From: a virus
Length of the DNA: 27,337 nt
IMG/VR virus record: IMGVR_UViG_3300017989_000377
Coordinates: 1-27,337 of that record
Direction: 5' to 3' (one strand)
Shown: positions 1 through 27,337 of the stretch, one piece after another
Layout of the letters: each line of letters starts with the position of its first letter
Numbering within the stretch: position 1 is the stretch's first letter
Notes under the pieces: generated by a model
Seen by the model: the letters and a program-made list of their open reading frames with translations, nothing else
What the model was told of the DNA's origin: nothing
Database searches by the model: none
Program-made: the position numbers and the translations under genes

Positions 1-300
1 GAAGTCATCCGAGAGTTGATAGCGAGCCCCGTCCGTATCGATGTTGTCCGTGCCGTCACCGTCCGGATAGAACAGGACCGTAGCCTCCCGATTCTGCCAC
101 CGCCAACCCATAGGCGGAGCGGAAGCAATGAAGAACTTGATTCCGTCGTTCACACAATCCAGACACCGCTCGAACACTTCTTCATCGACAGGAATCAGAG
201 CCTTGCTCTGCCCGTCCGCACCGTGCCAGGCAACACCTGCCGCCTTAGCTACCCGAAGAATCAGGTCCTGAACAGTGAACGCACTCGTCGGTTCGGCCAT
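1..300 (-). CDS. Phage structural-region protein, 3' end cut by window edge
   Basis: An open frame of 100 codons starts at the ATG at 300 and runs off the left edge without a stop, so only the N-terminal part is seen. It begins MAEPTSAFTVQDLILRVAKA and has a WRW motif near residue 65. An SD-like GAGG lies upstream of the start. It is the last visible gene of the leftward structural operon, where head-tail connector or completion proteins often sit. That role is inferred from position only. I do not recognise a family with certainty. Confidence 0.75.
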   Translation of the reverse strand, partial: MAEPTSAFTVQDLILRVAKAAGVAWHGADGQSKALIPVDEEVFERCLDCVNDGIKFFIASAPPMGWRWQNREATVLFYPDGDGTDNIDTDGARYQLSDDF

Positions 301-436
301 CCCTTATTTCCTCTGCTTTCTTTGCCTCTTCGTAGAGCAGACCGAGGTCACTATCGATGGTCGCTCGGTCATTGCGCTTGAATGGAATCTCGCCAAGGAC
401 GGTCCATAAACGTCTGTATGATTCGTGTATGTCCAC
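245..436 (-). CDS. Small hypothetical protein, GTG start
   Basis: This 63-residue frame starts at a GTG with a G-rich SD a few bases upstream. It overlaps the next gene by 56 bases in a different frame. The first 45 residues look like a normal charged helical protein (YRRLWTVLGEIPF, then LYEEAKKAEEI). The C-terminal part inside the overlap is compositionally less convincing. It lies just after the terminator at 447-493, so it may need its own promoter or read-through. Function unknown. Confidence 0.5.
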   Translation of the reverse strand: MDIHESYRRLWTVLGEIPFKRNDRATIDSDLGLLYEEAKKAEEIRDGRTDECVHCSGPDSSGS

Positions 437-446
437 AACATCCCCC

Positions 447-493
447 AGAAAAACAGAACCCCCCCGGAGGCCACACCGGCGTGTCCGGAGGGG
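447..493 (-). terminator. Rho-independent-like terminator after the structural protein gene
   Basis: On the minus strand a GC-rich hairpin lies 14 bases past the stop of the gene at 507-1370. CCCCTCCGG pairs with CCGGGGGGG with one G-T wobble, an inner ACAC/GTGT stem closes a GCCG loop, and there is a small 3'-side bulge. A TTCTGTTTTT tail follows. Position, stem and T-run agree with an intrinsic terminator. Confidence 0.65.
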
Positions 494-506
494 ATCAGAT
501 CAACAC

Positions 507-1370
507 TTAGTATTCACGAGCCACGCGAACCCAGTCCACGTAGATACCGTCCGCGTCAGCCGCCGTGCCGTCGGCGGTGAAACCGATCACAACGTCCATA
601 TCCGTCGCGCTTGGGAAGTTGGCGTTGGTTGCGCTGATGTCGATGGCTGCGGTATCGCCCAGATCAACACCATCGACAAAGAAGCGAACCTCGCCCTTTA
701 GTCGATCAACCTTGAAGCCAAGGCGGTACCACGTAGCTGCGGCAATCGTCTTCGCAGCGCCTGACTGAGCCGTGCCACTCGTGGCCTCATTGTAGGCGTA
801 CTTCAAGGCATCGCCATCACCCGAGAGCTGCACAAACCCGATGTAATCCACATCGGCCAGTGAAGACGCATCACCGCCGAGACACCCGCCACTGTCCTTG
901 GCCTCGCCGGGCTGAGCCAGACCGACGAAGAAACCGGCATCGCCATCGGTAATGGAAACCGCCTTGATTCGGGCCTCGAACCACAGACCCTTTGCAGGCG
1001 TGCCGATACTCGGGGTCTTAAACAAACCACCGGCGTTCCCACCGGTCGTAATCACCGTCTCATCGGCGTCAGTGCCGTCAGTTTGCAAAAACAGCACGCC
1101 GTCATCATCAGCCTGCAACGCTACATCAGCCTGCTTATCCGACTGACAATACACATACCAGTTGATGTCCCCGGCTATAGCGCCGAGGCCGCTGATAAAA
1201 TCAGTAGCATGGGCAATACCCAAGGTCGAATTCTTGAAGTCATCAAACTTGTGAATGCCCGCTGCCGGGTCCGCCAAATACGTGCTCACCGGGCAATCGT
1301 CCCAAATGATGGGGCTCGGGGCGCGCGAAGTAACAGCAGCGGCGCTGCCGTAACGAATAGTTCCACTCAT
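507..1370 (-). CDS. Concanavalin A-like (jelly-roll) phage structural protein
   Basis: 287 residues, ATG start with a GGAGGG SD. The C-terminal two thirds have the alternating hydrophobic strands of a LamG or glucanase-type sandwich: WFEARIKAV, GFFVGLAQPG, a TWYRLGFKVD strand, VRFFVDGVDLG, and a final YVDWVRVAREY. Such domains are common in phage capsid decoration and tail adsorption proteins, where they bind carbohydrate or stabilise the shell. It follows the major capsid gene in the same operon, and a terminator-like hairpin between the two may lower its transcription. A head-decoration or surface role is the most likely; the exact one is not decided by sequence. Confidence 0.8.
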   Translation of the reverse strand: MSGTIRYGSAAAVTSRAPSPIIWDDCPVSTYLADPAAGIHKFDDFKNSTLGIAHATDFISGLGAIAGDINWYVYCQSDKQADVALQADDDGVLFLQTDGTDADETVITTGGNAGGLFKTPSIGTPAKGLWFEARIKAVSITDGDAGFFVGLAQPGEAKDSGGCLGGDASSLADVDYIGFVQLSGDGDALKYAYNEATSGTAQSGAAKTIAAATWYRLGFKVDRLKGEVRFFVDGVDLGDTAAIDISATNANFPSATDMDVVIGFTADGTAADADGIYVDWVRVAREY

Positions 1371-1391
1371 TAAACCCTCCTCTGTTTCTGG

Positions 1392-1429
1392 GGATTAAAA
1401 ACGAAACGGGACGCCACAGCTCATCCCGT
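1392..1429 (-). terminator. Partial terminator between capsid and decoration genes
   Basis: On the minus strand ACGGGA pairs with TCCCGT around a 12-base loop. The tail TTCGTTTTTAATC follows at once. It lies in the 108-base gap after the capsid stop. The short stem suggests a leaky terminator that would set the ratio of capsid to downstream transcript. Confidence 0.5.
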
Positions 1430-1478
1430 CAAAGACTTGCCCACTGTCTATAGCGTCTGTGGTGTGGGTTATTCTCTG

Positions 1479-2582
1479 TTACGAAGTCAGAGCCTTGTGC
1501 AGGACACCGCCGACCTTCCGACGATTCGTACACAAGTTCTGATGAGCCCCGTCCAGAAAGACCGTAAACGTGGTATGCTGCCCACGATCCGTCTGCGGCT
1601 CACTCTCTTCCATCCAGTATCCGTCATGAATGATCGGCTGGAAGTGCGAGAAATCGACCAGATATAGAGGATCGGTATCGTCACCAGTCTCCGGATCGGT
1701 GTCGCCCACGAGCTGCGGGATCGGAATCACCGGCGTCCGATTCAGGAGCACCAGGTCACCGTCGCCAATCACCATGTTATGCAGAGCATCCTTGCCCTTA
1801 TGATTATCATCAGCCGCGTCAACGTAATCCATCAGATCATTGATGAGATCGTAATCACAGTAGAACCGCTTCTGCATGGCGCGCTTGTTGCTCGGATCGT
1901 TGATGAACAACGGGGCCTTGAAGCGAGTCTTCATGAACATCATCCGGACCTTCTTCATGAATTCCCGATTGATGTCAGTGTAAACATCTGCGAAGTTCCG
2001 CCACATCGCATGCGTATTGGCCGACAAATTCGCACAGGTGGTACCAGTGGTTCCGTCCTGAAAACGAATCGTCTTACCGACAAACCCGCCGGTGGTCGAA
2101 TCGGCGTCCACCATGTTAATGAAGTACGGAATACCGTAGGGATACAGATCATCATCAGCGTCGGTTGGGGTCTTCCAGAACCGATCCTCGATGAGATCAG
2201 CCAGAGCCCACAAACCGTCGATTCGTCGCTGCTTCATCACGCGAATGAAACCCTTGACGGAATTCATCTGGTGGAGGATTTCGAGGTCGTCCCACGAATA
2301 GTTGGTACTCAGACGAGTCCACGGCACCTTAATCGTGCCCATGTGGTCTTCCACGGCCGGATCATCGGTTTCATAGTATCGCCGGTACTTGGCGTTCCCG
2401 GTATTGTCGAGCATGACCTTCCGCTCGATCTGTTCACCACCGTCGATGACGAATCGTTCCTGTTGATAGATTCGACACGCTTCGTAATCCTGATTGTCCC
2501 AAAGGACATCAAACACCTGCTTGGGCAGGTCATTAATCGTACTGGCAATAAGACCAGCCAGTTCCGTCGCTTTTACAGCCAT
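1479..2582 (-). CDS. Major capsid protein
   Basis: 367 residues with a strong SD (GGAGGAGGAGTGA before the ATG). It directly follows the scaffold-like gene and lies downstream of portal and terminase, the standard place of the shell protein. The sequence has a helical N-terminus (LAGLIASTINDLPKQVFDV), an acidic YYETDDPAVEDHMGT loop and a central NREFMKKVRMMFMKTRFKAPLFI segment, and it ends in a basic C-terminus. It matches the size and pattern of HK97-fold shell proteins that have a separate scaffold; the fold assignment is inferred. A hairpin terminator lies just after it, consistent with high expression. Confidence 0.85.
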   Translation of the reverse strand: MAVKATELAGLIASTINDLPKQVFDVLWDNQDYEACRIYQQERFVIDGGEQIERKVMLDNTGNAKYRRYYETDDPAVEDHMGTIKVPWTRLSTNYSWDDLEILHQMNSVKGFIRVMKQRRIDGLWALADLIEDRFWKTPTDADDDLYPYGIPYFINMVDADSTTGGFVGKTIRFQDGTTGTTCANLSANTHAMWRNFADVYTDINREFMKKVRMMFMKTRFKAPLFINDPSNKRAMQKRFYCDYDLINDLMDYVDAADDNHKGKDALHNMVIGDGDLVLLNRTPVIPIPQLVGDTDPETGDDTDPLYLVDFSHFQPIIHDGYWMEESEPQTDRGQHTTFTVFLDGAHQNLCTNRRKVGGVLHKALTS

Positions 2583-2617
2583 TCACTCCTCCTCCTTCTA
2601 ACCAGGGGGAGCGGGTA

Positions 2618-3682
2618 TCACCTTATACCGAATTTCTTGCGAGCCTCGGCAAGTCTCTGCTCCGTCCTGGCTTCCAATTCTTCCTGGTTTTTAGGTTTGC
2701 TCTTGGCGTTGTTTGATGCCGGAGGCCGGTTCTTCGTGGGTCGCAAAGTCACACCCTTACCGCGCTTCTTGACCTTACCCACCAGCTCTTTCCGCACTCG
2801 CTCCTCGCGCACATTCTCCGTCAGAAGCATGTGTGCTTTCTCCAGCGCCTCCGCCACACTCAACTCACGTCCGTGCATTTCCGACCCCAGCCAAAGCGCA
2901 TCCGCCTCATCAATCAAAGCCCTGCGATTCGCCGCCTGACCGGGCGTCATATTACGCCCCTCAAAATCAGGCATTCCTTCCTCGGTGAAGGCCGAACCAT
3001 AGAAATCCTCAAAGGTCTTCATTCGGTCACTACCGAGGAACGTGAGAATCTGCTGAGCGAGTGACAAATCCATCTGCTGATTCGCTGGTTCGGGATCGGC
3101 GGGTTTCTTACTACCACCACGAAGCTCCTTCAGAGCCTCGTTCAATCCCTCTACAATCGGCAGCAAATCATTTTCCGGATCGGCCTCTCGCAAGGCTTTC
3201 AGGTCGATGAAATCTTTGGTTTCCGGCTGCACTTCTGGCTGTCGCCGTTGCTGCTGCTGAACCCGGACCCGTCCGGCTTGGGCAAACTGACGCGACAAAT
3301 CATTCATGGACTTGTGCATCTTCTCAAGCGTCTTCAACGCCTGTGTCGGGCTCGCTTCGTAGAACTCCGAAATCTCTTCCGGGGTCCATCCGTTATAGTG
3401 AGCGGCCCTCAGTAACCGCTCAGGAATGGCGGGCTTTTCCTCTTCTGCCGGTTCCTCATCATCGTTATCGTCCTGCTCGGGAAGATCGTCATCCTCTGCC
3501 GGTTTCTCGTCCGGGGTAGAGTCGTCGTCTTCAATCTCAGGCTCGTCATCGATTTCCGGTTCCGGGGTAGAAGGTCCCCCACCAAGTTCTGCCAAATGCT
3601 GTGCAATCTTGCTTTCAACGTCATTGTTCTCATACGCACCTTCGTCAGTGCGCATATCTTCCCCCGTGATTGATCCAGACAT
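2618..3682 (-). CDS. Scaffold-like capsid assembly protein
   Basis: 354 residues, SD GGGAG. Residues about 35-90 are almost purely acidic and proline-rich (EIDDEPEIEDDD and similar). A helical, Gln-rich middle follows, with QQQQRRQ near residue 140. The last 60 residues are strongly basic (VGKVKKRGKGVTLRP) and end in an Arg/Glu helix. An acidic coiled-coil body with a basic C-terminal capsid-binding tail, encoded immediately before the capsid gene, is typical of phage scaffolding proteins. No serine-protease motif is visible, so it is probably not a fused prohead protease. Confidence 0.8.
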   Translation of the reverse strand: MSGSITGEDMRTDEGAYENNDVESKIAQHLAELGGGPSTPEPEIDDEPEIEDDDSTPDEKPAEDDDLPEQDDNDDEEPAEEEKPAIPERLLRAAHYNGWTPEEISEFYEASPTQALKTLEKMHKSMNDLSRQFAQAGRVRVQQQQRRQPEVQPETKDFIDLKALREADPENDLLPIVEGLNEALKELRGGSKKPADPEPANQQMDLSLAQQILTFLGSDRMKTFEDFYGSAFTEEGMPDFEGRNMTPGQAANRRALIDEADALWLGSEMHGRELSVAEALEKAHMLLTENVREERVRKELVGKVKKRGKGVTLRPTKNRPPASNNAKSKPKNQEELEARTEQRLAEARKKFGIR

Positions 3683-3722
3683 AATTACTCCCGAATATGG
3701 GTTAAAGAGGTAAGATCGAGGA

Positions 3723-4100
3723 TCACTTGTCCTTCGATGTTGTCTTCACGCGCTTTGCGCGGCGTCGTATTCGCTGTGGGTGTTTCACCACCCCGGATTT
3801 CTTTAGGTAGTCTTCATGCTTGCGAAATGAGTCAAACACCGGTCGTCCATCCGGCAACACTTTCACATCGGGAAATTTTCTCCGGTGTTCCGGTATCTGC
3901 TCCGGATTGATCGCCAATGTGTCACTCACTATCGGCCGATGATATTCTCTATCGCCAACATTAGCACGTTCGGAGTGATAATCGCGCTGCATCTCGCAAC
4001 CGCACTCTAAACAGTCATGCGGCTCACTACACTGTGACATCGACCGCATAACTTCATCCTGGTGGCCGCATTCCGGGCACCAAAAAACATACGTAGGCGT
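3723..4100 (-). CDS. FmdB-like zinc-ribbon protein, apparent ACG start
   Basis: The conserved N-terminus reads (start)PTYVFWCPECGHQDEVM and carries the first CxxC; the second pair is CLEC at about residues 34-37. This is the order seen in FmdB-type zinc ribbons, whose first residues are usually MPxYxYxCPxCG. An ATG-only reading would start inside the ribbon (MRSMSQ) and lose the first CxxC. The full ribbon needs the ACG at 4100-4098, four bases after the upstream stop, with a GGGGGTG SD correctly placed. Length is then 125 residues. The rest is basic and ends in RIRRRAKRVKTTSKDK. The role in head assembly is unknown. If the ACG is a sequencing error for ATG, the protein is the same. Confidence 0.75.
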   Translation of the reverse strand, partial: TPTYVFWCPECGHQDEVMRSMSQCSEPHDCLECGCEMQRDYHSERANVGDREYHRPIVSDTLAINPEQIPEHRRKFPDVKVLPDGRPVFDSFRKHEDYLKKSGVVKHPQRIRRRAKRVKTTSKDK

Positions 4101-4103
4101 ATT

Positions 4104-4382
4104 TCACCCCCCAATCGATCGAATCTCTTCATCAGTCAAGGCACCCCGCAGAGCACTTCGTTGCTTCTTGCGGGTTTTCTTCACCTTGCCAAGAGTAGAT
4201 TCAGATTTCTTTTTCCTCTTCTTGCGCTGCTGCTTGATCTCTGCCTTGACGCCTTTCTCGAACCGCTTCATCCACTCCGATGTGTACATTTGCGGATAAG
4301 TTTCGCGAAGACTCGCGTTGACCAGGGCTTCTTCCCTGCGGCTGCGCGGCCTGGCCTTGGCGTTAGGGCTTCGTTTAGCCAA
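4104..4382 (-). CDS. Small Lys/Arg-rich protein, TTG start
   Basis: I prefer the TTG at 4382 because a GGAGGG SD lies exactly seven bases upstream and the product then begins MAKRSPNAKARPRSR (92 residues). An ATG at 4397 would have its SD inside the coding part. The protein is very basic, with a helix IKQQRKKRKKKSES, so it may bind DNA or scaffold. It overlaps the portal stop by eight bases and is followed after a few bases by the zinc-ribbon gene, so the three are translationally linked. No family recognised. Confidence 0.65.
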   Translation of the reverse strand: MAKRSPNAKARPRSRREEALVNASLRETYPQMYTSEWMKRFEKGVKAEIKQQRKKRKKKSESTLGKVKKTRKKQRSALRGALTDEEIRSIGG

Positions 4383-6192
4383 ATTGCTGCCCTCCAAACC
4401 CGGCCGCTGACTGTGCTTCTCCGGCCGTCATCTGTTGCATCTGATTTTGCTCCGTTGCAGGTGACGCCACCGGCCGTTGACCGGCGAATCCACCGTTCTG
4501 CAACACACCCGCGAGTTGTCCTTTGCCCGGATTCTGCGGCCCGAACATCATGAACGTCTCCATACGCTGAGCAAATTTCGGGTCGATAAAGACCTCTTGA
4601 ACAACCTCATCGATCCCCAGTTCCTCTGCCGCCTGCATAAGAGCACGAGGTAGATCAAACTCGATACCCATCTGCATCATTACCATTGCCGACTGCACCA
4701 TAGCGGGCACAACGTTCGTGTAATAATCCAGGAGTCGCTTTGAGCGGAGCGTCGGTTCCAGAATCGTCATCGAACGCTTGACGATCTCAAAACTGTATTC
4801 CAGGAAGTCACCCCGCATTTGTTCAGGCGTAAGGTAAACCTGAATCTCCTCGCCACCTGTTATGCGGCGGATCAATGGGATGCCGGGTTGACCAGGCTGG
4901 AACATCAGCGGATCATAGAATATGAACCACGCCTGCTTTTTGCTGATGTCGGCGTATGACTCCGCCATCATCGTCCGCATGTCCTCAACGCGCAGACTTG
5001 CATTTGCCTGTAAGCCCTGGAACTCCGTGGCAGTATCGGCGTTGCTCGTGGCAATTCCCATCATCTGATCGGGATTACCGGCCATGTAATTAAACCACCC
5101 TCGAAGCTCCTGAATCATTCGCTCGTTATCAGGATTCTGTCCACCGAATGACGCGACATTTACCCCGTTTGGGTCGTTACACGCAATCGAGGCACCGTCT
5201 TCCGCCGTGCGGATCGCTTCGGCCACATCTGCCAATTCCGGCCGATAGAGCAAAACGTCTTTCTGGCGCTCTGACTGGCCCATGAACTTCTTGAAAATCT
5301 CATTGGCCATGTCGTTCAAGTCGCGATACACGCCGACCGGAGCAATGGGGAACGGATTGTCAGGAACCGGCTGTGTCAACGAGCCAATCGTGTACGGTCC
5401 CTCAGCAGGACCATAGTAGTCCTTAATGAGCAAGAAGTCATCCAGCGTTAATTGCTGCGGGTCAGGGATATATGCCACGGCCTCCGCTTCCGGGACACAA
5501 ACCTCCACGACATACACATAATCCTGAAGGTCAAACATTCGTTTGGCCTGTTTGGAATCTTGTGTCATCGATTGCGCCCAATCCTTCTCCATCGGATGCT
5601 GAGAAGCAGACGGTAATCGATCCACAATCTCTTGTTTCATGCCGAGTTCAACTAATTGCTGCCTCGGGACTCGCAAACGATGTCCCATGAAATTGGCCTT
5701 ATCAAAAGCCAACGCCGTGGGATCAAACGTGAAGTCATCCATACTTACAACGTCGGTATAGACCATGCCAGGATCGACATCTTCATCGTCGCCGATTGGA
5801 ATCAGCAAACCGGACGCCGCAATACTCGTTTTGGCGATAAAAAACCCACCGAGTATTGTATCCACGAGCGCTGCTCGCATGATCTGCTTCATTTTGAGCT
5901 GTTTCTGGAGTCGATTTAGAGCCAGACCAAGAAGTTCCGCTGTTTCCTTGTTCCCTAGGAAATCAGTTGTGACCTTGTTAAGCCCTTCCCGCTGAATTAG
6001 CGCGGGTACAAGTGCATGGATGGCGAGAAAGACCAAATTGATCGGCATTTCTCCTGTAAGTCCCTGTTCGGCTTTGAAATAATGCCCGCAATAATCCTTA
6101 ATAAACAGAGCCCTGGCCCGTCGAAACCGCTTCATTCGCTCGAACCCTTCCTTTACGGCCTGGCTGAGCGTTGTCGCTGTCAACTCTGTCAT
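4375..6192 (-). CDS. Portal protein
   Basis: 605 residues from the ATG at 6192, which has a GAGGAGG SD and lies just past the terminase stop region. A longer in-frame start at 6258 would overlap the terminase by 58 bases and is not needed. It follows the large terminase, as portals do. It has a helical N-terminal half, a stem or wing region with NLVFLAIHALVPAL, a PFPIAPVGVYRDLNDMANEI segment typical of the portal clip and stem, and a Gln/Met/Gly-rich C-terminus. It forms the dodecameric DNA entry ring and docks the terminase. Identification rests on synteny plus segment pattern. Confidence 0.87.
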   Translation of the reverse strand: MTELTATTLSQAVKEGFERMKRFRRARALFIKDYCGHYFKAEQGLTGEMPINLVFLAIHALVPALIQREGLNKVTTDFLGNKETAELLGLALNRLQKQLKMKQIMRAALVDTILGGFFIAKTSIAASGLLIPIGDDEDVDPGMVYTDVVSMDDFTFDPTALAFDKANFMGHRLRVPRQQLVELGMKQEIVDRLPSASQHPMEKDWAQSMTQDSKQAKRMFDLQDYVYVVEVCVPEAEAVAYIPDPQQLTLDDFLLIKDYYGPAEGPYTIGSLTQPVPDNPFPIAPVGVYRDLNDMANEIFKKFMGQSERQKDVLLYRPELADVAEAIRTAEDGASIACNDPNGVNVASFGGQNPDNERMIQELRGWFNYMAGNPDQMMGIATSNADTATEFQGLQANASLRVEDMRTMMAESYADISKKQAWFIFYDPLMFQPGQPGIPLIRRITGGEEIQVYLTPEQMRGDFLEYSFEIVKRSMTILEPTLRSKRLLDYYTNVVPAMVQSAMVMMQMGIEFDLPRALMQAAEELGIDEVVQEVFIDPKFAQRMETFMMFGPQNPGKGQLAGVLQNGGFAGQRPVASPATEQNQMQQMTAGEAQSAAGFGGQQFG

Positions 6193-6200
6193 CTTCCTCC

Positions 6201-8132
6201 TCACACGAAGCTGAACTTCTTCCTCCAGGAACTCGTTTTTCGGTGACTCCGCTTCCACGCCTCAAACCTGTAACCCCAACTTTTCCCCGGAGCCTGTGGT
6301 TTGCCGCGTTTGGGCTCTCCCACGTCCTTGCTGTCTACGGTCAGAGCATCCGCCATCACACGGTCCCCGTGCAGAAGCATTTCCGCTTGCTTGGCATCTT
6401 GGAGTTCGGCCGGTCCGATTCCACCACCAGGATAATAGATGTAATACTTCGCCTGCTCTATCGATCTGCGGTCGTGATTGATGAACTTGCCCTGTTTCAA
6501 AGCTCGCTCATACGCCTGAAGCAGGAGCATTTTGCTGTCTCGTGAGACATGAAAACCGTATTTGTCGGTCTTTTTCTCCGCCACTGTCCCCTGCGTTTCA
6601 GAACAGTAATAGTGCGGATACTTGAACTGCTTGACCAGCAGCTCCCCGAGATCGAGACCGGGACCGTTCTTCTCCCACTTCAAATATGGCAGACTGTGCG
6701 GTTTCGCCCCGCCGACCCAGAGAGCTAAAGCAATGATCGTGCGCGCGAACTCATGTGGGCGTGTAGATCGAGAGGCCCACTGAGCGATCTTCTCACCGGT
6801 CTGTTTGCACTTTATAGATACGACCGATTCCGAAGCACCACGTCCGGTGGAGGTGTCAATTCCAAACATATATGTCTTCGATTGATCTGGTCGCCCGTCA
6901 ATGAGTTCGACCCAGACATCGAGGAGCCCGTTGTTCTTCGCCGGTCGTCTGTCATACGCCTGTTGTGCCCGTCGTCGTAATATCCCTGGAATGTCTTCAT
7001 CTGGAATCTTGCCCTTCAGTTTGATGCTGTGTCGCGAAATCGGCTCCCGAGCGAACAAAACGATGTGCTTGTCCAGTTCCCCAAGGTCAAAGAAGGTGTC
7101 ACCGGTTTCCAGATCATGCGCGTAACACTCCTGCGCGATCTCCTTCTCCGTCCGCCGCATTTTCTCGTGTTCCAGCCAAGGGGAACTAATCGAGAACTTA
7201 CCGGTTGTCTCATCTTTGATGACAAATCGGCCGCGTCCTTTCTCGGGATGATCCCAGAACATCAACGGCACGACCTTGATTTGGCCGGAGTTTTTCCACC
7301 GAGAGTACGCTGTCCCGGCTCCGGCTGGAGTTGAATTGACAATTCGACACGGCGTCACGTCCGCCGTGGCAGTGCGAATCTCCTCGCCGTTCTCCACCTT
7401 GGAAAATTCATCGAGGAGCAATATCTGACATCGGCCACCGGACATCGCATATTTGGCCGTCGTCTCTCCCGCAATGGTCGAGCCGTTCAACTCATTGTGA
7501 ATGCGCAACTTGGTACGATTCTTACTCCCCCGCTCCAACACGTCCGGAGGACGCATCCATTCAGGCAGCCACGTATTGATGTAATCGTGTTTCCAGAACA
7601 AACTATCCGAGGTCGGTCCGTCAACGTAAAACTCCTTACGTGACATCTCACGTATCTGACAACCCGACCGGAATAGCCATTTATGATGATCGAAAAACAG
7701 ACACTCCCAGGATGCTCCCATGTCACGCGACTTCGAAACCAACAGGTCCTCACCGTGCTCGAAGGCGTATTCAAAATCCGCCCACGCTCTTTCCTGACAC
7801 TCCCAGGTAATCATCGGCTGATGAGCGATCTTCGCCGGTCGCATCCCGCCCGTAGCGGAATCAATCTCGAATTGCCAATAGGTCCAGCCAAACGTGTTGA
7901 TCCAAAACAATCCGCTCTCGCGACACGCGGCCAGGAGATCGGCCTGCAATACAGGATCGCGCTCCGCTTCTCTGAGGACTTTTTCTCGGTATTCGAGGTT
8001 CTCTTGTTTCCTCATAGGGACCCGCAATCCCGTATGCGGGCACGTCCAGAATTGTCGATCAGAAGGGAAGGGCTCAGGAAGATGCGGGTGCTGGATGAGG
8101 TCACGCCCGCCAACTACCTTCGCGTGTTCCAT
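6201..8132 (-). CDS. terL: Terminase large subunit (packaging ATPase-nuclease)
   Basis: 643 residues. Walker A is SKSRDMGAS at about 133-141, Walker B ILLLDE at about 237-242, and the coupling motif NSTPAGAGT at about 266-274. The C-terminal RNase H-like nuclease shows FGIDTSTG (Asp about 425), WEKNGPG (Glu about 487) and HGDRVMADAL (Asp about 590 and 595). Both activities therefore look intact. The enzyme cuts concatemeric DNA and pumps it through the portal encoded next. Its start lies inside the last codons of the Lar-like gene; a GAGGAGG is present but sits close to the ATG. Confidence 0.95.
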   Translation of the reverse strand: MEHAKVVGGRDLIQHPHLPEPFPSDRQFWTCPHTGLRVPMRKQENLEYREKVLREAERDPVLQADLLAACRESGLFWINTFGWTYWQFEIDSATGGMRPAKIAHQPMITWECQERAWADFEYAFEHGEDLLVSKSRDMGASWECLFFDHHKWLFRSGCQIREMSRKEFYVDGPTSDSLFWKHDYINTWLPEWMRPPDVLERGSKNRTKLRIHNELNGSTIAGETTAKYAMSGGRCQILLLDEFSKVENGEEIRTATADVTPCRIVNSTPAGAGTAYSRWKNSGQIKVVPLMFWDHPEKGRGRFVIKDETTGKFSISSPWLEHEKMRRTEKEIAQECYAHDLETGDTFFDLGELDKHIVLFAREPISRHSIKLKGKIPDEDIPGILRRRAQQAYDRRPAKNNGLLDVWVELIDGRPDQSKTYMFGIDTSTGRGASESVVSIKCKQTGEKIAQWASRSTRPHEFARTIIALALWVGGAKPHSLPYLKWEKNGPGLDLGELLVKQFKYPHYYCSETQGTVAEKKTDKYGFHVSRDSKMLLLQAYERALKQGKFINHDRRSIEQAKYYIYYPGGGIGPAELQDAKQAEMLLHGDRVMADALTVDSKDVGEPKRGKPQAPGKSWGYRFEAWKRSHRKTSSWRKKFSFV

Positions 8133-8275
8133 GCCTCCTCAGCTTCCTCTTTCGTTTCGCACCACGGACCTGTTGCGGCACAGGAACAACATTCCATATA
8201 ATACTGATCGTCAATGTCGCACTTTGATATGCTTTCTTCACTTGCTCCGCAAAACGGACACGGTTCGTAGTGCAT
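8114..8275 (-). CDS. Lar-like zinc-ribbon microprotein
   Basis: 53 residues, ATG with a GGGGAG SD. The sequence starts MHYEPCPFCGASEE, has a second cysteine cluster ECCSC, then PWCETKEEAEEAWNTRR. CPFCG at the start and EEAxxAWNxR at the end are the signature of Lar-type restriction alleviation proteins. In lambdoid systems Lar modulates host type I restriction; most relatives are known only as small phage zinc ribbons. Its place between the terminase subunits is odd for an anti-restriction gene. It overlaps the terminase start by 19 bases. Confidence 0.75.
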   Translation of the reverse strand: MHYEPCPFCGASEESISKCDIDDQYYMECCSCAATGPWCETKEEAEEAWNTRR

Positions 8276-8278
8276 CTT

Positions 8279-8461
8279 TCACTCCCCAGTTACAGTAACA
8301 TTCGCCATAGCCAAACAATGTGGACATTGTAACGCAATAGTATCAATAAACTGGTAGTGTCGTGGCGCTGTACGAAGAAACTCTTCGTAAGTAGTCACTA
8401 TTTTGTGCTTGCTACAATTTGTACACTCAATCGTAACAACAGCATCCCTGGGTACCATCAT
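8279..8461 (-). CDS. Zinc-ribbon microprotein
   Basis: 60 residues with two CxxC knuckles: CTNC near residue 13 and CPHC near residue 47, spaced as in a single zinc ribbon. Its ATG overlaps the stop of the small terminase (ATGA type), and it is followed after three bases by the Lar-like gene, so the genes are translated as a coupled set. Function unknown; a partner of terminase or a host-directed protein are both possible. Confidence 0.75.
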   Translation of the reverse strand: MMVPRDAVVTIECTNCSKHKIVTTYEEFLRTAPRHYQFIDTIALQCPHCLAMANVTVTGE

Positions 8462-8829
8462 TCATCTCCCGCTATCGCATTCAATCGTTCTTTGTTCGAC
8501 TCACTCAATCGGTCCGCTATACTCTGCCGCTGCTCCATCTCCTCCGCGTTCACGCCGGGCTTGCCCTCCACTCTCTCCAGGAGAAGCTTGACCCAGGAGA
8601 GGTTGATGCCCTGGCAATAATACTTTCCATCCTGCTCGTCCCACTCCAGACCCATTGCCTTTTCCCAAATCGCCCGAGCCAGGGCCTCGCCTTTTGAGAC
8701 GATTTTCGTCTTGCCCGAATCAGGGTCACGGATCAGCTCGGTCTTCTCGCTGGCAATTCCGCGTAGGTATTCGCTGAGCACTCGACCGGCCCGGTTCTTC
8801 TCCCCGAGCTGCATGAGTTCTTTAGTCAT
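8458..8829 (-). CDS. Terminase small subunit-like protein
   Basis: 123 residues, all helical and charged. It contains EALARAIWEKAMGLEW in the middle and VKLLLERVEGKPG near the end, a pattern often seen in genes directly before phage large terminases. A DNA-recognition small terminase role is inferred from this pattern and from position, with only two microprotein genes between it and the large subunit. A clear N-terminal helix-turn-helix is not evident by eye. Confidence 0.65.
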   Translation of the reverse strand: MTKELMQLGEKNRAGRVLSEYLRGIASEKTELIRDPDSGKTKIVSKGEALARAIWEKAMGLEWDEQDGKYYCQGINLSWVKLLLERVEGKPGVNAEEMEQRQSIADRLSESNKERLNAIAGDE

Positions 8830-8862
8830 GTTTGATATACCTCACCATGCCCGGCAAGCGCA

Positions 8863-9210
8863 TCAGCCAATCATAGGGGGGCTGTCCGTGACCTTGGCAT
8901 CAATCGCGTCCACCGTCTGGCCGATGTCGTCGAGGTTATACCCACCCACACTGTACTGCTTGACCACCTTGCCCTTGCCCGTGCCATAACTGACCATCAC
9001 GACCCACTCGCCTTGCGCATCCGGGGTAAATGAACCGCTGTATCGGCCGCTCGTATCGATCTCCGTCATCGTGACATCCGGGAAATTCGTTATGTCCTTC
9101 GCCCCGGTCTCGTCAAAAATCTCCATCGTGACCGTCTCGCCGGACTTCGCCCCGTCCGTTTGGTATGTCACCTGAATCGCTTCGTTGATTGCAAAGTTCT
9201 TTTCCGCCAT
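8863..9210 (-). CDS. Ig-like or beta-sandwich phage protein
   Basis: 115 residues from the ATG at 9210, which has an AGAGGG SD at good distance; a GTG two codons upstream lies too close to it. The strands read AIQVTYQTDG, TVTMEIFDETG, GRYSGSFTPDAQGEWVVMV, then KGKVVKQYSVGG, like an immunoglobulin-type fold. A helical tail follows. Such domains decorate capsids or tails. Its place at the head of the structural operon supports a virion role, but this is inference. Confidence 0.65.
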   Translation of the reverse strand: MAEKNFAINEAIQVTYQTDGAKSGETVTMEIFDETGAKDITNFPDVTMTEIDTSGRYSGSFTPDAQGEWVVMVSYGTGKGKVVKQYSVGGYNLDDIGQTVDAIDAKVTDSPPMIG

Positions 9211-9222
9211 GCTCACACCCTC

Positions 9223-9699
9223 TTATTGTAGTTGTTTGCGGTAAAAAATCACATCCGACCCGTCGTCCAGATACTCCGCCAGCTCTCCCACACGCTGATA
9301 GCCCGCCTTCTCATAGAGCTTGCACGCTGCTGTAAAAATCGGATGAGCGTATGTTTCCACGAAGATTTCCCGGTATCCACGGGATCGAGCGATGTCTTCA
9401 ACGTAAGAAAGAAGCAATCCTCCGATTCCACGTCCGCGCCGATCGGATCGTACCGCCAGGTATCCGAGCCAAACCTTCCGTTTCGATATTTCAGCTCCGA
9501 TACCTCCGATTGCCACCAATCCGTGAGCGTCGAATCGCGCGTATACCCCAGTCTCATCACCGGTGGCACCCTCCCATTCTGCCTCTGCTCGCTCACCTAA
9601 CTGCTCCCCCATCGTTTGGTAAATCAGCGGCACCGCATATTCAATTACCTGCTTCGCTGATAGCTCGATCATGCGCCTGACTTGAGCCTGCGCAGCCAA
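9223..9699 (-). CDS. GNAT-family N-acetyltransferase
   Basis: 158 residues from a TTG with a GGAGG SD six bases upstream; an ATG nine codons later (MIELSAKQ, at 9672) is the alternative and would overlap the previous stop by four bases. The acetyl-CoA loop is RRGRGIGG at about 87-94, preceded by the strand WLGYLAVRSD and followed by the helix LLLSYVEDIARSRG. The end has the usual FTAACKLYEKAGYQ motif. The enzyme transfers acetyl groups to amines; the substrate is unknown. In a late operon it could modify a virion protein or a host factor. Confidence 0.85.
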   Translation of the reverse strand: MAAQAQVRRMIELSAKQVIEYAVPLIYQTMGEQLGERAEAEWEGATGDETGVYARFDAHGLVAIGGIGAEISKRKVWLGYLAVRSDRRGRGIGGLLLSYVEDIARSRGYREIFVETYAHPIFTAACKLYEKAGYQRVGELAEYLDDGSDVIFYRKQLQ

Positions 9700-10016
9700 C
9701 CCTTACCTCCGTTTGCCAGAGACTGATAGTGCAGGCTCGTGTAGCCGAAAGGGATTTGTATGGTGATCGTCTCACCCGGACAGCATACCCATTCGATATT
9801 CGCCGCCGCCGTAATATCGGCCAGTCCGAAATGGAACGTGTCGTCATCCTGACCACCCAGGTTGGCCGTGAACGCATACGTCGCGCCCGCAACGACCGTG
9901 GTGGTGTGATCCCCGCCTGTAGCGGCGTCGGTTAGCGTCACACCGCTTCCCTTGACCGGCGCACACATGTGAGGATGAGGACCTACTCTTCTATCGGCAT
10001 TATCAACAATGGCCAT
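9669..10016 (-). CDS. Small beta-rich phage protein
   Basis: 115 residues, ATG with an AGGAG SD at seven bases. Sequence features are a His/Pro-rich start (RRVGPHPHM), a TTTVVAGATYAFTANLGG strand pair and a C-terminal IQIPFGYTSLHYQS. This resembles small surface or head-decoration proteins, but I do not recognise a family. It overlaps its upstream neighbour by 14 bases and the acetyltransferase frame by 31 bases or less. Confidence 0.65.
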   Translation of the reverse strand: MAIVDNADRRVGPHPHMCAPVKGSGVTLTDAATGGDHTTTVVAGATYAFTANLGGQDDDTFHFGLADITAAANIEWVCCPGETITIQIPFGYTSLHYQSLANGGKGWLRRLKSGA

Positions 10017-10290
10017 CTATGTACTCCTGTTTTCGTTGTTCTTCTGGCACGCCATCGCGTCTCCACTTGTAGTAGTTGAGCTGACGGTCCAACATGAGCT
10101 GCTTCGCTTCGGAAAATGCGTTCCCGCTCTTTGTCACCGCAGCAAGTTCTCGCTCGAACTCCTCAAACGACATATCTCTGGCTTCCTCGGGAAATGTGTA
10201 GTACGAAATTTCCGCCGCTGAAGCCTGTCGAATTGGTCTGTACGCAGGCAAAACGTCGTACAGGACCCACGCGATCCCGAGAATCAACAT
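10003..10290 (-). CDS. Membrane-anchored small protein, first gene of late operon
   Basis: 95 residues with GGGGAGG SD. Residues 1-16 (MLILGIAWVLYDVLPA) form one short hydrophobic segment, followed by a charged helical domain rich in Glu, Arg and Lys. The layout suits a short membrane anchor with a cytoplasmic helix, as in spanin or holin-related proteins, but no lysis enzyme is visible nearby. It is the first gene after the conserved control element at 10304-10342. Confidence 0.65.
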   Translation of the reverse strand: MLILGIAWVLYDVLPAYRPIRQASAAEISYYTFPEEARDMSFEEFERELAAVTKSGNAFSEAKQLMLDRQLNYYKWRRDGVPEEQRKQEYIDGHC

Positions 10291-10303
10291 AAGTGATACC
10301 TCC

Positions 10304-10342
10304 CCAATAAGGGCTGAGATATAAGTTCAAACCTCGGATTTT
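10304..10342 (-). promoter_or_regulatory. Twin control element, late-operon copy
   Basis: Read on the minus strand: AAAATCCG, then AGGTTTGAACTTATAT, then CTCAGCCCTTATTGG, running straight into the SD of the first late gene. It matches the plus-strand element at 20777-20816 except for about four positions. A -10-like TTATAT is included, but no -35 hexamer is seen at 17 bases upstream, so it does not look like a plain sigma-70 promoter. Likely a phage-specific promoter plus leader. Confidence 0.65.
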
Positions 10343-10377
10343 GGCGGTTGCGCCAAAGTTTTTCTTACAAATGTAAG
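10340..10377. promoter_or_regulatory. Two adjacent inverted repeats upstream of the late element
   Basis: TTTGGCG-GTTG-CGCCAAA occupies 10340-10357 and CTTACA-AA-TGTAAG occupies 10364-10377; both are perfect. They lie directly upstream of the late control element, so they may be operators for an activator or repressor. On the plus strand the first is followed by GTTTTTC and could also act as a terminator, but no plus-strand gene precedes it. Confidence 0.5.
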
Positions 10378-10497
10378 AGAAATGTCTGCGGATTGTAGGG
10401 GTTGTAAATTTGGTATGAGTTGGAGCGCTAATATGGGGGACCCGCTCGCCCACCGGTCGGCAGACAAGGTGCCACCCCAGGTCCCCCCGCCCCCTCC

Positions 10498-10579
10498 GTC
10501 CGATAACAAACACCCGTCCGCGCGTCCGATAATAGGCACGCGCGCAATCGTCATAACCCGCAAAAGTCGCGTCCGATAA
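10498..10579. repeat. Three copies of GTCCGATAA upstream of the late operon
   Basis: GTCCGATAA occurs at 10498-10506, 10524-10532 and 10571-10579, all in the same orientation (TTATCGGAC in the late-gene direction). The stretch 10380-10626 holds no convincing gene, and these repeats are its main pattern. They may be binding sites. Confidence 0.4.
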
Positions 10580-10626
10580 GTCGAATGAAACATAACCCCC
10601 ATTCTAGGACGCGCTCGTCGGCCTTG

Positions 10627-10743
10627 ATCGGCGGCCGATGAAGCCGCCGGCAACATAGGAGGATACGCGCACGCACGCGCGCACGCGCGCACGCGCACGC
10701 ACGCGCGCACGCGCACGCACGCGCGCACGCATCGGCCGCCGAT
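10627..10743. repeat. Alternating GC/AC tract framed by a 14-bp inverted repeat
   Basis: Positions about 10665-10730 consist only of alternating purine and pyrimidine (GCGCAC / GCAC units, loosely an 18-base period). The tract is framed by ATCGGCGGCCGATG at 10627-10640 and its exact reverse complement at 10730-10743. Such DNA can adopt Z-form, and the arms could extrude a cruciform. It lies just before promoter P1. Confidence 0.7.
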
Positions 10744-10750
10744 TAATCGT

Positions 10751-10779
10751 TTGGCACGCGAGCCGACATCGTGTATACT
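10751..10779 (+). promoter_or_regulatory. Sigma-70 promoter P1
   Basis: TTGGCA at 10751-10756, a 17-base spacer, and TATACT at 10774-10779. It drives the 39-residue ORF at 10813. The -10 region and flanks resemble promoter P2 (TATRCTATAC). Confidence 0.8.
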
Positions 10780-10812
10780 ATACACACACGCACACCATTA
10801 AAGGAGAGGCCT

Positions 10813-10932
10813 ATGAGAATCAATCAAGTATGGTTCCGCCGTCGCCCCGCAATCTATTACCACCCAGCACGTACATGGCGTCAGGGCGTCTTGCAAATCG
10901 GATGGGTCTGCATAGGTTGGGTACTCAAGTAG
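10813..10932 (+). CDS. 39-residue basic protein in its own transcription unit
   Basis: The ATG at 10813 has an AGGAGAGG SD. The product begins MRINQVWFRRRPAIYYHPAR and ends IGWVCIGWVLK: an Arg-rich N-terminal part and a short hydrophobic, Trp-rich end. The gene sits alone between promoter P1 and a perfect terminator at 10960-10985, so it is transcribed separately from the early genes. No family recognised. The roughly 200-nt transcript could instead act as an RNA. Confidence 0.6.
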   Translation: MRINQVWFRRRPAIYYHPARTWRQGVLQIGWVCIGWVLK

Positions 10933-10959
10933 CCCATCTTCCGACGCCCGAATCGCCTG

Positions 10960-10985
10960 GCCAGTCGCTATCGACTGGCTTTTTT
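10960..10985 (+). terminator. Intrinsic terminator of the P1 unit
   Basis: GCCAGTCG, loop CTAT, CGACTGGC, then TTTTTT. The eight-base stem is perfect and the T-run is immediate. Confidence 0.92.
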
Positions 10986-11000
10986 CATGCGCGTCGGTGG

Positions 11001-11034
11001 CACGCGCGCACGCGCACGCCCGCATGCACGCCCG
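11001..11034. repeat. Second alternating GC/AC tract
   Basis: CACGCGCGCACGCGCACG and similar, directly after the P1 unit terminator. With the tract at 10665-10730 it brackets the unit on both sides. Confidence 0.55.
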
Positions 11035-11064
11035 CCTGCATCAGCGGCATCGGCAGCACGCCCC

Positions 11065-11160
11065 GAGACCATCGGCCGGATCGAAGCCGTCATCGACGCC
11101 CGTGATATTGTCGACAATGGCGACCCACAAAGACCATCGGCGGGATCAAGGCCGTCGTCG
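11065..11160. repeat. Imperfect 31-base direct repeat
   Basis: Copies at 11065-11095 and 11130-11160 share AGACCATCGGC, GGATC and CCGTC, with about five differences; the period is 65. No gene is supported here. It may be a decayed coding repeat or a binding array. Confidence 0.45.
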
Positions 11161-11170
11161 GTCGCTGTGT

Positions 11171-11263
11171 GTTTAAAAGTTGCCTAACATCAATAATCGT
11201 CACAATCCACAAAAACCGGCGACACGGGTTATAACGATTATCGGTGTTTGACAACTTTTAAAC
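11171..11263. repeat. Large nested dyad, 30-base arms
   Basis: GTTTAAAAGTTG (11171-11182) is the exact reverse complement of 11252-11263, and ATAATCGT (11193-11200) of 11234-11241. The ten bases between the two arm parts are partly complementary, so 26 of 30 arm positions match. The centre is 33 bases. The symmetry is exact in spacing, which suggests a binding or recombination site or an origin structure. Confidence 0.7.
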
Positions 11264-11285
11264 GCGCAGCTTGTATGTGATATTG

Positions 11286-11786
11286 TGGACAAAATAAGTC
11301 CAAAATACTACGAAATTTTTCGTACTTCCGCCTCCGCGCGGCCGCAAGTCCGGTCTAGTCCACAATTAGTCCGTGACTGTCACGATCTCGGACTAACGTA
11401 ACCCCTGCCTCCATAAGTACTTATACCCTATTAGTCCATCTAGTCCATCATTTTAGAAGAAGAAAAAAGAAGAAGCAGATATAGGGCATAAAGAGGACAT
11501 AATGGGTCCAGTAATAATCATAACGGACGCCTTATGCATATTGCGACTATAGAAAGTTTTAGGGTGCCATGTCACGGACTGTTGCGCAAGGAAATCAAAC
11601 ATAAATACTTGCCACACAAGCATTTACATCTAGTCCATTAGGTTTTTGCTCTGGACTAGACATTGAGCTAATCCCTTACCACACAAAGACTTATATCAAA
11701 ACCGCATTTCGGCGCATGTAAAGGCCGTTTTTGAACGTAAGTCCTTGCCAGTAAAGCACTTAGATTGGACTACCGCCCTGGACTAA
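11286..11786. repeat. Array of TAGTCCA / TGGACTA motifs, candidate replication origin
   Basis: At least ten copies of (T/A)AGTCC(A/G) or its complement occur in 500 bases, including TCTAGTCCA at 11629-11637 with its exact inverse TGGACTAGA at 11652-11660, and TTAGTCCG at 11366-11373 with its inverse at 11389-11396. The second pair frames the palindrome GTGAC-T-GTCAC. The stretch is AT-richer than its surroundings and has no credible ORF. It looks like an iteron or operator cluster. Confidence 0.55.
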
Positions 11787-11971
11787 TCTTGCCGAGACGG
11801 CCAGAGGCCGTAGGACGGCCTTCACCCACCGACAGTACCGATTGTCCATTCTGAGGCATCCTGAGGCCATCTAGAGGCCGTCTGTAGGCACACGCAGCCG
11901 CCCGCACGCCACAAGCCCGCAACGCACAAAAAATCCTTACGTAAACCCTTGCATAGCAAGCACTTAGCATC
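11403..11971 (+). repeat. 23-base iteron-like repeats, four clear copies
   Basis: Clear copies start at 11608, 11675, 11744 and 11948 with pattern CTTGCCAnanAAGCACTTA; the copy at 11608 begins CTTGCCACACAAGCATTTA. A weaker copy starts at 11403. Spacings of the first three are 67 and 69 bases, and the fourth is 204 (about three times 68) further on. They interleave with the TAGTCCA motifs. Confidence 0.5.
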
Positions 11972-11988
11972 TTTCTTGCACTTTTGGT

Positions 11989-12017
11989 TTGGCAAACGGC
12001 TTTGCATGATGTATGCT
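11989..12017 (+). promoter_or_regulatory. Sigma-70 promoter P2 for the early operon
   Basis: TTGGCA at 11989-11994, a 17-base spacer, and TATGCT at 12012-12017. Expected start near 12024, exactly at the hairpin GTCGGC-AGGATG-GCCGAC (12024-12041), which would protect the 5' end of the early transcript. The last iteron-like repeat lies just upstream. Confidence 0.78.
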
Positions 12018-12023
12018 ATACGT

Positions 12024-12132
12024 GTCGGCAGGATGGCCGACGGTAACATCCGCCAGGATCGGCACGCCGCAAAGCTCCCGCCAAGCGGCAACAAGCTCTA
12101 GGAGAAACAAGCTCTAGGGGAACCGATTCCCC
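12024..12132 (+). promoter_or_regulatory. Early leader with repeated antisense-target boxes
   Basis: The leader holds ACAAGCTCTAGG twice, at 12091-12102 and 12107-12118 (period 16). The second continues to AAGCTCTAGGGG (12109-12120), an exact complement of 12 bases in the exposed strand of the small RNA at 18786-18868. Its GGGG also forms the stem GGGGAA-CCGA-TTCCCC (12117-12132), so pairing and hairpin would exclude each other. No start codon lies close to the boxes. Confidence 0.5.
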
Positions 12133-12210
12133 GCCACAAAGAAAGTCGGATGCGTCTGTGTGCCCTTGAATGTGGCCCGGTATCCGGCAGCATACGGGGA
12201 GGGTATGTCT

Positions 12211-12498
12211 ATGGCTAGCGAACGCCGAAGGCGTCTGCGGCGTGCCGAGACTACCCCGCACGATGTGACCGCTTCCCGCGAAGGATTCGCGCTCCAGAGA
12301 CTGGAGAGTATACGCCCACGACGGGCGGGAAGCCACATCACATCGACCATACCCTGGGCACCGAAGAAGCCATCCGGGACAGGCGCTTGGTTAGCGCTGT
12401 CCGTGAATCGGCAGTCGCGGGGCCGTATGGTGCGGGGACGGTCGAACAGCACGCCAAAACTCCAAGCGTCATACGTTCGGGCCTTCCGAGCGGATTGA
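12211..12498 (+). CDS. Doubtful basic ORF in the early leader
   Basis: 95 residues from the ATG at 12211, with GGAGG eight bases upstream, beginning MASERRRRLRRAE. Composition is Arg, Ser and Pro rich and looks non-globular. Another frame across about 12300-12600 reads more like protein (HTLGTEEAIRDRRLVSAVRE) but has no start codon, so a decayed gene or frameshift is possible. Function unknown. Confidence 0.3.
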   Translation: MASERRRRLRRAETTPHDVTASREGFALQRLESIRPRRAGSHITSTIPWAPKKPSGTGAWLALSVNRQSRGRMVRGRSNSTPKLQASYVRAFRAD

Positions 12499-12507
12499 CG
12501 GAACATA

Positions 12508-12533
12508 GGGGGCTGCCCATCAGGGTGGCCCCC
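12508..12533. other. Strong hairpin between early genes
   Basis: GGGGGCTGCCC, loop ATCA, GGGTGGCCCCC: an 11-bp stem with two wobble pairs. No T-run follows, so it is more likely an RNA stability or processing element than a terminator. A smaller hairpin CGGCA-TAG-TGCCG follows at 12564-12576. Confidence 0.45.
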
Positions 12534-12614
12534 GTTGCATATCCTCTCTCACACCGCAAGCGTCGGCATAGTGCCGATTCTATACGTTGTTGCTCCATTT
12601 ACGGGAGAATCACC

Positions 12615-12809
12615 ATGCACGTAACGATCAAAGGCACTAAGCTCACTATCACGGTCGATCTGGCAGAAAAGGGAACGCCGTCCTCCACCGGGAAGATGCT
12701 TCATTACTTCCTGGCACCATGGACTGATCTTGGCGTCAGACACAATGACCAGCCTCTGCGGGCGATGGTGCAGATCGGGTGTAAGAACCCCGACTACACT
12801 GCCGCTTAG
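12615..12809 (+). CDS. Small hypothetical phage protein
   Basis: 64 residues, ATG with GGGAG SD. The sequence MHVTIKGTKLTITVDLAEKG gives two N-terminal strands, then a helix or loop with STGKMLHYFLA and a C-terminal part ending NPDYTAA. It looks like a compact alpha/beta protein. The structured element E1 starts one base after its stop. Function unknown. Confidence 0.75.
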   Translation: MHVTIKGTKLTITVDLAEKGTPSSTGKMLHYFLAPWTDLGVRHNDQPLRAMVQIGCKNPDYTAA

Positions 12810-12859
12810 GCACGGTGTGCGGGTACGGCCCCTACGGGGGCCTGTCCCCTGCGCCGTGC
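12810..12859 (+). promoter_or_regulatory. Structured intergenic RNA element E1
   Basis: Outer stem GCACGGTG (12810-12817) pairs with CGCCGTGC (12852-12859), inner GGG/CCC pairs surround a C-C mismatch, and the apical hairpin is GGCCCC-TACG-GGGGCC (12827-12842). First of four related elements lying directly after stop codons. Confidence 0.65.
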
Positions 12860-12895
12860 AGGGACAATCTAATAACGCTTTTGTGTGGAGGCTCT

Positions 12896-13072
12896 ATGGA
12901 CTTCGAAACGAAGCGTGAAGAGCATCTCGCGAAAGCCATTGAAGCCGAGAAGGCAGGCAATAAGGAGGGCGCGAATCGTTCGTTCCGTCTGGCTGCCTAC
13001 TGTGACTTCAAGGCTCGCGGGTGTGCTGGTTCGGCCAAGGAGTATTGTGATTCTGTGGGGGACGTGCTTTAG
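12896..13072 (+). CDS. Small helical hypothetical protein
   Basis: 58 residues, ATG with GTGGAGG SD. The sequence is one or two helices: MDFETKREEHLAKAIEAEKA, then GANRSFRLAAYCDFKARG, resembling a short TPR-like helical hairpin. It sits between elements E1 and E2. Function unknown. Confidence 0.7.
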   Translation: MDFETKREEHLAKAIEAEKAGNKEGANRSFRLAAYCDFKARGCAGSAKEYCDSVGDVL

Positions 13073-13074
13073 CA

Positions 13075-13124
13075 CACGGTGTGCGGGTGAGAGGCCACGT
13101 GTGGCCTCCATCCCCTGCATTGTG
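13075..13124 (+). promoter_or_regulatory. Structured intergenic RNA element E2
   Basis: Outer stem CACGGTG (13075-13081) pairs with CATTGTG (13118-13124) using two G-T wobbles where E1 has G-C pairs. The same C-C mismatch and GGG/CCC step follow. Apical hairpin GAGGCCA-CGTG-TGGCCTC (13091-13108). Confidence 0.65.
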
Positions 13125-13126
13125 GT

Positions 13127-13138
13127 TAAGCTCTAGGG
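13127..13138 (+). promoter_or_regulatory. Ribosome-binding-site box complementary to the small RNA
   Basis: TAAGCTCTAGGG, followed by AGAAC and the ATG at 13147. The box contains most of the SD (AGGGAG) of the 19-residue ORF and is a 12-base exact complement of the exposed strand (18834-18847) of the RNA at 18786-18868. Confidence 0.55.
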
Positions 13139-13146
13139 AGAACATC

Positions 13147-13206
13147 ATGCAATCATTCTGGGAATTGATCTGGTTAGCCATGCTCGCGTACCTGGCCTTG
13201 TGTTGA
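13147..13206 (+). CDS. 19-residue single-helix membrane peptide
   Basis: The ATG has an AGGGAG SD. The whole product is one hydrophobic segment, MQSFWELIWLAMLAYLALC, long enough to span a membrane. Very short membrane peptides in phage early regions can act as toxins or modulators of membrane proteins; that role is only a possibility here. Its SD lies in the predicted antisense target, and its stop overlaps the start of element E3. Coding status rests on SD, ATG and coherent hydrophobicity. Confidence 0.55.
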   Translation: MQSFWELIWLAMLAYLALC

Positions 13207-13263
13207 TTGCGGGTGTGCGACCGATGGCCGTCGTGTGACGGCCACCGCTCCTGCACCGGTGAT
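13206..13263 (+). promoter_or_regulatory. Structured intergenic RNA element E3
   Basis: Outer stem 13206-13215 pairs with 13254-13263 (CACCGGTGAT side, one mismatch). The inner step has changed from GGG/CCC to other complementary bases. Apical hairpin GGCCGTC-GTGT-GACGGCC (13226-13243). The translation module GGGAGAAAGGCAGGTG follows at 13264-13279. Confidence 0.6.
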
Positions 13264-13281
13264 GGGAGAAAGGCAGGTGAT

Positions 13282-13476
13282 ATGATTTTCGAAAAAGGTG
13301 AACGGTATCACCGCCATTTGCGATATGCAATGCTTATCGCGAGTGGCTACGATTGGACTTGCCCTGTGTGTGGCGAGTGTAACCACGAGACGTGTTTTCC
13401 GCGAGCGCGGACTGTAGTGTGCGTGGAGTGTAGGCATTCCTTCCGCACGAGAGACCCGGAACATGCCCTGGAGTAG
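13282..13476 (+). CDS. Cysteine-rich zinc-binding microprotein
   Basis: 64 residues. It has CPVCGEC around residue 25, then C at ETCFPR and CVEC around residue 49, enough ligands for one zinc. The N-terminal half is a basic helix (KGERYHRHLRYAMLIA). The SD is the 16-base module shared with the gene at 14274. Probably a nucleic-acid or protein binding zinc ribbon; function unknown. Confidence 0.75.
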   Translation: MIFEKGERYHRHLRYAMLIASGYDWTCPVCGECNHETCFPRARTVVCVECRHSFRTRDPEHALE

Positions 13477-13481
13477 ATCAG

Positions 13482-13694
13482 ATGACGCGTGAGAGACGGC
13501 TGAAGCGTGAAGCGCAAGCAGCCTGTCAACGGCGTGGGCATATCATGACGCGGTTTCGCACTGATTCGCGATACCCGCGTGCGGCCTTTGCGGCAACGTG
13601 CAAACGGTGCCATGCGTATGCCCAGGTTCTCCTTCGGCCCTGGCCGAACGTCGTTATCGGGAGTGCTGTAGCTTTGGAGTGCGACGATGTGTGA
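13482..13694 (+). CDS. Small basic protein with CxxC
   Basis: 70 residues. The first 30 are basic (MTRERRLKREAQAACQRRGH), followed by ATCKRCHAYAQV and a C-terminal PWPNVVIGSAVALEC. CxxC plus two further cysteines suggests a small zinc ribbon, a type common in phage early regions. It starts six bases after the previous stop. Confidence 0.7.
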   Translation: MTRERRLKREAQAACQRRGHIMTRFRTDSRYPRAAFAATCKRCHAYAQVLLRPWPNVVIGSAVALECDDV

Positions 13695-13824
13695 AAGTTC
13701 GTGTCTTGAGTGTATGCGCTTTGGAGAGTGTATGCAAATTGCGTGGGCCGCCCAGCAACGGAGGCGACAGTGGCGGTTCTGGGGATTGCTCGCCCGGTGT
13801 ACGTGGCGGGTCTTTAAGGGGTGA
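13687..13824 (+). CDS. Small Cys/Trp/Arg-rich protein
   Basis: 45 residues overlapping the previous gene by eight bases. It begins MCESSCLECMRFGECMQ with five cysteines in 15 residues, followed by an amphipathic basic stretch (WAAQQRRRQWRFWGLL). Possibly a metal knuckle with a basic helix. Coupled translation is likely from the overlap. Function unknown. Confidence 0.6.
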   Translation: MCESSCLECMRFGECMQIAWAAQQRRRQWRFWGLLARCTWRVFKG

Positions 13825-13827
13825 TGT

Positions 13828-14007
13828 ATGCAGCAGCGTCTCAACGATGTTGAGACGGAAGAGTATTCACTGGAGGTCTATAGGTGTTCGTGTGGATTTG
13901 TTGTGGGGTTTGATGCGACGTTCATCGACCAGGTATGTCCTCCAGCGGATTTTCCGTCCGTCGTGTGTCCCGCGTGCGGGATGCGAATTGAAGCCGATCC
14001 TGAGTAG
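13828..14007 (+). CDS. Zinc-ribbon microprotein
   Basis: 59 residues with YRCSCGFVVGFD in the middle and VVCPACGMRIE near the end: two CxCG/CxxCG knuckles of one zinc ribbon, in the style of small rubredoxin-like folds. It starts three bases after the previous stop, preceded by a GGGGTG SD. Function unknown. Confidence 0.75.
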   Translation: MQQRLNDVETEEYSLEVYRCSCGFVVGFDATFIDQVCPPADFPSVVCPACGMRIEADPE

Positions 14008-14015
14008 AGGGTGAT

Positions 14016-14195
14016 ATGCTGTGTGACCAGTGTGATGCACTCGTGATAAATGGCGTGTTGTGCCATGAATTTGAGTGCCCGAACGCGTGGCGAGGTGCTG
14101 TCCGCCAGTGTGCGTGGTGCGGGCAGGAATTCAAGCCGGAAAATAAGTTTCAGAAGTGCTGTAGTATAGAATGCGCCGAGGCGTACTACAGCTGA
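14016..14195 (+). CDS. Cysteine-rich zinc-binding microprotein
   Basis: 59 residues: MLCDQCDALV, then CHEFECPNAW, then QCAWCGQEF and KCCSIECAEAYY. The cysteine and histidine spacing allows two zinc sites. The end (CCSxECAxAY) resembles MYM or TRASH-type zinc knuckles that contact protein or RNA. SD is GAGGGTGAT. Its stop codon overlaps element E4. Confidence 0.75.
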   Translation: MLCDQCDALVINGVLCHEFECPNAWRGAVRQCAWCGQEFKPENKFQKCCSIECAEAYYS

Positions 14196-14244
14196 CGCGG
14201 TACGGGTGCGGGCTGTCGCCCGACAGCCTCATCCCCTGCTGCGT
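14195..14244 (+). promoter_or_regulatory. Structured intergenic RNA element E4
   Basis: Outer stem ACGCGGTA (14195-14202) pairs with TGCTGCGT (14237-14244), C-C mismatch and GGG/CCC step as in E1 and E2, apical hairpin GGCTGTC-GCCC-GACAGCC (14211-14228). The module GGGAGAAAGGCAGGTG follows at 14252-14267. Confidence 0.65.
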
Positions 14245-14273
14245 TGTTAGCGGGAGAAAGGCAGGTGGAGTGC

Positions 14274-14423
14274 ATGAAAACTGAAGATGTGCGACGGCGG
14301 ATGATTCGCTATGTGTCCGCTGCCAGGGACAAGCGTGAGCGCGCCTATCGCGTGGAACGTGCGAGTAGGGCGCTCTATAGGCTGAAAATCCATAACCTGA
14401 AGCGGGGGAGATGGCCTCTCTAA
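14274..14423 (+). CDS. Small basic helical protein
   Basis: 49 residues, Arg-rich throughout (MKTEDVRRRMIRYVSAARDK, then RVERASRALYRLKIHNLKR). A single long amphipathic helix is likely; nucleic-acid binding is possible. The SD is the shared 16-base module. Function unknown. Confidence 0.65.
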   Translation: MKTEDVRRRMIRYVSAARDKRERAYRVERASRALYRLKIHNLKRGRWPL

Positions 14424-14442
14424 TAGGAGAAAGGTAAGTGAC

Positions 14443-14514
14443 ATGCTAGATTGCATAGTGGTGGTAGGCGTCCTCGTGGCACTGCTGATGCTGTTTGCAG
14501 ATGATTTATCGTGA
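14443..14514 (+). CDS. 23-residue membrane peptide
   Basis: ATG with a GGAGAAAGG SD related to the modules upstream. Residues 4-19 (CIVVVGVLVALLMLFA) form one transmembrane helix, followed by DDLS. With the peptide at 13147 it is the second single-helix microprotein in this operon. Function unknown. Confidence 0.55.
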   Translation: MLDCIVVVGVLVALLMLFADDLS

Positions 14515-14547
14515 GCGGGCGGTGCGCTCGCAGAGAGGAGGGTCCCT

Positions 14548-15084
14548 ATGGGGATTGACTATGGTATGGGGAAAACGAACATCGATTCCGAAACGGGTAT
14601 TCGGTACGGTGTGATTTCCCAACACAGTGTGGGTTCATGGGCGTTGCAAGACATGGAGTATGACTACGGACCGCCGACGTGTCCATATTGTGGCGGAGAA
14701 GTTATCGAAATCAGTGAGTATGATGAAGATACTCTCGAAGGCTTTATGTCAGAACCGTATGAATGTGATGAGTACGTTTGCATCTCTTGTGAGCGTATTT
14801 TCGGTGGTGAATCGGCGTTCGGTGAAGCAATCGGCATGTATGTTGATAATGCCGATTACACGGTGACAACGTGTCTGGATTCAGACCTTATGGTCACTAG
14901 GTCGCCGTATTTCACCTATGCTGAATTCTGTTCACCGTGTGTGCCAGGGGCCGGAAATCTGGATCAGCCGGACCGGGCCGGACCGAAGACATACTGTCTC
15001 GGATATGACTGGTTTGATGAAGACAATCCGTGTCCATATCCGATCTATTCAATCGAGACTGGAGAACTCATTGTGGAGGGTTGA
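14548..15084 (+). CDS. Conserved phage zinc-ribbon protein
   Basis: 178 residues, strong GGAGGG SD. It opens MGIDYGMGKTNIDSETGIRY, a start I recognise from many uncharacterised phage proteins. CPYCG near residue 45 and CISC near 77 form a zinc ribbon. The C-terminal half has further cysteines and a TYCLGYDWFDEDNPCPYPIY end. It heads a set of larger early proteins. Function unknown. Confidence 0.82.
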   Translation: MGIDYGMGKTNIDSETGIRYGVISQHSVGSWALQDMEYDYGPPTCPYCGGEVIEISEYDEDTLEGFMSEPYECDEYVCISCERIFGGESAFGEAIGMYVDNADYTVTTCLDSDLMVTRSPYFTYAEFCSPCVPGAGNLDQPDRAGPKTYCLGYDWFDEDNPCPYPIYSIETGELIVEG

Positions 15085-15085
15085 G

Positions 15086-15622
15086 ATGAAAACACAATTT
15101 TTGACCGGAGATGTAAATTGGCTCGCTTATGGAGGCAAGTGGGTGTTACCCAAACTGAGCAATGGAGAATTTGACTATTGGCTCGTGGTCGAATTTATCA
15201 ACATGGATGAAGCCTGTGGCTGTGACAATGAGGGATACCCGAGGTACATTGCGGAAATTTCGGCAGTGTCGCCCGATGAAGCGGGACCGGAGAATCTAAC
15301 ACACGCACTTGAATGTTGCGGCCTCTCGGAAGATGTGGAACTGACGGAATTGATGAAAGTCGAGGTACTGCATACATACGGTATCAAGGCCCTTTGTGAT
15401 TCATTCTCCGGTAACAATGGGCGTCGGATTTTGCGGGAAGCAAAGCGAGCCTTGGACCCTATTGCGTCTATGTTGGGTTTTTTCATGGACGGCCCAAAGA
15501 ATCGCATCGGTCATACTGGTTGGGATTGTCTCAAAGGCGATATGTCAATCGATGCCGCTCAGGCGAATCGTGATCGGTGGGGTACCACGCCACCCCCTAA
15601 TATGCACGTTCAGGAGGCGTGA
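15086..15622 (+). CDS. Hypothetical phage protein
   Basis: 178 residues from the ATG at 15086, with GGAGGG SD overlapping the previous stop region. The N-terminal half is beta-rich (KTQFLTGDVNWLAYGGKWV, DYWLVVEFINM) and has an ACGCDNEG loop; the C-terminal half is helical (LREAKRALDPIASMLGFF). The start module TGGAGGGTTGAGATGAAA recurs before the gene at 17703. Function unknown. Confidence 0.75.
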   Translation: MKTQFLTGDVNWLAYGGKWVLPKLSNGEFDYWLVVEFINMDEACGCDNEGYPRYIAEISAVSPDEAGPENLTHALECCGLSEDVELTELMKVEVLHTYGIKALCDSFSGNNGRRILREAKRALDPIASMLGFFMDGPKNRIGHTGWDCLKGDMSIDAAQANRDRWGTTPPPNMHVQEA

Positions 15623-15623
15623 C

Positions 15624-15683
15624 TTGCCCTCAGACGCGGATCAGTTACAATATGAACTGTTGGAGAATGATGATGAGAGTTGA
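15624..15683 (+). CDS. Possible 19-residue acidic peptide, TTG start
   Basis: A TTG with a GGAGG SD six bases upstream opens an acidic frame, MPSDADQLQYELLENDDES, whose stop overlaps the next gene's start. It may serve to couple translation to the following gene. Weak evidence. Confidence 0.35.
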   Translation: MPSDADQLQYELLENDDES

Positions 15684-16287
15684 ACACATTGTGATCTGTA
15701 AGCTCCACGAGCTTACAGAAGAAGCTCAAGACAAGGCCCATGAGGAATATCTGGAACGTTTTGGCTGGGATATTCCGGCATGGAGGGAAGAGAATCGGGA
15801 ATCCTTGGAAGAATTTTGCAAGGTGTTCCCGGTCAAGGCAAAGAACTGGTCGTATGGTTACAGAACGGACATAACATCAGTGATAGAATTCAGTGCATAT
15901 GATGACGACGTTTGGGACTTGACCGGCCTGCGATTGCGGACATGGCTAATTAACAACTTTGAGGAATGGCTGTACAAGGGCAAGTACATCCATATCGTCA
16001 CCAATCTGAAGCCTTACTCGTACAAGTCCAAACATAGCAAGGCGATCATCGAACCGTCCTGCTGCCCGTTCACTGGATATTGTATGGACGAAAACTTGCT
16101 GGACCCGATTCGCAAGTTTATCAAGGAACCGGATGGTCGAACCTTGGAGGACCTGCTGAACGAATGCCTCTGGTCCTGGGTAAATGCCTGCCAGGAAGAC
16201 TACGAGTACGAAATGACCTTCGAGTTCTTCAAAGAGCACGCCGAGGCGAATGAGTGGGAGTTTTATCAGAATGGGAAAATGATCTGA
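15673..16287 (+). CDS. Hypothetical phage protein
   Basis: 204 residues. Three ATGs lie in a row; the last (15673) has the best distance to GGAG and gives MRVEHIVICKLHELTEEAQD. A central NWSYGYRTDITSVIEFS and DLTGLRLRTWLINNFEEWLY are followed by a CCPFTGYCMDE loop and an acidic helical end. This type recurs in uncharacterised phages as far as I recall. Function unknown. Confidence 0.78.
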   Translation: MRVEHIVICKLHELTEEAQDKAHEEYLERFGWDIPAWREENRESLEEFCKVFPVKAKNWSYGYRTDITSVIEFSAYDDDVWDLTGLRLRTWLINNFEEWLYKGKYIHIVTNLKPYSYKSKHSKAIIEPSCCPFTGYCMDENLLDPIRKFIKEPDGRTLEDLLNECLWSWVNACQEDYEYEMTFEFFKEHAEANEWEFYQNGKMI

Positions 16288-16349
16288 CCAGCCCTTCACT
16301 GTAAGCCGACGACTAACGATCCCCGATCGGGGCAGAAAGGACGTGTAAC

Positions 16350-16940
16350 ATGGAACGCAATATCATCATCGCCGATCAGACGTATGTGGTTGAGGCGGAT
16401 GGCTATATTCCGTCGTTGCCGGATTTGTCTGGCGACGACTGGCGGGATCAGGCGGATGAGGCCTTGGACAACGGCATTGAAACTTGCTATAGGTATGCTC
16501 TGACAGACGGCCTCAACCTTTATATTGATGTGGAACAGGGCGACATCGTCGGCGTGCAAGTGTCGGCTGAACCAATGCTGGCTCACATGCGAGAGTGGTG
16601 GCACGCTATGGCGTGCGGCGACGCGGAAGAGGCGGAGTGGTTGGCCGTTTTGGGCTTCTCGGGTCTTGACGTGTTGGAAACTGCCGACGAGGATTACAAC
16701 GGCCCCTGCCGCGTGTGGCATGAGCCTTGCTACTATCAGGGTACGTGCAACGCCCCGCCTGACCATTTCGCCCGCGTAGAGGGCACCGACGACATTCGCG
16801 AGTTTGTGACTCGCGAGGCGGCCCAATCATACGTGGATGAGTACTACAACGCCCCGAGCAAGTATGATGGTATACCCGCGTGCAATGTGCTGTCTCATGG
16901 TCAGGCGGGAGCGGACAAACTCACAATCGTGAAGGCATAA
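16350..16940 (+). CDS. Hypothetical acidic phage protein
   Basis: 196 residues, strongly acidic. It starts MERNIIIADQTYVVEADGYI and has NLYIDVEQGDIVGV and WWHAMACGDAEEAEWLA helices, with a C-terminal helix TREAAQSYVDEYYNAPSKYD. The 62-base gap before it carries the hairpin CCCCGATCGGGG (16321-16332) and an AGAAAGGA SD. Acidic early proteins may mimic DNA, but that is conjecture here. Confidence 0.75.
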   Translation: MERNIIIADQTYVVEADGYIPSLPDLSGDDWRDQADEALDNGIETCYRYALTDGLNLYIDVEQGDIVGVQVSAEPMLAHMREWWHAMACGDAEEAEWLAVLGFSGLDVLETADEDYNGPCRVWHEPCYYQGTCNAPPDHFARVEGTDDIREFVTREAAQSYVDEYYNAPSKYDGIPACNVLSHGQAGADKLTIVKA

Positions 16941-17120
16941 ACGATCCCCGGCCCGGTGCCTTGCGAGGCGTCGTCAGCTAACGACCTTCCGCTGTGGACC
17001 GTGATGTCACGGTCCCATGCGAACGGCCGTTCCTGTATCTGGTGAGAGACAGGGAATGTACCACCAGATGGACCGTAATTCATACCGGATGGAGTTACAT
17101 AGCAGAAAGAGAGTGTTGCT
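16941..17120. other. Non-coding stretch with hairpins
   Basis: No credible gene. It holds the perfect hairpin GGACCGTG-ATGT-CACGGTCC (16996-17015) and the palindrome GAACGGCCGTTC (17020-17031). The start resembles the gap before 16350 (AACGATCCCCG in both). Likely an RNA processing or stability region. Confidence 0.5.
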
Positions 17121-17285
17121 ATGAATTGTCTAGACTCACAAGCGGAAAGGGAGGGAGCGGCAATTCAACAAATGCGATCCTACGCGCTGCGGAAACCGTC
17201 GTGTCGAGTGAAGCGCTGGGAACTACGGAGGGGCCTGGAAATCAGGGATGGGCGTCGTCGATTCAATGCGTTATTTGGGGGGTGA
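17121..17285 (+). CDS. Small basic hypothetical protein
   Basis: 54 residues from the ATG at 17121, preceded by AGAGAG. The sequence MNCLDSQAEREGAAIQQMRS continues into a basic helix (CRVKRWELRRGLEIRDGRRR). The charge pattern and the short gap to the next gene support coding. Function unknown. Confidence 0.6.
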   Translation: MNCLDSQAEREGAAIQQMRSYALRKPSCRVKRWELRRGLEIRDGRRRFNALFGG

Positions 17286-17286
17286 C

Positions 17287-17517
17287 ATGACGAAGAAACA
17301 TTTTCGAAAGCTGGCATACAAGCTGGCGATGCAGGAACCACGACAAGACGGTGCGCTCGATGAGTCAATGATTCTGGATGAACGCCACGAAACATGGCAA
17401 GTGTGCTGCGCAGCCGTCGCGGATGCGTGTGAGTATTTCAGTCCGAGGTTCAGCCGTGGTACGTTCCTGGTAGCCTGCCATAGAGACTACTGGAAAAACC
17501 ACAAACCACCACGTTAA
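17287..17517 (+). CDS. Small hypothetical phage protein
   Basis: 76 residues from the ATG at 17287, SD GGGGGG, one base after the previous stop. It reads MTKKHFRKLAYKLAMQEPRQ, then a helix WQVCCAAVADACEYFSP and the end RFSRGTFLVACHRDYW. This layout is frequent in phage early clusters. Function unknown. Confidence 0.7.
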   Translation: MTKKHFRKLAYKLAMQEPRQDGALDESMILDERHETWQVCCAAVADACEYFSPRFSRGTFLVACHRDYWKNHKPPR

Positions 17518-17533
17518 AACTTTGGGGGGTAAT

Positions 17534-17701
17534 ATGACTTATCCATTTCCAGTATGTGAGAAACGGGTCAGTTGGTTTGTTGTCGATGCTGTTGCAGAAG
17601 CACTCATTGAAAATTCACAGTGGTTTGTCTGTACTCCGTATCCAGATGGAGATTGGCTTATTACAGTAAAAGCGGAGAATGAACATATGTTGGAGGGTTG
17701 A
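17534..17701 (+). CDS. Small hypothetical protein
   Basis: 55 residues, ATG with a GGGGGG SD. MTYPFPVCEKRVSWFVVDAV leads into a helix and then a strand pair (WFVCTPYPDGDWLITVKAE). It looks like a compact alpha/beta fold. The end overlaps the SD of the next gene. Function unknown. Confidence 0.65.
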   Translation: MTYPFPVCEKRVSWFVVDAVAEALIENSQWFVCTPYPDGDWLITVKAENEHMLEG

Positions 17702-17702
17702 G

Positions 17703-18338
17703 ATGAAACGCTACAAACTGACAACGCAGGACATGAAAACACGTCCTGGGGAAAGAAACGAAACACGGTGGGTCGTGGGGGAGTGGGTTGAAGCTACAGG
17801 TGACCTGGAACAGGACTTATGTTCGGATGCGTACATTCACTGGTATGACGACCCATTACTAGCTGTTTTGCTGAATCCGGTTCACGCCTGTCTTGATAAT
17901 CCAAGGTTGTGGGAAGTTGAGGTTACTGGGGACACAAAAACAGACGGACAGTTGAAGGGCGGTTCCAGGCGAGTGCGATTGGTGAGGGAAATCGACGTGC
18001 CCAGAATAACAATAGAAATGTGTGTGACATTTGCCATTCTGTGTGCCAAGGCCGTATACAAAGACAGAGAATGGAACACATGGGCAGACCGATGGCTGAG
18101 TGGAGAGGATCGCACTACCAACGCTGCTGACGCTGCCGGCTACGCTGCCCGTGCTGTTGTCGACGCCGACGCTGTCTCGGCTGCCAACGCTGCTGCCAAC
18201 GCTGCTGACGCTGCCGGCTACGCTGCCCGTGCTGTTGTCGACGCCGACGCTGTCTCGGCTGCCGACGCTGCTGTTGACGCTGCCTATGCTGCTGTCGATA
18301 TTGATCTGAAGAAGATCGCAACAGAGGCCACGCGATGA
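17703..18338 (+). CDS. DUF7666-like phage protein with Ala-rich repeat tail
   Basis: 211 residues. Residues 1-140 resemble a common phage protein: a strand, then DAYIHWYDDPLLAVLLNPVH, LWEVEV, and TFAILCAKAVYKDREWNTWA, ending LSGEDRTTNA. From about 140 to 200 it turns into Ala/Asp repeats (NAADAAGYAARAVVDADAV, twice), encoded by a 68-base perfect DNA repeat. In relatives this tail is also alanine-rich and varies in length, as far as I recall. Function unknown. Confidence 0.78.
   Translation: MKRYKLTTQDMKTRPGERNETRWVVGEWVEATGDLEQDLCSDAYIHWYDDPLLAVLLNPVHACLDNPRLWEVEVTGDTKTDGQLKGGSRRVRLVREIDVPRITIEMCVTFAILCAKAVYKDREWNTWADRWLSGEDRTTNAADAAGYAARAVVDADAVSAANAAANAADAAGYAARAVVDADAVSAADAAVDAAYAAVDIDLKKIATEATR
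18119..18264 (+). repeat. 68-bp perfect tandem repeat inside a gene
   Basis: Copies at 18119-18186 and 18197-18264 (period 78, a multiple of three) are identical. They encode the Ala-rich tail. Identity at all codon positions suggests a recent duplication. Confidence 0.9.
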
Positions 18339-18571
18339 AGCGACCGTGTGCGAAGTGTCGGAATCGGGGGGCGGTGTTCAAGCCGACTCGGAATTCAAAC
18401 GACTGGCAACAGGTGATTGCCTGTGATCGGTGCAATCGATTTCGTACCGATCTCGAAGCTGCCAGATGGTATTACAAGCAGCCGAAAGTCGTTGAATTTG
18501 ATGGAGCTATTGCCGTGGTTGGGGAAGAAAAAGACCGATGGAAAGAACATTGGCCTAAAGTCGCGGATTGA
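18335..18571 (+). CDS. Zinc-ribbon protein
   Basis: 78 residues, ATG overlapping the previous stop (ATGA). MKRPCAKCRNRGAVFKPTRN and ACDRCNRFRTD give two CxxC pairs of one zinc ribbon. The rest is a charged helical tail with WYYKQPKVVEFDG. Function unknown. Confidence 0.75.
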   Translation: MKRPCAKCRNRGAVFKPTRNSNDWQQVIACDRCNRFRTDLEAARWYYKQPKVVEFDGAIAVVGEEKDRWKEHWPKVAD

Positions 18572-18590
18572 GTCAGTCGAGGAAGTGAGT

Positions 18591-18758
18591 ATGTTGAAAG
18601 CTATTCTCTTTTTCATTGGTGTTCATTCAGCCCCGCCCTTGGCGATGTTGGTTCTGGGCTACATGGCCGGGGTAAGGGGAGGGGCCTTGTTGCTGTGCGT
18701 CGTCATCGCCGTTATTGCCTGGATCATGTTTTTGGATTTTATTGGGGATCAGGATTGA
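18591..18758 (+). CDS. Two-helix membrane protein
   Basis: 55 residues with a GAGGAAGTGAGT leader. Two hydrophobic segments, ILFFIGVHSAPPLAMLVLGY and ALLLCVVIAVIAWIMFLDFI, are separated by a short GVRGG turn; the end is acidic (GDQD). This is a hairpin topology like small class II holins, but no endolysin is nearby. Its stop overlaps the -35 box of the small-RNA promoter. Confidence 0.65.
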   Translation: MLKAILFFIGVHSAPPLAMLVLGYMAGVRGGALLLCVVIAVIAWIMFLDFIGDQD

Positions 18759-18783
18759 CACGCCCGGCATCATTTGCTATACT
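18755..18783 (+). promoter_or_regulatory. Sigma-70 promoter of the small RNA
   Basis: TTGACA at 18755-18760, a 17-base spacer, TATACT at 18778-18783. This is the best sigma-70 match in the window. No ORF follows; the product is the RNA at 18786-18868. Confidence 0.88.
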
Positions 18784-18785
18784 AT

Positions 18786-18868
18786 GATCGGCCCGCTGGG
18801 TTTCGAGTGCCGATACTGCACAGTATCGGACTCACCCCTAGAGCTTACCAGCGGGCCGATCCTTTTTC
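18786..18868 (+). ncRNA. Structured small RNA with antisense box
   Basis: Closing stem GATCGGCCCGCTGG (18786-18799) pairs perfectly with 18848-18861, then CTTTTTC ends the transcript. If the start is near 18790 the stem is about 10 bp. Inside is a hairpin, GAGT plus CCGATACT pairing with AGTATCGG plus ACTC, around a GCAC loop. The remaining single strand 18834-18847 (ACCCCTAGAGCTTA) is complementary over 12 bases to 13127-13138 and 12109-12120 and over 10 bases to 12093-12102. It has no ORF. The layout, beside the integrase, resembles phage antisense immunity RNAs. Confidence 0.8.
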
Positions 18869-19708
18869 TCAATCATCTTCATCAAGGCAGTCGGTCGCTC
18901 CCGTTACACTCGGGCGGGTAAGGTGTACGTACACCGTTTCCGTCGTCCTGGTGCTGGCATGGCCCAGAATCTCAGCAATCTTCTTGAGGGATTCTCCCTT
19001 CTCGACCATGCGCGTCGTGAAGTAGTGCCGCAGACTGTGTGGTGTGGCGACGGGGTCGATCCTCGCCCGGCGAGACACGGCCTCCAGCATGTGTGAGAGA
19101 TGCCGTCGATGCTTGTTGTAAGCGGCAACAAACGGGATCGGGTCTTCTCCTTTGTGTTTGAGTAGCATTTCTCGTAGGCCCCAGCTTATCGGAACCGAGC
19201 GAAATCGATCTTGTTGTCCTCGCTTGGTTTTTCCTCGCACCACGACATGTCGGTAGTCGGGTGTGAAATCCTTCCAAGCGATGCAGCAAAATTCCCTGGT
19301 TCGCGCGCCGGTACGCGCCAGGAAATAGATAGCTTCCCACTCCGTTCCTCTGGCCGCTCGCAAAAGGAGCTGTACTTCTTCATGTGAGAGTATCCGTCGC
19401 GAGATTTCTGCTTTCGGTAGGTAGTCCACTTTCCGCATGGGGTTGTCCAGATCGTATTGTCTGCTCACCCAGTGACACAGGCTTTTCAATACATTAATAT
19501 ATGTGTTGACTGAATTGGTTTTCACGCCCGTAGTGACAAGCTGGTCCTTCCAGTCATCAACTTGTCGCCAGCTCAGTTCTTCGAAGTATGGTGGCATGAA
19601 CGGTCGGAATCTGCGCATCACCTTACAGTACAATTCCGTGGTTGCCTCTGAACGGTGGAGTCGGATGTACTGTAGCCACTGACGAATTACTACCTCAGAG
19701 TGATTCAT
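18869..19708 (-). CDS. int: Tyrosine recombinase / phage integrase
   Basis: 279 residues from the ATG at 19708, which has AGGAG seven bases upstream; a longer frame to 19879 lacks an SD. The N-terminal part is a SAM-like core-binding domain (HSEVVIRQWLQYIRLHRSEA). The catalytic set is Arg136 (TGART), Lys about 161, His224 and Arg227 (HSLRHYF), His250 (LGHAS) and Tyr260 (TVYVH), all present. It cuts and joins phage and host attachment sites. It is the only leftward gene in the rightward half and has its own promoter. Its stop lies next to the small-RNA T-run, so the two transcripts converge. Confidence 0.93.
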   Translation of the reverse strand: MNHSEVVIRQWLQYIRLHRSEATTELYCKVMRRFRPFMPPYFEELSWRQVDDWKDQLVTTGVKTNSVNTYINVLKSLCHWVSRQYDLDNPMRKVDYLPKAEISRRILSHEEVQLLLRAARGTEWEAIYFLARTGARTREFCCIAWKDFTPDYRHVVVRGKTKRGQQDRFRSVPISWGLREMLLKHKGEDPIPFVAAYNKHRRHLSHMLEAVSRRARIDPVATPHSLRHYFTTRMVEKGESLKKIAEILGHASTRTTETVYVHLTRPSVTGATDCLDEDD

Positions 19709-19888
19709 TTTTCTTCTCCTCACGTAAAGAATAGTGATAATTTGGTAAAACGCAAATCGTTTTTCGCCCGAAAAAATCTCGCGTCCCGGCTGTTTGGCAG
19801 CTACAAAACAGTAATTGAGAATAAACCACCAGCCTATCCCAGACCGATAGCCCGAGATGCACGACTTTATCGGGCACATTCCGAGGGT

Positions 19889-19917
19889 ATCGTATCATCA
19901 GTTTCGAATCAAGTCAA
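19889..19917 (-). promoter_or_regulatory. Sigma-70 promoter of the integrase gene
   Basis: On the minus strand TTGACT (19917-19912), a 17-base spacer, and TACGAT (19894-19889). The expected transcript has a leader of about 170 bases before the ATG at 19708, long enough for RNA-level control; possible stems include GCTGCCAAACAGC. Confidence 0.75.
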
Positions 19918-19940
19918 GAAAATTTTTTAGGGGGTGTCGT

Positions 19941-20132
19941 ATGAAACACGTAACGAAACGCGCTGTTGATCCTGTAACGGGATGCCCACGTCACCCAAGG
20001 TATCAAGTCAAGCGACGACCCAGATCGGACTGTCCGATCTGTCACTATCTCTGGCAGGGCAAACAAGAGCGTGAAGTAGGAAAGCAACCACGAATTGACG
20101 TTTTTAAGTTGAGTAAGGAGATGGGTCTATGA
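19941..20132 (+). CDS. Small zinc-knuckle protein
   Basis: 63 residues, SD AGGGGG. MKHVTKRAVDPVTGCPRHPR, then SDCPICHYLWQGKQ. CxxH and CxxC give one zinc site (CPRH, CPIC). It is basic and short. It opens the rightward operon after the integrase. Function unknown. Confidence 0.7.
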   Translation: MKHVTKRAVDPVTGCPRHPRYQVKRRPRSDCPICHYLWQGKQEREVGKQPRIDVFKLSKEMGL

Positions 20133-20179
20133 AGAAGTACACGAACACAATCATATATATGGAGGACACTTCATGTTGA
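20129..20179 (+). CDS. Possible 16-residue coupling peptide
   Basis: The ATG overlaps the previous stop (ATGA) and the frame MKKYTNTIIYMEDTSC ends over the start of the next gene. It may only carry ribosomes to the next start. Weak evidence. Confidence 0.3.
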   Translation: MKKYTNTIIYMEDTSC

Positions 20180-20358
20180 ACTTCGTTGACTTTGATTGTC
20201 ACATCGTCAATTTGATTGACGTTGGCATGAATCCACGGCTTCCCAGATTCTGGGAGGCGATGCGCCTGTATGTGAAGACTTTCGCGGGACCGGGGTTACG
20301 ACCACCGTTGATGGAGCGATTACGTCGTAAACGAGCGGAGGCATTGAAGCATGGCTAG
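20173..20358 (+). CDS. Small hypothetical protein
   Basis: 61 residues, ATG with GGAGG seven bases upstream. The first half is hydrophobic and acidic (MLNFVDFDCHIVNLIDVGMN), the second basic and helical (PPLMERLRRKRAEALKHG). It overlaps the next gene by eight bases. Function unknown. Confidence 0.65.
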   Translation: MLNFVDFDCHIVNLIDVGMNPRLPRFWEAMRLYVKTFAGPGLRPPLMERLRRKRAEALKHG

Positions 20359-20557
20359 ACGTGTTCGGAAACCGTTCAAAGCTCAGACCAATAAAGGTAT
20401 ACGTTTGTCTATGCCCAAGATTGCGGCTATGGCTGAAACACAGCGTGATTCCTTGATCGCGCGTCATGGTCTGGAGCAGGCTCTCAAGGTCGCAAAGCTG
20501 GTGTACCAGAAGGTGCAAGCTACTTACAACGTTCAGAAGAAAATGGGGAAGATATGA
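20351..20557 (+). CDS. Small basic helical protein
   Basis: 68 residues. A basic start, MARRVRKPFKAQTNKGIRLS, leads to a long helix (AMAETQRDSLIARHGLEQAL) and a basic tail. Nucleic-acid binding is plausible but unproven. Both ends overlap neighbouring genes, showing a coupled operon. Confidence 0.68.
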   Translation: MARRVRKPFKAQTNKGIRLSMPKIAAMAETQRDSLIARHGLEQALKVAKLVYQKVQATYNVQKKMGKI

Positions 20558-20733
20558 TAGAACACACTGAACTCAGCGTTTTCCGTCCGGCTTGGACTCA
20601 ACGCAAACTCCAAGCCGGCGGTGATTTGCTCTGGCACGGAATCATAGAAGGATATTTCGACAAGACGCAAGGCATGCCAGGTAAAATCGGTAGGGTTATT
20701 GAGCGCAGGCGGCGCAATCGTTACAACCCGTAG
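20554..20733 (+). CDS. Small hypothetical protein
   Basis: 59 residues, overlapping the previous stop by four bases (ATGA), SD GGGGAAG. MIEHTELSVFRPAWTQRKLQ, then LLWHGIIEGYFDK and a basic tail RVIERRRRNRYNP. It is the last gene before the control element at 20777-20816. Confidence 0.68.
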   Translation: MIEHTELSVFRPAWTQRKLQAGGDLLWHGIIEGYFDKTQGMPGKIGRVIERRRRNRYNP

Positions 20734-20776
20734 CTTTTCACGCCACTTTTTCACTTTTTTCTTTCACATTCCTCAT

Positions 20777-20816
20777 AAAATCCGGGGTTTGAACTTATAT
20801 TCCAGCCCTTTATTGG
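20777..20816 (+). promoter_or_regulatory. Twin control element, regulator copy
   Basis: AAAATCCG, GGGTTTGAACTTATAT, TCCAGCCCTTTATTGG, followed at once by the SD of the helix-turn-helix gene. Nearly identical to 10304-10342 (minus). A pyrimidine-rich stretch precedes it (20735-20776). No sigma-70 -35 box is seen. Probably a phage-specific promoter with leader. Confidence 0.65.
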
Positions 20817-20827
20817 AGGCGATTAAC

Positions 20828-21184
20828 ATGCTCAAAAAGACTTTCGAAGATTTTGTTGACCTGGCGTTTTTCACGTCTGGCAAACACGAGAAATTGGTGA
20901 CGACAGAAGATGAACAACGAGAGCGAGAAAGGATCAGAACGCTCTTGTTGTCACACATGCGAAATCGCGGTGTTACCAAGCGTCAGGTTGTCTGTTATAT
21001 CAACTGGGTTAATGGAATGACTCAAGGACAAATAGCAGACGAACTTGGTGTTGAGCAACCAGCCATCAGTCAGTTTCTTAATGGGCTCAAAGACAAGTGG
21101 CCTCATCTCTTTCAATTCCCGGAGGTTGTTATGCACCAGTACGATCCTCTGCGAGACGACCACCAAACTCTGAGGCAGTTCTAA
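20828..21184 (+). CDS. Sigma region 4-like helix-turn-helix regulator
   Basis: 118 residues, ATG with GGAGG SD. Residues about 50-90 read VTKRQVVCYINWVNGMTQGQ and continue IADELGVEQPAISQFLNGL: a sigma-70 region 4 or LuxR-type helix-turn-helix. The first 45 residues are an acidic to charged helix, with no region 2 of a full sigma factor. It may be a truncated sigma-like or late-gene activator. The control element in front of it also fronts the late operon, which supports a transcription role at both. Confidence 0.72.
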   Translation: MLKKTFEDFVDLAFFTSGKHEKLVTTEDEQRERERIRTLLLSHMRNRGVTKRQVVCYINWVNGMTQGQIADELGVEQPAISQFLNGLKDKWPHLFQFPEVVMHQYDPLRDDHQTLRQF

Positions 21185-21366
21185 TGAGCAAGGGTGATGC
21201 TCGGCGTCCGAAACAGATCAGCCCGGAGGAGGAAAACATCCGTTGGCTCCTGGCTGAAGGTCGTATCACATTTGATGAATTTGAACGCCGATTCAATCAA
21301 CTCTTGCAACACGGTAAGATCATGCGCAGTGGTCAAATCTTGTCAGCGTTTGATTGGGGGAAATGA
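21184..21366 (+). CDS. Small hypothetical phage protein
   Basis: 60 residues, start overlapping the previous stop by one base. MSKGDARRPKQISPEEENIR, then a helical TFDEFERRFNQLLQHGK and the end ILSAFDWGK. The PKQISxEE start recurs in small phage proteins as far as I recall. Function unknown. Confidence 0.68.
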   Translation: MSKGDARRPKQISPEEENIRWLLAEGRITFDEFERRFNQLLQHGKIMRSGQILSAFDWGK

Positions 21367-21611
21367 TGAAGTACATTTACGTTAAGACATTCCGAGAAAA
21401 CGGACGATGGCAGGTCGAGATTGTTCGTGTGTCAGAGAACAACGAATTCGATATGCCGGGTGAACAGCTTGGGCCGCCAGATATATGGCTTGAACATGGT
21501 GAATTCTCAATACACAATATCGGATTCAACACTCGTGAAGAGGCTCGTAATGCGATTCAAGAATTCAATAATTGCCATGCGGATTATCACATTAGAGGAG
21601 GATTGCACTGA
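21366..21611 (+). CDS. Small hypothetical protein
   Basis: 81 residues from the ATG at 21366 (another ATG lies three bases upstream). Beta-rich start (MKYIYVKTFRENGRWQVEIV), a middle WLEHGEFSIHNIGFNTREEA and a short helix. Likely a small alpha/beta domain. Its last codons contain the SD of the next gene. Confidence 0.65.
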   Translation: MKYIYVKTFRENGRWQVEIVRVSENNEFDMPGEQLGPPDIWLEHGEFSIHNIGFNTREEARNAIQEFNNCHADYHIRGGLH

Positions 21612-22030
21612 AGCTAAAAACGAGCAACCCAAAAGACGCTGTCGGCATTCGGAAAGTCCCGTTGTCTACCGTACCATGTGGCCCGATTCTCGAAGCCGGA
21701 CTCGGTATGCTTGAAGGTGCCCGTAAGTACGGGCGGCACAACTACCGAGTTGTGGGTGCGCGAGCGTCGGTCTATTACGATGCAGTGATTGCCAGACATT
21801 TGATGCCGTGGTGGGAAGGGCAGGACATTGACCCCGATAGTGGGCTCTCGCATATCACGAAGGCTATCACCGGTTTACTCGTGCTCCGTGATTCAATGCT
21901 GAAGGGCAACTGGATTGATGATCGCCCGATTTGCAATGAGATAGACTTAGCTGAACTGAATCGGAAAGCGGCCGAGATCATTGATCGATACCCAAACGCG
22001 GAAATACCGTTTACGGAGGAACCTGTATAG
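21608..22030 (+). CDS. dATP/dGTP diphosphohydrolase N-terminal-like protein, apparent CTG start
   Basis: 140 residues if translation starts at the CTG at 21608, which has an AGGAGG SD with six-base spacing. The start then reads (M)KLKTSNPKDAVGIRKVPLST, as in the N-terminal domain family of phage dATP/dGTP diphosphohydrolases. The best in-frame ordinary start, TTG at 21662, would drop the conserved NPKDAVG motif. Other signatures are LEGARKYGRHNYR, YYDAVIARHLMPWWEG and SGLSHITKAITGLLVLRD. The family is linked to dNTP pool control; the exact substrate is uncertain. Confidence 0.78.
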   Translation: MKLKTSNPKDAVGIRKVPLSTVPCGPILEAGLGMLEGARKYGRHNYRVVGARASVYYDAVIARHLMPWWEGQDIDPDSGLSHITKAITGLLVLRDSMLKGNWIDDRPICNEIDLAELNRKAAEIIDRYPNAEIPFTEEPV

Positions 22031-22623
22031 TGCAACGATGTTTTCTTGACGTTGATGGAGTCTTGTGTGACTTCATGGACGGAATTCATCAAGCGTTGGG
22101 TATCGATTACGACCCTTCGCACTGGCCTTACAAACACGGACCGGATGGGTGGCACTTTCATGATGAACTGGGTTTGACCTTTGAGCAGCTCAGTGCTCAT
22201 TGCGATTTCACATTCTGGCAGAACTTGCGATGGACTCACTTCGGTCGGGACATTCTTCGTGTTTTGTTGCAACATTTCGGCAAAGAACAGATCACGTTGC
22301 TGACTTCGCTGATGCCACATATTGAATCGGCCTCGGGAAAGATGGCGTGGATCAAGAAACATCTGCCGGAATACGAACGACAGACGATCATTTGTTCGTC
22401 ACCAAAGGAAATTCTAGCCGGTGTGCCCGACTCGTTTCTCATTGATGATTGTCAAAAGAATGTGGATCGCTGGCAGGATGCTGGAGGAACAGCCATATTG
22501 ATTCCACAACCCTGGAACTCCCTTTTTGATGTGCTGACGTGGCCCGCTTTCAATCTCAGTTCGGTCTTGGAACTCATTCTTTCGGAGATAGTCCTAAGTG
22601 GCAAGAACACTTGTAATACCTGA
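22030..22623 (+). CDS. HAD-family 5' nucleotidase-like phosphatase
   Basis: 197 residues, GTG start overlapping the previous stop by one base, GGAGG ten bases upstream. Motif I is FLDVDGVLCDF with both Asp residues; the C-terminal Asp pair is LIDDCQKN. Between them lie a cap with WPYKHGPDGWHF and an ITLLTS motif II. This matches 5'(3')-deoxyribonucleotidase-type HAD enzymes that dephosphorylate nucleoside monophosphates. It fits a nucleotide-metabolism block. The 3' end overlaps the next gene by 26 bases. Confidence 0.83.
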   Translation: MQRCFLDVDGVLCDFMDGIHQALGIDYDPSHWPYKHGPDGWHFHDELGLTFEQLSAHCDFTFWQNLRWTHFGRDILRVLLQHFGKEQITLLTSLMPHIESASGKMAWIKKHLPEYERQTIICSSPKEILAGVPDSFLIDDCQKNVDRWQDAGGTAILIPQPWNSLFDVLTWPAFNLSSVLELILSEIVLSGKNTCNT

Positions 22624-23305
22624 CCTACATCTGCCCGCTTGCCGGACAGGGTTTCTTCAATTCTGTTGCGATTTGTATGAACAATGGGACTGTGACAAAG
22701 TTCGATTCCTCGGTGATGTTGTGGACTGGCACGCTATCAGTTTCTGGGCGAAGCACCCAGATTTACCAGGGCCGAAGGATGAATACGAGCTGGCAAAACA
22801 AGAAGTACGACGGTGGAGTGAAGCGTTTCCAGCGGCAGATGTGTGTATTGGAAACCACGATGAGCGCCCGACGAGACTCGCGAGAACAGTGAGCATACCA
22901 GATTTCATGCTCCGGCCGTACAACGAAATCTGGCCCGCTAAATCATGGGTCTGGGAACGCCGATTCGAAGAAGATGACGTTGTGTTTCTTCACGGAACCG
23001 GATGCCGGGGCATTCACCCGGCGTGGAATCTGATGAACAGTAAGATGCACCGGTCTGTTGTGATCGGCCATTGCCATACCCGTGCCGGGATTAAGTGGTC
23101 AAGCAACAAACGTGAACGCAAGTTCGGTCTTGATTGCGGATGTGGGATCGATGAGGAGAAATTCAACTTCGCCTATTCCACAGACAATCCTATTCGACCG
23201 TTCTTATCTGCCGCAGTAGTCATCGACGGGATACCATACTTTGAACCGATGCGATGCGGCAAAGGAGAACCGTACCACGATTCAAAATTCAAGAGGAGAA
23301 AGTGA
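22598..23305 (+). CDS. Calcineurin-like metallophosphoesterase
   Basis: 235 residues, GTG start. Metal-binding motifs in order: IPDLHLP (DxH, residues about 8-11), FLGDVVDWHA, IGNHDERPTR, VVFLHGTG and IGHCHTRAG. All ligands are present, so it should be active. Substrate unknown; phage relatives may act on cyclic nucleotides, nucleic acid ends or small phosphoesters. Overlap with the HAD gene suggests linked roles. Confidence 0.88.
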   Translation: MARTLVIPDLHLPACRTGFLQFCCDLYEQWDCDKVRFLGDVVDWHAISFWAKHPDLPGPKDEYELAKQEVRRWSEAFPAADVCIGNHDERPTRLARTVSIPDFMLRPYNEIWPAKSWVWERRFEEDDVVFLHGTGCRGIHPAWNLMNSKMHRSVVIGHCHTRAGIKWSSNKRERKFGLDCGCGIDEEKFNFAYSTDNPIRPFLSAAVVIDGIPYFEPMRCGKGEPYHDSKFKRRK

Positions 23306-23667
23306 TGAATCTACCATTCACGAATGAACAACTATATCCCGATCAACAATATGACGGGTACTCAGGACCTATTGAGCGATTGGCCCTGTCAATGGAAAGG
23401 TTTACTGCTGCTCGACTCAAAGCAAAATTGCGGCGTTTCGGTATCGACCCCGATATAGTCTTCCCTGAGGATTACATGTGCCGTGACAACATAATTCATC
23501 TCATCCGTTATTACTACGGTCTATATTTCAGTATGGATGAATCACCTGCGTATTGTGCTTATGGGGACACGCCGATTGAAAAGCTGAACCGCAGATGTTT
23601 GGTTTACCTGAGTCAGTATCTTCAGGCCGTACTTGCCGAGGACAATCGAAAAAGGAGGAAGCGATGA
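23305..23667 (+). CDS. Tandem paralog 1, unknown family
   Basis: 120 residues, ATG with AGAGGAGAAAG SD. Core: LKAKLRRFGIDPDIVFPEDY, then IRYYYGLYFS, a loop with two cysteines, and LVYLSQYLQAVLAEDN. It is clearly related to the next gene across the last 85 residues. The N-terminal 35 residues differ. In this copy the CxxC of the sister gene has become CAYG, so a metal site is probably lost. Confidence 0.78.
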   Translation: MNLPFTNEQLYPDQQYDGYSGPIERLALSMERFTAARLKAKLRRFGIDPDIVFPEDYMCRDNIIHLIRYYYGLYFSMDESPAYCAYGDTPIEKLNRRCLVYLSQYLQAVLAEDNRKRRKR

Positions 23668-24023
23668 ATCCATTGTATGAAGAGTTCGTTATTAGAATTC
23701 CCAAGATTGAGACTCCGTGCCATAAGGAACGTTTTCGCAACTGCGAAATGATAACGGTAAACTATATTGCTGGTACCCAGCTCAGGGCACGACTGCAAAC
23801 TTACGGTATCGACCCCGATATGATGTTCCCCGAAGATTACATGCACCATGACGATTTGCTTGCCCTCATTCGTCACTATTACGGTCTGGTTTTTGATGAC
23901 GACAAGACATGCATGTGTTGCTATTGCGGAATGCCGATTGAAAGACTACAGCACAGGCATTTGATCTTCTTGAGTCAATATCTTCAGGCTGTTCTCGCTG
24001 AGGATAATCGGGAAAAGGAATGA
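23664..24023 (+). CDS. Tandem paralog 2, unknown family
   Basis: 119 residues, ATG with AGGAGG SD, overlapping paralog 1 by four bases. Core: LRARLQTYGIDPDMMFPEDY, then IRHYYGLVFD, the loop CMCCYCGMPIERLQHRH, and LIFLSQYLQAVLAEDN. The cysteines and histidines of the loop could hold zinc. Tandem duplication with divergence of one copy is evident. Function unknown. Confidence 0.78.
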   Translation: MNPLYEEFVIRIPKIETPCHKERFRNCEMITVNYIAGTQLRARLQTYGIDPDMMFPEDYMHHDDLLALIRHYYGLVFDDDKTCMCCYCGMPIERLQHRHLIFLSQYLQAVLAEDNREKE

Positions 24024-24373
24024 TGGGTTTCTCAAATGAACAGTTAGTTTTGCTGAAGTTGAAGAAAGATCGTGCCACTATTCAGCTTAACACAGAATTG
24101 CGGCGAATAATTGATGGGGAGAAAACGATGAATTATGTCAGCTTTAAAAGGCTCAAACATGTAATGTATCGCATTTCAGACTTAACCGGCGACAATTTTT
24201 CTTCTGAACGAACAGCCTTTATTGGGTCGCATGAAGAAGAATCGGCGGGAAATCTATATCTGATTACGCCTCGTTGTGTTATTCTGGCGGGGGACCCTAC
24301 GCAAACATGGACACCACCTGACTGCGTTTTTGTTCGACGATTCGTCGATGTGAGAATCATGGTGCTGGGGTGA
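24020..24373 (+). CDS. Small hypothetical protein
   Basis: 117 residues from the ATG at 24020, overlapping paralog 2 by four bases. An internal ATG at 24128 has a better SD (GGGGAG, six bases) and would give an 81-residue product starting MNYVSFKRLKHVMYRISDLT. The N-terminal FSNEQL resembles FTNEQL of paralog 1. Function unknown. Confidence 0.6.
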   Translation: MMGFSNEQLVLLKLKKDRATIQLNTELRRIIDGEKTMNYVSFKRLKHVMYRISDLTGDNFSSERTAFIGSHEEESAGNLYLITPRCVILAGDPTQTWTPPDCVFVRRFVDVRIMVLG

Positions 24374-24798
24374 GCAAACCCCCAAGAGCGCCACGAAAGA
24401 AACGGGTTGAATTCCCTGACCCGGATCAACACACTTGCAAGACCGACCTTCGCAAAGCCATTCGCAAGACCCTGATTGATCTACGTGAGCATGTTCACGG
24501 CAGTGGTAGAGAACGACTGATCCGCTTTTCAAATGTGCTGTCTGCGGGCGGTTTCCATGATCCTGGTCGCCTGCCTTACGGCCGCACCACCGGCCGCAGT
24601 CCCACGAAGCGAGCTGAAGATTGTCTGACGGCGATGATCGCCAAGATGATTTCCGATTACTGGTGGGTTGAGCTTGGGGAATCGGACGACATCGAGAGTG
24701 TACAGAAGCAACATGAGATGATTCGCAAGCTTGCCGATCAGGGAATCGGCAAATGTAGTGTAGAGGGTGATGATGTAAAAGGATATACACTAACATGA
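24370..24798 (+). CDS. Hypothetical phage protein
   Basis: 142 residues, GTG start overlapping the previous stop by four bases. A basic N-terminus (MSKPPRAPRKKRVEFPD) precedes helices: LRKAIRKTLIDLREHVHG, then TTGRSPTKRAEDCLTAMIAK and WWVELGESDDIESVQKQHEM. It lies directly before the methyltransferase block. Nucleic-acid association is possible; function unknown. Confidence 0.7.
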   Translation: MSKPPRAPRKKRVEFPDPDQHTCKTDLRKAIRKTLIDLREHVHGSGRERLIRFSNVLSAGGFHDPGRLPYGRTTGRSPTKRAEDCLTAMIAKMISDYWWVELGESDDIESVQKQHEMIRKLADQGIGKCSVEGDDVKGYTLT

Positions 24799-24950
24799 AA
24801 AGATTAAAAATAGATTTCTGTTGGGCTCGATGGATTATCGGCATCGGATGGAGTTCTCAATTTCGGTTTTTTCAGATTGCCGTTGGTCCTGTTGTGTTTG
24901 AGTGGTCGTGGTATACGCCATTAAGGTCCCGCGGAACGAGCAGTGAATAA
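24795..24950 (+). CDS. Small aromatic-rich protein
   Basis: 51 residues, start overlapping the previous stop (ATGA). MKRLKIDFCWARWIIGIGWS, then FRFFQIAVGPVVFEWSWY: very rich in Trp and Phe, partly hydrophobic, possibly membrane-associated. The end overlaps the methyltransferase start by eight bases. Function unknown. Confidence 0.62.
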   Translation: MKRLKIDFCWARWIIGIGWSSQFRFFQIAVGPVVFEWSWYTPLRSRGTSSE

Positions 24951-25671
24951 GATTATTTGTGGTGATTCACTTAAAGTGTTGTCCGAAATCGGACACGCTC
25001 GAATGACCTTTGCTGACCCGCCGGACAATCTCAAATTGAAATACAATGGGTTCACGGATAAGTGGAAGTCGGAAGACGCTTACCTGACGTGGATGTTTGA
25101 TGTCTTTCAGGCAGGGACTTTTACAAGTGATGTTTTTTGGTTCAGTCATTTCTACAAATGGACCAGTTACATCCATAGATTTGCCTGCCGCGATAATCGT
25201 GACATCCGCATGTTCATCTGGCGATTCACGTTCGGTCAGCATCGTAGAACAGACTGCGGCAATGGTTATCGACCGATCCTTCGTGTGAGCAAACCAGGTG
25301 TGAAGTGGAACACTAATGCAATCCGCGTCCCATCCTGGCGGCAGATGAAGTACAACGACAGACGAGCCAACCCAAATGGCCGTGTCCCTGATGACGTGTG
25401 GGATTTTCCTCGCGTCTGCGGCACATTCCATGAGCGGCGGAAGTGGCATCCTACACAACACCCCGAGGCTCTAATCGAGCGGATGATCCTCATGAGCACG
25501 AAGCCCGGTGATCTGGTGGTAGACATGTTCGCTGGTTCCGGCACAGTCAATCGTGTTTGTCAGCGACTCGATGAGAATGGTCAGGGTCGGGATTGCATCG
25601 GCATTGACGTATCGCCGTTCTATTGCCGGAAGATTGCCGAGGAATTGAACATTGAATCGGAGGGTGTATGA
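24943..25671 (+). CDS. DNA methyltransferase (N6-adenine or N4-cytosine type)
   Basis: 242 residues, GTG start inside the previous gene's end. The catalytic motif is ADPPDN at about residues 24-29 (DPPY/NPPY class), and the AdoMet-binding motif is DMFAGSGTVNRVC at about 194-206, followed by IGIDVSPFYCRKIA. The order catalytic motif before AdoMet motif is the beta class. A HPTQHPEALIERMI segment, usual before the AdoMet loop, is present. The fourth residue Asp instead of Tyr/Phe in the catalytic motif is unusual. No restriction enzyme is adjacent, so it probably protects phage DNA. Confidence 0.87.
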   Translation: MNKIICGDSLKVLSEIGHARMTFADPPDNLKLKYNGFTDKWKSEDAYLTWMFDVFQAGTFTSDVFWFSHFYKWTSYIHRFACRDNRDIRMFIWRFTFGQHRRTDCGNGYRPILRVSKPGVKWNTNAIRVPSWRQMKYNDRRANPNGRVPDDVWDFPRVCGTFHERRKWHPTQHPEALIERMILMSTKPGDLVVDMFAGSGTVNRVCQRLDENGQGRDCIGIDVSPFYCRKIAEELNIESEGV

Positions 25672-27337
25672 CGTGGTGTGATGTCCTGACTAAAGCGGGT
25701 TTTCCGACTGAAGCCGTGGTCCTTGACTTCGAAACTTACTTCGATAAGGATTATTCACTATCGAAGATGTCTACAATTGAATATGTCAAGGATTCGCGGT
25801 TCATTTGTACTGGTCTGGGTGTGCAACGACTCGGACAAGATGCGTCGTTCATTGAACCTGATCGGATTGACATGGTTCTCAAAGCCACTCAGCGCCGCTT
25901 CGGTTCTGATCTGGAAGACATTACGGTTGTCATGCAGAACGCCAAGTTTGACGCCCTGGTCCTTCAGGAGCATTTCGGTATCACGCCCAGGCACGTGGTA
26001 GACCTGATGGACTTGGATAAGATGTGGGATGCGCGGAATCGGCACAGTCTAAAGGAGATGGCGAAGCGATGGAAGGCCCCGAGTCTTAAAGGCGACACGA
26101 AGCAATTCATGGGTTATCACTATGAGGATATGGACGCCGAGTTGCGGGCAAAGTTTGTTGAATACACGCTTAATGATGTGGAGATTGAGGCGTGGTTGTT
26201 CAGAGAAATGATGCCGGTCGTGGTCAGTCGTCCCGAGATTGAACTGCCGGTGGCAAACTTCACTCTGCACATGTTCCTTCATCCCTGCTTTGAAATTGAC
26301 ATGCAACTCGGCGAACGAATTCTTGCAGGGATGGAGATGGAGATGCTGTCGCCGATGGAAAACTTATATCGGCAGCACGGACTCAACATCGGCACGGGCG
26401 ACGTCAGCAAGAACGCCGATTTTTTCCAGCTCTTGAAACAATACTTGCCGAAAGGTGAAACTGTGCCGATGAAACAGGGCAAGCGCGGTTTGATCCCGGC
26501 CTTTGCCAAGGATGATGAGGGAATGCGGCAGCTTCAGGAGCACAGTGACCTCGTTGTCCGGGCTCTGGCACAGGCACGCGGAGCAATACAATCCTGGCCA
26601 TTGCACATCGCCAAGGTCCGGCACATTCTCGACCAGGCCCGAGCCAAGAATGGCATGATCGGCGCACCGCTCGGTTATCATAATGCGCATACCGGCCGTT
26701 GGGGGGGTGCAGAAAAGATCAACCTCCAGAATCTTGGTGGTGCCGGTCGCGGAGGATCGGCACCGCATGAGTTGATCCGTAATGTGCGTCACATGCTGCG
26801 GGCTCCAAAGGGCTACGTGCTCGGTGTTCAGGATTTTAGCAAGGTTGAAGCTATCGGCGTAGCCTGGCAGGCCGGGCAGGAAGATTTGGTTGAGGGTTTC
26901 CGTAGTGGGGCCGATGTGTATTCGGAATTGGCAATGGAATTGTTCGATAAGAGGGTATGGAAATGGGATAAAGATAAAGATGTTGAAGAATATCCCGGCC
27001 AAAAGAATGAAATCGGTACTATGCGTGGCTTTGGCAAAGATGCCATTCTGGGTGCAGGTTTCGGCCTCGGCGCATCCAAGTTCTATGACCGTTGCTATGC
27101 CAACGACACTCTGCGGCCCGCTTTCGATTCGGGACGATTCGACATGCCATTCATTGAAAGCGTCATTGATACCTATCGAAAGAAATATACCTCCATTCCG
27201 GCTTACTGGCGAAAATTGGAAATGGCGTGGCGGTACGTGACACGATTTCCGAGAGAACGATTACAGTTACCGGAGTGCGGCTTGGAGTTTTGGCATGACG
27301 GGGGAGCTACGTTCATTCGTCTGCCTAGTGGTCGCAC
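25668..27337 (+). CDS. Family A DNA polymerase with 3'-5' exonuclease, right end cut
   Basis: The ATG at 25668, with GAGGGTGT upstream, opens a frame that stays open to the window edge (at least 556 residues). Exonuclease motifs: VVLDFETYF (Asp20, Glu22), QNAKFDALVL, and YTLNDVEIEA. Polymerase motif A is DFSKVEAIGVAW (Asp389, Glu394), motif B is RGFGKDAILGAGFGLG. It replicates the phage genome. In motif A the Arg normally found two residues after Glu is Ile396. Motif C lies beyond the edge. The start overlaps the methyltransferase stop by four bases. Confidence 0.93.
   Translation, partial: MTWCDVLTKAGFPTEAVVLDFETYFDKDYSLSKMSTIEYVKDSRFICTGLGVQRLGQDASFIEPDRIDMVLKATQRRFGSDLEDITVVMQNAKFDALVLQEHFGITPRHVVDLMDLDKMWDARNRHSLKEMAKRWKAPSLKGDTKQFMGYHYEDMDAELRAKFVEYTLNDVEIEAWLFREMMPVVVSRPEIELPVANFTLHMFLHPCFEIDMQLGERILAGMEMEMLSPMENLYRQHGLNIGTGDVSKNADFFQLLKQYLPKGETVPMKQGKRGLIPAFAKDDEGMRQLQEHSDLVVRALAQARGAIQSWPLHIAKVRHILDQARAKNGMIGAPLGYHNAHTGRWGGAEKINLQNLGGAGRGGSAPHELIRNVRHMLRAPKGYVLGVQDFSKVEAIGVAWQAGQEDLVEGFRSGADVYSELAMELFDKRVWKWDKDKDVEEYPGQKNEIGTMRGFGKDAILGAGFGLGASKFYDRCYANDTLRPAFDSGRFDMPFIESVIDTYRKKYTSIPAYWRKLEMAWRYVTRFPRERLQLPECGLEFWHDGGATFIRLPSGR

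Follow-up and report, generated by a model that had tools for sequence, protein, structure and literature searches.

A putative antisense RNA in an integrase-bearing phage, with predicted targets in the early leader and at a membrane-peptide start site

RESULTS

A structured RNA locus beside the integrase gene

The window, by which we mean the whole stretch of DNA analyzed, is a virus record of 27,337 bases. Its genes include those for an SU10-type portal, a tyrosine integrase, and a terminase that has many relatives. Between convergent gene ends, adjoining the integrase gene, lies a predicted promoter followed directly by a dyad that would specify a small RNA.

18591..18758, plus strand: 55-aa ORF inside a longer frame, with two hydrophobic stretches (by eye); its stop overlaps the small RNA promoter
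18755..18783, plus strand: predicted small RNA promoter, TTGACA (18755-18760), 17 nt, TATACT (18778-18783), extended -10; 11/12 consensus
18786..18867, plus strand: candidate small structured RNA, probable start at 18786-18790 and probable end in the U-run; z -7.0
18786..18799, plus strand: closing stem, 5' arm, pairing with 18848-18861 (14 bp, perfect)
18805..18833, plus strand: inner hairpin of the small RNA, GAGT-g-CCGATACT / AGTATCGGACTC, from the centroid fold
18834..18847, plus strand: exposed anti-box ACCCCTAGAGCTTA, from complementarity, folding, and the accessibility-weighted scan
18848..18861, plus strand: closing stem, 3' arm, followed by CTTTTTCTC; terminator-like by eye
18869..19708, minus strand: tyrosine integrase, convergent with the small RNA (PF00589, E 1.3e-22)

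The preliminary description of this locus named a near-consensus promoter feeding a closed stem, an inner hairpin, and a T-run, and the hexamer match and the 14-bp stem bear this out. The extended -10 consists of a TG before the second hexamer, and the promoter is the best of 12 promoter-like sites between 11900 and 20000, where 50 shuffles produced a mean of 5.9. The RNA has a predicted folding energy of -46.0 kcal/mol, and none of 200 shuffles folded as well. Its closing stem is not in the list from our terminator scan, which took loops of 3 to 8 nucleotides only. The anti-box, described as unpaired, is open in the centroid fold, but in the MFE fold three of its bases (18841-18843) are weakly paired. 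Taken literally, the claim that no ORF is present fails, since two mechanical TTG-start ORFs on the plus strand cross the locus; nothing supports either of them, and we rejected a protein-coding reading. Rfam gave no match anywhere in the window at gathering scores and none within 18650-18950 at E ≤ 10.

Target boxes and their chance expectation

As the preliminary description stated, the anti-box is exactly complementary to three plus-strand sites, two of them in the early leader and one over the Shine-Dalgarno region of a membrane peptide. Ranks below are those of the accessibility-weighted scan.

11989..12017, plus strand: probable early leader promoter, TTGGCA, 17 nt, TATGCT; 9/12 consensus
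12093..12102, plus strand: target box 1, early leader, 10 nt, exact complement of the anti-box; -17.4 kcal/mol
12109..12120, plus strand: target box 2, early leader, 12 nt, exact complement; -23.6 kcal/mol, rank 4 on the plus strand
13127..13138, plus strand: target box over the Shine-Dalgarno region of the membrane peptide, 12 nt, exact complement; -23.4 kcal/mol, rank 1 on the plus strand
13147..13206, plus strand: 19-aa hydrophobic peptide MQSFWELIWLAMLAYLALC, within a longer frame
13804..13824, plus strand: possible extra target, GGGGTGA before the gene at 13828, pairing with TCACCCC of the small RNA; rank 2 on the plus strand, weak

The sequence AAGCTCTAGG has no further copy on the plus strand of the window. 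The small RNA lies 5.7 to 6.7 kb from its targets, and within the window boxes were found only upstream of it. Another GGGGTGA site, likewise complementary to TCACCCC, precedes a start at 17278-17285.

The earlier estimate that a chance hit is far below one was too strong: when the 48-nt loop was shuffled 20,000 times by mononucleotide, at least one complementary 12-mer arose in 4.4% of the shuffles and at least two arose in 1.1%. Complementary 12-mers are about twice as numerous in the whole window as in its shuffles (121 versus 59), and one 12-mer elsewhere (at 14809) likewise has two complements. Within the window alone, box complementarity is only moderately significant and no more than suggestive; the loop shuffles equal it in about 1% of cases. 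Within their own transcripts, the target boxes are base-paired in part (mean unpaired, 0.43 in the leader and 0.40 at the peptide); in the accessibility-weighted scan, the peptide site costs about 3.3 kcal/mol to open, with about 22 gained.

Different boxes and anti-boxes in three relatives

Relatives were sought by design within the terminase family of the window phage, and sequence likeness was not required. One contig (G001) is 99.98% identical to the window over 18.5 kb and is the same phage, so it supplies no variation. Three others, designated G002, L043, and G057, have the predicted design with boxes of their own.

In G002, whose integrase is 29% identical to that of the window, an early promoter is followed directly by the box AAAGCGGAAAGC and then by a 10-bp GC-rich stem with a U-run, enclosing GCTTTCCGCTTT. 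An exact copy of this box precedes a 42-aa hydrophobic peptide, and a shorter copy lies at the ribosome-binding site (RBS) of a third gene. The RNA sits in the early leader, with the promoter and one box before it and the other boxes after it.

The L043 record, a fragment of 14 kb, has a terminase 59% identical to that of the window, and no integrase was found in it. Here, the RNA is on the strand opposite the early genes, where TTGACA-17-TATGAT feeds a closing stem, an inner hairpin, and GGTTAGCCC. Apart from the RNA locus, GGGCTAAYC occurs at five sites on the early strand, four of which are within two bases of an ATG. For this pattern, which was taken from the L043 data, 200 shuffles gave 0.065 occurrences per strand on average.

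In G057/L145 (integrase, 30 to 31% identical), an 11-bp closing stem surrounds GTCTGATGTCTCCTCACATAGCTTGCCAGC. Behind the second of two early promoters, both read by eye, stands AGCTGGCAAGCTA...TGAGGAGATCAGAC, with which the RNA would form 26 pairs (12 + 8 + 6 bp, -42.4 kcal/mol) in three blocks lying over the box and the Shine-Dalgarno sequence; the box recurs behind the first promoter. The RNA lies inside the early operon, and no convincing promoter of its own was seen by eye. Its strongest site belongs to a 52-aa gene whose product looks soluble by eye, and a short hydrophobic peptide is encoded behind the first leader.

The folds of all four RNAs have z values of -5.1 to -7.0, and for none of them did any of 200 shuffles fold as well. 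By eye, the four have no sequence likeness to one another, and in the relatives Rfam returned chance-level matches only (best E, 0.56 to 0.71). A joint change of the box and the leader boxes had been proposed as a check in related phages, and this is what we find: the pairs of all three relatives differ from that of the window, and each pair matches itself. Adjacency to the integrase gene holds in the window but is not general, as the RNA is in the early leader in G002, opposite the leader in L043, and about 1.8 kb from the integrase gene in G057.

Accessibility-weighted scans covered both strands of the window and L043 and the plus strand of G002 and G057. The boxes ranked 1 and 4 on the plus strand of the window, 1, 2, and 5 on that of G002, 1, 2, 3, 5, and 7 on the minus strand of L043, and 1 and 2 on the plus strand of G057; in all four phages, the top-ranked site of the target strand was thus in an early leader or at a start. 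The best site on the off-target strand scored -15.5 versus -18.9 for the best box in the window, and -16.0 (plus strand) versus -16.2 in L043. Two G-rich sites (ranks 2 and 3) score above leader box 2 on the plus strand of the window and may be further targets or noise. Whole-molecule co-folding, which cannot represent loop-loop pairing, yielded gains of 0 to -3.8 kcal/mol for five pairs, with no intermolecular pairs for the window peptide.

Census of the terminase family

We searched 100 terminase-family records or stretches (1.38 Mb) for closing stems of at least 10 bp with 7 GC, a T-rich tail, and at least two 9-nt complements before starts. This census returned 17 stem-loops and 7 strand-hits in 6 records (the window, G002, L043, G057 on both strands, G058, and G059), and the reversed and complemented controls returned 2 each, all in G058/G059. 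The window, G002, L043, and G057 stand out, and G058/G059 are weak; because we chose the criterion with these four cases already in view, the census is descriptive. In G058 (L146, 10856-10931) and G059, an 11- to 12-bp stem-loop lies just before a DNA polymerase gene and passes both the census and its controls.

By count, looser scans gave no clear excess over their controls. Across 74 records there were 48 real hits versus 105 in two controls together, and across 127 records the excess (71 versus a mean of 35) was largely in GC-rich MAG stretches, with G002 and L043 missed. Among single records, G057 gave 13 versus 6 in its control and the window gave 2 versus 1. The window and G002 (in the 74 records) and the window and G057 (in the others) were distinct by stem strength and by runs of matching k-mers. 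A loose 9-mer scan near starts that admitted G-U pairs was dominated by noise; its reversed-loop control (26.0) exceeded the best real case (20.2), and we therefore dropped it and do not claim L142, its top-scoring record.

Promoter-plus-stem candidates in L048, G008, L072, and L133 were inspected and are not claimed. At L048 (6621-6780), a strong promoter runs into a 29-pair stem and a T-run upstream of the terminase, and repeated targets were not found. L133, an alphaproteobacterial MAG contig, has at 9223-9370 a TTGACA promoter, a 12-pair stem, a T-rich tail, and an 11-nt complement just downstream at 9522, a possible further antisense RNA. On the minus strand of L117/G065, near 4965 and 5130, the box GGACACACGCA is repeated before early starts, with no complement or antisense RNA found; a 25-aa peptide of L117 ends in AYITLC (compare AYLALC in the window).

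Integrases and candidate regulators

Terminase-related loci numbered 21 among genome contigs, three of them, at ≥49% identity, in MAGs labeled Neptuniibacter, Planctomycetota, and Aegiribacteria. PF00589 was detected in 2 of 35 records (G001 and G002) and in 4 of 16 records of a second set (G001, G002, G057, and G063). The predicted RNA is present in all three integrase-bearing family members found, and since many records may be fragments, this link is suggestive only. G063, which has an integrase, was set aside, having neither a terminase of the window's family nor a clear RNA. The integrases of the window and G002 matched nothing in 37 further family records, in a comparison run with no positive control, and integrase-based searches reached only phages already in the set plus three unrelated ones (L175-L177).

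No protein repressor was seen in the preliminary description. However, 20807-21184 contains the gene for a protein, probably starting at 20828, with a weak HTH (HTH_5, E 2.5e-4, below the cutoff; also PHROG regulators) and a relative in G002 (35%), so it may be a regulator. Among ten ORFs scanned, only this protein and that at 20351-20554 (AsnC-type, below the cutoff, E 0.0095) look regulatory, and no recognized repressor was found among the nine ORFs of a second scan. A switch made of RNA only therefore stays a candidate, and a protein repressor is possible. A 40-nt sequence occurs at 10304-10342 and at 20777-20816 (90% identity, opposite orientations), each time just upstream of a gene, and is possibly a shared promoter or operator.

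DISCUSSION

We consider it probable that this locus encodes a trans-acting phage antisense RNA of the immunity type, directed against the phage's own early leader and the RBS of its membrane peptide. An RNA of about 75 to 80 nt would be transcribed from its own promoter and would terminate at its own closing stem and U-run, with the stem and the inner hairpin keeping the 12- to 14-nt anti-box single-stranded. Contact between the loop and the mRNA would begin at the anti-box, which, by pairing with the early leader boxes and the RBS of the early membrane peptide, would cover the RBS or the leader, blocking translation of the early operon and/or elongation; we infer a block of translation rather than termination. 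The most likely use would be silencing of the early operon in lysogens, together with immunity to phages that have the same box, which would make the small RNA a lysis-lysogeny switch. The 3' end of the integrase mRNA, if extended, would be antisense to the small RNA, allowing possible feedback.

The hydrophobic peptide also invites a type I toxin-antitoxin reading, in which the peptide is the toxin, the RNA is the antitoxin, and the leader boxes are secondary. Consistent with it, the RNA has complementarity to an mRNA encoding a small hydrophobic peptide, the box is on or adjoins the RBS of such a peptide in the window and G002, and G057 too has one behind its first leader. The predicted targets, however, also include the early leader boxes and further early genes, among them five starts in L043, and the strongest G057 site falls at the soluble-looking 52-aa gene; we regard this reading as unlikely. 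Slightly less probable again is an RNA that times the shut-off of early genes during lytic growth, with no role in lysogeny. Its targets would be early genes, as observed, and L043 is a 14-kb fragment without an integrase, but the RNA is in all three family members found with an integrase, and L043 is the sole further clear case in 100 stretches (G058/G059 being weak), a count that is suggestive only, as many of these are fragments. It is very improbable that the dyad is a plain terminator or attP structure whose complementarity arose by chance: although it lies between convergent gene ends next to the integrase gene and its window-only significance is modest, a promoter stands directly in front of it, the design recurs with other boxes in three relatives (none beside an integrase gene as far as seen), and no tRNA was found in the window.

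Antisense immunity RNAs have been worked out in a few enterobacterial phages. The sar RNA of P22 is complementary to one site over its length, whereas the RNA described here is predicted to act at several starts through a short box. P22 sar is a 68/69-nt antisense RNA that hinders the start of ant translation (PMC12197685). C4 of P1/P7 is a structured RNA of about 77 nt whose loops pair around the RBS of an operon of its own phage, with the a' and b' loops carrying target specificity (PMC12197685, PMC5320573); it blocks the RBS of the ant mRNA, is essential for P1/P7 heteroimmunity (PMC12197685, PMC5320573; also PMC8546580), is cut by RNase P from a longer transcript (PMC5320573), and is predicted in further Proteobacteria and phages (PMC2864571, PMC5320573). 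The P4 CI RNA is processed, pairs with two sites, seqA upstream of itself and seqC downstream, and shuts off expression of the phage's replication genes (PMC4825925).

Like C4, the window RNA has a loop complementary to the leader and the RBS of an operon of its own phage, and the several-block pairing in G057 resembles that of a' and b'. Unlike C4, which is processed by RNase P (PMC5320573), it has its own promoter-like site and lies at a distance from its targets. The G002 order, with boxes on both sides of the RNA, recalls P4 CI, whereas the boxes of the window were found only upstream and its RNA, with its own promoter, is about 6 kb from the leader. The C4 covariance model RF01695 matched none of five records at E ≤ 10 (G000, G001, G002, G013, and G057), in a search that no control genome passed either, and nothing in short-stretch scans of the window RNA and its relatives; no antirepressor gene was recognized among the ORFs scanned. 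On the best reading, the RNA would work like C4 and CI without being matched by RF01695, and we place it as a probable variant within the C4/CI kind. The suggestion of a new type does not stand, as P1 C4 and P4 CI already work this way. Among the literature matches listed, no title or opening abstract describes this RNA, which does not prove its absence from the literature.

A bolder extension of the immunity reading, which we hold tentatively and rather doubt, is a re-programmable RNA repressor: the prophage would be held by RNA and not by a CI-type protein, one RNA would silence a set of early starts sharing a box, and immunity groups would arise through joint change of box and anti-box, all within a large family of uncultivated phages. 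That four unrelated box/anti-box pairs occur in one such family suggests a design of wider occurrence that does not depend on sequence homology and goes unseen by family models; a search could look for a box repeated in front of early starts, together with its complement inside a closed stem resembling a terminator.

Other features of the window

The region that precedes the early leader is long and lacks clear genes. It contains an inverted repeat of 45 nt (80%) and three direct repeats of 29 nt (72 to 100%), at 11164-11270 and 11599-11967, and is a possible origin. At 18115-18270, a 78-nt in-frame tandem duplication forms part of the Ala-rich tail of a DUF7666 protein; an Ala-rich tail is also seen, by eye, in G057. 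Adjacent paralogous gene stretches at 23439-23656 and 23804-24019 share 72% DNA identity over 222 nt.
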